A stretch of DNA of 64,000 nt from Spartobacteria bacterium (GTDB lineage Bacteria > Verrucomicrobiota > Verrucomicrobiia > Chthoniobacterales > UBA10450), in assembly GCA_003169975.1 (NCBI GenBank), contig PNAA01000022.1, forward strand, positions 62,001 to 126,000, in the 5' to 3' direction. The translations under genes and the position numbers were made by a program. The notes beneath the pieces were generated by a model, which had not been told where the DNA came from, searched no databases, and saw nothing but the letters and a program-made list of their open reading frames with translations. Shown in pieces: positions 1 to 64,000 of the stretch. The stretch's first letter is position 1, and every line of letters begins with the position of its first letter.

Positions 1-292
1 GAGAGACGTAGACCGGCGGCTTCTCTTCGGCAGCGACGCCCTTGTCGACATACCCTTTGCCATCGGAAGTGACTCTCGTTTTGCTCTCCGGCCCAAATTC
101 AGGCGCAAACGGGGAGCGCTTCTTTAAGGTGCTGACTTCCTGTTCCAACTCGGCATTGCGCGTTTGCAATTGATCGACCGCGCGTTCGAGCTTCTCAATT
201 CGTTGGGTTTCGCTGGATGAGGTTTGCGCAGCGAGCGGTTGCAACGCAAGCAACACGAGTGGAAGGGCGGCAATAAGGGTGATTTTTTTCAT
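1..292 (-). CDS. Outer-membrane porin N-terminus (partial, OprO/OprP-like candidate)
   Basis: This reading frame runs leftward off the window edge, so only the first 97 codons are visible. It starts at an ATG (290-292) behind a good ribosome site (AAAGGAGA). The protein begins with a signal peptide (MKKITLIAALPLVLLALQ) that ends near LAAQ, followed by a heptad-rich coiled coil (about residues 30-58, QRIEKLERAVDQLQ) and then a polar linker. A short coiled coil directly after a signal peptide is the usual start of phosphate-selective porin-like (Porin_O_P) proteins in this phylum, but no barrel sequence is in view. It lies downstream of the Rrf2 regulator and YezD genes, so a role in uptake of an oxyanion such as sulfate is possible but only inferred. 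Confidence 0.55.
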   Translation of the reverse strand, partial: MKKITLIAALPLVLLALQPLAAQTSSSETQRIEKLERAVDQLQTRNAELEQEVSTLKKRSPFAPEFGPESKTRVTSDGKGYVDKGVAAEEKPPVYVS

Positions 293-371
293 GAACGTTG
301 GGTTTCTCCTTTGTTGTATCTACACAGTGTGAATGAGGGAACGGTCTCCGGTAGTCTGGTAGAACGCTCGA

Positions 372-590
372 TTAGCTGATGGTTTCCTCCAGGGTGTCTG
401 GTTGGTCAGAACTGCGGTTGATTGTAGGGCGAGAAGGTTCGGCCGGACTCCGGCTTTCGATTCTTGTTCTCTCGGTGCGCTCGATTTGCGTCACTTTGGA
501 ATCATGAATCACGATCTGCACGACGCCGTAGCGGAGCGTTTCCACTTTTTCGCGCACGATCGAAAGCCAGTCAGGTTGGTCCTTGGTCAT
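372..590 (-). CDS. YezD family small protein (DUF2292)
   Basis: A 72-residue protein with the pattern of the YezD/DUF2292 family: WLSIVREKVETLRYG, then VQIVIHDSKV and TQIERTER. Members are small soluble proteins of unknown activity that are often found beside sulfate assimilation and transport genes and their Rrf2/CymR regulators. Its start codon overlaps the stop codon of the upstream Rrf2 gene in an ATGA arrangement (587-590), so the two are translationally coupled. The residues after about 45 are polar and probably disordered. The family assignment rests on sequence pattern alone. Confidence 0.75.
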   Translation of the reverse strand: MTKDQPDWLSIVREKVETLRYGVVQIVIHDSKVTQIERTERTRIESRSPAEPSRPTINRSSDQPDTLEETIS

Positions 591-1132
591 CGTTTCGTTA
601 GTTCATTGCGGTTCAATGGCGTTGCGCCTTCTGCAGGCGGAAGGAGATCGTCGAGGCCGAACGAGCGGCGGCCGAAAGGCACGGGGATTTTGTCGCGGCG
701 CATTTTGCGCAGAGTGATCTCGACAATTTGCGCGAGGGTGGAGCGATCGAGGATGCGCGCAATCGCGTTGCGCACGTCGAGCATCAGCATCCGCAGACCG
801 CAGTGGGCTTCATCCGGGCAAGTGCAGCGATGGTAAGCTGTCTGGCTCACGCAGGCGATCGGCGCGAGCGGACCATCGAGCACGCGGATGACTGCGCCGA
901 GCTTGATGCGCGCTGCTGGCTTAGCCAGGGAATAACCGCCGAACTTGCCCCGCTTAGTTTCGACGTAACCGGCGAGGCGCAGCTGAGTGAGGATTTGTTC
1001 GAGAAACTTAATGGGCAGTTTTTCTTTCGACGCCAATTCGGTCACTTGCAGCATCGGTCGGCCCAACTCCCGGGCGATGCCGAGATCGATCAGCGCTCGC
1101 AGGGCGTATTCGCTTCGTTTGGAAAGATTCAT
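587..1132 (-). CDS. Rrf2 family transcriptional regulator
   Basis: 181 residues. The N-terminus (MNLSKRSEYALRALIDLG) and the wing (GKFGGYSLAKPA) are the winged-helix DNA-binding domain of Rrf2 proteins (IscR, NsrR, CymR, RirA). Residues of the central loop include four cysteines (ACVSQTAYHRCTCPDEAHC), which could bind an Fe-S cluster as in IscR/NsrR or simply be structural. The tail after about residue 145 is an extra basic and proline-rich extension. A TTGACA box lies upstream on the coding strand, about 17 bp from GACTAT, and the spacer contains repeated CTAC/GACTAC words that could be an autoregulatory operator. The linked YezD and porin genes suggest control of sulfur uptake. This is inference. 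Confidence 0.85.
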   Translation of the reverse strand: MNLSKRSEYALRALIDLGIARELGRPMLQVTELASKEKLPIKFLEQILTQLRLAGYVETKRGKFGGYSLAKPAARIKLGAVIRVLDGPLAPIACVSQTAYHRCTCPDEAHCGLRMLMLDVRNAIARILDRSTLAQIVEITLRKMRRDKIPVPFGRRSFGLDDLLPPAEGATPLNRNELTKR

Positions 1133-1248
1133 CTCTAGTCGTTGCAGTCGAGTTGCGATAGTCTAGTAGTCGAGTAGAGTTGTCAAAGCATTTTTCGGCG
1201 GTCGAGAAGTTATTCCCCGATCGAGTTCGAAAAGAGCATAGTCCGCGC

Positions 1249-1599
1249 TCAATCGAGAGCTTCCCACCGGAGGCGTTGGGAGTTTTGCTTTCGGTTTTCC
1301 TCCCCCTTCTCCAGGAACATTGGCAGGCGGGCGATGCGCTCTACCGCCCGCCTCGCATCTGGACCTTCGGCTTCGAGCACGAATGTGTCGCCGCAATCAA
1401 GCCTAGCGAGCAATACTTCAAGGATACGGTCGGCCGGATACCGTTTGCCTTTGGCGTTGATGGTAACCGTGCTTTCGAACAATAGCACGCAGCTGACGAA
1501 TTCGGTGGCGGGCCGCGCGTGCAGGCCGTGTGCATTGAGCAGAGTCAATTCCCTGGTGATTCGTTCTATTTCAGGGCGCAAGTGGCGAAAGATGATCAT
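1249..1599 (-). CDS. HPr family phosphocarrier protein
   Basis: 116 residues containing an HPr fold: LTLLNAHGLHARPA carries the active-site histidine (His27 by this start) that accepts phosphate from enzyme I in phosphotransferase systems. The usual HPr length is about 85-90, so there is a short N-terminal extension of about 15 residues and a polar tail of about 20. By eye alignment the regulatory Ser46 of Firmicute HPr is Arg here (PADRILEVLL), so HPr-kinase control at that site looks lost. No Shine-Dalgarno sequence precedes the ATG. There is no enzyme I or sugar permease nearby, so it may act as a regulatory phosphocarrier. It lies in the same leftward string as the Rrf2 cluster. Confidence 0.8.
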   Translation of the reverse strand: MIIFRHLRPEIERITRELTLLNAHGLHARPATEFVSCVLLFESTVTINAKGKRYPADRILEVLLARLDCGDTFVLEAEGPDARRAVERIARLPMFLEKGEENRKQNSQRLRWEALD

Positions 1600-1703
1600 G
1601 GCGTGGTGGTCGGTTGGAAGCTGGAAAACTCCGCTGAGCGAAGCAAGTATTTCCCGCGTGCCTTCCGAGCGTTCTAAACTTGAGTGGTTGCGGCTCGCGG
1701 TTG

Positions 1704-1883
1704 TCAGGCGGAGATGGGCGAAGCGCCCGCGCAGCCCGGACCTGCCGTTCCTCTAACCAGCGCGGCCCCGATTTTCTCGCAAAGCGCGATCGCAGGAAAA
1801 ACGACGAGAGCGGCTGGGAGAGCCACCGTCCACAACACGATTGCCCCACCAAGCAGAACAGTTTCGGTCAAGATTGATTTCAT
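1704..1883 (-). CDS. Small single-span membrane protein (59 aa)
   Basis: A 59-residue frame starting at the ATG at 1881-1883. It begins MKSILTETVLL and has one clear hydrophobic segment (residues about 9-34, including GGAIVLWTVALPAALVVF) followed by CEKIGAALVRG and a Gly/Ala/Ser tail. The hydrophobic span and the frame kept open next to the HPr gene support a real gene, but I do not recognise a family. It is the first gene of the leftward string and is preceded by an AT-rich stretch (1895-1975) that probably holds its promoter. Confidence 0.5.
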   Translation of the reverse strand: MKSILTETVLLGGAIVLWTVALPAALVVFPAIALCEKIGAALVRGTAGPGCAGASPISA

Positions 1884-2144
1884 ATTTTCATTCCTTTGAT
1901 TGTCTACTACATCAGTATGGATTCAATACTCTATCGTGCAAGTAGAGATTGCAAGCAATATTTTTCACAAATTTTTCAGGTGCGAAATTCCCCTCGGAAA
2001 ACTCTGCCTTTCAGAAGTGGACCTGCAGAGCGAGGCGGCAATTTCTAAGACTGGCCCAGTCCCCGGCGCGCCCTGGATGCCCCGACCAAGTCCCGCGCGA
2101 TCTCGAGATTCTTCTTTTTTTGTGTGGCGAACGCGCCTCTTGCC

Positions 2145-2247
2145 CTAGCCCGCGGAAGCGGTCGGCAGTTGAACCACAAACTTCGCACCGCGTCCGAGCC
2201 CTTCCCGGCGCTGGCCCAGGTTTGCGAAAATCGTCTTCGCCGTCGTT
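2145..2247 (-). pseudogene. Histidine kinase 3' remnant
   Basis: On the minus strand, just downstream of the sulfotransferase stop, one frame reads TIFANLGQRREGLGRGAKF followed by VVQLPTASAG and a stop. The pattern T-I-x-A then G-x-G-R-G-A-x-F-x-V-x-L-P is the very end of a histidine-kinase ATPase domain. Nothing upstream in that frame looks like kinase, so this would be a truncated remnant cut by whatever brought in the sulfotransferase. It is a short match and could be chance. Confidence 0.35.
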
Positions 2248-3093
2248 TTACAACGATGCAGGGCCGGAGATCTCGCTCGACTGCTCGCCGTAGCCAAAGC
2301 GGGGATCAAGCCTTCGCAGCGCGGTGGCGGCGTAGGCCTGATCGTTAGGCGAAAGATAATCTTGGAAGCCGCCGATCTTGCCACGGCGGACCTTGAATGA
2401 TTCCGGATCACGCGCGTCCCCTGCACGCAGGATTTTGGAATCAAATGCACCGGCGTTTTCCAGTTTCTGCATATGCCCGAAGGCGGAAAACTCGAGGGCG
2501 TTGGCAAAGGCTTCTTCCTGCACGGGGCGTTCGCCCAGAATCTGCAGGAGCTCACGAAAACGGGAAGCCGGGGCGCTGCGCAGTGTTTCGTAGCGCAGGA
2601 GAAGAAACTTCGCTCGTCCGGACCATTCGGCGAGCCAGCTGTTCATGATTTCGACCATGGAGACAATGCCGAAAGCGGGATCGCGAAGCAGTTCCGAGGT
2701 TGACATTTGCTTTAATTCGTTAGGCGTTTCCTTCGTCCGGCGGGTCAGCTGAACGTAGAGTGAAACAAAGGCGTCGCGTGGATCGCGCGCGAGCAGAATC
2801 ACGGGCAGACGGAAGCGTTCCCGTTGCGGGATCAAATACTTCCCACGGAGCTTGTCCCAGCGGTCGGCTTTTGTTCTCTGCTCGAAAAGGTCATGCGTGT
2901 AAATGAGGTGCGGGACCCCCTTGTATTGTTCGGGCTCGAGAGTGAACGGCTGGCCAAGCTTCTCGCAGAAGTAGGCACAAAGAAATGTCCGCACCCAGGT
3001 GCGACCGCTTTTTGGAATGGAGACGACCAGCGCGTCGCCGCCAGTGAGCTGGCGCGCGCGGCTGCTCAGATTCCACCTCACGAGTCGCTTCAT
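2248..3093 (-). CDS. Sulfotransferase (PAPS-dependent)
   Basis: 281 residues of the sulfotransferase fold (Sulfotransfer_1). The 5'-phosphosulfate loop SIPKSGRTWVR is at residues 25-35. The 3'-phosphate site LARDPRDAFVSLY is near residues 100-113. The C-terminal FKVRRGKIGGF matches the second PAPS-binding loop (RKGxxGxW). Such enzymes move sulfate from PAPS to hydroxyl or amino groups of glycans or lipids. The gene overlaps the upstream glycosyltransferase-like gene by 4 bases (ATGA), so the two are probably one transcript that makes and sulfates a surface glycan. Two copies of the CGTTAGGC word lie in it. Confidence 0.88.
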   Translation of the reverse strand: MKRLVRWNLSSRARQLTGGDALVVSIPKSGRTWVRTFLCAYFCEKLGQPFTLEPEQYKGVPHLIYTHDLFEQRTKADRWDKLRGKYLIPQRERFRLPVILLARDPRDAFVSLYVQLTRRTKETPNELKQMSTSELLRDPAFGIVSMVEIMNSWLAEWSGRAKFLLLRYETLRSAPASRFRELLQILGERPVQEEAFANALEFSAFGHMQKLENAGAFDSKILRAGDARDPESFKVRRGKIGGFQDYLSPNDQAYAATALRRLDPRFGYGEQSSEISGPASL

Positions 3094-3902
3094 GGCAGTT
3101 CGATTGGTTTTCCCAGCTGCGCTCGCAACGCGCGCCGGAGCCGGGCGCGGCCGATGGCGCGGCGCAGCCGTCGCTGCCAGGGGCGTGGAGAAAACAGCGG
3201 ACGAAAGAATGGCTCGATCGCGATCCCGTGTTCATGGCAAAGCGCGATCGCGTCTGGCATCCAAAGGCCGCGCGAGATGGCCGACATCAGGTAGGGGATC
3301 GGCGTGTTATCGCGCCGGGTGTAGGAGAGAATCTTCATCGTCTGGGCGCGCGCGCTGCCGCGCGCTTCGAAATTCCACGCTGTTTCTTCCGGACGCAGGA
3401 TCGAGCGCAATGCGCTCCGTTTCCAGAGCGTCACCTGGCAGCGCGTGCGACCATCGGAATTCAAAGACACGACGCCAAAGCGATCGTTGAGCGGTTGAAA
3501 CCCCGGGTCGTTCCGGGGGCGCGCACGAAAGCAGAGCGAATCGGCATCCGAGTCAATGACCTGAGCAAAATCGCGCGCCATCTGTCTGCTATTCACCGGC
3601 GCCGTCAGAAAATAATCTTCCTGCAGATAAAGGATGTAAGGATGCGCGAGCTGTTCCAGCACGCGAAGGAAGTTGCTCGACCAGCCGCGGTCTGCGCCCA
3701 CCCGGAGCGCGCGAATGCGCGACGAACGCAGATCGAGTTCGTTGGTGACGAGGAAAATATCCAGCGGACAATCGAGCCAAAACTTTTGCAGGAATGCGTG
3801 GAACGGGCGCCACGCATCGAAAAACGCATCGCAACTGGACACGACGAGCGCGACGGAGCCTGTGAAATCGTTCAGCTCCGCCATGGGCAATTCGTCTCGC
3901 AC
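3090..3902 (-). CDS. Glycosyltransferase-like protein
   Basis: 270 residues with no signal peptide. Features fit a GT-A style enzyme: an N-terminal VALVVSSCDAFFDAWRPF, then FLVTNELDL, then YILYLQEDYFLTAP, where the acidic EDY could take the place of a DxD metal site. The C-terminal 40 residues are very Arg-rich. I know similar proteins only as hypothetical or capsular-type transferases, so the substrate is unknown. A second in-frame Met lies at residue 7. Translational coupling to the sulfotransferase gene is the best clue to function. Confidence 0.55.
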   Translation of the reverse strand: MRDELPMAELNDFTGSVALVVSSCDAFFDAWRPFHAFLQKFWLDCPLDIFLVTNELDLRSSRIRALRVGADRGWSSNFLRVLEQLAHPYILYLQEDYFLTAPVNSRQMARDFAQVIDSDADSLCFRARPRNDPGFQPLNDRFGVVSLNSDGRTRCQVTLWKRSALRSILRPEETAWNFEARGSARAQTMKILSYTRRDNTPIPYLMSAISRGLWMPDAIALCHEHGIAIEPFFRPLFSPRPWQRRLRRAIGRARLRRALRAQLGKPIELP

Positions 3903-3950
3903 AGTGGGGTTGCGAGCAAGAGATTTCGCCGCGCGCTCGCGTGCCGGCGG

Positions 3951-3978
3951 TTGTTTTCAAGCTGAGATGAGGTAAGAT
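3951..3978 (+). promoter_or_regulatory. Probable sigma-70 promoter of tmRNA
   Basis: TTGTTT at 3951-3956 and TAAGAT at 3973-3978 are separated by 16 bp and end about 17 bp before the mature 5' end of tmRNA. This fits a housekeeping promoter, with 5' processing of the precursor. Confidence 0.5.
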
Positions 3979-3995
3979 TCCGTCTCCCAAAAAAG

Positions 3996-4350
3996 GGGGG
4001 CGTACTGGTTTCGACTGATTGTTTGAAGCGCAGGCGGCATGCCGAGGATGGTTCGTTGGCCTCGTTAAAATCCGGACCAAAAAAAATAAATGCAGATCAC
4101 CAAGATCTCGCTCTCGCGGCTTAATTGACTGCGATGTTCGGAGCTGGACGCCTGCTACGGCGCCGAACATGGACAGCAGGCTAATCGGACGGCGGAGTGA
4201 CCGCGCCGGACGGTGAAGGAATTTCGTGGTGGCTCGGGGGAAGGCGTGTGCCGGTGCAACGTCCGTCCTCTTAAAAATAATCACCGGCTAAGCATGTAGA
4301 AGCTCGCGGAGAGAGCGATCAGGACAGGGGTTCAACTCCCCTCGCCTCCA
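3996..4350 (+). ncRNA. ssrA: Transfer-messenger RNA (tmRNA)
   Basis: The RNA rescues stalled ribosomes by acting as tRNA-Ala and mRNA. The 5' end GGGGGCG (3996-4002) pairs with CGCCTCC (4343-4349) as a 7-bp acceptor stem with one G-U. The 5' region TACTGGTTTCGACTG is the conserved tmRNA start, and a T-arm AGGGG-TTCAACT-CCCCT directly precedes the acceptor. The tag reading frame, around 4092-4124, ends GAT CTC GCT CTC GCG GCT TAA. If it resumes at GCA the tag is ADHQDLALAA, ten residues with the usual LAA end. The terminal CCA is not encoded. The resume codon is inferred from the frame only. Confidence 0.93.
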
Positions 4351-4371
4351 GCCCCGAAAGCTTTCGGGGCT
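4350..4371 (+). terminator. Hairpin directly after tmRNA
   Basis: A perfect 22-base palindrome (AGCCCCGAAAG then its complement) begins at the last base of tmRNA. It is the likely 3' boundary or terminator structure, although no long T-run follows. Confidence 0.55.
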
Positions 4372-4465
4372 GTCGCGCCTTAGCCTTGGCGAAGGCGGAC
4401 CGGTATGAACCTAAGGACACCTTGGCGGCGAGCTACGACTCGGCATGCCAGCCTTCGAAAAAAAG

Positions 4466-4712
4466 ATGTCGCAATTTGTTTACGTTTACATCCTACAGAG
4501 CGATGCAGCCCCGGATCGCTTTTACGTTGGTTGCGCACGCGATCTAAAAGATCGGTTGCGCCGCCACAACCGGTGAAGTCTTGCATACGGCCAAATGGAA
4601 GCCGTGGCGAATTAAGACCTATATCGCGTTTTCAGATGAAGCTCGAGCCCGCGAATTTGAGCAGTACCTCAAGTCAGCGTCCGGCCGCGCTTTCACCAAG
4701 AAACGTCTTTGA
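4466..4712 (+). pseudogene. GIY-YIG endonuclease gene, frameshifted
   Basis: Frame one reads MSQFVYVYILQSDAAPDRFY then VGCARDLKDRLRRHN and hits a stop at about 4575. The continuation is in the next frame: GEVLHTAKWKPWRIKTYIA, then SDEARAREFEQYLKSASGRA and FTKKRL, stop at 4712. Joined, these form a complete small GIY-YIG protein of the YhbQ/UvrC-N type (about 82 residues). The break after RRHN needs a 2-nt deletion or equivalent. The gene sits just downstream of tmRNA, a place where mobile or tRNA-linked sequences often insert. If the break is a sequencing error the product would be intact. Confidence 0.8.
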
Positions 4713-4823
4713 ACCTGGAGACAATGCTCTGTCGTCCTGGTGCCACTTCGAGCACGTTCAGTTCTTCCGCCGCGAACGAAGTCTTGACTCGTCGGAGCGT
4801 TCCTCGCTACTCTCGGCGCCGAG

Positions 4824-5591
4824 GTGAACGATTCCGCTACAACTTTTCCCACCATGGGGGGAGCTTTCATGACCACGCACTGGAGCATGGTCACGGATTT
4901 TACCTCCCAACAAGCCAGTCCAGACCGAGCGCAGGCAGCGCTCACGCGACTTTGCCAGGATTACTGGCCGCCTCTCTACCGGTTTGTCCGCTTGCGCGGC
5001 TATAGCAGAGACGATGCGCAAGACCTAACCCAGGGTTTTTTTGCTAATCTTTGCGAAAAGCGGGCTCACACTGTCCCAGATCGAGGCAAGGGCCGGTTTC
5101 GCACTTTTCTCTTGGTGTTGCTGAAGAGATACCTTGGCGCGACCCACCTTCACCAGTGCCGGCAGAAACGCGGCGGAGATAAGTTTCATCTGTTTCTCGA
5201 TGCTGAAGTCATTGCGCTGCATGAAATCGACGACAGCGCTCTCGTGACGGCACCGCCCGTCGACGAGGAGCAACTGTTTGAACGCAACTGGGCCGCCGCG
5301 CTGGTCACTCGTGCGATGGACGCCTTGAGCGAGGAATATTCGAGCGGTCCCAAGGCCCGTCTCTTGTCCGAGTTACGGCCGTTCCTGACTGGTGGAATCG
5401 GGTTGCCGACGCACGAGGAAGCGGCGGCGCGGCTGGGCGTTCCGATGGAGACCTTGCGCAGTCACCTCTTTCGCCTGCGCGCGCGCTACCGGGGGTTGCT
5501 CCGCGCGGAAGTGGCCCGCACGGTGCCGAGTGATGAGGACGTCGAGGGAGAGTTGCGGTATCTCTGCCGGGTCTTGATCGCGGGCGCCTAG
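4824..5591 (+). CDS. ECF-type RNA polymerase sigma factor (planctomycete/verrucomicrobial type)
   Basis: 255 residues from a GTG. ATGs at 4854 and 4869 (MTTHWSMV) are better starts by comparison with the family. Region 2 shows YWPPLYRFVRLRGYSRDDAQ followed by DLTQGFFANL. The HQCRQKRGGDK stretch and the C-terminal helix-turn-helix GLPTHEEAAARLGVPMETLR complete a sigma-70 region 4. It directs RNA polymerase to a small regulon. It lies 24 bp upstream of a Ser/Thr kinase, a pairing common in Planctomycetes and Verrucomicrobia, where the kinase is thought to replace a classical anti-sigma factor. Confidence 0.85.
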   Translation: MNDSATTFPTMGGAFMTTHWSMVTDFTSQQASPDRAQAALTRLCQDYWPPLYRFVRLRGYSRDDAQDLTQGFFANLCEKRAHTVPDRGKGRFRTFLLVLLKRYLGATHLHQCRQKRGGDKFHLFLDAEVIALHEIDDSALVTAPPVDEEQLFERNWAAALVTRAMDALSEEYSSGPKARLLSELRPFLTGGIGLPTHEEAAARLGVPMETLRSHLFRLRARYRGLLRAEVARTVPSDEDVEGELRYLCRVLIAGA

Positions 5592-5615
5592 GTTTGGCTG
5601 GCCGGCCATCCTTTT

Positions 5616-8513
5616 GTGAACAAATTGCCGGCTTCTGAGATGCTCCGCTGTGAGCGGTGTGGAGCACCTTTCCCGAGCAGGGTGGGGGACAACGGTTGCC
5701 TGCACTGTCTACTCCGCGGTGGAATGGCTGTAGAGGGTGGGGAGGCCGCTATTTCGCCTGCTGATTTAGGGACGCGATTTGAGCATTACGAAATCCTGGC
5801 CCGGGCCGACGGGTCGCTTTGGGAGCTGGGTCGCGGCGCGATGGGCGTCACCTACAAGGCAATGGATGTGAACCTCCGGGTCCCGGTCGCTCTCAAAGTC
5901 ATCAATGGTCGCTTCTCTGGCCAACCGGGCGCGCGCCTGCGTTTCCTGCGTGAGGCGCAGTCATCCGCGCAGCTGTGGCACCCGAATGTGGCGAGCGTTT
6001 TTCATTTCGGCACGGTTAATTTCCTCCCGGAGCCGAACGGAACTACGACCACTGCCGGGGAGCACATTGACGCCGGCGATTGCTTCTACGCGATGGAATT
6101 CATCGAAGGGGAAACGCTCGAAAAGCGTTTGCGCCGCACCGGCCCGCTCACACCGCTCCTCGCGCTCGAACTGGCGGTGCAGGTGACCCGCGCCCTGGCC
6201 GCCGCAGAAAGGCGCGGATTGGTCCATCGCGATCTCAAGCCCTCCAACATCATGCTCCAGGCCGAGGAGGAAGGCGCGCTGGGCAACGGTCGGCGTCGGG
6301 CTTCCGCTGAAGCCTGGGTGAAGGTCATCGATTTTGGCCTCGCCAAAGCTGCCACCGAGGCGGACGAGCCGCCCGCGTCGGCCCATTTTCTGGGCACCCT
6401 GCAGTTTGCCAGCCCGGAGCAAATACGGGGCGATGAGGTGGACGGCCGCTCCGATATTTATTCGTTAGGCAGCACCCTTTGGTATTCGCTCACGGGCAAG
6501 GTGCCGTTTCCGAATCGTTCTGCGAGCGAGCTGCGCCGTGGGGCGGCGAGCCCGCCGCCGCCAGTGGTGCAATTGGTCGAGCGGAATATTCCCCGGGCAT
6601 TGATTGCGTTGCTCGAATCGATGCTGGCAAACAATCCCGATGATCGCCCCGCATCGGCCGTCGCGCTGAACGAAGCGCTCCAGAATTGCCTTGAGAATCT
6701 CGAAGGCGTTGATTCTCCGCCGCGCTCGCCCTTCCGCCACCGCAGCCGCAAGCGCGTCCTGGTGGGCGCTTTCGGATTGGCCGCGATCCTGGCCGGTCTG
6801 GCAGTTTACTTTTTTTGGTTCACCCCAGCAGAAAACGACAAGTCGATCGCCGTTCTGCCGTTTGAGAACTTGAGCAACGATCCGGCCAACGCTTTTTTCG
6901 CGGAGGGTATTCAGGACGATCTGCTCTCTCGTCTGGTCAAGATTCGCGATTTAAGAGTGATCAGTCGCAACAGTGCTGCGCGTTATCCAGCCAGCGCCCG
7001 GCGAGATCTGCGAGACATTGGCCGGACACTGGGCGTGCGGCATGTCCTGGAAGGCAGCCTGCGGCGCACGGGCGACCGCGTGTTTCTCCATGTTGCGTTA
7101 ATCGACACCCGCGACGGACATGAACTTTGGGGCGAACGTTACGATCGCTCGCTGGCTGATGCGACCAATCTGCAAGGGGAGTTGGCCGGCTCGATTGCGG
7201 ACGCCCTCGACGCCACGCTCAGCCCGCAAGAACGAATTGACGTGCAGTCGAGGCCCACCCGCAATGCAGACGCCTATGTTCTCTACCTCCGGGGACGAAA
7301 GCTCGAGAACGGTCCCGCCGTCGCGATCGCGAATTTCGACGCCGCGCAGGCGCTTTACAGTCAGGCCATCGCCCTTGATCCTGGCTTTGCCCTGGCCCAC
7401 GCGCGCCTCGCTTCCGCCCTGAGCATGCTCTATCGGAATCGAGGCCCGAGCGAAGACTTGAAACGGCGCGCGCATGCCGAGGCGCGGGCCGCGCTTCGGC
7501 TTCAGCCCGACCTGGGCGAGGCGCACCTCGCAAACGCTCTTTGCGCCTATCGGATCGAGCGCGATTACGACCGGGCCTTGCCCGAACTCAAGGTCGCGCG
7601 CCGGCTTATGCCTAACGATACCGAGCCCGAAAGTTTCGTGGCTTTCATCCATCGCCGGCAGGGCCGTTGGCGGGAAGCCCGGGCTGGGCTGGAGCGAGTC
7701 TGCGCCCTCGATCCACGCAACATGACCTACGAAGAGGAGCTTTATGCCACCTGCTCTCTCACGCGCGACTGGGCGGGCGCGGCGGTTCACGCGGCTCGTG
7801 CCGAGGCTCTCGCGCCCACGCTTCCTTCGCTCAAAGTGGAGCGAGCCATGGTCGAGCTCTGGAAACACGGGAACCTGGCGCCGGTGCAGGATGCCTTGAA
7901 GAATATCGCTGCCGCCAGCGACCCGGAGGGCAATGTGGCCTGGGCGCTTTGGGATGGGGCCATGCTCTCGCGTGATTTCGTGGCGGCTCAAACGGCCATT
8001 GACGGTTTTCCGTTTGAGACTTTGCCATCGGTTTTTGGCGCGCCTTTGCCCAAGAGTTATCTTGAGGGCTGCATTCAGCTGGCCCAAGGCAACAACTCCC
8101 GCGCCGAGGAACTCTTTGAGGACGCGCGGCCGTCGATGGAGGCCGAGGTGTTTGCGCACCCGGATGACGGGCTGCGTCATGCCAGGCTCGGTCTGCTCTA
8201 CGCCTACATGGGCCGAAAAGCTGACGCTCGCCGGGAGGGCGAACGAGCCGTCCAGCTCCAACCGCCCGCCCGCGACGCCTACGACGGCACGGAACGGGTT
8301 TGCAACCTGGCCTTGATTTATGCTCGCGTCGGCGACGCCGATCAGGCGATCGCCATGATTGAATCTCTTCTTCGGAAGCCGGGCGCGGTCACCTTTTACG
8401 AAGCGAGCATGTCGCTCTCAGAACTCCGTTTGCGCTGGCAGTGGGATCCGTTGCGGGCCGATCCGCGTTTTCAGAAGATCCTCAAAAACCCGGAGCCGCA
8501 AACCGTCTACTAG
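5616..8513 (+). CDS. Transmembrane Ser/Thr protein kinase with TolB-like and TPR domains
   Basis: 965 residues from a GTG, with an ATG alternative at 5640. Order of parts: a zinc ribbon (Cys12, Cys15, Cys28, Cys31); a Hanks-type kinase from about residue 58 to 345 with a glycine loop (LGRGAMGVTY), VALKV lysine, HRDLKPSN catalytic loop, DFG and SPEQ; one transmembrane helix near residues 380-400; an extracytoplasmic TolB/FlgO-like part (SIAVLPFENLSNDPANAFF) to about 540; then TPR-like helices to the end. All catalytic motifs look intact, so an active kinase is expected. It is probably co-expressed with the adjacent sigma factor and may phosphorylate it. A CGTTAGGC copy encodes the conserved SLG of DIYSLGSTLW. 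Confidence 0.9.
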   Translation: MNKLPASEMLRCERCGAPFPSRVGDNGCLHCLLRGGMAVEGGEAAISPADLGTRFEHYEILARADGSLWELGRGAMGVTYKAMDVNLRVPVALKVINGRFSGQPGARLRFLREAQSSAQLWHPNVASVFHFGTVNFLPEPNGTTTTAGEHIDAGDCFYAMEFIEGETLEKRLRRTGPLTPLLALELAVQVTRALAAAERRGLVHRDLKPSNIMLQAEEEGALGNGRRRASAEAWVKVIDFGLAKAATEADEPPASAHFLGTLQFASPEQIRGDEVDGRSDIYSLGSTLWYSLTGKVPFPNRSASELRRGAASPPPPVVQLVERNIPRALIALLESMLANNPDDRPASAVALNEALQNCLENLEGVDSPPRSPFRHRSRKRVLVGAFGLAAILAGLAVYFFWFTPAENDKSIAVLPFENLSNDPANAFFAEGIQDDLLSRLVKIRDLRVISRNSAARYPASARRDLRDIGRTLGVRHVLEGSLRRTGDRVFLHVALIDTRDGHELWGERYDRSLADATNLQGELAGSIADALDATLSPQERIDVQSRPTRNADAYVLYLRGRKLENGPAVAIANFDAAQALYSQAIALDPGFALAHARLASALSMLYRNRGPSEDLKRRAHAEARAALRLQPDLGEAHLANALCAYRIERDYDRALPELKVARRLMPNDTEPESFVAFIHRRQGRWREARAGLERVCALDPRNMTYEEELYATCSLTRDWAGAAVHAARAEALAPTLPSLKVERAMVELWKHGNLAPVQDALKNIAAASDPEGNVAWALWDGAMLSRDFVAAQTAIDGFPFETLPSVFGAPLPKSYLEGCIQLAQGNNSRAEELFEDARPSMEAEVFAHPDDGLRHARLGLLYAYMGRKADARREGERAVQLQPPARDAYDGTERVCNLALIYARVGDADQAIAMIESLLRKPGAVTFYEASMSLSELRLRWQWDPLRADPRFQKILKNPEPQTVY

Positions 8514-8702
8514 CAACGCCCGATCCGGCGCCGGCTGCGGAAAGACTCCGAAAAAAGAAGCGCGCAAGCGTTGTTGCTTCCAAAGATTTTTCGGATTTCT
8601 GCATTTTTTTGCAACGCCGCGCAAATTTTGCGCATGGAAAGGGTAGCGACAGTGAGTTGTCACGGTACCATGGCTAGTCCCCGGATCCCCGGATCCGACG
8701 GT

Positions 8703-8732
8703 GCCTGAAGGCGCGCCCCCACGCCTTCAGGC
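8703..8732. terminator. Hairpin between convergent genes
   Basis: GCCTGAAGGCG at 8703-8713 and its exact complement at 8722-8732 give an 11-bp stem with an 8-base loop, between the convergent kinase and ccsA genes. There is no T-run, so it may end transcripts from either side or only protect 3' ends. The rest of 8514-8761 has a second small palindrome (8626-8641, GCGCAAATTTTGCGC) and no gene that I can see. Confidence 0.5.
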
Positions 8733-8761
8733 GCGATGGGCGATTTACTCCACGGCTCGAT

Positions 8762-10612
8762 TTAGGCGGGGACGTCGACCATCCCTGCGCCCGACGGCCT
8801 CGGCGCCGTTTCGAGCTGGCTGCGCCAGACCTGCGGCGGCAACACGCCGATCATCATGAAGACGACCTGGCTGGCGCCGAACCCGATCAGCCAGGGAAAA
8901 GCGCTGTCCATGAACCCGTAGGAATGCAGCCCGATGCCGAGCATGTTCACCCCAAACCACGACCAGCTCGTGACCACGTTGCCGAAGACGGCCATCACCA
9001 TCAGGCCGCGCTGCCTAACGAGCCCGCCCCAACGGGCGTGCAGGATGATGGCGTTCCAGAGGACGATGAGGAGCGCGCCGTTTTCCTTCGGGTCCCAGCC
9101 CCAGAAGCGGCCCCACGATTGATCCGCCCAGATTCCGCCGAGGATGGTGCCGACAAAACTGAAGAGCGTCGCGAAACAAACGATGCCGTAAACCATCCGG
9201 GCGAGGGAGCGCGCCGTGTCGCGATCGAGCGAGGGCGTGAACGCGCCCCGCACGATGTAGGTGAGGGCGAGGAACCCGGCGAGGAAGGTCGAGGCGTAGC
9301 CGAGCGTCACGCAGACGACGTGGGTCGCGAGCCAGCCATTGGTGTCGAGTACCGCGCGCATCATTTCCATCGTGTCGCCGTCCATCGAGAGATGATGCGC
9401 GATGAGGAGGGTGATGAAACCGATCATCGCCGCGGTCGCGCTGCCGATGCCGTTACGGAAAAAGCGCTCGAGAAAGATTCCCAGCAAGACCGCGCCCCAG
9501 CCGATGAAGACGGCGGACGAATAAAGATTCGTGACCGGTGGCCGGCCCTCGAGATACATCCGCGTGATCAGCCCGCCGGAATGGACGACGAAGGTCACCA
9601 CGAGCAGCGCAAAGGCGTAACGCCCGAGCGTCTCCGGCCAGACGAGCCAGGAGGCGGCGGCGAGAATGAAAATCAGCACGTAAATCACCATCGCGCTGTA
9701 AAACGGCTGCAACTGGTTGAAGACCGATTCCACATTGGCCTTCCGGACGCGCGCCGGGAAATGCTGCTGCAGCCACCCCAGGTAGCCATCGAGCGCCCGG
9801 TTGAATGTTGCCGGGTCGTTGGCCGCGAAAGCGCTCGCCAGCGTCGCATACGCTAATACCGCGGGATGCATGTTGCCGGCGGTGATGAACTGCAAAATGC
9901 TCTCCCCCATCTTGCGCCAGCGCAGCGGATCATCGTTAGGCGGGACCGGCGGAATGGGGAAAAAATAGCCGGTCTCAGCGAGGAAACCGATGCTCTGCAG
10001 CGCTTCCGTCGAGATGCCGCTGTTCATCGGGATCGGCGACGGCCGGATATTTTTCAGCAGGTCGTCGACCTGACTCTTAAAATCGACCGTCCCGGCAACC
10101 TCGAGGCTGTTCTCCAGCTGATGATAAAGCGTCAGACGCTCGTAAAGCTTGATGATGTCGCGTTGGAACGGCGAACGCAGTTGCGCGTCCACCTTTTGTG
10201 CGAGCGCGGCCTGTTGCTCGACCTCCTGCAGGTGGGTGAAGAGGTCGCGGAACGAAAAATATTTGCCCGCCTCGGTGTTCCAACCCAGCGCAGCGAGCGT
10301 TTCCGGATTGCGAATGACGAAAATCCTGCGCTGATCTGCGGTGTCCGACTTCATCAAGATCTCGGCGAGCCAATCGGTCGCCGTCAGCGTGTCGTGCTCG
10401 ATGCTGAGCGTCTGCTGGCCGTGAATAATGAGGAGCGAATTGCGCGCGACCGTGTCGAGCGGCTTGATCCGGCCATTCAGGAGCACGGGCAGCCGGCCAA
10501 ACTTCTGCATCTCGAAACCGCCCCGGGTGTCGTGCGAGAAAAGCGGCGCGACGACGTAGGCGAGCGTCGCGGCGACGATCAACCAAATGACGTAAGAGCG
10601 CGCGTTTTTCAT
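8762..10612 (-). CDS. ccsA: Cytochrome c biogenesis protein CcsA/ResC type
   Basis: 616 residues from the ATG at 10610-10612 (MKNARSYVIWLIV), chosen because it overlaps the ResB stop codon as ATGA. The open frame extends upstream but inside resB. The protein has an N-terminal membrane anchor, a large extracytoplasmic region (about residues 30-310) and about eight C-terminal transmembrane helices. The heme-handling WWD signature reads WGRFWGWDPKENGALL, with conserved His residues before and after (GLITRMYLEGRPPVTNLY region). With ResB it forms the System II machine that exports heme and attaches it to apocytochrome c. Two copies of the CGTTAGGC word lie in it. Confidence 0.9.
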   Translation of the reverse strand: MKNARSYVIWLIVAATLAYVVAPLFSHDTRGGFEMQKFGRLPVLLNGRIKPLDTVARNSLLIIHGQQTLSIEHDTLTATDWLAEILMKSDTADQRRIFVIRNPETLAALGWNTEAGKYFSFRDLFTHLQEVEQQAALAQKVDAQLRSPFQRDIIKLYERLTLYHQLENSLEVAGTVDFKSQVDDLLKNIRPSPIPMNSGISTEALQSIGFLAETGYFFPIPPVPPNDDPLRWRKMGESILQFITAGNMHPAVLAYATLASAFAANDPATFNRALDGYLGWLQQHFPARVRKANVESVFNQLQPFYSAMVIYVLIFILAAASWLVWPETLGRYAFALLVVTFVVHSGGLITRMYLEGRPPVTNLYSSAVFIGWGAVLLGIFLERFFRNGIGSATAAMIGFITLLIAHHLSMDGDTMEMMRAVLDTNGWLATHVVCVTLGYASTFLAGFLALTYIVRGAFTPSLDRDTARSLARMVYGIVCFATLFSFVGTILGGIWADQSWGRFWGWDPKENGALLIVLWNAIILHARWGGLVRQRGLMVMAVFGNVVTSWSWFGVNMLGIGLHSYGFMDSAFPWLIGFGASQVVFMMIGVLPPQVWRSQLETAPRPSGAGMVDVPA

Positions 10613-11781
10613 CGGCTCCTCTTTTTCACGAAGCCAAACAGGTGCATCGAAAACTGGGTCACGAGCCCGAGCGCGACCAGCCCGCACGCGATGTAAGGCA
10701 GGAGCATGGCCGGATTCCTGACCACTTGCAGGACGGTCGTTCGGTCATTGTTGTCGAAGCCGGCCTGGTAAAAGGTAAAGCCGCGATAGCGTAGCGGATC
10801 GTTCATCGAGATGAGCACCTCGCGATTCTCGCCCCGCTCGAAATCGACCAGGCGCACGCGGCTCGAGAAGTTTTTCGGAATGTCCGTCCCGGCATAACTA
10901 TCATGCGCGAAGTGCAGCAGGGTGAGGATAAATTGCTTGTAGAAACGCCGCTGCCGCATCACCAGCTCGTAAGTGTGACCGTTGATCGCGAACGATTGCG
11001 GATCGGGAATCGCGTTCGAGACGAGCCACGTGCCTAACGAACCCTGCACTCCGGCCACCTCCACAAACGCCGCGCTCAAGTCGCGCTCGTCATCCTTCAC
11101 CGTGCGCGGGACTTCGGCGACCACGATGTTCGTCCCAAGGCCCGTCGTCGCCATCGAGGGCGGCGCCTGCGACTCTTGCGAGCGCATCGCGAGGTGCGAG
11201 TTGGGCAGGAACTGCCGGATGTTGAGCGTGAACGGCAGCGTCGGATTCTGGATCGTGCCACCGCGCGCCAGCACCCGCTCGGGGATCGCGACCACCTGAT
11301 CGAACTTCGGATCACTCGCGTCGATCACCGCCAGCTCCACTTCGCGCGGCGCCTCCGAGTAACCGAGCGTCTGGCCCTCATCGATCCGCATCTGCGTCTC
11401 GCGGGCGAAGAGGCCCGTCAGCAGTTGCCCGAGCAAAAGCAGGATGACGCCAAAGTGGAGCAGGATGATGCCAATCTTCTTTCTGGAAAACTGAAAGCGG
11501 GTTGCGTGCGCCGCGAGCAGATTCAAGAGCAGCACGGTCCCGAGCAAATAACCGCCGGGCAAAATCGGGATCTTCCAGCTCGCGCCCGGCGGCGACCAGA
11601 AGATGAGCAGGCTTTGAAAATAGCGCGCTTGCACCGCGTGAATCCCGAGGTGCACCTGCGCCAGCGTGCCGAGAAAAACGAGCAGCATCCCGAGCCCAAG
11701 ACAGACCACCGTCAGCCGGAGCGAGGCAAAAAAACGAAGCGGCGCGTGCAGGAAGTCCGAGCCGATGGCGGTCGCAGTCAT
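10609..11781 (-). CDS. resB: Cytochrome c biogenesis protein ResB
   Basis: 390 residues. Three N-terminal transmembrane helices (LRLTVVCLGLGMLLVFLGTL; GGYLLGTVLLLNLLAA; GIILLHFGVILLLLGQLLTG) are followed by a long extracytoplasmic domain and a final helix (LLPYIACGLVALGLVTQF). The C-terminal part DPLRYRGFTFYQAGF is diagnostic for ResB/Ccs1, which keeps apocytochrome c reduced and presents it to CcsA. Coupled by ATGA to ccsA and only 3 bp downstream of the lipoprotein gene that is upstream in the same orientation, so the three may form one operon. Confidence 0.9.
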   Translation of the reverse strand: MTATAIGSDFLHAPLRFFASLRLTVVCLGLGMLLVFLGTLAQVHLGIHAVQARYFQSLLIFWSPPGASWKIPILPGGYLLGTVLLLNLLAAHATRFQFSRKKIGIILLHFGVILLLLGQLLTGLFARETQMRIDEGQTLGYSEAPREVELAVIDASDPKFDQVVAIPERVLARGGTIQNPTLPFTLNIRQFLPNSHLAMRSQESQAPPSMATTGLGTNIVVAEVPRTVKDDERDLSAAFVEVAGVQGSLGTWLVSNAIPDPQSFAINGHTYELVMRQRRFYKQFILTLLHFAHDSYAGTDIPKNFSSRVRLVDFERGENREVLISMNDPLRYRGFTFYQAGFDNNDRTTVLQVVRNPAMLLPYIACGLVALGLVTQFSMHLFGFVKKRSR

Positions 11782-11784
11782 TCG

Positions 11785-12909
11785 TTAGGGAATTTTTAGG
11801 CTGCGCAGAAAATCGGTGAACGCGCTCTTCTGCGCGGTGACCGCGGCGTCTTCGCCCGTCATCTTGATAAACCAGGCGCGTTCGTTCTCATCCAGGATCG
11901 CGGCCAGGATGCGCTGCTTTCCCTGCTGCACATCGATTGGCGCGTCGCTCACCAGATCGACCACGAGGAAATCGTGCCCGTTCGCCTTCACATGCTCCGC
12001 CGTTCTGGCCAGCGCGTCCTCATCGATCGGGCCGAGCGTCACCTGGCCGCGCCAGCGATTGACATTCGCGAGATCGCCGCCCGCCACCCCAGGGAGCGAG
12101 ACGACCGAGACGTCGATCTCCTTTCCGTTAGGCGAGGTCGCTTTGAAACTGGCCAGGCGCATCGGCGAGAGCGGCTTTTCCTGCCAGCCGGGCGGGAGGG
12201 TATATTGCAAGGGCACACTCTGCGCCGCGGCGATCAACGGCGGGGTGGGGGCGTTCGTGTTGCCGCCGCCCGTGTTGGCCGTCATCGGCATCGGGCCGGA
12301 CGCGCCTTCGGATGTGTGCACACTTTGAAGAAACTGTTGGAACGCCGCCCGCTGTGACTCCACGAGTTGATCCGGCCCCATCATTTTGAAAAACCACGTC
12401 TTCCCGTTCGCCGGAAAAATTCCGCCGAGGATGCGCGACTTCGATCCGTCCGACCCGATCGGTTGCGCGCTCACCAGGTCGACGAAAAACATATCGTGCC
12501 CGCCGACCGCCATCGGCTTGCCGGCCTCCGCTTCATTCGAAATGGGCGCGAGCTTCAACTGGTCGCGCCAGCGATTGACATTCGCCAGCAGCCCGCCGGC
12601 CGCTTCCGGAAACGAGATCACCGACACATCCGCCGTCTTCCCATCCGCCCCGCGGACGAGGAAACTGCCTTTACGAAAGCCGCTCGCGGGCTGTTCTTCC
12701 CAACCTGACGGTGCCGTCCAATGCACCTCCGCGGGCGCGGCCTCGTTCGTCGCGGCTGGCGGCGGCATCGCCGCGGGCTGGGTCTCCTTCGGGATGCGAT
12801 AAACGGTGATCTTCGCATCATCGCTCTTGCCACAACCGGCGCAAACCAGGAACGCTGTCGCAAGGAGCGGCAGCCTAACGAGCAAGCGATGAGAGGAAGA
12901 TAATGGCAT
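11785..12909 (-). CDS. Lipoprotein with two tandem copies of an uncharacterised domain
   Basis: 374 residues from the ATG at 12907-12909. A lipobox (FLVCAGC, Cys near residue 23) predicts a lipid anchor. Two repeats follow, about residues 55-190 and 215-370. Each begins with a Trp/Pro-rich strand (WTAPSGWEEQPASGFRKGSF; TLPPGWQEKPLSPMRLASF), has the motif LANVNRWR, and ends FMKMxGxD-like (WFFKMMGPDQL; WFIKMTGEDAA) plus a FLxSL helix. This duplicated unit recurs as single copies in Verrucomicrobia and Planctomycetes but has no function known to me. The position before resB and ccsA suggests an envelope role. The upstream extension of this frame is only an antisense shadow of the next gene. Confidence 0.8.
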   Translation of the reverse strand: MPLSSSHRLLVRLPLLATAFLVCAGCGKSDDAKITVYRIPKETQPAAMPPPAATNEAAPAEVHWTAPSGWEEQPASGFRKGSFLVRGADGKTADVSVISFPEAAGGLLANVNRWRDQLKLAPISNEAEAGKPMAVGGHDMFFVDLVSAQPIGSDGSKSRILGGIFPANGKTWFFKMMGPDQLVESQRAAFQQFLQSVHTSEGASGPMPMTANTGGGNTNAPTPPLIAAAQSVPLQYTLPPGWQEKPLSPMRLASFKATSPNGKEIDVSVVSLPGVAGGDLANVNRWRGQVTLGPIDEDALARTAEHVKANGHDFLVVDLVSDAPIDVQQGKQRILAAILDENERAWFIKMTGEDAAVTAQKSAFTDFLRSLKIP

Positions 12910-13389
12910 CAAGGGTAGGGCGAAGTACCCGCCGTCAGGAGAAGATGTCAAGGGACGAGGCTTGGAGGGACGCGCGCCGTCGCGTCCGGAATGAGTCAGG
13001 AAGGCAGGAAAGCAGGAAAATGGGAACGCGGAAATCTGGAAGCCAGGAAGATCAGGAACGCAGGCCGTCACGGATCCCGCGGGCGATACTTTGTCAGGCT
13101 GCGCTGATGCACGGGAAGTGGCGGCTCTGCGCTGCTCGCCAACCGGGACGATCAGGCGGCGGGTGCCGCGCTCGCACTTCGATATGGGATTTTTCGACGT
13201 AGTCGACGTGCCGGGGAAAGGGGCGCGCGGAGGAAGGCGATTATCCCCGCACCGGCTCAACTGGAGGCCGGCTGGTAACATTTTCAGCCGGCGCCGGGAG
13301 CAAGATAAAAGGACAAATGCCATCCGGTGAAAAGTAACGCTTCCCAACGGAGCCGGGAAGGTGCTATAAATTCCATAAACCACACATTG
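12910..13389. other. Intergenic region with purine-rich CAGGAA repeats
   Basis: 480 bp between divergent genes. 12994-13064 is a polypurine run in which CAGGAA or GGAA units recur about every 8-12 bases. No credible protein is encoded on either strand. The rest presumably holds the two divergent promoters, but no clear -35/-10 pair stood out. Confidence 0.5.
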
Positions 13390-13848
13390 ATGCGCTTTTC
13401 TTTCAACATTCGTCGCTCGACGGTCTTTCTCGGTCGCCTCGCCCTCATCGCCTCGCTCGGGCTCGGCGCCTGCCAACCGCAAACAGTCGTGCTCACTCCC
13501 GGGGATAACGATCTCGTGGTGCTCAACGGCTGCGTCATCTCCGCCTGCAATTATCTCGCCGCGGTCGAAACGAAGCACAGCCTGGAACCAAATTTCTGGG
13601 CGAAGATTCTCCTTGTTCGCTACAAGGATCATCCGGCCGGCCACGCCTACTGCGTTTGGGAAACTGACGGCACGATCTACGGCTACGACCGGAACGCCGG
13701 CTCGTTTCCCATCCCAGTCTACACCCGCGAACCGAATCTCATCGCCTCGGTTCTGGCCGACGGCTTGTCGAAAGTGCTCAAGGAGCAGTTGACGGTGGCG
13801 CAGGCGGAATTTGTCGAGCCGCACAAAGCGGATCTCTACAAGTTTTAG
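13390..13848 (+). CDS. Putative lipoprotein, cysteine-peptidase-like
   Basis: 152 residues from the ATG at 13390-13392, because the longer GTG start adds a non-hydrophobic leader. A signal sequence (TVFLGRLALIASLGLGACQ) ends in a lipobox-like GAC. The body has VVLNGCVISACNYLAAVET, then PAGHAYCVWETDG and YGYDRNAG. A Cys, a His and an Asp spaced this way resemble transglutaminase-like or bacterial BTLCP-type cysteine peptidases, but this is a weak structural guess. No close family was recognised. It stands alone between divergent and same-strand neighbours. Confidence 0.6.
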   Translation: MRFSFNIRRSTVFLGRLALIASLGLGACQPQTVVLTPGDNDLVVLNGCVISACNYLAAVETKHSLEPNFWAKILLVRYKDHPAGHAYCVWETDGTIYGYDRNAGSFPIPVYTREPNLIASVLADGLSKVLKEQLTVAQAEFVEPHKADLYKF

Positions 13849-13867
13849 GGCGCTTCGGCCGAGCGCC
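13849..13867 (+). terminator. Short GC hairpin after the lipoprotein gene
   Basis: GGCGCT and AGCGCC flank a 7-base loop starting at the base after the stop codon. There is no T-run, so termination is only possible. The remainder of the gap to 14120 has no recognisable gene. Confidence 0.3.
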
Positions 13868-14120
13868 GATCTGGCGGGCGACCGGGACAAAAAAGGCGCG
13901 CCCATTACTGGCCGCGCTGCGAATGCTGAAGGAACGTTACGTGACTTTTCTGTATGGCAGTAGTGACTTCCTAGCTCGCACTATTCCTTAAGCAACGCTC
14001 GTGCCACGAACTGGCGGCGAATTAATTCGGGATCGGTGACGAGCGGACCCGACTGGCGGGGGACGAATGCCCGACGCACTTTTGCTTGATAAAGCCGCGC
14101 CGAAGCCGCTTCATTGCGGG

Positions 14121-14408
14121 ATGAAGCTGATTTTTCTCTCGGGGCTTTCGTTGCTCCTGAGTTTTTCTTTTCTCTCAGCGAGTCCGGGCGATCAGAAGGG
14201 CGGAGCGAAGATTACGAAAAACGAAGCGCAACACATCGCGCTGCAGCACTATCCCGGGGCGCGAGTGACGGCGGCCAAGCTGGAAACGGTGCAGGGAAAA
14301 TTGGTCTGGTCGATCGAGATCATGCAGCCGAAATCGAAGGCCGTCAGCACGGTCGCGGTCGATGCGACGAGCGGCCACATCGCGGCGCCGAAGAAAGACG
14401 GACACTAG
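14121..14408 (+). CDS. Exported PepSY-domain protein
   Basis: 95 residues from the ATG at 14121, which begins a good signal peptide (MKLIFLSGLSLLLSFSFLSA). The mature part carries one PepSY repeat: ITKNEAQHIALQHYPGARVT, then LVWSIEIMQP and VAVDATSGHI. PepSY proteins act in the periplasm, sometimes as peptidase inhibitors, and the exact role is unknown. It converges with msrA, whose 3' end lies 10 bases away, and a CGTTAGGC copy fills the gap. Confidence 0.8.
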   Translation: MKLIFLSGLSLLLSFSFLSASPGDQKGGAKITKNEAQHIALQHYPGARVTAAKLETVQGKLVWSIEIMQPKSKAVSTVAVDATSGHIAAPKKDGH

Positions 14409-14417
14409 ACGGCCAGC

Positions 14418-15017
14418 CTAACGATCTGGTTTGCCCCAGATCCTTTCCAGGTAGCTGACGCGCCCGGAGCCGACATGGTAGGCTTCGTAGTCGGCGGGGT
14501 TCTTCAGGTAATATTTTTGGTGGTAATCTTCCGCCGGATAAAAGGGCATCGCCGGCAAAATCTCGGTCGCGATCGGCTGATTGAACTTCCCCGATTTGGC
14601 GAGTGTCTCTTTCGAGGCCTCGGCCACCTTTTTCTCGTCGGCGTTGGCAAAATAAATCGCCGTTTGATAGGAAAGGCCGATGTCGTGGAACTGTCCGTCA
14701 GCCTGGGTCGGGTTGATGTGGTGCCAGAAGACATCGAGCAGCTGGTCGTAGGAAATTTGCGCCGGATCGTAAGTCACTTCGATCGCTTCACGATGTTTGG
14801 TCCGGTGCGCGGAGACCGCCGTGTAGTTAGCGTCCTCTTTGCTTCCGCCGGTGTATCCGACGACGGTCTTGGCGACTCCCTTGACCTGATCGAACGGCTC
14901 CTGCATGCACCAGAAACAGCCGCCCGCGAAAATGGCGGCTTTGGTGTCCGCCCGGGCGGTGAGCGCAGTGCCGCAAAGAGTGATGGCGAGTAAAGTAAGC
15001 GAGAGAAATTTCAACAT
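14418..15017 (-). CDS. msrA: Peptide-methionine (S)-S-oxide reductase MsrA, exported
   Basis: 199 residues. A signal peptide (MLKFLSLTLLAITLCGTALT) precedes the MsrA domain, so the enzyme is predicted to act in the periplasm and to repair oxidised Met. The active site GGCFWCMQEPFDQ contains the catalytic Cys and the FWC neighbour; HREAIEVTYDP, HHINPTQADGQ and FYPAEDYHQKY are the other family motifs. Its start codon overlaps that of the divergent trmB gene by 2 bases, which is odd (see findings). Confidence 0.95.
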   Translation of the reverse strand: MLKFLSLTLLAITLCGTALTARADTKAAIFAGGCFWCMQEPFDQVKGVAKTVVGYTGGSKEDANYTAVSAHRTKHREAIEVTYDPAQISYDQLLDVFWHHINPTQADGQFHDIGLSYQTAIYFANADEKKVAEASKETLAKSGKFNQPIATEILPAMPFYPAEDYHQKYYLKNPADYEAYHVGSGRVSYLERIWGKPDR

Positions 15018-15726
15018 GGTTCCTGTTAAGAGTGATCCACCAGACCGATTATTCCACCGGCAACCTCCGCCCGCCGACCCTTTGGCGGATGCAAAGAGCG
15101 CCGGTTTTTCGCCAGCGTCCGGGATTGAACTGATTCCCGCAAATTACTTCGCGCCGGTCGATCTGGCGCAAGTTTTTCCGCGCGCGGCTCATTTGGAAAT
15201 CGACCTCGGGTGTGGCGACGGGGCGTTTCTCGTCGCGATGGCGGAGCGATTTCCCGAGCGCAATTTTCTCGGCATCGAGCGACTGCTGGGCCGGGTGCGG
15301 AGCGCTTGCGGCCGGGCGGCCCGTCATGGCCTTGGCAACGTGCGCGTCCTGCGCGTGGAGAGTTCCTATGCGGTGAAGTATTTGCTCCCTCCCGGTTCGA
15401 TTGCGGTGGCGCATCTCTTGTTCCCCGACCCGTGGCCGAAGAAGCGACATCATCGGCGACGCATCGTGACGCGCGAATTTGTCGCCGCCGTCCGTCGTCT
15501 GCTCGCGCCAGGAGGGCAGTTTCGAATCGTGACCGACCAGGCGGATTATTTCGAATCAATCCGCGCGCTGCTGGCGGGCGCCGCTTTTGCCGAGGAGACG
15601 CCGGATGAGGTTGACGCGTTTCCCCTAACGACCTTTGAAAAACATTTTCGCGCGCAAGGCGCGCCCATTCATTGGCTTTTGCTGCGGAAGGTGGCGTCAT
15701 CGAGAAAGGCGGTCGCCCGCCAGTAG
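15016..15726 (+). CDS. trmB: tRNA (guanine-N7)-methyltransferase
   Basis: 236 residues from the ATG at 15016; a longer frame upstream runs through msrA and is not credible. The SAM-binding motif HLEIDLGCGDGAFLV is near residues 57-71, followed by ERNFLGIE. The family signature LLFPDPWPKKRHHRRR is near residues 136-150, and FRIVTDQADYFE follows. TrmB makes m7G46 in tRNA. The first 45 residues are polar and the real start may lie slightly downstream. The 3' end overlaps the convergent comEC gene by 58 bases. Confidence 0.93.
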   Translation: MVPVKSDPPDRLFHRQPPPADPLADAKSAGFSPASGIELIPANYFAPVDLAQVFPRAAHLEIDLGCGDGAFLVAMAERFPERNFLGIERLLGRVRSACGRAARHGLGNVRVLRVESSYAVKYLLPPGSIAVAHLLFPDPWPKKRHHRRRIVTREFVAAVRRLLAPGGQFRIVTDQADYFESIRALLAGAAFAEETPDEVDAFPLTTFEKHFRAQGAPIHWLLLRKVASSRKAVARQ

Positions 15727-17951
15727 TCGCGGAAGAACTCCAGTTTGACCGCGCCGGTTTCATCCTGGCGGAAGAGCGTAATGCCGCGCCCTCTCACCAT
15801 CCGCGCCCAATCGTCGGGAATTCTCTCGCGGGCAGGAAAGTCGCGGGAAGTGGCGATGATCAGCTCCGGTTGGACCGCATCCAGAAATTCTTCCGAGCCG
15901 GAATCCCCGGAGTGGTGCTGACCCTTGATCAGGATATCGCTCCGAATTTCGTCGTTAGGCAGGGCGAGAAGATCTTTCTCCGTTTCCAGACCGCTGTCGG
16001 AGACAAGAAGAGCGCGGAATTTTCCGTCGATCACCAACTGCACGACCAGCGCCTGATCGTCCGCCGCCTTCGCCTTGTAACCGGCGACCGGATAAAGAAT
16101 GCGGGCCGTGACCCGGCGGGAAAGCGCGAAAACGTCGCCTTGCGCCACGATCTCCGGGGGCGCCAGCCCAACGAACAACGCCCGGTGCACGCTGGAGCGA
16201 TCGGGTGCGCCGTTGTCGATGACACGCCTTGGATTGAACTCATCGAGCACCGCGCGCGCGCCTCCGATATGCGACGAATCGCCGTGGCTCAAGACGAGAC
16301 CATCGAGTCGATCGATGCCGCGCGAGTGGAGGTAATCGCGCAGGAAGCGCTCGTAATCGCGGGCGCTGCCCGTGTCGAAAAGCCAGTCCGCGCCCGGCGC
16401 GCGCAGGTGGACCGCCGCGCCCGCTCCGGCATCGAGCACAGTGATTTCAGTTCGCGCACCGCTCGGCCAGTGCGGCCGTTCTACGTAAGCGTGCCCGGTC
16501 GGCAGATGCGCGAAGGTTTGCACCAACGCGAGAATGATTTTTGCCAGGCTCCAATTCGCGTTGTTGAAGATGAGCGAGAGCGTGGTCGAAAAGGGCGCGG
16601 TCACGAGCGACATCAGCCCCGCCGCCAGAACACAGAACGCGACGGGAACAACGGTGAGATTCGCCAGGAGCGAGATTGGCGTGACCAGGTAAAAATACCA
16701 GATGATCAGGAGCAGCGAACCGATCCAGGCCGCGGCGGAAACGGAGATGCCTCCGGCGATCCAGCGGTAACCGCGCTCAAAAACCCGCCGGCGCCGGCTC
16801 ACCAGGCTCCGCGGCAGAAAGGGATCGGACTCGCTCGGCCGCAACAGGACGCGGAAGAGCCAATCCTGAAAAACGAGAATTGCGCCGACGACCGCGAAGG
16901 AAAGCTGGAATCCGGAAGTGAAGAGCTGATTGCTATCGACCGCGAGGATGAGGAGCGCGGCTCCGGCGAGACTGTTGAGCGCGAGCACGGGCCGGCCGAA
17001 GAATATTCCGCCTAACAAGACCGCCGCCATCGTGGCCGCGCGCACGCTGGAGACATGGAAGCCCGTCACCGCCGAGTAAAAGAAGAGACACGGAATAATC
17101 AGCGCCGCTGCCGCCACGCGCGGGAGGCGGACGAGCGAGGCCAGGATCCAGAGCAGTTGCGCGACGATGCCCACGTGCAAGCCGGCGACGGCAAAGAGAT
17201 GCAGCGTTCCCGTTTGTTGAAACGGCTCCTCGATATCGTTAGGCGTCTCGTGTCGGAGACCGAGCGCCATCCCGTTGATCAGCGCAGTGACATCGGGCGA
17301 ATCCTCCAGCCCGCGGTTCAGCGTCGTCCGCATCCAGGCGCGCGCCCTGGCTGCGAGGCGGGGAACGATCCGGCCGCTGCCGGTCTGGATGATCGTGCCA
17401 TCCTCTGGGTAACGAGCGAAGACGCTTTGGAAAACATCGCGTCGCGCCAGGTAGCCGCGCAGGTCAAACTCGCCGGGGTTGCGGGGCGGCGGAATCGTTT
17501 CGGCGCTGCCAGTCAATCGAAGCTCATCGCCCAGGCCTGGGTTGCCTTTCCAGCGCACGCGGACCGTGGCGTCGGAAGCTTCCTGTCGCCCTCCGAGGTC
17601 GATCGAGTCGAGGTGCAAGAGAAAAGTGGTGAAATCGTTAGGCGAAACCTTCGGCTCGCTCGCAACCGTCCCGCTTACCGTGACGGATCGGGCGCGTTCG
17701 CCGAGGCGCGCCGCCAGTTCCTTCCCGGGCGCGTCGGTTTGTTGAATCAGGTGCAGCGCGCAGAACGCCGCGGCGACGAGGAGATGGCTCAGCCAGCCCG
17801 CCGGCTGGAACAGACTCACGACGGCGGCGGCGGCGCTGAAAAGGCAGACCAGCGCGATCGGCGGGGGGAAGAATTCCGCGAGCAAGATGCCGCCGACTGC
17901 TGCCAGCGCCACGCCGACCAACGGTTGCCGGGGGGAATTCTGGAGGTTCAT
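15669..17951 (-). CDS. comEC: ComEC/Rec2 DNA-internalisation channel
   Basis: 760 residues with all three parts of the family. An N-terminal DUF4131 region (to about 220) contains GEFDLRGYLARRDVFQSVF. The multi-span Competence domain (about 225-500) contains LINGMALGLR and HLFAVAGLHVGI. A C-terminal metallo-beta-lactamase-like domain (about 510-735) follows. ComEC carries one strand of incoming DNA across the inner membrane in natural transformation. The metal-site motif reads LSHGDSSHIGG, with Ser where HxxxDH usually has Asp. Three exact CGTTAGGC words lie inside the gene and one variant just after its start, making this the plausible machine for an uptake-sequence system. Pilus and comEA genes are not in the window. 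Confidence 0.93.
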   Translation of the reverse strand: MNLQNSPRQPLVGVALAAVGGILLAEFFPPPIALVCLFSAAAAVVSLFQPAGWLSHLLVAAAFCALHLIQQTDAPGKELAARLGERARSVTVSGTVASEPKVSPNDFTTFLLHLDSIDLGGRQEASDATVRVRWKGNPGLGDELRLTGSAETIPPPRNPGEFDLRGYLARRDVFQSVFARYPEDGTIIQTGSGRIVPRLAARARAWMRTTLNRGLEDSPDVTALINGMALGLRHETPNDIEEPFQQTGTLHLFAVAGLHVGIVAQLLWILASLVRLPRVAAAALIIPCLFFYSAVTGFHVSSVRAATMAAVLLGGIFFGRPVLALNSLAGAALLILAVDSNQLFTSGFQLSFAVVGAILVFQDWLFRVLLRPSESDPFLPRSLVSRRRRVFERGYRWIAGGISVSAAAWIGSLLLIIWYFYLVTPISLLANLTVVPVAFCVLAAGLMSLVTAPFSTTLSLIFNNANWSLAKIILALVQTFAHLPTGHAYVERPHWPSGARTEITVLDAGAGAAVHLRAPGADWLFDTGSARDYERFLRDYLHSRGIDRLDGLVLSHGDSSHIGGARAVLDEFNPRRVIDNGAPDRSSVHRALFVGLAPPEIVAQGDVFALSRRVTARILYPVAGYKAKAADDQALVVQLVIDGKFRALLVSDSGLETEKDLLALPNDEIRSDILIKGQHHSGDSGSEEFLDAVQPELIIATSRDFPARERIPDDWARMVRGRGITLFRQDETGAVKLEFFRDYWRATAFLDDATFRSKSQ

Positions 17952-18074
17952 TGAGCGCCGGCCCGCGATTCGTTAGGTGGGAGGATTCCCCCTTTGCGAG
18001 CCGGAGCGCCGGGCGGCTGGCCGTGGCCGCAAAACAATTGCTTCACCTGCGTTAGTTTATATCGTTGGCCCGCT

Positions 18075-19031
18075 GTGCCGACACCTTTTTCGCGGAAGAA
18101 GCGAACCAACGTCATCCGAGCGGGTGCGCAGAACGGCGCAGCGAAACAATCGGCCAACCGCGTCAGCCTGAAGCCAGGGTTGGATTGGCATAAACGCAAC
18201 TTCCTCACCGAGGTTCTGATCCCCTCACTCTTCACCAAACGCTCGGGCGACCGGACGATGCCGCTCTTTCCCAAAGTTCGCCTGGGCGAGATTTGCATCA
18301 CCTGGATTGGGCATGCCTCGTTCCTGATTCAGCTCGAGGGCATGAACGTGCTGATCGATCCCAACTGGTCGATGTGGCTGAAGGTGATTAAGCGCCTCAA
18401 GCGGCCGGGGATGACGATCGACAACCTGCCCTCGATCGACACCGTCCTCGTGACCCACGCGCATTTCGATCACCTCGACCGGCGAACGTTGCGCCGCGTC
18501 GCGGCCGATCAGCCGATTGTGGTCCCGACCGGTGTGGGAAACCTGGTCCACGATCTCGGATTCAACATCGTGCACGAGCTCGACGAATGGCAACAAGTGG
18601 AACTCGGGCCGCTCAAAGTGTCGCTCACTCCTTGTCACCATTGGGGCGCGCGGATGTTGCACGATTCCCATCGCGGCTTCGGCGGATTCGTCATCGAAGC
18701 GAACGGCCGCTCGATTTTCCATTGCGGCGACAGCGCTTACTTTTCCGGCTTCGCGGAAATCGGGAAGCGCTTCCCGATTGAGATCGCCCTCCTGCCGATC
18801 GGCGCCTACGACGCCCCGAGTAAACGCGAAGTGCACATGAATCCGGAAGAAGCGGTCCGCGCTTTCCTCGAGCTCGGCGGGCAGAAGCTCGTGCCGATGC
18901 ATTACGGGACGTTTCGCCTCGGCTTCGAGCCCTTAGACGAGCCGCCGGAACGATTGCTCTCGAGCGCGCGCGCCCATGGGGTGGAGGACAAAGTGCTGGT
19001 CATGACCGAGGGCCGCCCCGTCGTTCTTTAA
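18075..19031 (+). CDS. MBL-fold metal-dependent hydrolase (UlaG/NAPE-PLD-like)
   Basis: Start set at a GTG (18075), since the region before MPLFPKVRLGE (18258) still looks protein-like (LDWHKRNFLTEVLIPSLF). The fold is metallo-beta-lactamase: ITWIGHASFLIQLEG, then the metal motif THAHFDHLD, then CHHWGARM, FHCGDSAYFSGF and a final MHYGTF. This arrangement is that of the UlaG-like and N-acyl-phosphatidylethanolamine phospholipase D-like branch. Substrate is unknown; lactonase or phospholipase activity is possible. It is followed at 17 bp by the YfhO-like gene. Confidence 0.85.
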   Translation: MPTPFSRKKRTNVIRAGAQNGAAKQSANRVSLKPGLDWHKRNFLTEVLIPSLFTKRSGDRTMPLFPKVRLGEICITWIGHASFLIQLEGMNVLIDPNWSMWLKVIKRLKRPGMTIDNLPSIDTVLVTHAHFDHLDRRTLRRVAADQPIVVPTGVGNLVHDLGFNIVHELDEWQQVELGPLKVSLTPCHHWGARMLHDSHRGFGGFVIEANGRSIFHCGDSAYFSGFAEIGKRFPIEIALLPIGAYDAPSKREVHMNPEEAVRAFLELGGQKLVPMHYGTFRLGFEPLDEPPERLLSSARAHGVEDKVLVMTEGRPVVL

Positions 19032-19048
19032 CCGCGCGCATCCGTCGC

Positions 19049-21088
19049 TTGAACGAGAAAACTTCGTGGCGCGCCGATCTTCTCGGGGCCGGCGCGGCGG
19101 GCACGCTCGTGCTCGCCTTCTGCGGTCTGCTTCTCTGGCACAATCCGCTTCTTTTTTGGAACGACGACTACGAGATTTCCATCCTGCCCGTTTTCGCCGA
19201 TGTCGCGCGGAGCTGGTCGCAAGGGCAGATCCCTTTGCTTAGCCCGTATTCGTGGGTCTGCGGCAACCTCGCGGGCGAATTTCAGTACGGGACCTTCTCT
19301 CTCTTCGTGAATGCGGCGGTCGTTCTGATCTGGAAATTTCCGCTCGCCTTTGCGCAACAGGCCGCGGCGCTTTCGCTCGCGCATTTATTCGTCCTCGCGG
19401 CCGGCGCCTTCCTCCTCGCGCGGGGCCGGAATCTCTCCTCGCCGCTCGCGACGATGGTGGCGTTGGTCGCGGCGCTCAACGGCTGGATCATTTGCTGGGG
19501 GGCGACGGATTGGTTCGGCGCGCTGGGCGCGTTCGCCTGGCTGCCCTGGGCCTGGTGGGGAATGGAGCGGGCGCTCGATAAGTCCCGGACGAAGTTCCGA
19601 TTTCTCTGGCCCGCGCCGTTTGTTTACCTGCTCGTCACCGGCGGATTTCCCTACACCGTCTTGATGCTCGCGCTGCTCGCGCTTTGGCTGGCGGTCAAGT
19701 CGTTAGGCGAGGCGCGCCCGCTTGCGTCGCTCTGGCCGCTCGCCCTCGGTCTTGGCCTTGGCGGCGGGCTTTCCGCGCCGGCCTGGCTCGCGCTCTTCGA
19801 TTACGTGCACGGCTCGGCCCGCGCCGCGCAGGAGAATCCCGGCGCGCACTGGCAATGGCTCGTGCCCCCGGCGGCCCTCCCGGGTTTGATCTGGCCGCCG
19901 TGGACGGTCCCGTGGACCGACTTTTGGACCCGTCCGGTCCCGCATGCCGCGATCGAGCTGGCCTGCGGCACGGTCCCGCCCCTCGCGCTCGGCGCCGCCC
20001 TCGTTTTTTTGCGCGGCCGATTCGTTAGGCGAATGAAATGGGAGCTGGGATTGCTCGTCCTCGTCCTGCTCATAGCGGTGCTCCCGAGCGCGAACGTTTT
20101 TCGCTGGAGCTTTCGCTGGCTGCCATTGTTCCACCTGGTGCTGGGGTTGCTGGCGGCCGAAGCGCTCGCCCAATTTCGCCTCACGAACGGCTGGCGCTGG
20201 CTGCTCGTGTTCGTCGTCTTTGGGTCGCTCCTCGCGACCTATCTCGTTCTTCCGACCCACCCCGCGGTTCCGCGGTATCACTTTGCCTCCAGCCTGACGA
20301 ATCCGCAGCCCCTCGACCCGGCCCGGCTTTACCTGAGCGCTTATCCGCCGCCGGAGACGGCCTACCGAATCGAAAATCATCCGCGGCCAGTCGGTCAGGT
20401 GACGCGGCCCGGCAGCACTTCCGTGTGGGCCGGTCTGCATTTCGTGAACGGCTACAGCCCGATCGGCGGCGCGGGGGTGGGCCGCGCCTTTGCCTTCTCC
20501 ACGCATGGGGAGATCGATCCGGGGACGGCGGATTACCTACTTGGCTACGAGGCCGGGCGCGACGGGCTGCTCGCGCTCCTCGGAGTCGACGGAATCGTCG
20601 TGGCCCGCGAAAGTGCCGCTGCGCCCCAGCCGGCCACCGAATGGACGCTCGCGCACGAGGAAGAGGAAGGTCGCATTTATCATCGCGTCGGCGGGCCGCT
20701 GCCGCGGGTCCGTTCGGTCGCTTCGCTGCCTTCCTCGCCTAACGAGAAGTTGGCGCGCGCGACGATCGGGCTGCGCGCTGATTCGCGCCAGGAAATCATC
20801 GCCGAGGTGGAGGTGCCGGCCGGCGAAGATCCGGCGCTGATTGTTTTCTCGCGGCCGTATTTTGACGGCTACCGCGCGACCGTAAACGGGAGAAAGATCG
20901 CGGTCGATTCCTATCGCGGACTGGTTCCGGTAATCAAACTCCCGCCCGGGACGCAGGGACGGCTGGTGGTGATTTATCGGCCATGGTGGCTGCTCGTGGG
21001 CGGAGCGATCGCCGCCGCCAGCTTGCTCGTCTTCCTGAGCGCGCTCGGGATGGCCGCGTTTTTTGGGGCGGTCCGCCCCGCTCAATAA
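19049..21088 (+). CDS. YfhO-like multi-span membrane protein
   Basis: 679 residues from a TTG. About twelve hydrophobic spans run to near residue 410, followed by an extracytoplasmic C-terminal part and a last helix (WWLLVGGAIAAASLLVFLSA). Early LLFWNDDYEISILPVF and later YFDGYRATVNGRK with GLVPVIKLPPG are hallmarks of YfhO/bacterial membrane-protein GT-C-like families, thought to modify cell-wall polymers or lipids. The stop codon lies in the left copy of the 32-bp cysJ-end repeat, so the gene ends exactly where the inserted segment begins. Three CGTTAGGC copies are inside. Confidence 0.75.
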   Translation: MNEKTSWRADLLGAGAAGTLVLAFCGLLLWHNPLLFWNDDYEISILPVFADVARSWSQGQIPLLSPYSWVCGNLAGEFQYGTFSLFVNAAVVLIWKFPLAFAQQAAALSLAHLFVLAAGAFLLARGRNLSSPLATMVALVAALNGWIICWGATDWFGALGAFAWLPWAWWGMERALDKSRTKFRFLWPAPFVYLLVTGGFPYTVLMLALLALWLAVKSLGEARPLASLWPLALGLGLGGGLSAPAWLALFDYVHGSARAAQENPGAHWQWLVPPAALPGLIWPPWTVPWTDFWTRPVPHAAIELACGTVPPLALGAALVFLRGRFVRRMKWELGLLVLVLLIAVLPSANVFRWSFRWLPLFHLVLGLLAAEALAQFRLTNGWRWLLVFVVFGSLLATYLVLPTHPAVPRYHFASSLTNPQPLDPARLYLSAYPPPETAYRIENHPRPVGQVTRPGSTSVWAGLHFVNGYSPIGGAGVGRAFAFSTHGEIDPGTADYLLGYEAGRDGLLALLGVDGIVVARESAAAPQPATEWTLAHEEEEGRIYHRVGGPLPRVRSVASLPSSPNEKLARATIGLRADSRQEIIAEVEVPAGEDPALIVFSRPYFDGYRATVNGRKIAVDSYRGLVPVIKLPPGTQGRLVVIYRPWWLLVGGAIAAASLLVFLSALGMAAFFGAVRPAQ

Positions 21089-21112
21089 ACATCGCGCTTG
21101 TAGCGCTTGTCG
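21081..21112. repeat. Left copy of a 32-bp direct repeat (cysJ 3' end)
   Basis: 21081-21112 is the same as 24267-24298 except for one base (C for T at position 26 of the repeat). On the minus strand it encodes DKRYKRDVY and the stop, the last residues of CysJ, although no cysJ gene is attached here. Together the copies bracket about 3.2 kb. Confidence 0.85.
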
Positions 21113-21134
21113 CACGTGAGGGCGCGTGCGCTCC

Positions 21135-21323
21135 CCAGAGCATTTCTTGGCGCCGCCAGACCGCTCGGCTGCACCGCCGGACCATCTTTCCACACAGCCA
21201 GTACCCTCGGCGGTGCAGCCATATGACTCAGCGGCGCGCCGAATCGTCCAACGGTGCCACCAGAGCATCTGGCAATGCCCCCAGACCAGCCGGCGGTGTC
21301 CCCAGACCCCTCGGCGGTGCCCA
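21135..21323 (+). repeat. Degenerate 21-bp tandem repeat, nine units
   Basis: Nine contiguous 21-base units start at 21135, 21156, 21177, 21198, 21219, 21240, 21261, 21282 and 21303. The best preserved form is CCAGACCCCTCGGCGGTGCCC. The period is a multiple of three, and on the minus strand it reads as heptapeptides such as GTAEGSG, DTAGWSG, GIARCSG and GTVGRFG. The units have diverged strongly. Whether they are coding remains unknown. Confidence 0.75.
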
Positions 21324-21329
21324 AAGAAC

Positions 21330-21959
21330 CAGCGTCGGCAACTACTCCGCCACCCTTGGCCTGACCAAGGACCAGGTGAACGGGCAGGCCGCCGCCGCCG
21401 ATTATTTCCATTACGTCCTGGCCTGCCAGGCGGCGATGCGCAACGGCGCCCAGCAATGGAGCAGTTGGAAAACGGCCGAGCGCAATGGCGGCACGCAGCC
21501 TCCGGCCGGCGAGCCGATGCCGCCCACTTTTCCTCCGGCCGTGCCGGCCGTCCCGCTCGGGATTGAGCCCCGTTTCCGCGCCCTGGTTAAGCTGATCAAG
21601 GCCAACGCCAATTACAACGAAGCGATGGGCGAAGCCCTCGGCATCGAAGGCGCCCAGCAGGCCGGTCCCGACCTCACCGCCATCCAGCCCAACATCGAGG
21701 CCCGGATCAGCGGCACCACCGTGCGCGTCGATTGGGGCTGGCAGGGCCAGAGCGCATTCCTCGACATGATCGAACTCCAGGTCGATCGCGCTGGCGGCCA
21801 AAACTTCGCCTTCCTCGCCAACGACACCACTCCGGCTACGTCGACACCGCGCCCTTCCCCGCCACTCCGGCGAAATGGACCTACCGCGCCATCTATCGCG
21901 TCGGCGACCAGCAAGTGGGTCAATGGAGCAAGCCGGTCAGCGTCATGATCGGCGGCTAA
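21330..21959 (+). pseudogene. Broken hypothetical protein gene (fibronectin-like C-terminus)
   Basis: The frame from about 21330 reads SVGNYSATLGLTKDQVNG, then a helical part (YNEAMGEALGIEGAQQ) and beta strands (NIEARISGTTVRVDWGWQG). After NFAFLANDTTP (about 21835) the sense switches by one base into the next frame: GYVDTAPFPATPAKWTYRAI, then YRVGDQQVGQWSKPVSV and a stop at 21959. One lost base near 21835 explains this. No credible start codon exists upstream because the frame enters the 21-bp repeat. The end resembles fibronectin type III-like domains of hypothetical proteins in this phylum. It lies in the inserted segment. Confidence 0.7.
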
Positions 21960-22011
21960 AGAGAAATGTTTTTACAGAAACCAATAGATGATCTGGTATC
22001 GCAAGGCACTC

Positions 22012-22248
22012 TAGAGCGTGTCATGCATTTTGAAACAGAGCGTTAAGTAGTGCGTGTCCTGCACTTCACGAGCTGGGCCACGGGCGAGGCTGTAGCCGCT
22101 TCGCTGCGCGAAGCGTTCGCCGGCGTGCAACACTCTCGAGCTTTTTGGAGCGCGCTCTCCGCGTCGCCCACAGGGCGACGGCTACAGGACGCTACAGGAC
22201 GCGGATTTTGCTGGCCACGCAGGCTCCGCAAGTTCATGACACGCTCTA
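22012..22248. mobile_element. MITE-like element, 237 bp
   Basis: Perfect 14-base terminal inverted repeats (TAGAGCGTGTCATG at 22012-22025 and its complement at 22235-22248) enclose a non-coding segment that has internal palindromic parts (TGTAGCCG/CGGCTACA). Both ends carry TA, which fits a target duplication of the IS630/Tc1-mariner type, though the family is a guess. No transposase is present. Confidence 0.6.
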
Positions 22249-22310
22249 AGACGGCCTCAAGAATTCGCGCTTCGCAGCAAGATGGAAGGCCCGGACTTCG
22301 ATGGCCGAAC

Positions 22311-22342
22311 CGAGTCGCCAAAGCCTGGGCCTTGGCGACTCG
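22311..22342. terminator. Hairpin with 11-bp stem
   Basis: CGAGTCGCCAA at 22311-22321 pairs with its complement at 22332-22342 around a 10-base loop. It lies 50 bases from the end of the leftward hydrolase fragment. It could be that gene's old terminator. Confidence 0.4.
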
Positions 22343-22393
22343 AGATTTATTAGGCTAGCTCGGCTAGCAGCTGCGAAGAGCAACCACTCAAGG

Positions 22394-22790
22394 TTATTTC
22401 AGGTATAGGTCGAGGAAATCAGTCACTCGTCTTTTAACTTTGATGGACGGGTTGCACGTCCCACCTAGGTCGCAGATCGGGCTGTTCCAAAATGCAAACC
22501 CATGCTCGTGACTGTCGGGAATGGTCCAGGCCTTCCAGAGGCCGTGATCAGCACCCGCTGACTCCAACGCACATTCCATATCCACAATCTGGTGTACCGG
22601 CATCGGGTCATGGTCAGTGTTGATAAGATACATTGGCACAATACTCGAGGTCACTTTGGAGACTGGTGATACGCTGGTTTGTTCTGTCGTCACGCAGGTG
22701 TTGGTATAATTCTCGATGTCGTCCTTGAACTGATCGAGGGTTTCGTATCCTGGGTCGATGCGCGTGCACTTTTTTGCACATTGACTTGCG
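22394..22790 (-). pseudogene. Alpha/beta hydrolase C-terminal fragment
   Basis: The minus frame that ends at 22394 reads VPMYLINTDHDPMPVHQI, then ALESAGADHGLWKAWTIP and DSHEHGFAFWN, ending VTDFLDLYLK. This is the end of an alpha/beta hydrolase: the acidic residue after a strand (NTDHDPMP) and the catalytic His (HEHGFAFW). About 130 residues are recognisable and the N-terminal half, including the nucleophile elbow, is missing. The frame upstream of about 22790 belongs to the promoter region of the divergent S74 gene. It is therefore a truncated remnant. Confidence 0.65.
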
Positions 22791-22831
22791 CGCCCGAAAA
22801 CCGGTAGAATGTAAGAAAACGAAAGGGAAAA

Positions 22832-24079
22832 ATGAACGCTCCTCGCCTCTTTACATCGTCTAAGTTTGTTCTCTGTTTTCTGGCCGGCATTTGTTGCTAT
22901 TTGACGAGCGGCTCCTCCGCGCTTGCGGTCGATCCGCCGCCGGGCGGAGGTTATCCGAATCAAGTCACTGCACTTGGCCAGGATGCGCTCTTCAATTTGG
23001 TCCCGGGCAGTCTCGGAATGAATACGGCGATTGGATTCGATGCGCTTTACGGTAACACGACCGGTTACGAAAACACTGCCGTGGGTGACAGCGCGCTTCT
23101 CAGCAACACGACCGGATTTGCCAACGTCGCCAGCGGTGACTACGCGCTATATAGCAACACAACCGGGACGCGAAATACCGCGATTGGCAGCGGCGTTATG
23201 GTTAACAACACGGTGGGCTACAGTAACACCGCAACCGGGGAGGAGGCCCTCGAAGACAATACGACCGGGTTTAACAACACGGCTAATGGAGCGGTCGCGC
23301 TCACGTTCAACACAACGGGCACACGCAATACCGCGGTCGGGGCTGGAGCGCTGGCGTTCAACAACGGGGATGACAACACCGGGCTCGGGATTGCGGCGCT
23401 CAACTTTAATACCACTGGGGGCGCAAATACGGCCATCGGCGACTCGGCGCTCTCTGCCAATACCAGCGGGAGCAATAACATCGCCATCGGCCAGTTGGCG
23501 GGAGGCGCCCTCACCACCGGCGGCAACAACATCGATATCGGCAACGCCGGGGTGGCTGGCGAGTCGGGCACGATCCGCATCGGGACGAGGCGAACCCAGA
23601 CCAAGACGTTCATCGCCGGAATCAGCAAGACGACGGTCGCGGGGGGAGTGGGCGTGGTGGTGAATACCAACGGTCAGCTCGGCACAGTGACCTCTTCGGC
23701 GCGCTACAAGGAAGCGATCCAGCCAATGGCGAAGGCGAGCGAAGCGCTCCTCGCGCTTCAGCCGGTGACGTTCCGCTACAAGAAGGAACTTGATCCCGAA
23801 GCGATCCCGCAATTTGGCCTCATCGCCGAGCAAGTGGCGAAGGTCGATCCCGACCTGGTGGCGCGCGATGAGGAGGGCAAGCCTTACACCGTGCGCTACG
23901 AAGCGGTGAACGCGATGTTGCTCAACGAGTTTCTCAAGGAGCATCGCAAGGTGGAAGCGCAGGGCGCTCACATTGCGCAACTCGAAGCCGCGCTGGCGAA
24001 AATGCAGGCGACGATCGAGAAGGTGAGCGACCAGCTTGAAGCGAGTGGGCCTGCGCTGCGAGCCGTCGCTAACAATTAG
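22832..24079 (+). CDS. Tail-fibre-type protein with S74 intramolecular chaperone domain
   Basis: 415 residues behind a good ribosome site (AAAGGGAAAAATG). A signal peptide (FVLCFLAGICCYLTSGSSAL) is followed by about ten short repeats of the form N-T-A-x-G-x-x-A-L-x-x-N-T-T-G (residues about 60-235), like the beta-roll heads of trimeric autotransporters. The C-terminus is a peptidase S74 domain (SSARYKEAIQPM near 289, then LQPVTFRYK and FGLIAEQVAKVDP), which trimerises and cuts itself off. A coiled coil ends the protein. A secreted or surface trimeric fibre is likely. It is the only intact gene in the inserted segment. Confidence 0.85.
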   Translation: MNAPRLFTSSKFVLCFLAGICCYLTSGSSALAVDPPPGGGYPNQVTALGQDALFNLVPGSLGMNTAIGFDALYGNTTGYENTAVGDSALLSNTTGFANVASGDYALYSNTTGTRNTAIGSGVMVNNTVGYSNTATGEEALEDNTTGFNNTANGAVALTFNTTGTRNTAVGAGALAFNNGDDNTGLGIAALNFNTTGGANTAIGDSALSANTSGSNNIAIGQLAGGALTTGGNNIDIGNAGVAGESGTIRIGTRRTQTKTFIAGISKTTVAGGVGVVVNTNGQLGTVTSSARYKEAIQPMAKASEALLALQPVTFRYKKELDPEAIPQFGLIAEQVAKVDPDLVARDEEGKPYTVRYEAVNAMLLNEFLKEHRKVEAQGAHIAQLEAALAKMQATIEKVSDQLEASGPALRAVANN

Positions 24080-24091
24080 TAAAGCTGAGTT

Positions 24092-24163
24092 GACCGCGGA
24101 TAGCGCGGATGACACGGATGGGTGTGAGAATCTTAATCCATTCAATCCGCGTAATCCGCGGTT
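24092..24163. repeat. Imperfect inverted repeat of GCGGAT units
   Basis: Left arm 24092-24119 (ACCGCGGATAGCGCGGATGA and on) pairs imperfectly with right arm 24137-24163 (AATCCGCGTAATCCGCGGT). The arms consist of repeated GCGGAT-type hexamers. It follows the S74 gene and may act as its 3' structure. It belongs with the other simple-sequence hairpins of the window. Confidence 0.7.
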
Positions 24164-24266
24164 GAAAAACTGCGCGCAGCTTCGGTGTTCGGCCTTGCCG
24201 TCAATGATCGAGGTGGCCGATTCGCTGGCGTATCTGCGGACGCGTTTCCACCGCGCCCGGCACGCC

Positions 24267-24298
24267 CTCAATAAACATCGCGCTTGTAGCGTTTGTCG
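24267..24298. repeat. Right copy of the 32-bp direct repeat (inside cysJ)
   Basis: This copy is the true 3' end of cysJ. See the left copy at 21081-21112, which differs at one synonymous position (AAG for AAA, Lys). Confidence 0.85.
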
Positions 24299-25452
24299 TT
24301 CTTGAGCTTTTCGACGTATTCGCTCGCGGCCTCGACATTCATGCCGCCCTGGCGCTGCACGATCAGGCGCAGGGCTGCGTCCACATCCTTGGCCATGTGC
24401 TTGGCATCGCCGCAGACGTAGAAGTACGCGCCTTCGTCGAGCCATTTCCAGAGTTCCTCCGACGCCTCGAGCATTCGGTCCTGCACATAAATCTTGTGCG
24501 CCTGGTCGCGCGAGAATGCCGTGTCGATCCGGGTGAGAAATCCGTCGGCGATGAAGCGCTCGAAGTCCTCCTGATAGTAGTAGTCGCTCTTCTCGCGCTG
24601 CGCGCCGAAGAAAAGCCACGTCTTGCCGCGCGCTCCGATCGCCTGGCGTTCCTGCAAAAAAGCGCGGAAGGGCGCCACGCCCGTGCCGGGACCAACCATG
24701 ATGAGCGGCGCGTCGCGGTCCTCGGGCAGGCGGAACTTCGAGACGGCCGGATAAATCGGCGCGGGCAAATCCGAGCAGCGCTCGGCGAGGAAGGTGGAGC
24801 AGACGCCTTTGCGCAAACGGCCATGGCTCGTGTAGGTCACGACATCGACAATGAAGTGGGTCGCCTCGGGGACGACCTTGAGACTCGAAGCGATGGAGTA
24901 AAGCCGCGGCTGCAACTTCGGCAGCAGCGCGACGAATTCCTGCGGCTCGAAGGTGACCCGCGGATTTGCGACCAGGAAATCGATCACCTCCATCCCCCAG
25001 AGATAAGTATCGAGCTCCTGTTTCCGCTTCGGCTCGAGCAGCTCTTTCAAGAGCGGGGCGGCGGAGGCGCGTTGCGCGATCGCTTTCAAGAATTTCGGGG
25101 TCGGCTGGGTGATGCCGTGATCGCGGAGCAACGCTTTGCGCAGCGTCGTCGTTTCGCCTCGATTGCCCGCGATCGCTTCCTCGCCCGTCGCGTCGAGCGC
25201 TTCGAGGATTTCAGCGACCAGCTCGGGATCGTTGGTCGGGTAGACTGCCATCGAGTCGCCGACTTCGTAAGTCAGCCCCGAGTCGCCGAACGAAATCTCG
25301 AAATGGCGAATGTCTTTTTCCGAGTCGGGACTGTTCAACCGGCGGTTGACGAGGAGGCGGCCCGGGAAGGGATTTTTCCGGGAATAAGTTTCGGGCGCAG
25401 CGGGTTGCTTGTTAGGCAAGACGGACGGGTTTGCGGTTTCAGGCACGGCCAA
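24268..25452 (-). CDS. cysJ: Sulfite reductase flavoprotein subunit, FAD/NADPH part
   Basis: 394 residues of the ferredoxin-NADP reductase-like part of CysJ. Visible motifs are the FAD site PRLYSIASS, GVCSTFLAER, the NADPH site MVGPGTGVAPFRAF, and YFYVCGDAKHMAKDVD with the family ending YKRDVY. E. coli CysJ has an N-terminal FMN flavodoxin domain and about 600 residues; this protein lacks it, so a separate flavodoxin or ferredoxin must bring in electrons. It reduces sulfite together with a CysI hemoprotein not in this window. It is leftward and divergent from coaX. No CGTTAGGC word is in the gene. Confidence 0.88.
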   Translation of the reverse strand: MAVPETANPSVLPNKQPAAPETYSRKNPFPGRLLVNRRLNSPDSEKDIRHFEISFGDSGLTYEVGDSMAVYPTNDPELVAEILEALDATGEEAIAGNRGETTTLRKALLRDHGITQPTPKFLKAIAQRASAAPLLKELLEPKRKQELDTYLWGMEVIDFLVANPRVTFEPQEFVALLPKLQPRLYSIASSLKVVPEATHFIVDVVTYTSHGRLRKGVCSTFLAERCSDLPAPIYPAVSKFRLPEDRDAPLIMVGPGTGVAPFRAFLQERQAIGARGKTWLFFGAQREKSDYYYQEDFERFIADGFLTRIDTAFSRDQAHKIYVQDRMLEASEELWKWLDEGAYFYVCGDAKHMAKDVDAALRLIVQRQGGMNVEAASEYVEKLKNDKRYKRDVY

Positions 25453-25565
25453 CCTTCTAGCGTGGTCGCGGCGATCGGCAACGTTAAACTATTCGTGCCA
25501 CCGCTGGGGACGCGTGCGTGGCCGCGGTTGTGCGCGACGACGCGCCGGTGAAAGGTCCCTGCGCC

Positions 25566-26327
25566 ATGCCTCGCTCGTTGCCCCGTCGAAAAAGCGATTA
25601 CCTCCTGATCGACGTCAGCAATTCGTTCACCAAACTGGCCTTTGCTTCGCGGAAAAAACTGGGCGGGAAAGAGCGGATCGCGACCGATCGATTGAGCGCG
25701 GCCACGCTCGGAAAGTTGATCCGGCAACGAGTGGTCGAGCAGATTGTCGTCTCTTCCGTGGTGCCAAAGAAGAACGCGCTGATCCGTCGCGCGGCGGGAA
25801 GGATTCCAGTTTTGTTCGTGAGCGTAAAATGCGCGCTCGGGGTCGGCGTCGATTATCCCGATCCGGAGTCGATCGGCGCGGACCGGCTTGCGAACGCGGC
25901 GGCCGTGGCCGCGCTCTTCGGTTCTCCCGCCGTGGTGGTGGATTTTGGCACGGCGGTGACGTTTGATGTGGTCTCGGCGGATCGCTCCTACATCGGCGGC
26001 GTGATCGCGCCCGGCCTCGAAGCCATGACCACCTATCTGTATAAGAGGACTGCGCTGTTGCCCAAGCTCATCCTCGCCGAACCGCGGCGCGCGGTCGGCC
26101 GCTCGACGAAAGCCGCCATGCTGTCGGGCGCGATTTTCGGCTATCGTGGCTTGGTCAAAGAGATTCTGGTGAAAATCGGCGCGGAGGCCTTCGGCCAGCG
26201 CAAAGCGAAAATCGTCGCCACCGGGGGCTATGCGCAATTGATCGCGGCGCAGATGCCGGCGATCGACGCGGTCCGCCCGCACTTGACGCTGGAAGGTTTG
26301 CGCATCATTGGAAATTTGAATCGTTAG
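25566..26327 (+). CDS. coaX: Type III pantothenate kinase
   Basis: 253 residues from the ATG at 25566; a longer upstream start adds only linker. Motifs of the ASKHA-fold CoaX family are present: YLLIDVSNSFTKLAF, the PESIGADRLANA segment, VVVDFGTAVTFDVV and YIGGVIAPGLEAM, then VATGGYAQLIA. It catalyses the first step of CoA synthesis and normally needs a monovalent cation. The stop codon TAG is inside a CGTTAGGC word (26322-26329). The ROK kinase gene follows at 16 bp and is probably co-transcribed. Confidence 0.93.
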   Translation: MPRSLPRRKSDYLLIDVSNSFTKLAFASRKKLGGKERIATDRLSAATLGKLIRQRVVEQIVVSSVVPKKNALIRRAAGRIPVLFVSVKCALGVGVDYPDPESIGADRLANAAAVAALFGSPAVVVDFGTAVTFDVVSADRSYIGGVIAPGLEAMTTYLYKRTALLPKLILAEPRRAVGRSTKAAMLSGAIFGYRGLVKEILVKIGAEAFGQRKAKIVATGGYAQLIAAQMPAIDAVRPHLTLEGLRIIGNLNR

Positions 26328-26343
26328 GCAAGAAAGTGTGGTG

Positions 26344-27291
26344 ATGAACAAAACGGCCATTGGCATCGATTTCGGCGGCACGACCGTGAAATCGGGCGTG
26401 GTCCGCGAAGGGAAACTGCTCGCGCGCCTGCCGCCGCTCCGGACCCACGATTTTGCCGGGCACGACTCGCTGCTCGCGGCGATCCGCGCGGCAATCGAAG
26501 AACTACGGCAACAACATCCGGAAGTGGTGGCGGTCGGCGCGGGGTTGCCGGGGCTGGTCGATAGCATCAATGGCCGCGTCTGGCAGTTGTCCAACGTGCC
26601 GGGCTGGGAGGATGTCGCGCTTACCGCCTTGCTCGAGGAGTGGACCGGATTGCCCGCGGCGATCGACAACGACGCGAACGCGATGGCTTATGCGGAGTGG
26701 CTCTTTGGCGCCGGGCGCGAGGGCGTGAATGTGGTTTGTGTGACGTTAGGCACGGGCGTCGGCGGTGGGTTAATCCTCGACCGCAAATTGTATCGCGGCA
26801 GCCGTCTCGGCGCGGGTGAGATCGGCCAGATGACGATCGATCCGAAGGGCGCTCCGGGGCAGTACGGCAATTACGGCGCGCTCGAAAAGTACGTCGGCAA
26901 CGCGCAGATCGCGGAGCGCGCGCAAACCCTTTACCGGGAAGCCGGCCTCACGAAAACGCCCGAGGAATGTTCGCCCCTCGCTCTGGAAAAATCGGCCCGG
27001 GCCGGCGACCCGGTGGCGGCGAAGGTCTGGGAGGAGATCGGCTTCCATATCGGGATCACACTCTGCGACATAGTCTGGCTGCTGAACCCGGATCGGATCG
27101 TGATCGGGGGCGGTGTGGGGCGGGCCGGCGAATACGTTTTCGGGCCGATTCGGCGCGTCATCAAGGAGCGGACGATGAAGATCTTTCACGAGGGCCTGAC
27201 GATCGTTCCGGCAGCCTTGGGGAATGACGCGGGCCTGATCGGAAGCGCCGCGCTCGCGCTTGCCAAGGCGACTATGCCTAACGACCCCTAA
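26344..27291 (+). CDS. ROK family sugar kinase (glucokinase-like)
   Basis: 315 residues from the ATG at 26344. The nucleotide site [16 protein letters not shown], the catalytic [23 protein letters not shown] and [15 protein letters not shown] place it in the ROK family. The ROK zinc motif (CGCGxxGC) is replaced by [10 protein letters not shown], so the structural zinc is absent. A glucose or related hexose kinase is most likely. The last bases overlap the convergent Nudix gene. A CGTTAGGC copy encodes the LG of TLGTGVGG. Confidence 0.88.
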
Positions 27292-27757
27292 CGACTATCT
27301 TCCGGCGGAGCAACCTCTCGCCGTCGAACTCGAACCAGGCGCGGAAATGCGCGCCGCGAAGGAGGAGCGGGAGCCAGTGCCGGTCGTCCGCCCACATCTC
27401 GTCGTAGGGGATGGCGTCGAGCGGCGTCCAGAGCGGCACCGCTTCGTCGGTCTCGCGCGGCTCGCCGGTGAAATCATGGGCGAGGAAAACGGTGCAATAA
27501 AGACTGTAGCCGTCGCGGAACTGAAAATGCAATTCACCGCGTTGCTCGGCCCCGAGCGGTTTGATGCCGAGTTCCTCGAAAGTTTCACGGAGGGCCGACG
27601 CGAGCGGCGTCTCGCCTGGATCAACCTTGCCACCCGGCCCGTTGATTTTACCGACGCCGAACCCGCGTTTCTTGCGAATGAGGAGAATCATTTCCTCCCG
27701 CACGATGAAACAGAGGTTGGCGCGTTGCCGCGGTTGCCAGGTTGCCCAGTCGATCAT
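27278..27757 (-). CDS. Nudix hydrolase (8-oxo-dGTP diphosphatase-like)
   Basis: 159 residues. The Nudix box is complete: [20 protein letters not shown] followed by LGI. The preceding [20 protein letters not shown] resembles MTH1/MutT-type 8-oxo-dGTP hydrolases (GKWNGFGGK in MTH1). It would clean oxidised nucleotides. It stands alone, convergent with the ROK gene by 14 bases. Confidence 0.88.
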
Positions 27758-27817
27758 GTCGCCCGATGAGTTTTAGATGCCGTCAGGCTCGATCGACGCG
27801 AGCTTGATGCGATCGTG

Positions 27818-29659
27818 ATGAAGGTCCGGGAAAGCGCTCTCATTTTTTTGCTCGTGCTGAGTTCCTTCGCGGCGAATGTCGTCGCGCCGACAAAGTCGGA
27901 ACTCGAGGCGATGTATGCCGCGGCGTCCCGCGAACTGAACGCCGGCCATTACAGCGAAGCGCTGAAGGAACTCGATGCGATCGACGCGCGCCAGCCGGAT
28001 CTGGCGGCCGCCCAAAATCTTCGCGGCGTCGCTTTGATGCGCCAGGCGGAATATCGCAAGGCGGAGGCGGTGCTGCACAGGGCGCTGGAAATTGACCCGG
28101 AGTTCTGGGAGGCGCGCTTCAATCTGGCGGAGGTCCCGTTCCTGATGCAAAACTGGACGGAAGCGCGCCGTCGTTTCCAGGCGCTGCTGGCCGAGGGAAG
28201 CGAACAGGTGCAGGGCGCGACGAGTGATCTCATTCAATTCAAGATCCTGTTGACCTTCCTGCTCGAGGGCAAGGAGAAGATGGGCGCGGGGACCCTGGAG
28301 AAACTGCTGGCGTCGCACGACAGCCCGGTGGCTTATTATGTGAAGGCCGCGCTCGCGCTGCGCCAGAAAGACCAGCAGGATGCGAAGGTCGCGATGGCGG
28401 CCGCGGAGAAGGAATTTTCTCCGCAATTGAACAAGCTTTTCGCCGAGTCGTTCTATGAGGTGGGCTGGCTGCAAAAGCCGGAGGGCGCGACTCCCGTGGC
28501 GTTGGAAATCGGCTCGCCGGCCGAGCGCGTCGCGCAGGTGCAGGAGAACTTTGGAAAGGCGGAGCGCGCTTATCGCCAGCGGGACTTTGCGAACGCATTG
28601 CAGTTGCTCGATCAAATCGACGCGACTGCTCCGAACCAGGCAGTGGCCTACAATCTGCGGGGCGAGATTTTGTTGGACGAGGGAAAGGAGGACGAGGCGG
28701 AAGCTGCCTGGCGCACAGCGCTGGCGGCCGATCCCCAGTTGCAGGAAGCCCGCTTCAACCTGGCGCGGGTTCCGTTCAAGAAGGGGGATTATAAAACGGC
28801 GCGCCAGGAGTTGGAAGCGCTCCTCGGCGCGACCTCCGGGGGAAAACAGCAACAGCAAAGGGAACAACTGATCCGTTATCAGATTTTCCTCACGCTCCTT
28901 CTGGAGGGCCGGGAGAGTGCCGCGCAAAAAACGATGGAAGAATTCAAGATGATGGACGACACGCCGGCCCTCTACTACGCGCAAGCGGCCTGGGCCTTTC
29001 AGCATGGGAACGCCAGGCAGGGAAATAATTGGGTGGCGAATGCGAAGAATCTTTATTCGTCGGAACTCAATCGCTCGTTTACGGCGTCCTTCTCTGATCT
29101 TGGCTGGCTCAAAAATGCGGAGGCGCAGCCAGCGCCGACCCAGTCCTCTTTGGCCAAGGCGGAGGTGTCGCCGCGCGCGGAGCGATCGCCGGCGCCGCCC
29201 GGAAACGAGAGCAGTCCAATGCCGGTTCCGTTCGTGGCGGAGAATCCGCCCGACAAGCCGGTCGCGACCGCAGAATCCACGGCCACGCCAGCGCCGCCGG
29301 CCGCGCTGGCGGAGACCGTCGCCGCGAGTCCGGCTCCGCCCCTGACCGCGACGCCGAACAACGTTGCGAGCGTGGAGCCGAAGCAACCCCGTGAAGAGCA
29401 AGCCTCCTCGGCGGGGACAAAAAGAAGGCGCTCGGCTCGCGCAAAGTCGGCGCGTCATGCTGCCATCGCCACGCCGAGCCCAACGCCCCCGCCGGAGCCG
29501 CGGCACCAGAATTTCGGCGATAAAGTGGCGCGACTGCTTCTCTACCCTTTCCAGCGTCGAAGCGAAAAAAACTCCAGTCCTGCGCCTGCTGGATCCGACC
29601 AGCCGGCGGCCGCGAGCGCCAAATCCAGTCCGCCTGCGCGGAGCCAGCCGAAGAATTAA
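27818..29659 (+). CDS. Exported TPR protein A
   Basis: 613 residues from the ATG at 27818. A signal peptide (SALIFLLVLSSFAANVVA) is followed by two related halves of TPR-like helices (about 30-210 and 240-430). Each has the phrases ALKELDAIDARQPDLA or ALQLLDQIDATAPNQA, a LRG (LRGVALM, LRGEILL), and ARFNLAxVPF. The last 180 residues are low-complexity Ala/Pro/Ser with a basic part near 525-545. It is a paralogue of the next gene, 42 bp downstream. A scaffold or assembly role in the envelope is the usual guess for such repeats. Confidence 0.75.
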   Translation: MKVRESALIFLLVLSSFAANVVAPTKSELEAMYAAASRELNAGHYSEALKELDAIDARQPDLAAAQNLRGVALMRQAEYRKAEAVLHRALEIDPEFWEARFNLAEVPFLMQNWTEARRRFQALLAEGSEQVQGATSDLIQFKILLTFLLEGKEKMGAGTLEKLLASHDSPVAYYVKAALALRQKDQQDAKVAMAAAEKEFSPQLNKLFAESFYEVGWLQKPEGATPVALEIGSPAERVAQVQENFGKAERAYRQRDFANALQLLDQIDATAPNQAVAYNLRGEILLDEGKEDEAEAAWRTALAADPQLQEARFNLARVPFKKGDYKTARQELEALLGATSGGKQQQQREQLIRYQIFLTLLLEGRESAAQKTMEEFKMMDDTPALYYAQAAWAFQHGNARQGNNWVANAKNLYSSELNRSFTASFSDLGWLKNAEAQPAPTQSSLAKAEVSPRAERSPAPPGNESSPMPVPFVAENPPDKPVATAESTATPAPPAALAETVAASPAPPLTATPNNVASVEPKQPREEQASSAGTKRRRSARAKSARHAAIATPSPTPPPEPRHQNFGDKVARLLLYPFQRRSEKNSSPAPAGSDQPAAASAKSSPPARSQPKN

Positions 29660-29701
29660 GACTTGTCATCTCGAACCTGTGACGGTTTGATGTTTCCTGT
29701 G

Positions 29702-32700
29702 ATGACGATCCGAAAGCTCGCCGCGATTTCCCTCCTCGTTCTGGGTTCTTTCGCGGCCACCGGCCGGGCCGCGGAAAAATCGAGCCTCGAAGCGATGTAC
29801 GACCGGGCCTTCACGGCGTTTGACGCGGCGCGCTACGATGAGGCGTTAAAGGCCCTCGACGCGATCGACGCGCGCCAACCTGACCTGGCCGAGTCCTTTA
29901 ATTTACGCGGCGTGGTCTTGATGCGGCAGGGCAAGTACGACAAAGCGGAGGTGGCGTTGCGCAAAGCGCTCTCCATCGAGCCGAAGTTTTGGAACGCGAG
30001 TTTCAATCTCGCTGAGATTCCTTTCCTGAAAAAGGACTGGGCCGGAGCACGCAACCGTTTTGAGGGGCTGATGTCGGGCGACAACAGCGGGATGCAAGCG
30101 GAGACGAGCCAGCTCATCCAATACAAAATCCTGCTCACCTTTGTGCTCGAGGGAAAGGAGAACACGGTCGATTGGATCCTGAACAAGTTCGAACTCTCCA
30201 AGGACAGCCCGGCGCTTTATTACTCCAATGCCGCGATCGCCCTCGAACACAAGAACCAGGCGGAAGCGAAGGAGTGGATGGACGCAGCCGAGAAAAAATA
30301 CCCCGGGCCGCTGAACAAACTTTACGCCGAATCGTTTTATGAAATCGGCTGGTTGCAAAAACCCACCGGCGAAGGCCGGCCCGCGCTCGAGATTACTTCC
30401 ACCGCCGATCGCGTCGCGCGGATGCAGGCGGATGCGAAGGCCAATTTCGAGAAAGCCGAACGAGCCTTCCAGCAGCGGGATTTCGACGGCGCGCTGAAGC
30501 TCCTCGATCTCGCGACCGCGGGCGTGCCTAACGACGCGGCTTCGGACAATCTGCGCGGCGAGATCCTGATGGAGCAGAAGAAATTCGATGAAGCGGAGGT
30601 CGTCCTGCGTCGGGCCTTCGCGACGGATCCGAAATTCCGCGAAGCGCAATACAACCTCGCGCAAATTCCTTTCAAAAAGGGCGAATACGCCAAGGCCCGC
30701 GACCGGCTCGAGGCGCTCTTTGGCGAGACGCCGGGAGACGAAAAAAATCAGGCCGCGCAGCTCATCAAATACAAGATTTTCCTGACCCTGCTGCTCGAGG
30801 GCAAGGAGAGCGAAGCACAGCAATTGATGGAGCAGTTTAAGTTTACGGGCGATACGCCGGCACTCTACTACGCCCAGGCGGCCTGGGAGTACAACCACGG
30901 GCACGAAGATCAAGGGAGGGATTGGGTCACCTCGGCGCGGAAGATCTATTCGCCCGCGCTCAACATCGTTTTCGCCGATTCCTTTTATGATCTCGGCTGG
31001 TTAAAAAACCCGACCGTTGCGACGGCGCCGCCGACTTCGGCGCTCGCCCAGGCGGACGCCTCGCCGCCCGTTGAACCCACGCCCGCCATGCGCCTGGGCC
31101 AGATCGAGTCGCGGCCCGTGCCAGACCTGACCGCGGATGGTTCGGCGAAATCAACCGACGCGGCGGCGCCAATTGTGACTGGGCCAGCTGCGACCGCGCC
31201 GGCTTTGACCGCGCCCGAGACGACTCCGGGGGCGATCGCTGCGCCGGTGGCCGCGGCAACTCCGTTGGCCACGGCGGTCCCGGCCGCTTCGCCGACCGCC
31301 AAACCGGCCACTTCTCCGATCGCTGTTGCGAGTTCCGCAGTGCATGTCGCGGCGCCGCAGACCGGCGCAGCATCGCGGTCGACCTTTGCCGAAATGATCG
31401 ATCGGGTATCGCACCCGCTCAGTCCGCTGGTCGGCCTTCTGTTGCTGGCCGGAATTGTGCTTCTCCTTTGGTTAGTTATGCAACAAATCCGTCGGTATCT
31501 CGCCAATAATTCACTCTTCAAGTCATCGACGCCATTGACCGAGCCGCCTTTCGCTGGCGATGAACCGCTGGCGAGTGACGAACACAGGATTTCGAACGAT
31601 ATTTTGTCGAGCGGTCCGCCCAAGGTCTCGCTCCAATTGAAAGCGAGCGAGCCTTCCGTCCGCGCGGCCGTTCTGCCTTCGGGGGCGATCACCGCCCGCG
31701 GCGCCGTTCCCGGGGTTCCGGAGCCAATCAGCCTCGCGCCTAACGAACTGCAGGGTTCGATCGTGGAGGTCACGCCCGCGCCGTTTGCGGCGAGACTGCC
31801 GGCCGAGCGAGGCCCGACGATCGAGGAAGTTCTTCCCGCCGCGGAAGCGAAGATTCCTGCCGAAGCCGAAGCGGTGCTCCGCGATCAGGAAGAAGTTTCC
31901 CTGCCCGCCGCGCTCGAAGTGCCGGCAGCTCATCTTGCACCGCAAGCGGCCGCACCGGCGCCTCCGGATGAACCCGTCGCTCCGGTAGAACCCGTGGCTC
32001 CGGTTGAACCGGTGGCTGCGGTTGAAGAACCCGCACGCGCGCAGCCAGTGGTTGAGAAAACGGCGGCGGAGGAAGCCACGATTATGGTGCCCGAGATCAT
32101 CGCCGAGCCTGCCGTTTCGGAATTTGCCGTTCACGCCTGGGAGAAAGTCGCTCCCGAATTGGAGCCCGCAGCCAACGGCCCGCTCGAGGAACCCGTTTAC
32201 CAGGACGAAGAAGCTGTCGGACAGGGTCAGCCGATCCCGCAGCTCACCACCGCGCTTTCGGCAGAGGCCGTCACGGCCGAGATCACCTCACCGGCACCCG
32301 AAGCCCCTCTTCTTCTAATCGAACCGGAAGCCCCGGTGACTCCTCCGATTGCCGAATGGCACGGACCGCAGTCTTCGATTGAAACTCCGTCGTTTGCTTC
32401 TAAGATCATCACCACCGAACCCATCCGACTACAGCCAACTACACCCGATATCATGCCTGAAACCACCATCACTCCCGCTCCCGCCTTCCGCTCCGCTACA
32501 CCGACCATGTCTGTCCAACAGCCGCTCGGCGGGATGCACACCGCGGTGCAATTGACCTTCTCTTTGGAGATCGCCTCGATGCAGCTCACGCCCACCTTCA
32601 AGATGAGTGGCCTGCAATTGAAGCCGATTTCGAAAGTCGTCTCGATGCGCCTCGCGCCATCGCAGGATCCGCAACCGCCGATGAATTTGCAGGTCACATT

Positions 32701-33115
32701 CGAGGTCGCAAAGATTGAACTCTCCGGTGGCAGCATCGGCACCGTCCGTCTGGCGCCCTCGTTGCAGGAGAAGCCGGCCGCCCTTTCCTCGCCTTCCTTC
32801 GCCATCTCGGGTCTCGAGCTGGTCGCGGGCGCGGGCACGGCTCCGGTGCAACTGACCCCGTCCCATCAGGAGCAGGCTTCGGTGCTTCTGACCGCGCATT
32901 TCCAAATTGCGGCGATCGAGTTTTCGCCGCTCTTCGAAATCGCGGCGATCGTGCTCAACTCCACCTCGAAGCACGTCTCCATGCAATTGCCGGGCTCGGG
33001 ACCGAGCTCGATCGATAACGCACCGGTCTTCCAGATCGAGAACGTGCAATTGGGTGCGGGCGCCGATCTGAGCACGATTCAGGTCACCCCGATCGGCACT
33101 GGCCGGTTGACCTAA
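29702..33115 (+). CDS. TPR protein B with transmembrane helix and repeated C-terminal domain
   Basis: 1137 residues from the ATG at 29702, matching the start of its paralogue; longer starts exist at 29663 and 29690. Order: signal peptide; two TPR halves like protein A (to about 430, with AYNLxGE and FNLAEIPFLKKDW); a Pro/Ala linker; one helix (residues about 572-594, VGLLLLAGIVLLLWLVM); a long Pro/Glu-rich segment; and from about 943 a repeat-rich end with units of the type F-x-I-x-x-h-x-L-x-P (TFSLEIASMQLTP, TFKMSGLQLKP, SFAISGLELVAG, HFQIAAIEFSP, VFQIENVQLGAG). I remember this end only from hypothetical verrucomicrobial proteins. It may link periplasm and cytoplasm. Confidence 0.75.
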   Translation: MTIRKLAAISLLVLGSFAATGRAAEKSSLEAMYDRAFTAFDAARYDEALKALDAIDARQPDLAESFNLRGVVLMRQGKYDKAEVALRKALSIEPKFWNASFNLAEIPFLKKDWAGARNRFEGLMSGDNSGMQAETSQLIQYKILLTFVLEGKENTVDWILNKFELSKDSPALYYSNAAIALEHKNQAEAKEWMDAAEKKYPGPLNKLYAESFYEIGWLQKPTGEGRPALEITSTADRVARMQADAKANFEKAERAFQQRDFDGALKLLDLATAGVPNDAASDNLRGEILMEQKKFDEAEVVLRRAFATDPKFREAQYNLAQIPFKKGEYAKARDRLEALFGETPGDEKNQAAQLIKYKIFLTLLLEGKESEAQQLMEQFKFTGDTPALYYAQAAWEYNHGHEDQGRDWVTSARKIYSPALNIVFADSFYDLGWLKNPTVATAPPTSALAQADASPPVEPTPAMRLGQIESRPVPDLTADGSAKSTDAAAPIVTGPAATAPALTAPETTPGAIAAPVAAATPLATAVPAASPTAKPATSPIAVASSAVHVAAPQTGAASRSTFAEMIDRVSHPLSPLVGLLLLAGIVLLLWLVMQQIRRYLANNSLFKSSTPLTEPPFAGDEPLASDEHRISNDILSSGPPKVSLQLKASEPSVRAAVLPSGAITARGAVPGVPEPISLAPNELQGSIVEVTPAPFAARLPAERGPTIEEVLPAAEAKIPAEAEAVLRDQEEVSLPAALEVPAAHLAPQAAAPAPPDEPVAPVEPVAPVEPVAAVEEPARAQPVVEKTAAEEATIMVPEIIAEPAVSEFAVHAWEKVAPELEPAANGPLEEPVYQDEEAVGQGQPIPQLTTALSAEAVTAEITSPAPEAPLLLIEPEAPVTPPIAEWHGPQSSIETPSFASKIITTEPIRLQPTTPDIMPETTITPAPAFRSATPTMSVQQPLGGMHTAVQLTFSLEIASMQLTPTFKMSGLQLKPISKVVSMRLAPSQDPQPPMNLQVTFEVAKIELSGGSIGTVRLAPSLQEKPAALSSPSFAISGLELVAGAGTAPVQLTPSHQEQASVLLTAHFQIAAIEFSPLFEIAAIVLNSTSKHVSMQLPGSGPSSIDNAPVFQIENVQLGAGADLSTIQVTPIGTGRLT

Positions 33116-33145
33116 CGAGCGACCACAACCTGATCTTTAGCCTGG

Positions 33146-33173
33146 AGCCGGGGACGCTGTCCCCGGCTCTTTT
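33146..33173 (+). terminator. Rho-independent-like terminator after TPR protein B
   Basis: A 10-bp perfect stem (AGCCGGGGAC / GTCCCCGGCT) with a 3-base loop is followed by CTTTT. It sits between the convergent TPR B and aminopeptidase genes. Confidence 0.75.
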
Positions 33174-33174
33174 G

Positions 33175-34284
33175 CTATCTAAAACTCGTCCAGTTGAGCG
33201 AACGCAGTTGCCTGGGCAGAAACTCGCCATCTCGCCTCACGAGCTGGCCGTCGAAATAAATGTCCCCTCCGCCGTAGTCTTTCCGCTGGATGCTGACCAT
33301 GTCCCAGTGGACCTGGCTGCGGTTGCCGTTGTCCGCCTCCCGGTAGGCTTGTCCCGGCGTAAAGTGGAACGAGCCCGCGATCTTTTCATCGAAGAGGATG
33401 TCGCGCATCGGATGCAGGATGTAGGGATTGCAGCCTAACGAAAACTCGCCGATGTAACGCGCGCCCGGATCGGAATCGAGCACGGCATTTAGCTTTTTCG
33501 TCTGGTTGCTTGTCGCCTCGACAATCTTTCCGTCGCGAAAATCGAGCCGGATATTATCGAAGCCGGTGCTTTGGTAAATGCTCGGCGCGTTGAACGTCAC
33601 GTGCCCCTGGACGGAATCCTTCACCGGGCAGCTGAAGACTTCGCCGTCGGGAATGTTGCGGTCGCCGCCGCAAATGATGGCGGGGATTCCCTTCATGCTG
33701 AAACGCAAGTCCGTCCCGGGTCCTTTGATTTCCACCCGGTCGGTTTTTTCCATCAGCGTCTTGAGCGCTTTCATCCCGGGCTGCAACTTGCGGTAATCGA
33801 GCGTGCAAACCTTGAAGAAGAAATCCTCGAAAGCCTCGGTGCTCATTCCGGCCAGCTGCGCCATCGCCGGTGTCGGCCAGCGGAGCACCACCCACTTTGT
33901 TTTCTGCACCCGCTGGTCCTGCAACGGGCGCAGCTTTTTCGCGACCAGTTTCATCCGATCGATCGGCACATCCGCGAGCTCGCTGATATTATTGCTCCCG
34001 CGAACCGCGATGTAGGCGTCCATCTTTTTCATCCGGGCCAGCTCGTGGGCGGCCGTGAGGTCGAGCTGGCGCGCGTCGATCGCGAGCGCGAGCTCCCGGC
34101 TGATTCGGGCTCGTTGCAGTTGGACGAACGGAATCGCCCCCGCTTTCCGGGCCGCGCGAATGAGCGCGATCGTCATTTCATCGGGTGCGTCGAAGGACTC
34201 GATCAACACCTTTTCGGGGCGTTTGAGGGCGGTCGAATAATTAACCAGCAGGAAGGCGAGCTTGTCGAAACGGGCATCTTGCAT
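33175..34284 (-). CDS. M29 family aminopeptidase
   Basis: 369 residues matching thermophilic metallo-aminopeptidases of family M29 (PepS/AmpS). Seen are the N-terminal [20 protein letters not shown], the glycan-like [32 protein letters not shown] and a metal-rich end ([40 protein letters not shown]). Glu and His residues there bind two metals. It removes N-terminal amino acids from peptides in the cytoplasm. It is monocistronic, with a hexamer-repeat hairpin upstream. Confidence 0.9.
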
Positions 34285-34344
34285 AGGTCGTTATCATTCC
34301 ATCGTGATCGGGGGATGCAAACGCGCGGCGATCCCGGATCTCCA

Positions 34345-34432
34345 TCGTGCTCGTGCTCGTGCTCGTGCTCATGATCGTAATCGTAATCGAAGGGGATCGA
34401 TCACGAGCACGAGCACGAGCAGGAGCACGAGG
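34345..34432. repeat. Intergenic palindrome of TCGTGC/TCGTAA hexamers (copy 1)
   Basis: The left arm from 34345 has four to five TCGTGC units passing into TCGTAA units. After AGGGGATCGA the right arm (34400-34432) has GAGCAC units. The arms are complementary over about 30 bases with few mismatches. It lies between the rsmB stop and the aminopeptidase start. Similar structures are at 48854 and 53662. Confidence 0.85.
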
Positions 34433-34440
34433 ATGGCTCG

Positions 34441-35691
34441 TTAGGGTGAAAATTCCAGACGAGCGGCAAAGGCGCCGTCCACCTCATCGCAAAAAGGCAG
34501 AGTCTCGTCGCGATTCGTTAGGCGAAAAGCGGGCTGATCGCGGAGGAACGCGGCGACCACTTCGCCGTTCTCCTCCGGCTCCAGGCTGCAGGTGCTGTAG
34601 ACCAACGAACCACCCGGCCTGAGGAGCGGCGCGATCGCCCGGAGAATCTGCAACTGCCGCCCTTGCATCCGCACAAAATCCTCCGGCCGCAGCCGCCAGC
34701 GGAGATCAACCCGGCGTCGCAGCACGCCCGTGTTCGTGCAGGGCGCGTCGACGAGGATTTTGTCGAAGGACTGTGCTGCGAGCGCGGCCCCGCGGAGGGA
34801 ATTTTCGTCCGAGCAATCGCAGCGCACCGTCCGCGCGTTGGTGACCCCCAGCCTAACGAGATTGTCGCGCAAGCGTTCCAGCCGTACCTCGTCCCGATCG
34901 GCCGCCACGAGTGTGCCCTCGTTCTGCATCATCTCGGCCAGATAAGCCGACTTGCCGCCCGGCGCGCCGCAGGCGTCGAACACGCGCTCGCCCGGCGCCG
35001 GACGCAACAGCTCGCAGGCGAGCGCCGTGCTCGGGTCCTGAATATAACAATCCCCCTTACGCAGTGCGTCTGCCGGGTCGGGCAAGCCCACAAAATTCGA
35101 GCGTCCCGGCAACCGGAAGCTGCCGGCATGACGGCGCAGGAATGCCTCGACCGTCGTCTTGAGCCCGTTGATTCGCGCGAAAACCGGCGCAGGCCGGTTG
35201 TTCCACTGGCAGAGTTCCAGCGCGGCCGTGCCGCCGAATTGCCGCGACCATTTTGCGATCAGAAATTCCGGCGCGGAGAAGCGAATCTGGAGCGGCTGTT
35301 CCTCGGCCTGTTGCGTGAGGGCCGCTTTCTCGCGCAGCGCGCGGCGCAGGATCGCGTTGATCAACGGCCGGGTCCGAGGCCTGGCCAACTCGACGGTTTC
35401 GAAAACGGCGGCATGAGCCGCGGTTTCGATGAGGAGAATTTGGTAGAGGCCGAGCCGCAGAATATCGCGGGCTTCCGCCTCGAGCGGCGTGGCACGAAGC
35501 TGGGCGATAAAAAAATCGAGGAGCGTGAGGTTGCGCAGCGCGCCGTAGAAAAGCTCGAGGGCAAAGGCGCGATCGGCCGCGCCGAGCGCGCTTGGCGCGA
35601 AGGTTGCGGCGACAATTTTGTCGGCGAATTCCGTGCCGTTTCGCCAGCGGGCCAGGGCTTCCAAAGCGAGCGAGCGTCCGGATTCTTTCAT
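34441..35691 (-). CDS. rsmB: 16S rRNA (cytosine-967-C5)-methyltransferase
   Basis: 416 residues. An N-terminal NusB-like RNA-binding part (RSLALEALARWR, DRAFALELFYGALRN) is followed by a Rossmann methyltransferase: FDACGAPGGKSAYLAEMM, VAADRDEVRLERL, the catalytic DAPCTNTGVLRRR and SLVYSTCSLEPEENGEV with the second Cys. RsmB makes m5C967 in 16S rRNA. Its stop codon lies in a CGTTAGGG variant of the dispersed word, and two exact copies are inside the gene. It is 55 bp downstream of ugd in the same direction. Confidence 0.93.
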   Translation of the reverse strand: MKESGRSLALEALARWRNGTEFADKIVAATFAPSALGAADRAFALELFYGALRNLTLLDFFIAQLRATPLEAEARDILRLGLYQILLIETAAHAAVFETVELARPRTRPLINAILRRALREKAALTQQAEEQPLQIRFSAPEFLIAKWSRQFGGTAALELCQWNNRPAPVFARINGLKTTVEAFLRRHAGSFRLPGRSNFVGLPDPADALRKGDCYIQDPSTALACELLRPAPGERVFDACGAPGGKSAYLAEMMQNEGTLVAADRDEVRLERLRDNLVRLGVTNARTVRCDCSDENSLRGAALAAQSFDKILVDAPCTNTGVLRRRVDLRWRLRPEDFVRMQGRQLQILRAIAPLLRPGGSLVYSTCSLEPEENGEVVAAFLRDQPAFRLTNRDETLPFCDEVDGAFAARLEFSP

Positions 35692-35746
35692 GGTTCGCGC
35701 TTGCGGGCGACACGCCCGCCTCTAACACCCGGGACCTGAAGTGTCG

Positions 35747-37060
35747 TTAGGCTGGTTTGGCCTGCGGTCGCCCGATCGAGGTGTAGTGGAAGCCGAGTTT
35801 CCGCATCGTTTCCGGATCGTACAGATTCCGGCCGTCGAAAACCATCGGCGTGTGCATTTTTTCCCGCACCGTGGCGAGATCGACATTGGCAAACTCCGCC
35901 CACTCCGTCGCGATGATCAGCGCCTCTGCGTCCTCGATCGCTTCCATCGCGGTGTTCGTGAGGCGGGCACCCGCGATCGATTTCACGGCGCGCGCTTTTT
36001 CCATTCCCTTCGGATCGTAGGCGGTCACCTGCGCCCCTTCGCGCAGCATCTCGGCCACCAGCTCGATCGCGACGGACGAACGAATGTCGTCCGTGTCGGG
36101 TTTAAAGGTCAGTCCCCAGACGGCGATTTTTTTGTCGCGCAAAACCCAGAGCGCGTCCCGCACCACCTTGAGGAAGCGCTCCTTCTGCGTCGCGTTGATC
36201 CGCTGCACTTCCTTGAGCAGGTTGAATGGCACGCCTAGCTGCTCGCTGATCGTGATAAAGGCGGCGATGTCCTTCGGGAAACAGGAGCCGCCGTAGCCGA
36301 TCCCGGCGTTGAGGAAATTCCGCCCGATGCGCCGATCCATCCCGATGCCGTCGGCCACTTTTTCCACGTCCGCCCCGCTCGCTTCGCAGATCGCGGAGAC
36401 GGCATTGATGTAGGAAATCTTGAGCGCGAGAAAGGAATTGGCCGCGTGTTTGATCAATTCCGCGCTGTTGATGTCGGTCACGAGGATCGGCGCCATGAAG
36501 GGCTCGTAAACCTTTTTCATCAGGTCGATCGCGCGCTCGCTTTGCGCGCCGATCACGATCCGGTCGGGCTTCATCAGGTCCGCGACCGCGCAGCCTTCGC
36601 GCAGAAACTCCGGGTTGCTCACCACGTCGAACTCGGCGCCGTGCTTGTTATAACGCTTGATCGATTCGGCGACCTTTTCCCCGGTTTTCACCGGCACGGT
36701 GCTTTTGTCGACGATCACCCGGTAACCGGTGAGCACGCCGGCGATTTCGCGCGCGACTTTCTCGATAAAGCTCAAGTCGACACTGCCGTCCGCATCCTGC
36801 GGAGTCGGCACGGCGATGAAAATAACCTGCGCGTTATCGACCCCTTCCTTGATGCTGCTGGTGAAGCGCAGGCGCTGCGCGGTCACGTTGCGATGCACGA
36901 TTTCCTCGAGGCCCGGTTCGTAGATCGGCACTTTTCCGTGCTGGAGCGACTCGACTTTGCTTTCGTCGTTATCGACGCAGATCACGTTATGACCGACGTC
37001 GGCGAAGCAGGCGCCGGTGACGAGGCCGACGTATCCAGAACCGATGATGGAGAGATTCAT
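35747..37060 (-). CDS. ugd: UDP-glucose 6-dehydrogenase
   Basis: 437 residues from the ATG at 37058-37060 (MNLSIIGSGYVGLVTGACFA), which begins with the NAD-binding fold; the longer frame runs into the upstream palindrome. Other motifs are VPTPQDADGSVDL, the NPEFLREGCAV loop, the catalytic GYGGSCFPKDI with its Cys and the AVWGLTFKPDTDDIR C-domain. It makes UDP-glucuronate for surface polysaccharide or lipopolysaccharide. The 92-bp gap to lptD is almost entirely an inverted repeat. Confidence 0.95.
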   Translation of the reverse strand: MNLSIIGSGYVGLVTGACFADVGHNVICVDNDESKVESLQHGKVPIYEPGLEEIVHRNVTAQRLRFTSSIKEGVDNAQVIFIAVPTPQDADGSVDLSFIEKVAREIAGVLTGYRVIVDKSTVPVKTGEKVAESIKRYNKHGAEFDVVSNPEFLREGCAVADLMKPDRIVIGAQSERAIDLMKKVYEPFMAPILVTDINSAELIKHAANSFLALKISYINAVSAICEASGADVEKVADGIGMDRRIGRNFLNAGIGYGGSCFPKDIAAFITISEQLGVPFNLLKEVQRINATQKERFLKVVRDALWVLRDKKIAVWGLTFKPDTDDIRSSVAIELVAEMLREGAQVTAYDPKGMEKARAVKSIAGARLTNTAMEAIEDAEALIIATEWAEFANVDLATVREKMHTPMVFDGRNLYDPETMRKLGFHYTSIGRPQAKPA

Positions 37061-37061
37061 G

Positions 37062-37153
37062 GGAAATTTGTGATTGCTGATTTCTGATTTGGCAGAGAAC
37101 GAACCGCCGCCTGATTTCAATCAGAAATCAGAAATCGGCAATCAGCAATTTCC
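37062..37153. repeat. Intergenic palindrome of TGATTTC/TGATTGC units
   Basis: Left arm 37062-37090 (GAAATTTGTGATTGCTGATT and on) is complementary to right arm 37118-37153 with few mismatches and a 27-base loop. The arms consist of TGATT-type units. The structure fills the whole space between the lptD stop and the ugd start. Confidence 0.85.
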
Positions 37154-39399
37154 TACTGTGTCTGATTCGTCCCCGCCGGATCGAAATTCAAATCGAGCCC
37201 GAGTTTGGGAAACGCCTTCAGGGTGAAGGTGAGCAGGACGCCGTATTCCTTGACCCCGCCATTATTGCGGATGATCGCGCCTAACGAGGCCACCCAGCTG
37301 GTCAGGTCGCGGTAGACCGAGAAGCGCTGCTGTTCGAAGATGTTGGTGGCCGCTTCGTACTGCTCGAGGATGCCGAACCCCCAGTTGTCGTCGATCCGGT
37401 AATAGCCGCCGAAAGTGAAGAGGCTGCTGTTGTCGAAGAACGGATTATTATTCAGGTAGCGATGTCCGAGCGTAATGACGGTGTTCGCGGTCACCTTGAA
37501 ATTAATGTTCGTGTCCACCTCGGTGAATCCCTTGGCGAGCAGCGGGACCTGCGAATCGATGACCAGCGTCGCCCACGGCACCGGCGTAAAGGTCAGCTTG
37601 TTGAAGACGTTCGAGTAATCGGTCTTCTCGAATGGGTTGTTGAAGTTGACGTCGACGAAGGTCTCCAGCTCGAGCCAGCTCACGGTCAGGTCGTCGCGCC
37701 GGGTTTGCAGGCGATTGCGCACGCCGATGCGCGCGATCGACCAATTATCGAGCGCGTCGATCGAGGTGTATTGCGGGAAGTCGATCGGGTTGAGTTTGGT
37801 CGAAGGTTGGACGCGGTCGAACTGGAGGATGGCGGCTGGGTCCACGTTTGGGGAAGAGACGTAGGAAAAGTCCACGAATGGCTGGATGATGTGCCGCAAG
37901 CCATCGAGCCCCAGCGCGCGGGTCTGCACGTCGTCCCAGGCCTGCGAAATCTTGAACGAGCCCTCGATCCCGGCGTTGAAAACCGAGCGGAAAACCCCGC
38001 CCGCGGTGTGCAACGCCGGCATGGTGGTGGGATCAGCCAGCGGGAATTCGGGCGCGCTCGGGTCGGGATTAATCGGAAGCGGCGACAGGGAGAGGTTGCG
38101 TGTCTCGCTATAGTAGGTCTCGCGAAAGCCGACCCGCGGCACGATCGCGAGCCACCCGAAATAGGTGTTCGGATAGGTCAGCTGGTGGAAGGAATCGATC
38201 CGCAAGGCGCTGTAATCCTGAAAGAGCGATCCGGCCGCGAAATTTCGGCTCAGCTCGCCCACGCTGGTCTCGCCGTCGTAGAAAATCGGACCGTTGAAGA
38301 GTGGGTGGCGCGTGATGTCGAGGGCGATCTCCGGCAGGCGCTCGGTGGTATCAAAAAAAGTGTTGACCTGAAATCGCGCGTCGACGGTGAGGGTATACCA
38401 CGGACTGGTTTTTGTGACGGCGACGACATTGTCCGGCTCGGGATTGATCCGAAACTCCGCCGGGAAAAAATCCTGGAGGAGGAACCCGTCGCTCAGTTTG
38501 GTGATATCGACCGTCGCCTCAATGTCATCGGTAATGCGAGTGCGATCCTGAATGGAAAAGCGGTAGCGGCCGGTCGGAGTGCCCTCCCGGGGGAGCGATG
38601 TGCGATTCAGATTGGGATTCTGATCCTGCAAGTAATAGGAGATGATCTTCGCGACGCTGCTGTCGCCCTTTCCGTAGCGAATTTCGGAGTCGAACCCGAT
38701 CGCGGGTCCCCGGCGAGTGCGATAATCGAGCTTTACCGTGCTGGTGATATTGTCGCCGATCGGGAAAGTGACCTGGCCGAGGAGCGAAAATCCCCATGAG
38801 CTGAGATAGGCGGGCGCAATCGAGTAGCTGAAGGAGCGGTCGAGCGATTGATAGAGATAGGGCCACCAGAAGACTGGTATCTGGCCGATGTAAAACGTCA
38901 CGCTCTTGAAAATGACGCGATCGTTCTCATAAATCCGCACACTCTGGGCGTTCATGTGAAAGTCGGGTTGCGCGGCGTCGTCCGTCGTGAAGGTGCCGTT
39001 CTTGACCAGGTATTCCTGGTCCGAGGCGCTGTTCACCGTCTTCCCGGAAATGAGGTAAGGAAAGGTGCCGGAGCGCATGCTGTCGGCGTTGATCGCTTTG
39101 GTGTCGAGATTGTAGGTCGCCTGCTCCGCGAGATAGAGCGAAATGCCCCGGTAAATGCGCACATGGCCTTTGAGAAAGACCGTGCGCTTGGCCGTATTGT
39201 ACTGCGCGTAGTCGGAATAAATATCGGTGTCGCCGAAACGGATCGAGACGTTGTCGTGCGCGGTCGCGAGGCCGTTCTCATAGGTCGTGCGGCCGGTGGC
39301 GTTGATCTCGACGGGCAGCGTCCCGGGCCCCTCCAAATCCTCCGCGGCCGCGCGGCTGACGGCGAGCACGAAGAGGAGAAGAAAGAGCGGCTTACGCAT
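37153..39399 (-). CDS. lptD: LPS-assembly protein LptD-like (OstA)
   Basis: 748 residues from the ATG at 39397-39399, where a signal peptide begins (MRKPLFLLLFVLAVSRAAA). An OstA-like jellyroll follows (TYENGLATAHDNVSIRFGDT, VFLKGHVRIYRGISLYLAE, VNSASDQEYLVKNGTFTTDD). After IPVFWWPYLYQSLDR the rest is a beta-barrel with alternating aromatic strands. LptD inserts lipopolysaccharide into the outer membrane, which points to a diderm host. Alternative starts upstream lengthen it by up to 20 residues. One exact CGTTAGGC word is inside. Confidence 0.85.
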   Translation of the reverse strand: MRKPLFLLLFVLAVSRAAAEDLEGPGTLPVEINATGRTTYENGLATAHDNVSIRFGDTDIYSDYAQYNTAKRTVFLKGHVRIYRGISLYLAEQATYNLDTKAINADSMRSGTFPYLISGKTVNSASDQEYLVKNGTFTTDDAAQPDFHMNAQSVRIYENDRVIFKSVTFYIGQIPVFWWPYLYQSLDRSFSYSIAPAYLSSWGFSLLGQVTFPIGDNITSTVKLDYRTRRGPAIGFDSEIRYGKGDSSVAKIISYYLQDQNPNLNRTSLPREGTPTGRYRFSIQDRTRITDDIEATVDITKLSDGFLLQDFFPAEFRINPEPDNVVAVTKTSPWYTLTVDARFQVNTFFDTTERLPEIALDITRHPLFNGPIFYDGETSVGELSRNFAAGSLFQDYSALRIDSFHQLTYPNTYFGWLAIVPRVGFRETYYSETRNLSLSPLPINPDPSAPEFPLADPTTMPALHTAGGVFRSVFNAGIEGSFKISQAWDDVQTRALGLDGLRHIIQPFVDFSYVSSPNVDPAAILQFDRVQPSTKLNPIDFPQYTSIDALDNWSIARIGVRNRLQTRRDDLTVSWLELETFVDVNFNNPFEKTDYSNVFNKLTFTPVPWATLVIDSQVPLLAKGFTEVDTNINFKVTANTVITLGHRYLNNNPFFDNSSLFTFGGYYRIDDNWGFGILEQYEAATNIFEQQRFSVYRDLTSWVASLGAIIRNNGGVKEYGVLLTFTLKAFPKLGLDLNFDPAGTNQTQ

Positions 39400-39503
39400 C
39401 GCGGACGCCGAAGGTAACGGTGCGACGAAGCGGTTGCAAAGTGAAAACCCTTTTGCCATTCCTCCACTCCTGCTCCTAAATCGTCATCGAAAAGATCGAG
39501 CGA

Positions 39504-40631
39504 TTAGCGGCGCAGCGCGAGTCCGGCGACCTGTTGATTCAGTCCGCAAGTTGTGACAACGGCCCGATGCCAGTCATGCTTGTCCCCCGGTCGCGTCATC
39601 GTTAGGCCAGGCTCCGCCGGCGTATGCAACATCGGCGGCAACTGCTGCGTGCGCAGCGCCTGCGCGGCGCAGATCAACTGCCAAATGGCGCCCGCGGCCA
39701 CACTCTCGCCCAGCGCCGGCTTCGGCGTATAAACCGTCGCGGTCGCAAAATAATTCGCGAACGCCGCGCGCTCGGCAGCGTCGATGAAGGTGCCGTTCGC
39801 GCTCGCGACCAGGAGGTCGGTCAGCGCTTCGCCTTTTAACTCCCGGCAAATCGCGTCGAGTTGTCCGACGGCTTCGCGCTGGCGCGCAAAATTCCCCCCC
39901 GGATGAATGCGTTCGATCTCCACCGTCCCACTGCGCGCGAGCAGCACCGCCCCCGCACCTTCGCTCAGGATCATGCCTTTGGGTCGCCGCGCGAAGGGCT
40001 CGATCGGCGGTTCGGCGCGGAGCAGGCGCCATTTGCGATAGGCATCGCAGAGCAGCCAGTCGGCCTCCTCCGCGCCCACCACCAGGCAGCGATCCAGCTC
40101 CGGGTTGGCCATCAAATCTTCCGCCATTTTCAGCGCCAGAATCCCGACCGCGCCATCGCCGACCAGCGTGTAACTGGCGCCGGTGATGCCGAGAATGGCC
40201 GCCAGATGGCTGGCCGGCGCGTTGAAAACCGTCTCCGGAAACAGGAGCGGACTGGCCGCCGAAGCGCCTGATTTCACGATCTCGTGAAAAAAGCGCTTGG
40301 TGTAGATCACCCCGCCATTCGAGATCGCAATAATCAGCGCGGTCCGCGCCGCGCTCGCTTCATCGAGTTCGAGCGCAGCGTCGCGCAACGCGCTCAACCC
40401 CGCGACTACCGCGAAGCGCGAGATCGCGCTCGAGCGCCGGAGCCGCGGATGCCGGGCGGCTTCCGCGATCGCCGGCGGCGGGACGGAAAAAACGCGACAG
40501 CTCCTTTCGCCTAACGATTCGCCTAACGTGGTCGCTTCCGCCTCCGCGCCGGCGAGCAGCTCCGCCCAGACTCCGTCGATCGTGCTTCCCAGGGGCGTAA
40601 CCCATCCCAGGCCGGCGAGGCGCAGGCTCAT
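39504..40631 (-). CDS. Ketosynthase-like chain length factor (catalytically dead thiolase fold)
   Basis: 375 residues from the ATG at 40629-40631, overlapping the upstream ketosynthase stop (ATGA). The fold is that of beta-ketoacyl-ACP synthase (GLGWVTPLGSTIDGVW, ALIIAISNGGVIYTKRF, FARRPKGMILSEGAGAVLL). The nucleophile region ASYTLVGDGAVGILALKM has Thr where the partner has the active Cys, and the HGTGT region reads ASANGTFIDAAE with Asn for His. Loss of both residues fits a chain length factor that pairs with the neighbouring enzyme, as in type II polyketide and aryl polyene systems. Three CGTTAGGC words are inside, two of them only 12 bases apart. Confidence 0.8.
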   Translation of the reverse strand: MSLRLAGLGWVTPLGSTIDGVWAELLAGAEAEATTLGESLGERSCRVFSVPPPAIAEAARHPRLRRSSAISRFAVVAGLSALRDAALELDEASAARTALIIAISNGGVIYTKRFFHEIVKSGASAASPLLFPETVFNAPASHLAAILGITGASYTLVGDGAVGILALKMAEDLMANPELDRCLVVGAEEADWLLCDAYRKWRLLRAEPPIEPFARRPKGMILSEGAGAVLLARSGTVEIERIHPGGNFARQREAVGQLDAICRELKGEALTDLLVASANGTFIDAAERAAFANYFATATVYTPKPALGESVAAGAIWQLICAAQALRTQQLPPMLHTPAEPGLTMTRPGDKHDWHRAVVTTCGLNQQVAGLALRR

Positions 40632-41857
40632 GCCGCCAGCGCCTCGAGTACGACGGAAGCATTCGTGCCGCCGAAGCCAAACGAATTCGAAAGCGCCACG
40701 GCACAGTCGGCCGCGCGCACTTTGTTCGCCACGATGTCGAGATCGAGTCCCAGATCCGAGACACGGAAGTTGATATTGGCCGGTAGAAAACCGTTGCGCA
40801 GCGCCAGGATGGTAAACACCGCCTCGATCGCTCCGGCTGCGCCTAACGAGTGCCCCATCATCCCCTTGGTCGAGCTGACCGCCACCCGACCGAACAACTC
40901 GGCGATGGCTTTTCCCTCCGCCGCATCGTTGAACGGGGTGCCAGTGCCGTGCGCGTTGATGTACGCGATCGACTCCGGCGCCCGCCCCGCGCTTTGCAGC
41001 GCGCGCTCCATCGCCTGCCGCGGGCCGATGCCCGACGGATGTGGCTGGGTGAGATGATGATTGTCGGTCGAGATGCCATAACCGCTGATTTCCGCGAGGA
41101 TCTCCGCGCCCCGCGCCCGCGCTTGATCGAGATTCTCCAGCGCGAGGAGCGCCGCGCCTTCCCCGAGGACGAGCCCGTTGCGCGCGCCGTCGAAGGGCCT
41201 GCATTTATCCGGCGTGGCTGCTTGCAGCGAATCGAACCCGACAAATACCAACTCCGAGAGCGCGTCGTAGCCGCCGGTCAGGACGCGGTCGTAGCGTCCC
41301 GTGCGGATGCACTCGAAGGCATGGCCGATCGCGTTCGTGCCGGAGGCGCAGGCGTTCGCGATTACCTGGCAGGGGGAGGCGAGGCCGCAGGCCTCGAGCG
41401 CATCGATCGCCGGCTTTTGCGGCGGGTAATTGGCGATCAATCCCGGCAAGTGCGCCGCGCGCGCCCCCGGTTGCTGGAGCGCGCGATAATACTGTTCGCC
41501 GAAACTCATCCCCCCGCTCGTCGTCCCGACGACGGTCAATTGCGGGCGGAACCCCGGCGCCGGCTCGAGCAATTCCACGAGTGCGCTGGTCATCATGCGC
41601 GAGGCGCGATGCAGGCGGCGCGCCCGCCGGTCGTTAGGCAAGACGTCCGCCAGCCAGGCGTCCTCCACCTGGCCAGCCGTGGTGCAGCGGCATTGCTCGA
41701 CCGAGAAGCGCTCGACCGGCGAGACGCAATCCCGCGCTTCCCGCAGGGCGTTCAGCGTCGCTTCGAGTCCCGCCCCGAGGGGGCTGATTATCCCGGCCGC
41801 GACGACCGCCACCCGGGGCGGTTTGGCTTCATCAAGGTTGCTTCTCTGCTCCGTCAT
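40628..41857 (-). CDS. Beta-ketoacyl-ACP synthase (FabF/KS-alpha type)
   Basis: 409 residues. Catalytic residues are present: Cys in IANACASGTNAIG, His in INAHGTGTPFNDAAEGK, Lys/His in STKGMMGHSLGAAGAIE, and the ending NSFGFGGTNASVVLEAL. It condenses malonyl-ACP with an acyl chain. Its last 4 bases overlap the chain-length-factor gene, so the two proteins are probably made in equal amounts and form a heterodimer. No ACP, ketoreductase or dehydratase gene is near, so the pathway cannot be named. The region to the divergent RRM gene (41858-42038) holds both promoters. Confidence 0.88.
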   Translation of the reverse strand: MTEQRSNLDEAKPPRVAVVAAGIISPLGAGLEATLNALREARDCVSPVERFSVEQCRCTTAGQVEDAWLADVLPNDRRARRLHRASRMMTSALVELLEPAPGFRPQLTVVGTTSGGMSFGEQYYRALQQPGARAAHLPGLIANYPPQKPAIDALEACGLASPCQVIANACASGTNAIGHAFECIRTGRYDRVLTGGYDALSELVFVGFDSLQAATPDKCRPFDGARNGLVLGEGAALLALENLDQARARGAEILAEISGYGISTDNHHLTQPHPSGIGPRQAMERALQSAGRAPESIAYINAHGTGTPFNDAAEGKAIAELFGRVAVSSTKGMMGHSLGAAGAIEAVFTILALRNGFLPANINFRVSDLGLDLDIVANKVRAADCAVALSNSFGFGGTNASVVLEALAA

Positions 41858-42038
41858 TTTGCGAAAAATCGCCCTCTTTTATTCTGCTTGATTTGCCCGC
41901 CGATTCACTTTACATAGCCGCCAGAAATTGCGGGTCCGGACGTTGGTGAATTGTCAGTTGAGTTTATTCAGTGGCGATTTGAAATCCGATAAGCGGGAAC
42001 AGTGGCCGAGCAGCGTTTCAACTAAAGAATAAACTCAG

Positions 42039-42458
42039 ATGGGCACCAAACTATACGTAGGGAATCTTTCCTTCAACACGACCGAAACCGACCTCCAGGA
42101 CCTCTTCGCCCAGGCGGGCGCGGTCTCGGAAGTCACCCTCATGCAGGACAAATTTACCGGCAAATCGCGCGGCTTCGCATTTGTCACCATGACCAATGAA
42201 GCCGATGCGCAAAAAGCGATTACGGAGTTCAATGGCAAGACGGTCGAAGGCCGGCCCCTGACCGTGAACGAAGCGCGTCCGCGTGAAGCACGCCCGGGTG
42301 GCGGCGGCGGCGGCGGTCGCGGCGGCTACGGCGGCGGTGGTGGCGGCTATGGTGGCGGCGGCGGCGGCGGCGGCTACGGTGGTGGTGGCGGCGGCTACGG
42401 CGGCGGCGGTGGCGGCGGACGTCGCGACGGCGGCGGCGGCCAGCGTCGGGGACGCTAA
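42039..42458 (+). CDS. RRM RNA-binding protein with Gly-rich tail
   Basis: 139 residues. One RNA recognition motif (residues 3-80) has RNP2 KLYVGNLSF and RNP1 KSRGFAFVTM. The remaining 55 residues are Gly-rich with regular Tyr and Arg (GGYGGGGGGYGG, GRRDGGGG), an RGG-like tail. Such proteins resemble cyanobacterial Rbp cold-stress RNA chaperones and plant GR-RBPs. The tail could phase-separate. A strong terminator follows 30 bp after the stop, so it is a single-gene unit. Confidence 0.92.
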   Translation: MGTKLYVGNLSFNTTETDLQDLFAQAGAVSEVTLMQDKFTGKSRGFAFVTMTNEADAQKAITEFNGKTVEGRPLTVNEARPREARPGGGGGGGRGGYGGGGGGYGGGGGGGGYGGGGGGYGGGGGGGRRDGGGGQRRGR

Positions 42459-42487
42459 GCGGCAACCAAGAGCAACATTTTCAGAAA

Positions 42488-42516
42488 GCGCCTGGGGAAA
42501 CCCAGGCGCTTTTTTT
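42488..42516 (+). terminator. Rho-independent terminator of the RRM gene
   Basis: GCGCCTGGG-GAAA-CCCAGGCGC followed by seven T. A 9-bp perfect stem with a tetraloop. Confidence 0.95.
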
Positions 42517-42732
42517 GTCGTTAAGCGCCCAAGCTATTTCCTCCGCGACACCAGCCGCCTGCCCGGGGCCCGGCGACGGCTGCTCGGAGGCGCGAGACGG
42601 CTGCTCGGGGACGCGATCCGGAGCGATAAAACTTCAAATCAATGGAAGAAAAGTATTGCCAATCGGAAGACGGGCCGGCATGGTCGGCGCGCTCAGGCAG
42701 ATAAATCAGCCAAAAGACAGGGAAAAGTCAGA

Positions 42733-43491
42733 ATGAAATTACTTACCAGGCTCGGATTAGCCGCCGCCGTCGTCTCGGGACTCGTGACCGCCGCGCAAGC
42801 TCAAATCAGCTACACGGGCGGCACCTACACACAGGATTTTGACTCGATGGGTGCGGCTGGCACAACCACGCCCACTGGTTGGTTCGCGGGCACCGGTACG
42901 GGCGCGGCTGTAATTACCACCACCGTTATTGCTGGCACAGGCAGCGCAACGGCAGGGGGAAATTACAACTTCGGCATCGCGGGAACGAATGGCGTCGGCG
43001 AGCGGGCGCTCGGTTCGCTGGCTTCGGCGAGCACTCAAAGAGACACGGAAGTGGACTTCACGAACAATCTCGGATTCAACATCACCCAGTTCAGCATTTC
43101 CTATGATGGTGAGCAGTGGCGCAACGGAGGTTCAACAGTTCCTAATGTCTTGACGCTGCAACTGAGTCTTGACGGGACGACGTGGGTTTCCCTCGGGGCG
43201 GCCTTCAACTTCACCAGCCCGATCAATACCTCGACTGGCAGCGCCCTTGATGGAAACGCTTCGGCGAACCGGGTAGCAGGAATTGGCGGGACCTTTACGC
43301 CGTCCACAGCAATTCTGAACGGATCCGTATTTTACCTTCGCTGGGCCGATCCAGATGACACCGGATCTGATGCCGCGCTTGCGGTCGACAACTTTACCTT
43401 CTCGGCCATCCCTGAGCCTTCAATTTACATGCTCCTCGGTGTCGGCATTCTGCTTTGCGGTCAGCGCTTCCTGCGCGGCAAGCGCGCCTAA
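42733..43491 (+). CDS. PEP-CTERM sorting-signal protein
   Basis: 252 residues from the ATG at 42733 behind AGGGAAAA. A signal peptide (LLTRLGLAAAVVSGLVTAA) starts an exported protein with a beta-rich, Gly/Thr/Asn-rich body. The C-terminus IPEPSIYMLLGVGILLCGQR followed by FLRGKRA is the PEP-CTERM signal recognised by exosortase. No exosortase is in the window. Substrates are usually parts of the extracellular matrix. The stop codon TAA is within a GCCTAACG word (43486-43493) and a terminator follows. Confidence 0.9.
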   Translation: MKLLTRLGLAAAVVSGLVTAAQAQISYTGGTYTQDFDSMGAAGTTTPTGWFAGTGTGAAVITTTVIAGTGSATAGGNYNFGIAGTNGVGERALGSLASASTQRDTEVDFTNNLGFNITQFSISYDGEQWRNGGSTVPNVLTLQLSLDGTTWVSLGAAFNFTSPINTSTGSALDGNASANRVAGIGGTFTPSTAILNGSVFYLRWADPDDTGSDAALAVDNFTFSAIPEPSIYMLLGVGILLCGQRFLRGKRA

Positions 43492-43510
43492 CGGATTTCT
43501 ATCTCCTGCG

Positions 43511-43543
43511 AAAAACCCCGCGTCACCCGGCGCGGGGTTTTTT
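43511..43543. terminator. Bidirectional-type terminator
   Basis: AAAAACCCCGCG-TCACCCGG-CGCGGGGTTTTTT: a 7-bp GC stem extended by A/T pairs, between the PEP-CTERM gene and convergent rsmE. It can work in both directions. Confidence 0.9.
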
Positions 43544-43559
43544 GTTGCCCAACGATTGC

Positions 43560-44321
43560 CTAACGTTCCGACAACAGTTCGTAGGAAAGAATGCTCAGGC
43601 AGTAGATCGCCGCCGTCTCCACCCGCAGGATGATGGGACCGAGGGTGAGCGGCGCGCAGCCGTGCGAGCGCGCGAGCGCGATCTCCGCCGGCGTGAAATC
43701 GCCTTCCGGCCCAATGAGCATGAGCACGTTCACCGGTCGCCCGCCGTCGTGGGCCTGTGCGTAATCGGCCAGGATCTTTTTCAAGTGCAACGCCCCCGGC
43801 TGAAGTGACCCGATGAGCCGCAGGTCATAGCCCGCGGCCGACGGCGGGGCGTCGGCGAAGAAAGCATCCGGCGTCCGCGGAGTGTGCACGTGCGGGAGCC
43901 GGTTCTGGCCGCATTGCTTGGCCGCCTCGAGCGCGGTGGTCTGCCATTTGGCCTGTTTATGGGAGGCGCTCTCCGGGTCGAGCTGCACCACGGTGCGGGC
44001 GGAAAGGAGAGGAAAAATCTCGGCGGCGCCGATTTCGACCGCTTTCTGCACGATGAGATCCATGTTTTTCCCTTTCGGGATGGCCTGGGCGAGCGTGATT
44101 CGGGCGCGAAGCGGCGGGGTGACCGCTTCATGCAGGATGCGCAACTGCACGGTGGCGGCCTCGAGCGCGGCGATCTCGGCGGTGGCTTCGCGGCCGCGGC
44201 CATCGAAGAGGACGACCCGATCGCCCGGTTGGAGGCGCAGGACGCTGCGCGCGTGGTGCGCTTCCGAACCCGTCATCGTGGCGGACGGCCAGTCGTTAGG
44301 CGGAAGATGGAAGCGGTGCAT
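43560..44321 (-). CDS. rsmE: 16S rRNA (uracil-1498-N3)-methyltransferase
   Basis: 253 residues. An N-terminal PUA-like part (HRFHLPPNDW, HHARSVLRLQPGDRVVLFDG) is followed by a SPOUT knot: LAQAIPKGKNMDLIVQKAVE, LIGPEGDFTPAEI and LGPIILRVETAAIYCLS. It methylates N3 of U1498 in 16S rRNA. It is the last gene of the STAS-PP2C-grpE-dnaJ-rsmE string, separated from dnaJ by an inverted repeat of 79 bases. Confidence 0.95.
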   Translation of the reverse strand: MHRFHLPPNDWPSATMTGSEAHHARSVLRLQPGDRVVLFDGRGREATAEIAALEAATVQLRILHEAVTPPLRARITLAQAIPKGKNMDLIVQKAVEIGAAEIFPLLSARTVVQLDPESASHKQAKWQTTALEAAKQCGQNRLPHVHTPRTPDAFFADAPPSAAGYDLRLIGSLQPGALHLKKILADYAQAHDGGRPVNVLMLIGPEGDFTPAEIALARSHGCAPLTLGPIILRVETAAIYCLSILSYELLSER

Positions 44322-44328
44322 GAGGAAA

Positions 44329-44400
44329 AGGAAGAAGGATGAAGGAAGAATTAAGAAAGGGAGCGGCGAAACCTCTTCCTTCTTAATTCATCCTTCTTCC
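44329..44400. repeat. Intergenic palindrome with GGAAGAAGGATGA arms
   Basis: The left arm (44329-44360, GGAAGAAGGATGAAGGAAGA and on) is purine-rich. The right arm (44373-44400) is its complement except for a 7-base bulge in the left arm. It fills the dnaJ-rsmE gap exactly, like the structure between lptD and ugd. Confidence 0.8.
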
Positions 44401-45534
44401 TTAGCGGAAGAATTCCTTGGCGCGCTCGAAGAAGCTTTTGTGCAGCGGGGTGTTGTTCTCGCCGCAGCGCGCGGCGAATTCTTCCAGTTTCTGGCGCTGC
44501 TCGGCGTTCAGGTCGGTCGGCACTTCTACCAGCAGGCGGGCGTAGAGGTCGCCGCGCTCGCGACCGTTCACTTGCACCACGCCTTTGCCCCGCAGCTTGA
44601 AACTCTGTCCGCTCTGGGTGCCGGCGGGAACTTTCAGGCTCGCTTTCCCTTCCAGCGTTGGTACCGGCACCTCCGCGCCCAGCGCCGCCGTCGCGAAGGA
44701 GATCGGCACCTCGCAGAAAAGATTGTCGTCCTCGCGCTGGAAAATCGGGTGTTCCTTGATGTGGACGACGATGTAGAGGTCGCCCTGGTCGCCGCCGCGC
44801 ACGCCCGCTTCACCATTGCGGGTCGAGCGCAGGCGCGAACCGTGGGCGATGCCGGCGGGGATTTTGATTTTGATCCGGCTGGATTTTTCGACGCGACCCT
44901 CGCCGTCGCAAACGCCACACGGCTTTTCAATCACTTCGCCGAGGCCGCGGCAGCGCGGGCAGGTCTGCGAGACCTGGAAAAATCCGCGCGAACTGACGAC
45001 CTGGCCGCGCCCGCGACAGGTCGTGCAGGTGATGGCGCGCGAGCCGGGCGCCGCGCCGCTCCCCTGGCACTTGTCGCAGGTGTCGAGCTTGCGCACTTCG
45101 ATTTCCTTTTCCACGCCGAAAGCCGCTTCCTCGAGCGTGATCTGCATGTCGTAGCGCAGATCGCTCCCGCGCTGGGTGCCATCGTGCCCGGCTTGCCCGC
45201 CGCCGCCGAAAAAGGTCTCGAAAATGCCGCCCGCGCCGCCGGCGCCGCTAAAGACTTCGCGGAAGATATCGAACGGATCGTGGAACCCGCCCGCGCGGCC
45301 ACCCTGGGCAAAAGCGGCGTGCCCGTAGCGATCGTAGGCGGCGCGTTTTTGCTCGTCCATCAGGACGTCGTAGGCTTCACCAAGCTCCTTGAATTTCTCT
45401 TCCGCGTGCGGGTCGTCCGGATTTTTGTCGGGATGGAATTTAACCGCGAGCTTGCGGTAGGAACGCTTGATCTCCTCGCCGGAGGCACTGCGCTCGACGC
45501 TCAAGACTTCGTAGTAATCGCGCTTGGTGGTCAC
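44401..45534 (-). CDS. dnaJ: Chaperone protein DnaJ
   Basis: 377 residues with the full type I layout: J domain ([23 protein letters not shown] in [10 protein letters not shown]), a Gly/Phe-rich linker, the zinc domain with [24 protein letters not shown] and CGVCDGEG, and the C-terminal substrate domains. It brings unfolded proteins to DnaK, which is not in the window. It lies 17 bp after grpE. Confidence 0.96.
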
Positions 45535-45551
45535 GAGTGGAAGAAGAACTG

Positions 45552-46124
45552 CTAGGCCGCCGATCCGCTCGACACGACGACGCTGGAGGGCCGGAGCAGC
45601 CGATCCTTGAGCCGATATCCGCGCCGCATCTGCCGCAAGACCACGCCCTCGGGCACGCTGTTGCTCGGCTCGTGCGCGATCGCTTCGTGCAGGTTGGGAT
45701 CGAACTTTTCACCCTCGGCGGCGATCGGCTGGAGGCCGTTCTCGGCGAGGAAGTCGGTCAGCTGCTTCAAGACCATGCTCATCCCGGAATAGACGGGGGA
45801 TTTTTCGCCTTCGCTTTTCGCGGCGGAGAGGCCGAGCTCGAAATTGTCGACGATCGCGATCAGGCGTTCGAGGAGCGAGCTGTTGGCATACTTGATGGCG
45901 TCCTCTTTCTCACGGGTCGCACGCTTCTTGAAGTTGTCGAAGTCGGCCTGGCTGCGCAGCGCGAGGTCGCGGAAGCGATCGAGATCGGCCTGCAAACCGG
46001 CGGTCGGGTCGTCATTATTGTCCGGAGCGTCCGGCCCGGTCGCGGCGGCCGTGGCCGCGGCGTCGTTAGGCATCGCCTCCCCGGTGACGGGAATGCGGCG
46101 GCGGTCGGTTTTGGAATTTTTCAT
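45552..46124 (-). CDS. grpE: Nucleotide exchange factor GrpE
   Basis: 190 residues. The N-terminal 45 are acidic and disordered. The long helix ([20 protein letters not shown], then [12 protein letters not shown]) and the beta domain with [25 protein letters not shown] and [19 protein letters not shown] are the GrpE signature. It releases ADP from DnaK. The start codon overlaps the stop of the upstream phosphatase gene (ATGA), so heat-shock protein synthesis is coupled to a signalling gene. An internal Met at residue 18 is an alternative start. Confidence 0.95.
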
Positions 46125-47554
46125 GTCTTTCGAACTACAATCAAAGTGATGTCATCATGCTGCGGATGGCTACCCGCGAAATTGCGGACATCGCCGGTCA
46201 GGCGCGTGATCACTCCCTGCGCCCCCTCCCTCGCGCTGGCGCGGATGGATCGGATCATTCGCTCCGGGCCGAATTCATCTCCGTTCGCATCGAGCGCCTC
46301 GGTGACGCCGTCGGTGTAAAGCACGAGGCAATCATCGCGTTCGAGGGGGACGGAAATGTCGCCGGTTATCCTATCGAACACGTCTCCGCTGTCAATTCCA
46401 AGGGCCATCCCGGGCGGCTTCAAAACCTCCACTTCGCCCGTCGCGGCCCGGTAGAGCAGGGGTGCATCGTGGCCGCCGCGGGAGAGCGTGACATGGTGGT
46501 TTTTGAAGTCGAGAATCACGTAGGCCATGCTGATAAACATGTCTTCCTTGATATCGGGGTAGAGTTGGCGATTGACCTTCCGCAAGACCTCGGCCGGCGA
46601 CTGGCTGAGGCGTGCTTCCGCCCGCAGGACGCTCCGGCAAATCGCCATGATCAGCGACGCCGGCACGCCTTTTCCGGAGACATCGGCGATGACCACGCCG
46701 AGCCGGTCGTCATCCACCTTGATGTAGTCGAAATAATCGCCGCTCACCTGGCGCGCCGGGATGTTGATCCCGGCGATATCGAAGCCCTCGATTGTTGGGG
46801 GTTGGGAAGGGAGCAGAATGCGCTGGATCTCGCGGGCGATTTGCAGGTCGTGATCGAGCCGTTTTTTTTCGTTGGCTTCCGAATAGATGATCGCGTTGTA
46901 GAGCGCGAAGGCGGATTGCTCGGAGATCGATTTGAATACGATGAACTCGCTCGGGGTGAATGTCGCGCTCATCGGGCCGTTGGCCACTGCGAGGACGCCC
47001 AGGTTCTGCCGGCCGTAGAGCAAGGGCGCCACCATGACGGACGCCGTCCCGTGGGCGGTATCGCGCAATTTCGATAACTCCGGCGCGTCGGCGAGGTCGG
47101 CGAGAAGCAGCGCCTCGCCCTTTTGCCAGACGCGGCCGACGAGGCCCTCGCCCGCGCTGATCGGATGCGAGCGGAGGAAACTATCGAGTGCGATCGGGGT
47201 CGTGGCGGCTTGCTGCAGGATGCGGTCGGGCACTGCCACCAGCGGCGGGCAGCCCTTGGAAATGAAGGCCGGCACTAGCTTCGTGCCGGTCCGATCGACC
47301 ATGTAGAGCGCGCCGCCGTGTGCATCCAGAATGCGGACGGAGCTCTCGACGATCAACCGATGGAGATCATGCGGCCGGATGACGTCGCGAAAAGCTTCGC
47401 CGAGGCCGTGGAGGAAATCGAAGACGAGACTCTCTTCCACCTGGATCTCCTCGTTCGAGCGCTCGAGCGCGCGGATGCGCCACCGTTGCCGTTGATAGGT
47501 GAACAGCCAGCCGACGAGCGAGGCGACAAGCAGCCCAAAGAAAAGAAAACGCAT
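46121..47554 (-). CDS. GAF-domain PP2C phosphatase (RsbU/SpoIIE type)
   Basis: 477 residues. One N-terminal helix (MRFLFFGLLVASLVGWLF) anchors the protein. A GAF domain follows (about 65-215, VESSVRILDAHGGALYMV), and then a PP2C_SIG domain (about 245-475) with metal-binding Asp residues in QVSGDYFDYI, VVIADVSGKGVPASLIMA, LYTDGVTEALD and PQHDDITLIVV. Such enzymes dephosphorylate STAS anti-anti-sigma proteins. The STAS gene directly upstream (16 bp) is the obvious substrate. The GAF domain may sense a small ligand or redox state. Confidence 0.9.
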   Translation of the reverse strand: MRFLFFGLLVASLVGWLFTYQRQRWRIRALERSNEEIQVEESLVFDFLHGLGEAFRDVIRPHDLHRLIVESSVRILDAHGGALYMVDRTGTKLVPAFISKGCPPLVAVPDRILQQAATTPIALDSFLRSHPISAGEGLVGRVWQKGEALLLADLADAPELSKLRDTAHGTASVMVAPLLYGRQNLGVLAVANGPMSATFTPSEFIVFKSISEQSAFALYNAIIYSEANEKKRLDHDLQIAREIQRILLPSQPPTIEGFDIAGINIPARQVSGDYFDYIKVDDDRLGVVIADVSGKGVPASLIMAICRSVLRAEARLSQSPAEVLRKVNRQLYPDIKEDMFISMAYVILDFKNHHVTLSRGGHDAPLLYRAATGEVEVLKPPGMALGIDSGDVFDRITGDISVPLERDDCLVLYTDGVTEALDANGDEFGPERMIRSIRASAREGAQGVITRLTGDVRNFAGSHPQHDDITLIVVRKT

Positions 47555-47569
47555 GGAGCCGAAGGCGGA

Positions 47570-48091
47570 CTACTTCGCTGGGCTCTCGTGTTGGAGGTCT
47601 TGCTTGAGGTATTCGAGGACGTCCTTAAACCGGGTCAAATTTTCCGGCGCCGCCTGGCAGAGCGCCTCGTGCGCCTCGAGCATCGTGCCAGCCTGGTCGC
47701 GTTTGGCCGCCTCTGCTTTCCCGGTCGCATCGCCGCTCGTTGCCGTCAGCTCTTCGCACTCCGGCGCGGTGGTCCCATCGGCTTGGATCTCAAAAATTTG
47801 ATCGAGCCCCAACCCCGAAAGCAGATCACGGCTCCGCTGACCGCAATGAATTACGCGGAGGTGTCCACCCCCAAGTTCCTTCAGGCGCAGCGCCATTCCC
47901 GCCATCGTTCCCATGAAAGTCGAATCCATCATCACGCATTCCTCCAGGTCGAAGACGAATTCGCGATAGCCTCTATTCACCATCTCCCGGGCAAACTCCT
48001 TCAGGCTGCCGCTCTCGAGGAAGCTGCCCCGCCCCGCCACCCGCACCCAGACGACTGGGCCGTTGACGCCTACTTGAATCGAGGACTGCAC
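47570..48091 (-). CDS. STAS-domain anti-anti-sigma factor
   Basis: 173 residues. A STAS domain (about 1-108) carries the phosphorylatable serine region CVMMDSTFMGTMAGMAL and the final LSGLGLDQIFEI. A C-terminal extension of about 60 residues is helical. When not phosphorylated such proteins bind a kinase-type anti-sigma factor and free a sigma factor. No anti-sigma kinase is in the window. First gene of the string that ends with grpE, dnaJ and rsmE. Confidence 0.85.
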   Translation of the reverse strand: MQSSIQVGVNGPVVWVRVAGRGSFLESGSLKEFAREMVNRGYREFVFDLEECVMMDSTFMGTMAGMALRLKELGGGHLRVIHCGQRSRDLLSGLGLDQIFEIQADGTTAPECEELTATSGDATGKAEAAKRDQAGTMLEAHEALCQAAPENLTRFKDVLEYLKQDLQHESPAK

Positions 48092-48268
48092 GACTGACTA
48101 AAGATAAAATTTCGCCTGAGACTGTCAATCCAGCGGGCCGCTTTATCCGGCCTGAACATTTTTACGCTCCCCCGCCCGCCAGGGACGCCGAAGGGCTCGG
48201 GTCGGGAGTGGGGGCAAAGCGTCTGCATCGATCAAAAAGAACAGGAGCGGAAGTGCGCCAACCGCCGC

Positions 48269-48781
48269 TCACTCCCAAAGATAGGATCGGGTCACCGCGG
48301 CGACACGGCCGTCTACGATGAGCGAGGCACGCCAGGCGATGACCCGTCCGTCGTCGAAAAAATCGTCGCCGACGATCGCAAACTCCGTCTTAATATTGCC
48401 GTGGGCGTGAGGGTAATGGACCTCGCGCGCCTGCACCAGGGCGTGCAACTTTTCCTGCCGGTACTCCAGTCGCACCCGCACATCAGCGGTGCGGCGGGCG
48501 TGCCAAAAGAAGTCGAAGTAACTCCCGAAACGCTGGTGTTGATCGAGCGCGGTGATCGCGCCGTACATGCGATAGCCACGCTCAAAAGTGACCGATGGAT
48601 CAATCTGCCCGGTGATCGGCTTCGGCGCGGGATCGAGGAAATACTGCCCGGTCTTGCGGATCTCGAAGTCCCGGTCGAGCGCGACGGGCAACGGTTTCGG
48701 CGTCTCGACCTGGTAGGGCCGGGGGATTGTCCCGGCGCAACCGGCGAAGGCGAGGCAAAGGACGGCCAGCAGGTTTCTCAC
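48269..48781 (-). CDS. Lipoprotein of unknown function
   Basis: 170 residues with a signal peptide and lipobox (LLAVLCLAFAGCAG). The mature part has YFLDPAPKPITGQIDPSV, then FGSYFDFFWHARRTADVRV and VHYPHAHGNIKTEF, and ends AVTRSYLWE. The alternating hydrophobic pattern suggests a beta-sandwich. No family recognised. It is divergent from the nuclease-ligase gene, with a hexamer-repeat palindrome between them. Confidence 0.7.
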   Translation of the reverse strand: MRNLLAVLCLAFAGCAGTIPRPYQVETPKPLPVALDRDFEIRKTGQYFLDPAPKPITGQIDPSVTFERGYRMYGAITALDQHQRFGSYFDFFWHARRTADVRVRLEYRQEKLHALVQAREVHYPHAHGNIKTEFAIVGDDFFDDGRVIAWRASLIVDGRVAAVTRSYLWE

Positions 48782-48853
48782 GACGCGAGCATCAAACGAG
48801 ATGAGCGCACCGGTGTCAATCGCCGGCCATCGCTGGCCGGATCGTCCCCTCTT

Positions 48854-48940
48854 GCTCGTGCTCGTAATCGTGCTCGTGATCGAAAAAGTTGAGGGCCGTC
48901 GATTACGATTACGATTACGAGCATGAGTATGAGTATGAGT
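48854..48940. repeat. Intergenic palindrome of TCGTGC/TCGTAA hexamers (copy 2)
   Basis: Left arm 48854-48882 alternates GCTCGT and AATCGT units; right arm 48900-48940 has GATTAC units and then GAGCAT/GAGTAT. The arms can pair imperfectly with an 18-base loop. It lies between two divergent genes, so it is not simply a terminator. Confidence 0.8.
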
Positions 48941-49004
48941 GGAAGCCGAGCGAGGGTCGCGCTGCTCCGTTCGCGCGCGCCGCGGGATGTCGTAAATTTT
49001 TCCC

Positions 49005-51695
49005 GTGATTTCGGTGCACTACGAGCAGGGCGTTTTTTTGCCTAACGAAAACATCTGGCTCGATCCGTCGGAGGCGAAACCGTTCGCCTTTGTCTCGCAC
49101 GCGCACAGCGACCATATCGCCCCGCACGACGAGATCATCGTCTCGGAACGAACCTCTCGGCTGCTGCAGGCGCGGCTCCCCGGCGAGCGCAACGAGCACG
49201 TGCTCCCCTTCGGCCGGCCGGCGACGGTTCACGGGCTGGAGGTCACGCTCCTGCCCGCCGGCCACATCTTTGGCTCGGCCCAGTTCTTTCTCGAATCCGA
49301 CGCCGGCAGCCTGCTCTACACCGGCGATTTCAAGCTGCGGCGCGGCCGTTCCGCCGAGGCGACGGAATGGAAACAAGCCGACACCCTCATCATGGAAACC
49401 ACCTACGGCCGGCCGCGCTATCGTCTCCCGCCGACCGAACTGGTGGTGCAACAAATCGTCGCCTTCTGCCGCGAAGCGCTGGAGGAAGGCGCGACGCCGG
49501 TGCTTCTCGGCTATTCGTTAGGCAAAGCGCAGGAGATTCTTTGCTCGCTCGCGGAGGCGAATCTCCGGCCGATGCTCCATGGCTCGGTCTATCGGATGAC
49601 GCGGATTTATGAACAATTCGGCCAGGCCTTTTGCCAATACGAGCGCTACGACGCGAAGGCAGTCGCGGGCAAAGTGCTCATCTGTCCGCCGAGCGCGAAT
49701 CGCTCGCGCATGCTCGAGAAAATTCCGAAGAAGCGCGTCGCGATGATCAGCGGCTGGGCGGTCGAACCCAACGCCATTTACCGTTATCAGGTCGACGCCG
49801 CCTTTCCCCTCTCGGATCACGCTGACTACGACGACCTGTTGCGCTACGTCGATCTGGTGCAGCCGAAGCGTGTCCTGACGCTGCACGGATTCGCCGCCGA
49901 TTTCGCGCGCGACCTGCGTGACCGTGGGCTCGAGGCATGGGCGCTGAACCAGCAAAATCAGCTCGAGCTCACCTTGTGCACCGCGCCTCCGCGGAATGTT
50001 CGCTCCGTCATCCCGAGCGCAGTCGAGGGATCCCGACGTGCCACGGAACGCTCCGAATTTGCCGAATTCGCGAAGGTCGGCGAACAGATCGAGGCGACCC
50101 CGGCCAAACTGGAAAAAGTGCGGCTCCTCTCCGATTACCTGCGCTCGCTCGCCCCCGAACAACTGCGCCGCGCGACCATTTTCTTCACCGGAAAACCTTT
50201 CGCCCAAAGCGACCAGCGGACGCTGCAAACCGGTTGGGCGATCATCTCCCGCGCGCTCCTCGGCGCGAGCCAGCGGGGCAACGCCGAGCTGCGCCGAATC
50301 GCGCGCAGCCATGGCGACGCGAGCAAGACCGCGCGTGAAGCGCTCGAGGGGCGAACGATGCCCGAGCCGTTTTCGTTAGGCGAGGCCGCCGCTCTCTTCG
50401 AAGCATTGCACAAGACGCGCGGGCCAACCGGCAAAACCGAACTGCTCCAGGCGCGGTTACAAAAACTCTCCGCGCTCGAAGCGCAATACGTCGTCAAGAT
50501 CCTGACTGGCGATCTGCGCATCGGCTTGCGCGAGGGACTGGTCGAGGAAGCGATCGCGCGCGCTTTCGAAGCTCCGCTCGATGACTTGAAGGAAGCCCAC
50601 ATGTTGTTAGGCGACATCGGCCAGACGGCGCTCCTCGCGGCGCGGCGCGAGTTGGATCGCGCGGAGCTGACCCTTTTCCGTCCCATCAAATGCATGCTGG
50701 CCAGCCCGGAGCCGACCGCGGAAGCGATCTGGGCGCGCTTCGCGGATCGGTCGTCCCATACGACCTATGTGGAAGACAAGTTCGATGGCATCCGCGCCCA
50801 ACTGCACCGCGGCGTGGATCGGGTCGAGCTTTTCTCGCGCGATTTGCGCCGGGTGACGGGGCAATTCGAAGAGCTCGCCGAGGGTGCGCGTGGCCTGGGC
50901 GACGAGGTCATCCTCGACGGCGAGATCATCGCTTTCGAGCGCGGGAAAAAACTGACTTTTTTCGATCTGCAAAAGCGTCTCGGACGAAAAAGCGAGAGCG
51001 CCGGTTTATTTGCCGCGCCCACGGCCGATGTGCCGGTTGTTTTCGTGGCGTTTGATTTGCTCTGGTTGAACGGCCGTTCGCTCCTCAAGACGCCGTTGTG
51101 CGAGCGCCGCGAACTTTTACGCGGCCTAACGATGCCGGCGCAATTTCAAATCGCGGAGGTTTCTCCGGCCGGATCCGCCGAAGAAATCGAGCTGGCTTTC
51201 CAGCTGGCGCGGCGGCGCCTGAACGAGGGTTTGATGATCAAGGACCCGGAGAGTCCCTACACGCCCGGCCGGCGTGGCCTGTCGTGGTTGAAGCTGAAGA
51301 AAGAGCTGGCCACGCTCGATGTGGTGGTGGTCGCCGCGGAACTCGGGCACGGCAAGCGCAACCATGTGCTGAGCGATTACACCTTCGCGGTGCGCGACGA
51401 GGAGAGCGGAAAGCTCTTGCCAATTGGCAAAGCTTACAGCGGCCTGACGGATGCCGAGATTGCGGAACTGACCGAGCATTTTCGCCGGAACACGATCAAC
51501 GACCGTGGCCGCTACCTGGAAGTAAAGCCGGACACGGTGCTCGAAATCGCCTTCGATTCCATTCAGCCGAGCACGCGGCACGCGAGCGGTCTCGCGTTGC
51601 GCTTCCCGCGGATCAAGGCGATTCGGCGCGACAAGACGCCGGACGCGATCGACACCCTGGCTTACGCGCGCCAGCTGGCGGCAGCGACTCGTTAG
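49005..51695 (+). CDS. Fused beta-CASP nuclease and ATP-dependent DNA ligase
   Basis: 896 residues from a GTG. Residues 1-330 are a metallo-beta-lactamase/beta-CASP nuclease like the Exo proteins found beside bacterial LigB: metal motif HAHSDH (32-37), LLPAGHIFGSAQFF, LYTGDFK, METTYGRPRY and FPLSDHADYDDL. Residues 360-896 are an ATP-dependent ligase: an N-terminal DNA-binding part (LLSDYLRSLAPEQLRRATIF), adenylation motif EDKFDGIR with Lys592, VILDGEIIAF, VAFDLLWLNG, GLMIKDPESPYTPGRRG, WLKLKKEL, and an OB-fold end. In many bacteria the two are separate genes in an operon. A joint role in DNA end processing and sealing is inferred. Confidence 0.92.
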   Translation: MISVHYEQGVFLPNENIWLDPSEAKPFAFVSHAHSDHIAPHDEIIVSERTSRLLQARLPGERNEHVLPFGRPATVHGLEVTLLPAGHIFGSAQFFLESDAGSLLYTGDFKLRRGRSAEATEWKQADTLIMETTYGRPRYRLPPTELVVQQIVAFCREALEEGATPVLLGYSLGKAQEILCSLAEANLRPMLHGSVYRMTRIYEQFGQAFCQYERYDAKAVAGKVLICPPSANRSRMLEKIPKKRVAMISGWAVEPNAIYRYQVDAAFPLSDHADYDDLLRYVDLVQPKRVLTLHGFAADFARDLRDRGLEAWALNQQNQLELTLCTAPPRNVRSVIPSAVEGSRRATERSEFAEFAKVGEQIEATPAKLEKVRLLSDYLRSLAPEQLRRATIFFTGKPFAQSDQRTLQTGWAIISRALLGASQRGNAELRRIARSHGDASKTAREALEGRTMPEPFSLGEAAALFEALHKTRGPTGKTELLQARLQKLSALEAQYVVKILTGDLRIGLREGLVEEAIARAFEAPLDDLKEAHMLLGDIGQTALLAARRELDRAELTLFRPIKCMLASPEPTAEAIWARFADRSSHTTYVEDKFDGIRAQLHRGVDRVELFSRDLRRVTGQFEELAEGARGLGDEVILDGEIIAFERGKKLTFFDLQKRLGRKSESAGLFAAPTADVPVVFVAFDLLWLNGRSLLKTPLCERRELLRGLTMPAQFQIAEVSPAGSAEEIELAFQLARRRLNEGLMIKDPESPYTPGRRGLSWLKLKKELATLDVVVVAAELGHGKRNHVLSDYTFAVRDEESGKLLPIGKAYSGLTDAEIAELTEHFRRNTINDRGRYLEVKPDTVLEIAFDSIQPSTRHASGLALRFPRIKAIRRDKTPDAIDTLAYARQLAAATR
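50007..50034 (+). repeat. REP-like GTCATCCCGAGCGCAG element inside the ligase linker
   Basis: GTCATCCCGAGCGCAGTCGA and the following GGGATCCC match a dispersed intergenic repeat that I know from many environmental genomes (often read in proteins as VIPSAVEGS). Here it encodes residues 335-344 in frame, in the linker between the nuclease and ligase parts. Confidence 0.6.
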
Positions 51696-53333
51696 GGCTG
51701 GTGCGTACCCGGTGAGGGGGAAGTGTCGGGCCCGGGAGTGCCTTTGCTTTTCCGCTGTTTCTTTCCGGCGCGCTTTTCCTGTCTCTGCCCGGCCGTGTCA
51801 TCGTTAGGCGAAGCCGCGCTCGGCGTTTCCACAGCAGAGAGTGCGGGGGTTGCCGCAGGCTGTTTCGCGGCCGCCGGGGCCGTCGGGAGGGGCTGGTCAC
51901 CGCGCCGCTCCAGCATTTTCTGCTCGCGCTCGGCCCGCCGCTGGGCCTGCTCCTGCTGGCGTTGTTGTTGCTTCGCTTCCTGTGCGGCCCTGGCGATTTC
52001 GCGCCGGTCGCGGTCCGCTTCATTGGGCGACGAGACGTCTTGCGCCGGGCTGGGTTGGATCGGTTGCGCGGCAGGCTGTGCCCTGGCGCCGGGTCGACCT
52101 CGTTGCGGCGAGGCGGGCGGCGGCGGAGGGTTGCTGGGCAGACGAGCGGGCGTTCCGACCGGAATCGCGGTCGCGGCGGAAACGGACGGGGACACGGTCC
52201 GGCCCACCTGTGCCGAGCCGGGCCGGGCAGGAGGCGTTGTCTTGTTTCCCGGCCTAACGAACCGCTGGGGCGGCAGATTTGGCGGCGGAGTCGCTTCCGC
52301 TTCCATCTTGGCGCGCGCCTTTTGCGCGGCTTGCGCATCCTGGATTCCCGCCCAGCCGCGCTCCACCTCGGGCTGCGCGATGTTGCGCGCGACGACTTCG
52401 CCGCGGATCACCGGGCGTTCGTCGTTGAAATTCTGCGTCCGCTCGAGGCGCAGCCGCTCGATCGGTTGACGACTGCGCGCGCGCAGATCGTCAAAGCTCG
52501 GGCCGCGATCAACGATGAGCGAGTTACTGTAGGTGATGTTGGTGACGTTGGTCGTCTGGTTGATAATCGTGACGTTGCGTTCCGGCGGGACGATCGCGCG
52601 CACGCTCATCTGGCCGCCGAATTCGTTAGCCGGAACGAAGGCATACTGCTCGGGGCCGATGTCGTAGTAGTTGTCGGCCCAATTGCGAATGCCGGTCTGG
52701 CGATCGAAGCGCGCCTCGGGCGGCACACGGCGCCCAGCCGACATAATCATTCCCCTTGCGCCACGAGACCCAGGCGGGCGCCCATTGTTCGCCCGGGACC
52801 CAAACCCAGCCGACACTGTGCAAACGAATCCAGCGGCCATAGTGATAAGTGGCCCAGCCGAATTGCTCGTCGGAGATCCAGGTCCAGCCGGCGTCGGTGT
52901 AAACCCAATGGCCGTTGGTGTAGGGCCGCCAGTCGCGCGATTGCGCGGCCTGGCGCGGCTGGAAGACGTAGCCGTAATCGCTCGTCTCCATCCAGTCGCC
53001 GTAAGGATCGAGCTTGCGATAGAAAGTAGAATACGAGCTGTTGTCGGAGTCGCCGGCAACGGCGGTGCGAGCGGAGGACGACTGGGCGGCGGCCGGAGCC
53101 GCGGTCGCGACGGGACGATTTTCTTTGGCGGCGAGCGCCTGTTCGCGGGCGTCGAGCTTGGCCTGGCGCTGCGCCAGTTTTTGTTGTTCGTCGGCCTGGT
53201 GCTCGGCGTCGAGGCGCTGTTGCACCTGCCGTTCAATCTCGGCGTTTCTTTCCGCTTCGGTCGGTTGTTTCCCGCAGGAACTAAAGAAAACCGCCAGCGC
53301 CGCGAACAGTGGCAGGAGCAAGATTCTTTTCAT
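51692..53333 (-). pseudogene. Lipoprotein gene with Trp/Tyr-rich domain, frameshifted
   Basis: The first frame (from the ATG at 53331-53333) has a lipobox (FAALAVFFSSC), a Gln-rich coiled coil and a domain with YGDWMETSDYGYVFQP, then WVYTDAGWTWISDEQFGWA and YGRWIRLHSVGWVWVPG. After DYVGWAP (about 52742) it goes out of phase. The other frame continues sensibly with PPEARFDRQTGIRNWADNYY, then IVPPERNVTIINQTTNVTN and a long Pro/Gln/Arg-rich coiled coil to the stop at 51692. One extra base within CCGTGTGCCG explains this. The whole is like the DUF6600-type lipoproteins of this phylum. A sequencing error would make it intact at about 546 residues. Confidence 0.8.
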
Positions 53334-53402
53334 AAAATAGTGAGACCGGGTTTGGCGCAGGTTATTCGAAGAAAACGGGACCGGGGTCGCGTCGGCGGCT
53401 CG

Positions 53403-53609
53403 TTAGTGCTCGTTAGGCGAAGGTGATGCTGGAGCGCTGGGCACGGGGATGATCGTGACGGTTTCAACTTTGGGCCGCCGGAGACGCTGCCATTGTCCGT
53501 AGCCTGCGAGCAGGGCAAAAAGGATCAAGATCGCCAGCATCAGTTTCAATCCGCTCACCGGCGCGCGGCTGGTGCCGGGGGAACGAGCGGGTGGTCCGGG
53601 CAATTCCAT
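53403..53609 (-). CDS. Small membrane protein (68 aa)
   Basis: 68 residues with one hydrophobic helix (LKLMLAILILFALLAGYGQW) preceded by a Pro-rich start and followed by basic residues and VETVTIIPVPSAPASP. The frame is open between two palindrome-flanked neighbours, and the span has clear positive-inside charge. No family recognised. Its last residues PNEH are encoded by a CCTAACGA copy of the dispersed word. Confidence 0.5.
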   Translation of the reverse strand: MELPGPPARSPGTSRAPVSGLKLMLAILILFALLAGYGQWQRLRRPKVETVTIIPVPSAPASPSPNEH

Positions 53610-53661
53610 CGGTGAGTATCGCGGACCGCGGCGCGCGTCGCAAACCCGGTCGGCGGATAGA

Positions 53662-53728
53662 CTCGTGCTCCTGATCGTAATTGTAATCGATCTCTTCAGG
53701 GAAAAGGATCGAGCACGAGAACGAGACG
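53662..53728. repeat. Intergenic palindrome of TCGTGC/TCGTAA hexamers (copy 3)
   Basis: Left arm 53662-53692 (CTCGTGCTCCTGATCGTAAT and on) faces right arm 53706-53728 (GATCGAGCACGAGAACGAGA). Shorter and more degenerate than copies 1 and 2. It lies between the plsC stop and the next gene. Confidence 0.75.
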
Positions 53729-53745
53729 CGACTGGGCGGCTTGGG

Positions 53746-54360
53746 TTATTCCAACTTCAGCGCGGCGATCGCTTCCATCACCCGCGCGCTGAGGCGGGGG
53801 TAGACTTCGCGCCCGTTACCCTCGAGATCGGCCGCCGTGAAGTGAAGCGGCTCGCCCACCACGATCGTGATCGGACAAAAACGCAGTTTCCCGCCGCCGC
53901 GCGGCAAGGCCTGATGCGCTCCGAAAATCCGCATCGGCACGACGGGCGCGAGAGTCTTTGCAATCACGAAACCGAGACCGGGCTGGGGTGGCTGCAATTG
54001 GCCGTCGAGGGTGCGCGAGCCCTCTGGAAAAACGAGGGCGCCGTGATTCGCGCGCAGGGTTCGGATGAGCGCTTTCAACGCGCTGCGATCGCCGCCCTCC
54101 TGGTCGACCGGGATGACATTCAGTTTCGGCAGCACCCAACCGAGCACGGGGACATCGAGCAACGATTTGCGCGCCAGGAAATAGATCGCCCGCCGGCAGG
54201 CGATGCCGGCGAAGGGTGGATCCAAATAGCTTTCGTGATTCATCGCCAGGATGACCGGCCCTTCCTGGATGACGCGCTCCGGATGAATGACGCGAAAGCG
54301 AAAAAGGACCCGCGCGACCAGGCGGGTGAGGTGATAGATCGTGAAATACCAGGGATTCAC
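53746..54360 (-). CDS. plsC: 1-acyl-sn-glycerol-3-phosphate acyltransferase
   Basis: 204 residues with acyltransferase block I NHESYLDPPF (the HxxxxD motif is present) and block III FPEGSRTLDG. A hydrophobic N-terminus (YHLTRLVARVLFRF) allows membrane contact. It makes phosphatidic acid for phospholipid synthesis. The start overlaps the cmk stop (ATGA), so aroA, cmk and plsC form a unit in which coupling of cmk and plsC is tight. Confidence 0.92.
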   Translation of the reverse strand: MNPWYFTIYHLTRLVARVLFRFRVIHPERVIQEGPVILAMNHESYLDPPFAGIACRRAIYFLARKSLLDVPVLGWVLPKLNVIPVDQEGGDRSALKALIRTLRANHGALVFPEGSRTLDGQLQPPQPGLGFVIAKTLAPVVPMRIFGAHQALPRGGGKLRFCPITIVVGEPLHFTAADLEGNGREVYPRLSARVMEAIAALKLE

Positions 54361-55019
54361 CGCGCGATGGTTAGTCCCTTTAATTTCAAGCGGCCGATGA
54401 TTTCCCCTACCACCCCGTCGATCGTCAGGTTGGAGCTGTCGATCACATGCGCGTCCTCGGCGATGATCAAGGGCGAGGCGCGGCGCGACGAATCCGCTTC
54501 GTCCCGCGCAGTAACCCGGTCGCGTTGTCCCTGCGCCGCGCGCCGGCGCAAACGAATTTCCGGTGAGGCGTCGATGTAAAACTTGAAGGGCGTCTCGGGA
54601 AAAACGACCGAGCCGATATCACGGCCTTCCATCACGAGATCGTTCGTCACGGCGTAACGACGAAGATGATCGACCAGGATTTCGCGCACGCGCGGCACGC
54701 TGCTGACGAGCGAAACATTGTCGTTCACGCGATCTTCGCGCAGGAACGGCTCAGGATCGACGCCGTCGATCCGCACGAACGAGTCGCGGTCGCGCAGCTC
54801 GCAGGCAATCGCGACGCTCTCGGCGAGCTGCTCGATCGCAGCGGCATCGTCGGCGGGAATTCCACGGTCGAGCACGAGCCAGGTTATCGCCCGATACATC
54901 GCGCCCGAGTTGACGTAAACAAAGCCAAGCCGTCGCGCCAGCTCCCGGGCGACGCTGCTTTTCCCGGAAGCGGCCGGGCCGTCGATCGCGATGATCTTGT
55001 GCGCGGAAGGGGAGTTCAT
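54357..55019 (-). CDS. cmk: Cytidylate kinase
   Basis: 220 residues. The P-loop IAIDGPAASGKSSVAREL, the CMP-binding VNSGAMYRAITW, MEGRDIGSVVFPE and LRRRAAQGQRDR lid are all present. It phosphorylates CMP and dCMP. It follows aroA by 23 bp, an order seen in many bacteria (aroA-cmk-rpsA), but here plsC is next instead of rpsA. Confidence 0.95.
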   Translation of the reverse strand: MNSPSAHKIIAIDGPAASGKSSVARELARRLGFVYVNSGAMYRAITWLVLDRGIPADDAAAIEQLAESVAIACELRDRDSFVRIDGVDPEPFLREDRVNDNVSLVSSVPRVREILVDHLRRYAVTNDLVMEGRDIGSVVFPETPFKFYIDASPEIRLRRRAAQGQRDRVTARDEADSSRRASPLIIAEDAHVIDSSNLTIDGVVGEIIGRLKLKGLTIAR

Positions 55020-55042
55020 CGCGAGACCGGCGCCGGGGGCGG

Positions 55043-56395
55043 CTATTCTTCCTCCGCGCGCGAGTGCGAGAGTGAACTGATGACCGGCGTGGTGGTGCGA
55101 AAACCCTTCGGATTACACAACTCGCTGAGCATCTTCTCAAAGCCGGGATAGGAAGTCGCGACGCAATCTACGTCCTGGATGACGGTTTCGCCTTCCGCGA
55201 ACATACCCGCGACCGCGAACGCCATCGCGACGCGGTGGTCGCCGAAACTGGAAAGGCGCGTGCCATGGAGTGGAGCGCCGCCGTGGATCTCGAGTCCGTC
55301 GGTCAACTCGACCACTTGTCCTCCCATCGAGCGCAGGTTGTGCGCGATGGCGGCGATCCGGTCGGTTTCCTTGACCCGCAGTTCCTGGGCGTGCCGGATG
55401 ATGGTGGTCCCGTTGGCGAGCGCGCCGGCGACGGCGAGAATCGGCAACTCATCGATCAGTTGCGGGATTTCTTTGCCTTGGATGACGGTCGCCTTTAAGC
55501 GCGCGCCGGTGATTTCGACGATGCCGCGCGGCTCGACTTGATCGACGTCCTCGATCGCTTCGCGCACCTGCGCACCCATGCGCACGAGGACGCCGAGCAA
55601 GCCGGTGCGGGTCTCGTTCAGGCCAACCTCCCGCACCAAAAGATGACCGCCCGGTTGGGCCGCCGCGGCGACGAGCCAGAAGGCGGCGGAAGAAATATCG
55701 CCCGGAATGCTAAAGTCGCGCGACTCCGGCACGTGATCGCCGAACACACTCACGCCCGTTTCATCCTTGTGCGTGCGGACGAGAAAGTAATTGAGCATCA
55801 ACTCCGTATGGTTGCGCGTGGGGACGGGCTCCTGCATGGTGGTTTTCCCCTTGGCAAAGAGGCCGGCGAAAAGCAGGGCGCTCTTCAACTGCGCGCTCGC
55901 CACCGGCATCGAGTAATTTATTCCATGGAGCGGCGCGCCCTCGATCCGCAACGGCGCGGTTTCCTGTTCGCCCTCGGCTTCGATTTTTGCCCCCATCAGG
56001 CGGAGCGGCTCGAGGATCCGCGCCATCGGGCGTTTCGAGAGCGAGCCATCGCCGACGAGCCGGCTCTTGAACGGCTGGCCGGCCAGCATGCCGGCCAGCA
56101 GCCGCATCGTGGTGCCGGAATTGCCGCAATTAATATCGCCTTGCGGGGCGGTTAGTTTCCGTTTTTTGCCGTGCACGATGAGCACTTCTGGCTCGGGTTG
56201 TTCGATCGTGATCCCGAGCGCGCGCATCGCGACGACGGTATTCATGCAATCGGCGCTGCGCGAAAAGCCGCGAAGCACGCATGGGCCGTTGGCGAGCGAC
56301 GCGATCAGGACGGCGCGATGCGAAATGCTCTTGTCGCCCGAAACGGTGATCTCCGCCTCAATTCGCGGCGCGCGTTTTATGCGAAGGTCATCCAT
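55043..56395 (-). CDS. aroA: 3-phosphoshikimate 1-carboxyvinyltransferase (EPSP synthase)
   Basis: 450 residues. Shikimate-phosphate and PEP sites are visible: VSGDKSISHRAVLIASLANG, NCGNSGTTMRLLAGMLAG, LVGDGSLSKRPM, ELRVKETDRIAAIAHNLR and SFGDHRVAMAFAVAG. The active-site loop reads NSGTTMR, with Gly96-equivalent not seen as Ala; class (I or II) was not settled. It makes EPSP for aromatic amino acids. First gene of aroA-cmk-plsC. No CGTTAGGC word is found from 53419 to 57961, which includes this operon. Confidence 0.95.
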   Translation of the reverse strand: MDDLRIKRAPRIEAEITVSGDKSISHRAVLIASLANGPCVLRGFSRSADCMNTVVAMRALGITIEQPEPEVLIVHGKKRKLTAPQGDINCGNSGTTMRLLAGMLAGQPFKSRLVGDGSLSKRPMARILEPLRLMGAKIEAEGEQETAPLRIEGAPLHGINYSMPVASAQLKSALLFAGLFAKGKTTMQEPVPTRNHTELMLNYFLVRTHKDETGVSVFGDHVPESRDFSIPGDISSAAFWLVAAAAQPGGHLLVREVGLNETRTGLLGVLVRMGAQVREAIEDVDQVEPRGIVEITGARLKATVIQGKEIPQLIDELPILAVAGALANGTTIIRHAQELRVKETDRIAAIAHNLRSMGGQVVELTDGLEIHGGAPLHGTRLSSFGDHRVAMAFAVAGMFAEGETVIQDVDCVATSYPGFEKMLSELCNPKGFRTTTPVISSLSHSRAEEE

Positions 56396-56537
56396 GTTTT
56401 CGGGAAAAGGGCGCCGGTCGCGGGCTTACCGGCCAGCGTGGAGAAGAATCCCAAGTTGCGTGTAAATGTCCAGTGTGGCGGCGCGAGACGGCGCACCGCC
56501 GGTTCCGCGGAGGGTCCGACCCGGGAACCTCGCCTCG

Positions 56538-56924
56538 TCAGGGAACGAGGAAGATTTTTTGCGTGTAAGGATCGCGCACCTCGGAGCCGGGCGGGAAACC
56601 CCGCACGTCGACCAGGCCCGCGTCGGGCGCGTAGGGGCTTTTGACAAAGCCGGGCTTGTCGGGCACCGGAATGCCGTAAGGGACGTCGCCCTTGGTCGGC
56701 TTGACCGGCGCGGCCGTGGCAGCCGTTTGCGGAGGCGGCGGCGGGGTCGCAGTGACTTCCGGCGGCGGCGGCGTGCCTTGATTGAAGGGTTGCTGGGTCG
56801 GGTATTGCGTCTCGGGCGCTTGCTGATAGGTGGTGGCGTGGGAACGACGCGGCGGCGGCTCCGGTTCAGAACAAGCGGCAACAAAAAGGGTCGTGAGGAG
56901 CGCGAGCGAGATCGATTTTTTCAT
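56538..56924 (-). CDS. Pro-rich lipoprotein
   Basis: 128 residues. The signal peptide and lipobox ([12 protein letters not shown]) are followed by a Pro/Gln/Thr-rich linker (about residues 22-80) and a conserved end: [20 protein letters not shown], then [18 protein letters not shown] and FLVP. This ending is common in small verrucomicrobial lipoproteins. No function is known to me. Monocistronic. Confidence 0.75.
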
Positions 56925-57069
56925 ACGGGTTTTGCCTTGGGCGATGTGACCAGTTTGTAGTGCATTCGGTCGCGAGTGACAAAGAATATTTGCAGCGGAT
57001 CACGCGGCCCATCCGTTTCCGGACAAAAATACAAATTCACGAGCGCTGCTTTTCGAATCAGAAAGGGAA

Positions 57070-58230
57070 ATGGAGAGGCGCGAAGAAGTCATTCTGGTCA
57101 TTGACGATGATCGTGGGAGTCGGCGGATGTTGCTGCGGGCGCTGGGCGAAGCCGGCTATGCATGTCGCGAATCGGCCAGTGGGGTCGAGGCGCTGGCGAT
57201 GCTCCACGCGGAAGCGCCGTCGCTGCTCCTGCTCGATTTTGATATGCCGGAGCTGAACGGCGCGGAAGTGCTTTCCCGCCTCCGCGGGGATGCCGACCCG
57301 GCGATCGCGCAATTGCCGGCAATCATGCTCACCGGCTACGGCGGGAGGGCAACCGAAGTGCTTTGTCTGGAAGCGGGCGCGAATGATTTCGTCACCAAGC
57401 CGATCAACCTCCCGGTCCTGCGGGCGCGGATCGACACGCAGTTGCGGCTGCAATCGCTCCGCCGGCAGTTGCAGCAGCAGAACGATGAACTGGAAGCGTG
57501 GCGCAAAGATCTGGAGCGCGACCTGGCAGCGGCCCGTCTCACCCAGCGATCGCTAATTCCGCAGAAACCGCCGCTCCTGCCCGGTTGGGAAGTGGCCGCG
57601 GTCTATCGCCCGGTCATTCAGGTCGGTGGCGATATCTACGGCTGGCTGCGGATGACCGATGGCCGCACGCTCTTCTGGATCGCCGATGCGACCGGCCATG
57701 GGGCGGCGGCGGCCTTGCTCACCACCCTCGCGAAGTTGCTTTTCCACCACGGCAGCGTGGAGCACGCGCGCCCGGCGGAAATCATGGAGGCGGTGAACAA
57801 CGACTTCCGCAGTATTTTCGGCGCGCGCTCATTCATGACGGCGATGTGCGTCGCGCTCGAGGCGCAGACGGGGTGCGCGAGTGTCGTCGGAGCGGGCCAT
57901 CCGCCGCTCATTGTTGCGCGCCGCACGGGGCCGGCCGAACTGGTCACTTCGGTCGCGCCCCCGTTAGGCTTGCTTGAGAAATCGCACTTTGAGGAAACGA
58001 CCATCGCCTTGCAACCGGGCGACGGATTCCTTCTCTACACCGATGGACTTTACGGCGCATCAAAGGTGGAAGCCGAGCGCTGGACGCCCACGCGTTTGCA
58101 GGCGCTGATGACCGGCGATCAATCGAGCGCGCAGGCTTTGCTCGGGCATTTGCTCGAGCGGGCTGCGCCGGACAAGGGCGAGCAACTGGCCGACGATCTG
58201 GCGGCGTTGGTCGTGCGGCGCGGGTCCTAA
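57070..58230 (+). CDS. Response regulator with PP2C phosphatase output
   Basis: 386 residues. A receiver domain (1-125) has the acidic pair VIDDDRGS, phospho-acceptor LLLLDFDMPELNG and FVTKPIN lysine. A coiled linker follows (130-160), then a PP2C_SIG domain (about 175-385) with QVGGDIYGWL, WIADATGHGAAAALLTT and LLYTDGLYG. Such proteins (RssB/RsbP-like) relay phosphorylation to STAS partners. The STAS protein at 47.6 kb is one candidate but is not adjacent. The final DDLAAL is the usual metal-binding DD. Confidence 0.9.
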   Translation: MERREEVILVIDDDRGSRRMLLRALGEAGYACRESASGVEALAMLHAEAPSLLLLDFDMPELNGAEVLSRLRGDADPAIAQLPAIMLTGYGGRATEVLCLEAGANDFVTKPINLPVLRARIDTQLRLQSLRRQLQQQNDELEAWRKDLERDLAAARLTQRSLIPQKPPLLPGWEVAAVYRPVIQVGGDIYGWLRMTDGRTLFWIADATGHGAAAALLTTLAKLLFHHGSVEHARPAEIMEAVNNDFRSIFGARSFMTAMCVALEAQTGCASVVGAGHPPLIVARRTGPAELVTSVAPPLGLLEKSHFEETTIALQPGDGFLLYTDGLYGASKVEAERWTPTRLQALMTGDQSSAQALLGHLLERAAPDKGEQLADDLAALVVRRGS

Positions 58231-58302
58231 ACCCGCAATATTTTTTTTCGCCGGAGTAAAATTAGTATTGCTCTCGTGCAGCCCAACGATTAATCAGCCT
58301 CT

Positions 58303-58593
58303 ATGCCCAAATCCACAGCCAAAAAAACACCCTCGAAACGCAAACCCAACGCAGCTTTTATGAAGCCCGTTCAGCCGGATGAAAAACTCTCCGCGATCGT
58401 TGGCTCAAAGCCGCTCCCACGCTCCGAACTGACCAAGAAGCTCTGGGATTACATCAAGAAGAACGGCCTGCAGGACAAAAAGAAAAGGACGCAGATCAAC
58501 GCCGATGACGCGATGCGTCCGGTCTTCAACGGTAAGAGCCAGGTGAGCATGTTTGAGATGACCAAGCTCGTCTCCGGTCACCTCAAAGGCTAA
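58303..58593 (+). CDS. SWIB/MDM2 domain protein
   Basis: 96 residues. A Lys-rich start is followed by a SWIB domain: VGSKPLPRSELTKKLWDYIK, then LQDKKKRTQINADDAMRPVF. Free-standing SWIB proteins occur in Chlamydia, Verrucomicrobia and other bacteria and may bind DNA or topoisomerase. It is followed at once by two CGTTAGGC words 18 bases apart (58596 and 58614). Confidence 0.92.
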   Translation: MPKSTAKKTPSKRKPNAAFMKPVQPDEKLSAIVGSKPLPRSELTKKLWDYIKKNGLQDKKKRTQINADDAMRPVFNGKSQVSMFEMTKLVSGHLKG

Positions 58594-58757
58594 TCGCCTA
58601 ACGAATCCGTTCGGCCTAACGGCTGAATCGGAGGGGCAATATTTGGTCGCCCGCGAGCAGTGCCCTGCTCGCGGGCGCTCCCCCGTCCCCCGGAGAAACT
58701 CGCCTGGACGCATCGCTTCGTCTTGCGGAGAGGCTTCTCCACGGCGAATGGTTATAG

Positions 58758-59204
58758 GTGAAAACCATCCGGGTCGCTCTCCTCGCCGGGGCGCTTTGCG
58801 CCTTCGGGCTCGGCACCGCCCGAGCGGAAGTGAACTGGTTTTCCGATTTCGCCAAGGCCCAGGAGGAGGCGAAGGCCGGCCACAAGCTGCTCCTGCTCGA
58901 CTTCACCGGTTCGGACTGGTGCATCTGGTGTTTGAAACTGCACCGGGAGGTTTTCTCCAAAACGGAATTTGAGGAATACGCGCGGAAAAATCTCGTCCTG
59001 ATGACGGTGGACTTCCCGCACGCCAAGCCGTTGAGCCGTGAGGTGCGGAAACAGAATTATGAACTCGCGCAGCGTTATCAGGTGGAGGGGTTCCCGACGA
59101 TCGTGATCCTGAGCGGCGATGGTCGGCCGGTCGGCCTGCTCGGTTACGTGCCGGGAGGGCCGGAGGCCTTCATCAACGAACTGAAGAAGCTGCCGAAGAG
59201 TTAG
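58758..59204 (+). CDS. Exported thioredoxin-fold protein
   Basis: 148 residues from a GTG. A signal peptide (TIRVALLAGALCAFGLGTAR) leads into a thioredoxin fold with the redox pair DWCIWCLKLHREVF (Cys55, Cys58) and cis-Pro in VEGFPTIVIL. The WCxWC active site is like the DUF255/YyaL and DsbD gamma type. It would reduce or transfer disulfides in the periplasm. It is alone, followed by a CGTTAGGC word. Confidence 0.88.
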   Translation: MKTIRVALLAGALCAFGLGTARAEVNWFSDFAKAQEEAKAGHKLLLLDFTGSDWCIWCLKLHREVFSKTEFEEYARKNLVLMTVDFPHAKPLSREVRKQNYELAQRYQVEGFPTIVILSGDGRPVGLLGYVPGGPEAFINELKKLPKS

Positions 59205-59225
59205 TTGGCCTAACGAATCGTCCGA

Positions 59226-61108
59226 TCAGGTCCGCTCCACGCTGTCCAGCGCTTTTCCAAGGGCATCCGCCAGCTCGCGGCGGGTGAATGGCTTGGGCAA
59301 CGCCCAGCGGAATCCGTAGGAAAGAAATTGCGAGAGCGCCGCTTCGTCGGAATAACCGCTGCAGATGATCGCATTGACCTCCGGGTCGATACTCCGCAGG
59401 CGCTCAATCGTTTCCACGCCGCCCAGGCCGCCCCGGACCGTGGCGTCGAGGATGACCGCCCGAAAATACTCGCCTTTGCGCAGGGCGCGCTCGTAGATCC
59501 GGACCGCTTCCGAGCCGTCGGGCACCGCGGTCACTTCGTAACCCATGGTTGCGAGGTCAGTTCCCGGATGGCCGATTCATCATCCATGACCAGGATGCGT
59601 TCGGGATTGCGCTGGAATGAACGATCGTTAGGCTGGAGCGGATCGCTCACCACCTTGCCGCTCGCCGCCGGGAGGTAAAACGCAAAAGTGGCGCCGGCCG
59701 GCGAGTTGCTTTCGAGGTGGAGGTAGCCGCCGTGTTTTTTGATGATCGAATAGCTGATCGACAAACCGAGGCCGCTCGAGGAAGGCTTGGTCGTGAAATA
59801 AGGATCGAAAATTTTTGCGGCCAGATCGGCCGGAACCCCGGGACCGTGGTCCGCGATGGCGATTTTGATGTAGCGACCGGCTTCCAGGGGCAATCCACTT
59901 TTATGGTCGATCTGCACATTCTCGGCCCAAACGTTGACCGAGCCGCCGTTGGGCATGGCTTCGCGCGCATTGATCATCAAGGCGTTGATGACTTGTTCCA
60001 CCTGACCGGCGTCGATTTCCGCCTTGCCGAGGTGATCTTCGATCTCGATCGCGGCGCGCAGATTGGATCCGTGCAAGGAAAATTCCGCCGCGTGCTGCAA
60101 TAATTCCGAGACCGAGGCGACTTTTTTCAGAGGTGCGCCGCCTTTGGAAAAGGTGAGCAACTGGCTGGAAAGGCGAGCCGCATGTTGGGCCGCTTGTCCC
60201 GCCTTGGCGAGGAAGGAGAGGAGGTTGCCACTCTGGGCCGGGGCGTCGAGTTGGGCGAGCCCGATGTTGCCCGAGATGACGGTGAGAATGTTGTTCAAGT
60301 CGTGCGCGATGCCGCCGGCGAGCGTGCCTAACGACTCGAGCTTGCTCGTGGTCAGCCGCTCGTCGTCCGCCCGCCTGCGCTCGGTGATATCGCGGAAAAA
60401 GACGGAGATCCCGCCGCCGCTCGGATACGAATGCACCTCGAACCAGATCTTCCCTTTACTGTCGAGCGCTTCAAACTCGATCGCCTTCTGCTCGCTCATC
60501 ACCTTCCGATAATTCAGCTCGAAGATCGTGCCGGTGAGGCTCGGAAACTTGGCCCAGATGTTCTGCCCGATGAGCGACTCGCGTCCGGCCTCGAGCATGA
60601 CCTCCGCTTCCGCGTTGAGGTGGGTGAAGTTCCAATTCGTATCGAGCGCGAAGAAACCGTCGCTCGTTTTCTCCAGAATATCACTCATGCGCCGGGCTGA
60701 TTCCTGGAGCGCGACCCGGGCTTGATTGCGTTCCTCCAGCTCGTGGATATGGCGCTCCGCGACGGAGAGTCGCACGCCCAAGCGGCGGGCATCGAGTGGT
60801 TTCGTGAGATAGTCGTTCGCGCCCGCGGCGAGCGCCTGTTCGAGATCGTCGGTGTCGGAACGCCCGGTCACGAGCAGGATGTACATCTCGTCGCCGTTAG
60901 GCCGCGCCCGCAAGTTTCGGCAAAGCTCGACGCCGCTCTTGCCGGGCAACATCCAATCCAAAATCAAAAACGGGAAATTCCCTTTCGCGAACTCCAGTTC
61001 CGCTTCCTCCGCGCTGGCACAAGTGACTACTTCGTGCCCGCGGGCTTCGATCAGCCGGCGCAAATTGCGCCGGCTGTCGGGATGGTCCTCAATTAGAAGA
61101 ATTCTCAT
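59226..61108 (-). pseudogene. Hybrid sensor kinase (REC-PAS-HisKA-HATPase-REC), frameshifted
   Basis: From the ATG at 61106-61108 (MRILLIEDHPDSRRNL): a receiver domain with LILDWMLPGKSGVEL; a PAS domain (LEKTSDGFFALDTNWNFTHL); HisKA with GGIAHDLNNILTVISGN; a complete ATPase domain (NALMINAREAMPNGG, ADHGPGVPADLA, SSGLGLSISYSIIKKHGG); then a second receiver that begins ILVMDDESAIREL and breaks at about 59560. It resumes one frame over as TDLATMGYEVTAVPDGSEAV, with phospho-acceptor VILDATVRGGLGG, to the stop at 59226. One lost base explains this. The kinase core would still be made, without the last domain. Confidence 0.85.
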
Positions 61109-61340
61109 GGCAAGTATAAAATTTTCTTGCTCCCCGGACCTCTCATGCGGCCCCAGGGCGCGCGTCGGATCGAGAGAGTGGCTCGCCTGCAACCTCGTTA
61201 TGAGCAGGATGACTGCCAAGGCCGCGGCAAGTATTGTCGAAGATAACCCTCCCGGGCGGTGGTTTCATCTAGTACCGCCAGGAGGCCCGTTCCCTTGCGT
61301 TGATTTGCTGGTCTGGTAGATACAGCGCAAATCTTTATTT

Positions 61341-62210
61341 GTGAAATTGCCGTCCATCATCCGGAGCCCTTTTCTGGCTACAGCCCTCTCGCTCTTCCTC
61401 GGCCTCGCCGAGTCGCCCGCTGCGCCAAATTCGCCTACGCTTGAGAACGAGAGGGCTGTTGGCCCGGCTGGGACCGTAGCGGCAACGCCCGCATTGAGTT
61501 ACAGCGCCGTGCATGTGGATGGGCCCTTCATCGCGATGACGTTTGACGACGGCCCGAGCGCAAAGCTCACTCCTGAATTGCTCGACATCCTCGCTCAGCA
61601 TCACATTCACGCGACTTTTTTCGTTATCGGCAAAAATGTGGTCGACCACCCCGAAATCTTGCAGCGCGCCGTGCGCGAGGGGCATGAGATTGGCAATCAC
61701 AGCTGGTCACACCCCGCTTTTGGCAAGATGCGGGATGAAAGCGTGCGGGCTGAGTTGCAAAAAACCGACGACGCAATCCGGGCCGCGATCGGCACCCGGC
61801 CCGTCCTGATGCGACCACCCTACGGCTCGATCACCGCGCGGCAGAAGCACTGGATCAATGCGGAGTTTGGTTATCGCATCATTCTTTGGGACGTTGATCC
61901 GCTCGACTGGAAACGACCGGGTCCGACGGTGGTCACGAGTCGCATCGTTAGGGAAACACGGCCCGGGTCGATCATTCTTTCCCATGATATCCATCCGGGC
62001 ACGATCAAGGCGATGCCGGTCGCGTTCGATCAGCTCCAGGCGAAAGGGTTCAAATTCGTCACGGTATCCGAGTTGATTGCGATGGGGAAACCGATGGCGT
62101 CGAAACAAGCCGGCGAAGAGGGTGCGCCGCCCAGCCCTTCCCCGGGCGGCAGTCCGGCGGCGACCCCCGCTCCGGTTGCCGCACCCACCGCTGGCCTAAC
62201 GACTCCGTAG
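61341..62210 (+). CDS. Polysaccharide deacetylase (NodB family)
   Basis: 289 residues from a GTG. A signal sequence (FLATALSLFLGLAESPAA) is followed by the NodB domain (about 58-245): the catalytic MTFDDGPSAKLTPELLD (Asp69, Asp70), metal His in GHEIGNHSWSHPAFG, LMRPPYGSIT, LWDVDPLDWKRPG and IILSHDIHPGT. It deacetylates N-acetylglucosamine polymers such as peptidoglycan or chitin. The last 35 residues are Pro/Ala-rich. Two close words (61947 variant, 62194 exact) are inside. The dynamin gene follows at 9 bp. Confidence 0.93.
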   Translation: MKLPSIIRSPFLATALSLFLGLAESPAAPNSPTLENERAVGPAGTVAATPALSYSAVHVDGPFIAMTFDDGPSAKLTPELLDILAQHHIHATFFVIGKNVVDHPEILQRAVREGHEIGNHSWSHPAFGKMRDESVRAELQKTDDAIRAAIGTRPVLMRPPYGSITARQKHWINAEFGYRIILWDVDPLDWKRPGPTVVTSRIVRETRPGSIILSHDIHPGTIKAMPVAFDQLQAKGFKFVTVSELIAMGKPMASKQAGEEGAPPSPSPGGSPAATPAPVAAPTAGLTTP

Positions 62211-62219
62211 AGCGCCGGC

Positions 62220-63947
62220 ATGGTCGCCGACCTTTATCTCCAGTTTCGCAGCCGCACGGAAGCGGCCCTCTCCGGATTGCTCAAGCTGGCGGCCGACATG
62301 CAGCGCGATCCGGCCATGCTCGATACGCTGCAGAACATGCTCAAAGACATCCGCGAGCCTCTGCTTTTCGTCGTCGTTGGGGAAGTCAAAGCGGGCAAAT
62401 CATCACTGCTCAACGCGCTCTTCGGCCAGGAATTCTGCAAGGTCGACGTGCTGCCCGCGACCGACCGCATCTACATCTTCAAGCACGGGCCGTGCGAGCA
62501 AAGCGTCGATGTCTCCGCGCAAGTAACGGAGCGTTATCAGCCGATCGCATTTCTCGAGGACTTCAACATCGTCGATACGCCGGGCACGAACACGATGGTG
62601 GCCGAGCACCAGACGATCACGGAAAATTTCATCCCCCGCGCCGACCTCGTCCTGTTCGTTTTTTCGGTGGTCAATCCATGGGGCGCCTCGGCCTGGGAGT
62701 TGCTTCGGTTCGTCAACCAAAAATGGCTCAAGAACATCGTCTTCGTTTTGCAGCAGGCCGATCTGCGCGACCCGCGCGAGGTCGATGTGATCGAGCAGCA
62801 TCTGCGGGAAACCGCCAACCAAAAACTCGGCTTCGCGCCTTCAACCTTCGCGGTTTCCGCGCGGAAAGCGTTCCTCGCCCGCACTTCCGGGGTCGATAAA
62901 GAACGACTCTGGGAGGAAAGCCGCTTCGGTCCCCTGGAAAAGCACATCAACCTGATGGTCGATGCATCGAAACACGGCCTGCCCAAGTTGATCACCACCT
63001 GCCAGACCGCGACCGTCATCCTTAGCGACAGCGCCATGAGGGTGCGCGCCATTCTCGAGACGATCGTGCGCGACGAAACTCAGCTTGGCCGCCTGGACGG
63101 AATTCTCGAGACGCGGAAAGAGCAGACTCTGCGACAGGTGGGCGGCTTCCTCCGCGGGATCGAGCAGGCGTGCCGTCGCTGTGAAACCGAAGGGCAGGAT
63201 TTGCTCGAGCACAATCTCTCCTTCTGGCGCACCTGGCGGCTCGTTTTCGGCAAGGCGCAGTGGCAGGAAAAATTTCAGGTCGACCTCGAAAACAAGATGC
63301 GGGAGCTGATTCAACCGCAGGTCGAGAACGCGCTGCAACTCCTCGAGACCGATCTGCGCAGCCTCTGGCCGCAGTTACAGGACACGATGGAGAATCAGTT
63401 CAAGGGCGACGCGCGCGTGCAGCTCAGCCAGACGATCCCGGATTTCGTCCGACAGCGGCGCGAGCTCTTACAATCGATCGAGCTCACGCTTGTGGAACGG
63501 ATCGCCGGTCGCGCCATGGAAGCGCAGCTCGAGCGCATGTTCCGCGAAACGGCCAACTGGTTGCGCGTGCCCGCCGGGGTCGCCGCCGCGGGCGGCATCG
63601 TTACCCTGATTGCGGCGATGAGCAGCGCCGCGGTCGCCGATGTGACGGGGATTGTGGCGGCGTCGGCCTTCGTCGCCGGGACTTTCATGGCGTTCGGACG
63701 GCGCCGCAAAATTCTCTCCGAATATCACCGGCAAATGGAATCAAAACGCGAGGAGTTGATCGCCGCGATCGAGCAACAACTGCAGCATGCGATCGATCTT
63801 TTTTACGCGGAGATCGGTTCGGCTTTTCAACCGCTCCGCGCTTTTTGCGCAGCTGAACGAAAACGCTACGACCCGCTCCTGAATCGCGTGCGGGAAATCG
63901 AGCAGAGCCTCGCGGAATTAATCGCCGACCTGGGGCGGAGCAGATAG
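62220..63947 (+). CDS. Bacterial dynamin-like GTPase
   Basis: 575 residues. The GTPase domain has P-loop GEVKAGKSSLLNALFG (Lys60), G2 Thr in LPATDRIYIF, G3 VDTPGTNTM (Asp119) and a G4-like LQQADLRDP. Long helices (about 250-430) form the stalk. Two hydrophobic segments (about 447-485, including AAAGGIVTLIAAMSS and VADVTGIVAASAFVAG) make a membrane paddle, followed by a final coiled coil. It is a member of the BDLP/DynA/LeoA group, which fuse or remodel membranes, some in phage defence or vesicle release. It is the last gene and no partner dynamin is visible in the window. Confidence 0.92.
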   Translation: MVADLYLQFRSRTEAALSGLLKLAADMQRDPAMLDTLQNMLKDIREPLLFVVVGEVKAGKSSLLNALFGQEFCKVDVLPATDRIYIFKHGPCEQSVDVSAQVTERYQPIAFLEDFNIVDTPGTNTMVAEHQTITENFIPRADLVLFVFSVVNPWGASAWELLRFVNQKWLKNIVFVLQQADLRDPREVDVIEQHLRETANQKLGFAPSTFAVSARKAFLARTSGVDKERLWEESRFGPLEKHINLMVDASKHGLPKLITTCQTATVILSDSAMRVRAILETIVRDETQLGRLDGILETRKEQTLRQVGGFLRGIEQACRRCETEGQDLLEHNLSFWRTWRLVFGKAQWQEKFQVDLENKMRELIQPQVENALQLLETDLRSLWPQLQDTMENQFKGDARVQLSQTIPDFVRQRRELLQSIELTLVERIAGRAMEAQLERMFRETANWLRVPAGVAAAGGIVTLIAAMSSAAVADVTGIVAASAFVAGTFMAFGRRRKILSEYHRQMESKREELIAAIEQQLQHAIDLFYAEIGSAFQPLRAFCAAERKRYDPLLNRVREIEQSLAELIADLGRSR

Positions 63948-63976
63948 AACGGGTGCGGACCGAACCTCCGTCGTAG

Positions 63977-64000
63977 CCGGGGTCGGAGACCCCGGTCTTT
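63977..64000 (+). terminator. Terminator-like hairpin after the dynamin gene
   Basis: CCGGGGTC-GGA-GACCCCGG followed by TCTTT runs to the window edge. An 8-bp stem. A very similar design (GCCGGGGAC...) is at 33146. Confidence 0.6.

Follow-up and report, generated by a model that had tools for sequence, protein, structure and literature searches.

The window analysed in this study, a stretch of 64 kb from a soil bacterium, carries at 19049..21088 (+) a gene for a YfhO-like membrane protein and at 24267..25452 (-) an intact gene for a cysJ-type flavoprotein. The Pfam YfhO match of the former product is weak (E 0.0012, below the curated cut-off), and orthologues of the gene were found in all five members of the genus. 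At the facing ends of the two genes lies a direct repeat, with a left copy at 21081..21112 (-) and a right copy at 24267..24298 (-), identical at 31 of 32 positions, or at 36 of 40 (90%) when extended to 40 nt. The longest exact run within the 32-bp repeat is 25 nt, whereas 200 Markov-1 resamplings of this 5.5-kb stretch yielded at most 17, and the genome (4.47 Mb) holds just these two copies even when three mismatches are allowed. Both copies encode the end of CysJ on the minus strand (...DKRYKRDVY-stop); the right one is the functional cysJ end, and the left one belongs to the native left flank and contains the YfhO stop TAA at 21086-21088, with the ancestral stop overlap kept. The initial annotation had described a 32-bp direct repeat with one mismatch encoding the CysJ end, as well as an overlap of its left copy with the YfhO stop, and we observed both as described, the repeat bracketing 21,113-24,266. 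At the left junction the match continues at 5 of 8 bases (TGAG being common), and no microhomology was noticed at the right junction.

The insert of 3,154 bp between the repeat copies is a patchwork. From its left end, it comprises the terminal hairpin GCACGTGAGGGCGCGTGCGCTCCCC (21112..21136, +) of an inverted-repeat element that is dispersed in the family and is truncated here at the insert boundary; a degenerate 21-bp tandem array (21138..21340) with a period-21 self-match of 0.52; a gene (21340..21959, +) frameshifted near 21,836, whose N-terminus is unrecognisable and which has homologues in the same-genus genomes G002, G003 and G004; and a MITE (22012..22248) with inverted ends TAGAGCGTGTCATG/CATGACACGCTCTA and TA at start and finish, a 98% copy of which sits elsewhere in the window genome (G000:C33). 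These are followed by the remnant of a hydrolase-like gene (22394..22768, -) that retains the C-terminal 124 aa, an intact S74 (chaperone of endosialidase) gene of 415 aa (22832..24079, +), which is one of many paralogues, an imperfect inverted repeat downstream of it (24093..24162), and a scrap at 24180..24250 (-), truncated on both sides, which we take from its sequence to be ispH, an intact copy of which is found at G000:C44. The contents claimed previously (the frameshifted gene, the 21-bp repeat, the MITE, the hydrolase fragment and the S74 gene) are all present, while the truncated dispersed repeat at 21112-21136 and the ispH scrap had been missed. The absence of an integrase, also claimed, was confirmed among the larger open frames of the insert, and Rfam gave no matches at 20,000-25,500. 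The insert as a whole recurs nowhere in the six genomes searched, where only its separate pieces recur.

The pieces themselves were further compared. The dispersed inverted-repeat element has 22 copies in G003, 12 in G002, nine in G001, three in the window genome and none in G004. Where two copies form a pair, they lie in opposite orientations about 90-130 bp from each other; the fold of one such pair is very stable (z -9.6). The ends of the element display two successive hairpins with an inner stem that is variable yet complementary (21112-21136; L068, 525-695; many other loci), and the left boundary of the insert cuts the element right at the base of its terminal hairpin. The hydrolase-like remnant has no Pfam match, and its best-matching relatives lie mostly within open frames of ~390-440 aa; such C-termini recurrently adjoin S74 genes in other genomes, either in tandem or divergently (L123, L124, L125 and L127). 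The idea of an S74 cassette was rejected, as none of 20 loci chosen around S74 matches, inspected by eye, showed the S74 gene enclosed by a similar short repeat of a gene end; the direct repeats present there seem to belong to S74 or other repetitive genes, either inside one gene or between genes. A virus origin was likewise set aside, the S74 protein having no relative in viral contigs in a search that covered close relatives.

With regard to the source of the insert, the top-scoring DNA match of the S74 gene outside the window was detected in another genus (G005, 75% over 727 bp), and the 70-bp ispH scrap is 86% identical to the ispH of its own genome (G000:C44) and 91-92% identical to those of several other genera. 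Since the scrap is nearer to other genera and the S74 top match falls in G005, these similarities hint that the DNA was acquired. In the last ~120 nt of cysJ the own-genus advantage is gone in the window genome (74/74, against 78-81/72-78 in the others), which may point to a mosaic 3' end of the gene, but no donor stands out.

The word CGTTAGGC occurs 50 times in the window against 1.2 expected (e.g. at 2343, 6463, 9934, 20737 and 26322), and its count in the whole genome is 2349, compared with 332 for the word reversed. It is strongly over-represented in the genus (5157 in G003), is enriched also in G005 and G014, stays at about control level or lower in most other genera, and is found in both coding and non-coding DNA, a distribution like that of an uptake or recombination signal. 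The gap in the word from 20,745 to 26,321, to which the initial annotation had drawn attention, is real; nevertheless it is not significant, because 1.7-2.5 occurrences are predicted in the insert and the probability of none, calculated from the window and genome counts, is ~0.09-0.19, so that its absence was dropped as evidence of foreign DNA. A 5.6-kb gap among the 50 sites is itself expected ~0.6 times. Separately, a locus of the same-genus genome G004 (L114, on contig C48) harbors four repeats of ~125 bp (8065-8190, 9530-9653, 10333-10457 and 10930-11055), which separate short coding-looking stretches. The repeats have complementary arms and are bounded by GCCTAAC...GTTAGGC, the last two in partly degenerate form. 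The arrangement is reminiscent of an integron gene-cassette array; one repeat, when folded, is no stabler than shuffles (z -1.2), and the core shares the GTTAGGC word.

The arrangement in relatives discloses what the locus was like before. In a scan of named genomes covering 40 YfhO loci, mostly from Chthoniobacterales and other Verrucomicrobia, the distance between the YfhO and cysJ stops was -4 or -7 in 13, those of G001 and G004 included; that is, two of the four same-genus genomes and eleven further loci of the order display a single shared cysJ end at which the two stops overlap by 4 or 7 bp. The junction of G004 (...GCGCTCAATAGACGTCGCGCTTGTAGCG...) has one copy and an overlap of 7 bp, and that of G001 has a CTAG overlap of 4 bp; in G002 the two genes are 11 bp apart, and in G003 the spacer contains an inverted repeat. 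The TCAATA(A/G) overlap of the left copy was found also in G004 and in two other loci, and among the five genus members a second copy of the cysJ end was seen in the window genome only. As overlapping single-copy junctions recur in 13 loci, the comparison marks the overlap as the ancestral state; the ~3.18 kb found in the window is derived, an insertion in this lineage by which the shared end was duplicated. The earlier proposals that the two genes had once converged on one shared end, and that relatives should be searched for an empty site, are thus borne out by these loci, and none of the relatives carried the same segment in the same place. Moreover, both repeat copies contain an A (ACATCGCG) that is missing from G001-G004, suggesting that the duplication of the cysJ end is probably younger than the split.

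Several explanations of this insertion were weighed. According to one of them, the insert is the relic of an element that a tyrosine recombinase integrated at the cysJ 3' end; the element would have brought a replacement end with it and subsequently lost its integrase. The direct repeats, the position at a gene end, the restored cysJ end and the empty site in relatives are as such an element would leave them, the repeat begins 1 bp past the cysJ stop, as an att core also would, and the window genome has 17 Phage_integrase-family matches, with the listed PF00589 matches lying on other contigs. Nonetheless, the insert itself lacks an integrase, its ends are truncated scraps, no attP-like copy was found in the genome or could be recognised in 83 family genomes, and no paper was found that names cysJ together with an integration site, a genomic island and an integrase. 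High identity of the repeat is no argument for att sites by itself, because the ends of tandem cysJ paralogues are identical at 22-25 of 26 bp and the cysJ end is therefore strongly conserved by function. A scan of the 83 family genomes for a degenerate pattern of 26 bp representing the cysJ end gave no comparable second end; the extra matches were almost all tandem cysJ paralogues 1.2-1.4 kb apart, and in G059 and G100 the second match sits on another contig. The core was in no mobile context in these genomes, contrary to the expectation that the same 32 bp might stand beside integrases elsewhere. Larger YfhO-cysJ spacers exist at four loci (L160, L161 and L176, multi-kilobase; L193, 424 bp), none of which has a cysJ end beside YfhO. 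Of the integration with a replacement end that the initial annotation envisaged, the arrival of a second cysJ end with the insert survives, and the integrase element, with no integrase and with scraps for ends, is unsupported; we consider this relic unlikely.

Another possibility is that a second cysJ once lay in tandem with the first and lost its body to replacement, with the left copy as its leftover and the repeat being kept by function. Tandem cysJ pairs do occur in several genomes of the family, and in some the downstream gene overlaps YfhO; given their similar ends, repeat identity alone cannot reject this reading. Tandem cysJ-type paralogues were observed in several family genera (L160, L161, L181 and L182). 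On the other hand, each of the four genus relatives has one cysJ match, adjoining YfhO, the cysJ homology in the insert stops at 39-40 bp, and the base absent from G001-G004 is present in both copies. The leftover of a tandem gene is therefore distinctly unlikely, even though functional conservation of the repeat, which had been named beforehand as an objection to an insertion, proved to be strong. A further suggestion is that an undescribed recombinase or hairpin-recognising system of this family may integrate DNA at the cysJ 3' end, which has a small hairpin of its own (GCGCTTGTAGCGC), and that the element hairpin directly next to the left copy acts as a functional end; we regard this as very unlikely. 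An assembly artefact, in which unrelated DNA was joined at the 32-bp repeat, might be suspected since the close relatives are metagenome assemblies, and it is highly improbable, as there is no third repeat copy to mislead an assembler and native neighbours lie on both flanks in a contig of 182 kb. Casposons insert at gene 3' ends, and 32 bp exceeds the target duplications usually reported. Transposition with an unusually long, for instance casposon-like, target-site duplication would explain an exact duplication at a gene 3' end, and it can hardly be credited given that the insert boundaries lack terminal inverted repeats, the insert open frames include no recognised transposase or Cas1, and no other copy of the 3.15-kb unit was found in the six genomes searched.

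We infer instead, with a probability of roughly 0.6, a single illegitimate insertion of scrap DNA by way of either break repair or transformation. Its survival would be due to the duplication of the gene overlap. Both boundaries, a cut dispersed element and an ispH truncated on both sides, are scraps rather than the ends of an element, which argues against transposition or a defined island and for illegitimate capture. YfhO and cysJ started as an overlapping convergent pair with a 7-bp stop overlap; the junction then received 3,154 bp of scrap DNA, and 32 bp of the cysJ end was duplicated, leaving the left copy to YfhO and the right copy to cysJ. The MITE, being mobile by itself, probably arrived separately. 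The event could have taken place in two ways. A staggered double-strand break may have undergone fill-in and been ligated to captured DNA; alternatively, incoming DNA may have recombined through homology within cysJ at one end, the other end being joined illegitimately. The data are compatible with both routes, and a duplication of 32 bp is rather long to have come from stagger fill-in, which counts against the former. A clean insertion in the overlap breaks at least one gene, so survivors should mostly be events in which the overlap is duplicated; as such duplication keeps both genes whole, selection explains the outcome seen. As the four spacers that lack a duplication show, the genes can also become separated when the YfhO stop is lost or shifted.

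This case shows that an overlapping pair, with a stop overlap of 4 or 7 bp found in several genera, can be separated with neither gene lost. Only insertions that copy the overlap leave both genes intact. The present case is by itself an ordinary scar, left by a common type of genome accident; it is unusually well documented and gives no sign of a dedicated mobile element. In comparison with known systems, genomic islands placed in gene 3' ends by tyrosine recombinases are alike in their direct repeats with the gene end, the restored gene and the empty site in relatives, but the insert contains no integrase or defined element, its core was seen in no mobile setting elsewhere, and no similar occupancy of the site was seen in the family. 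Casposons (PMC4046053) share the target duplication at a gene end, and the insert differs from them in having no recognised Cas1 and no terminal inverted repeats. In Ku/LigD end joining with captured DNA, the distribution of which in bacteria is treated in PMC7719229, the 32-bp duplication would be long and clear microhomology is missing from the insert junctions; the patchwork filler, the ends in the middle of unrelated sequence and the presence of Ku (G000:C21:26383-26922; 16 of 20 genomes searched have Ku) are nevertheless alike. Recombination in bacteria that relies on homology at one end and joins the other end illegitimately has been documented, as outlined in PMC3240628, and though no donor was found here, one-sided homology of the kind outlined there would leave the same architecture as that observed between YfhO and cysJ.
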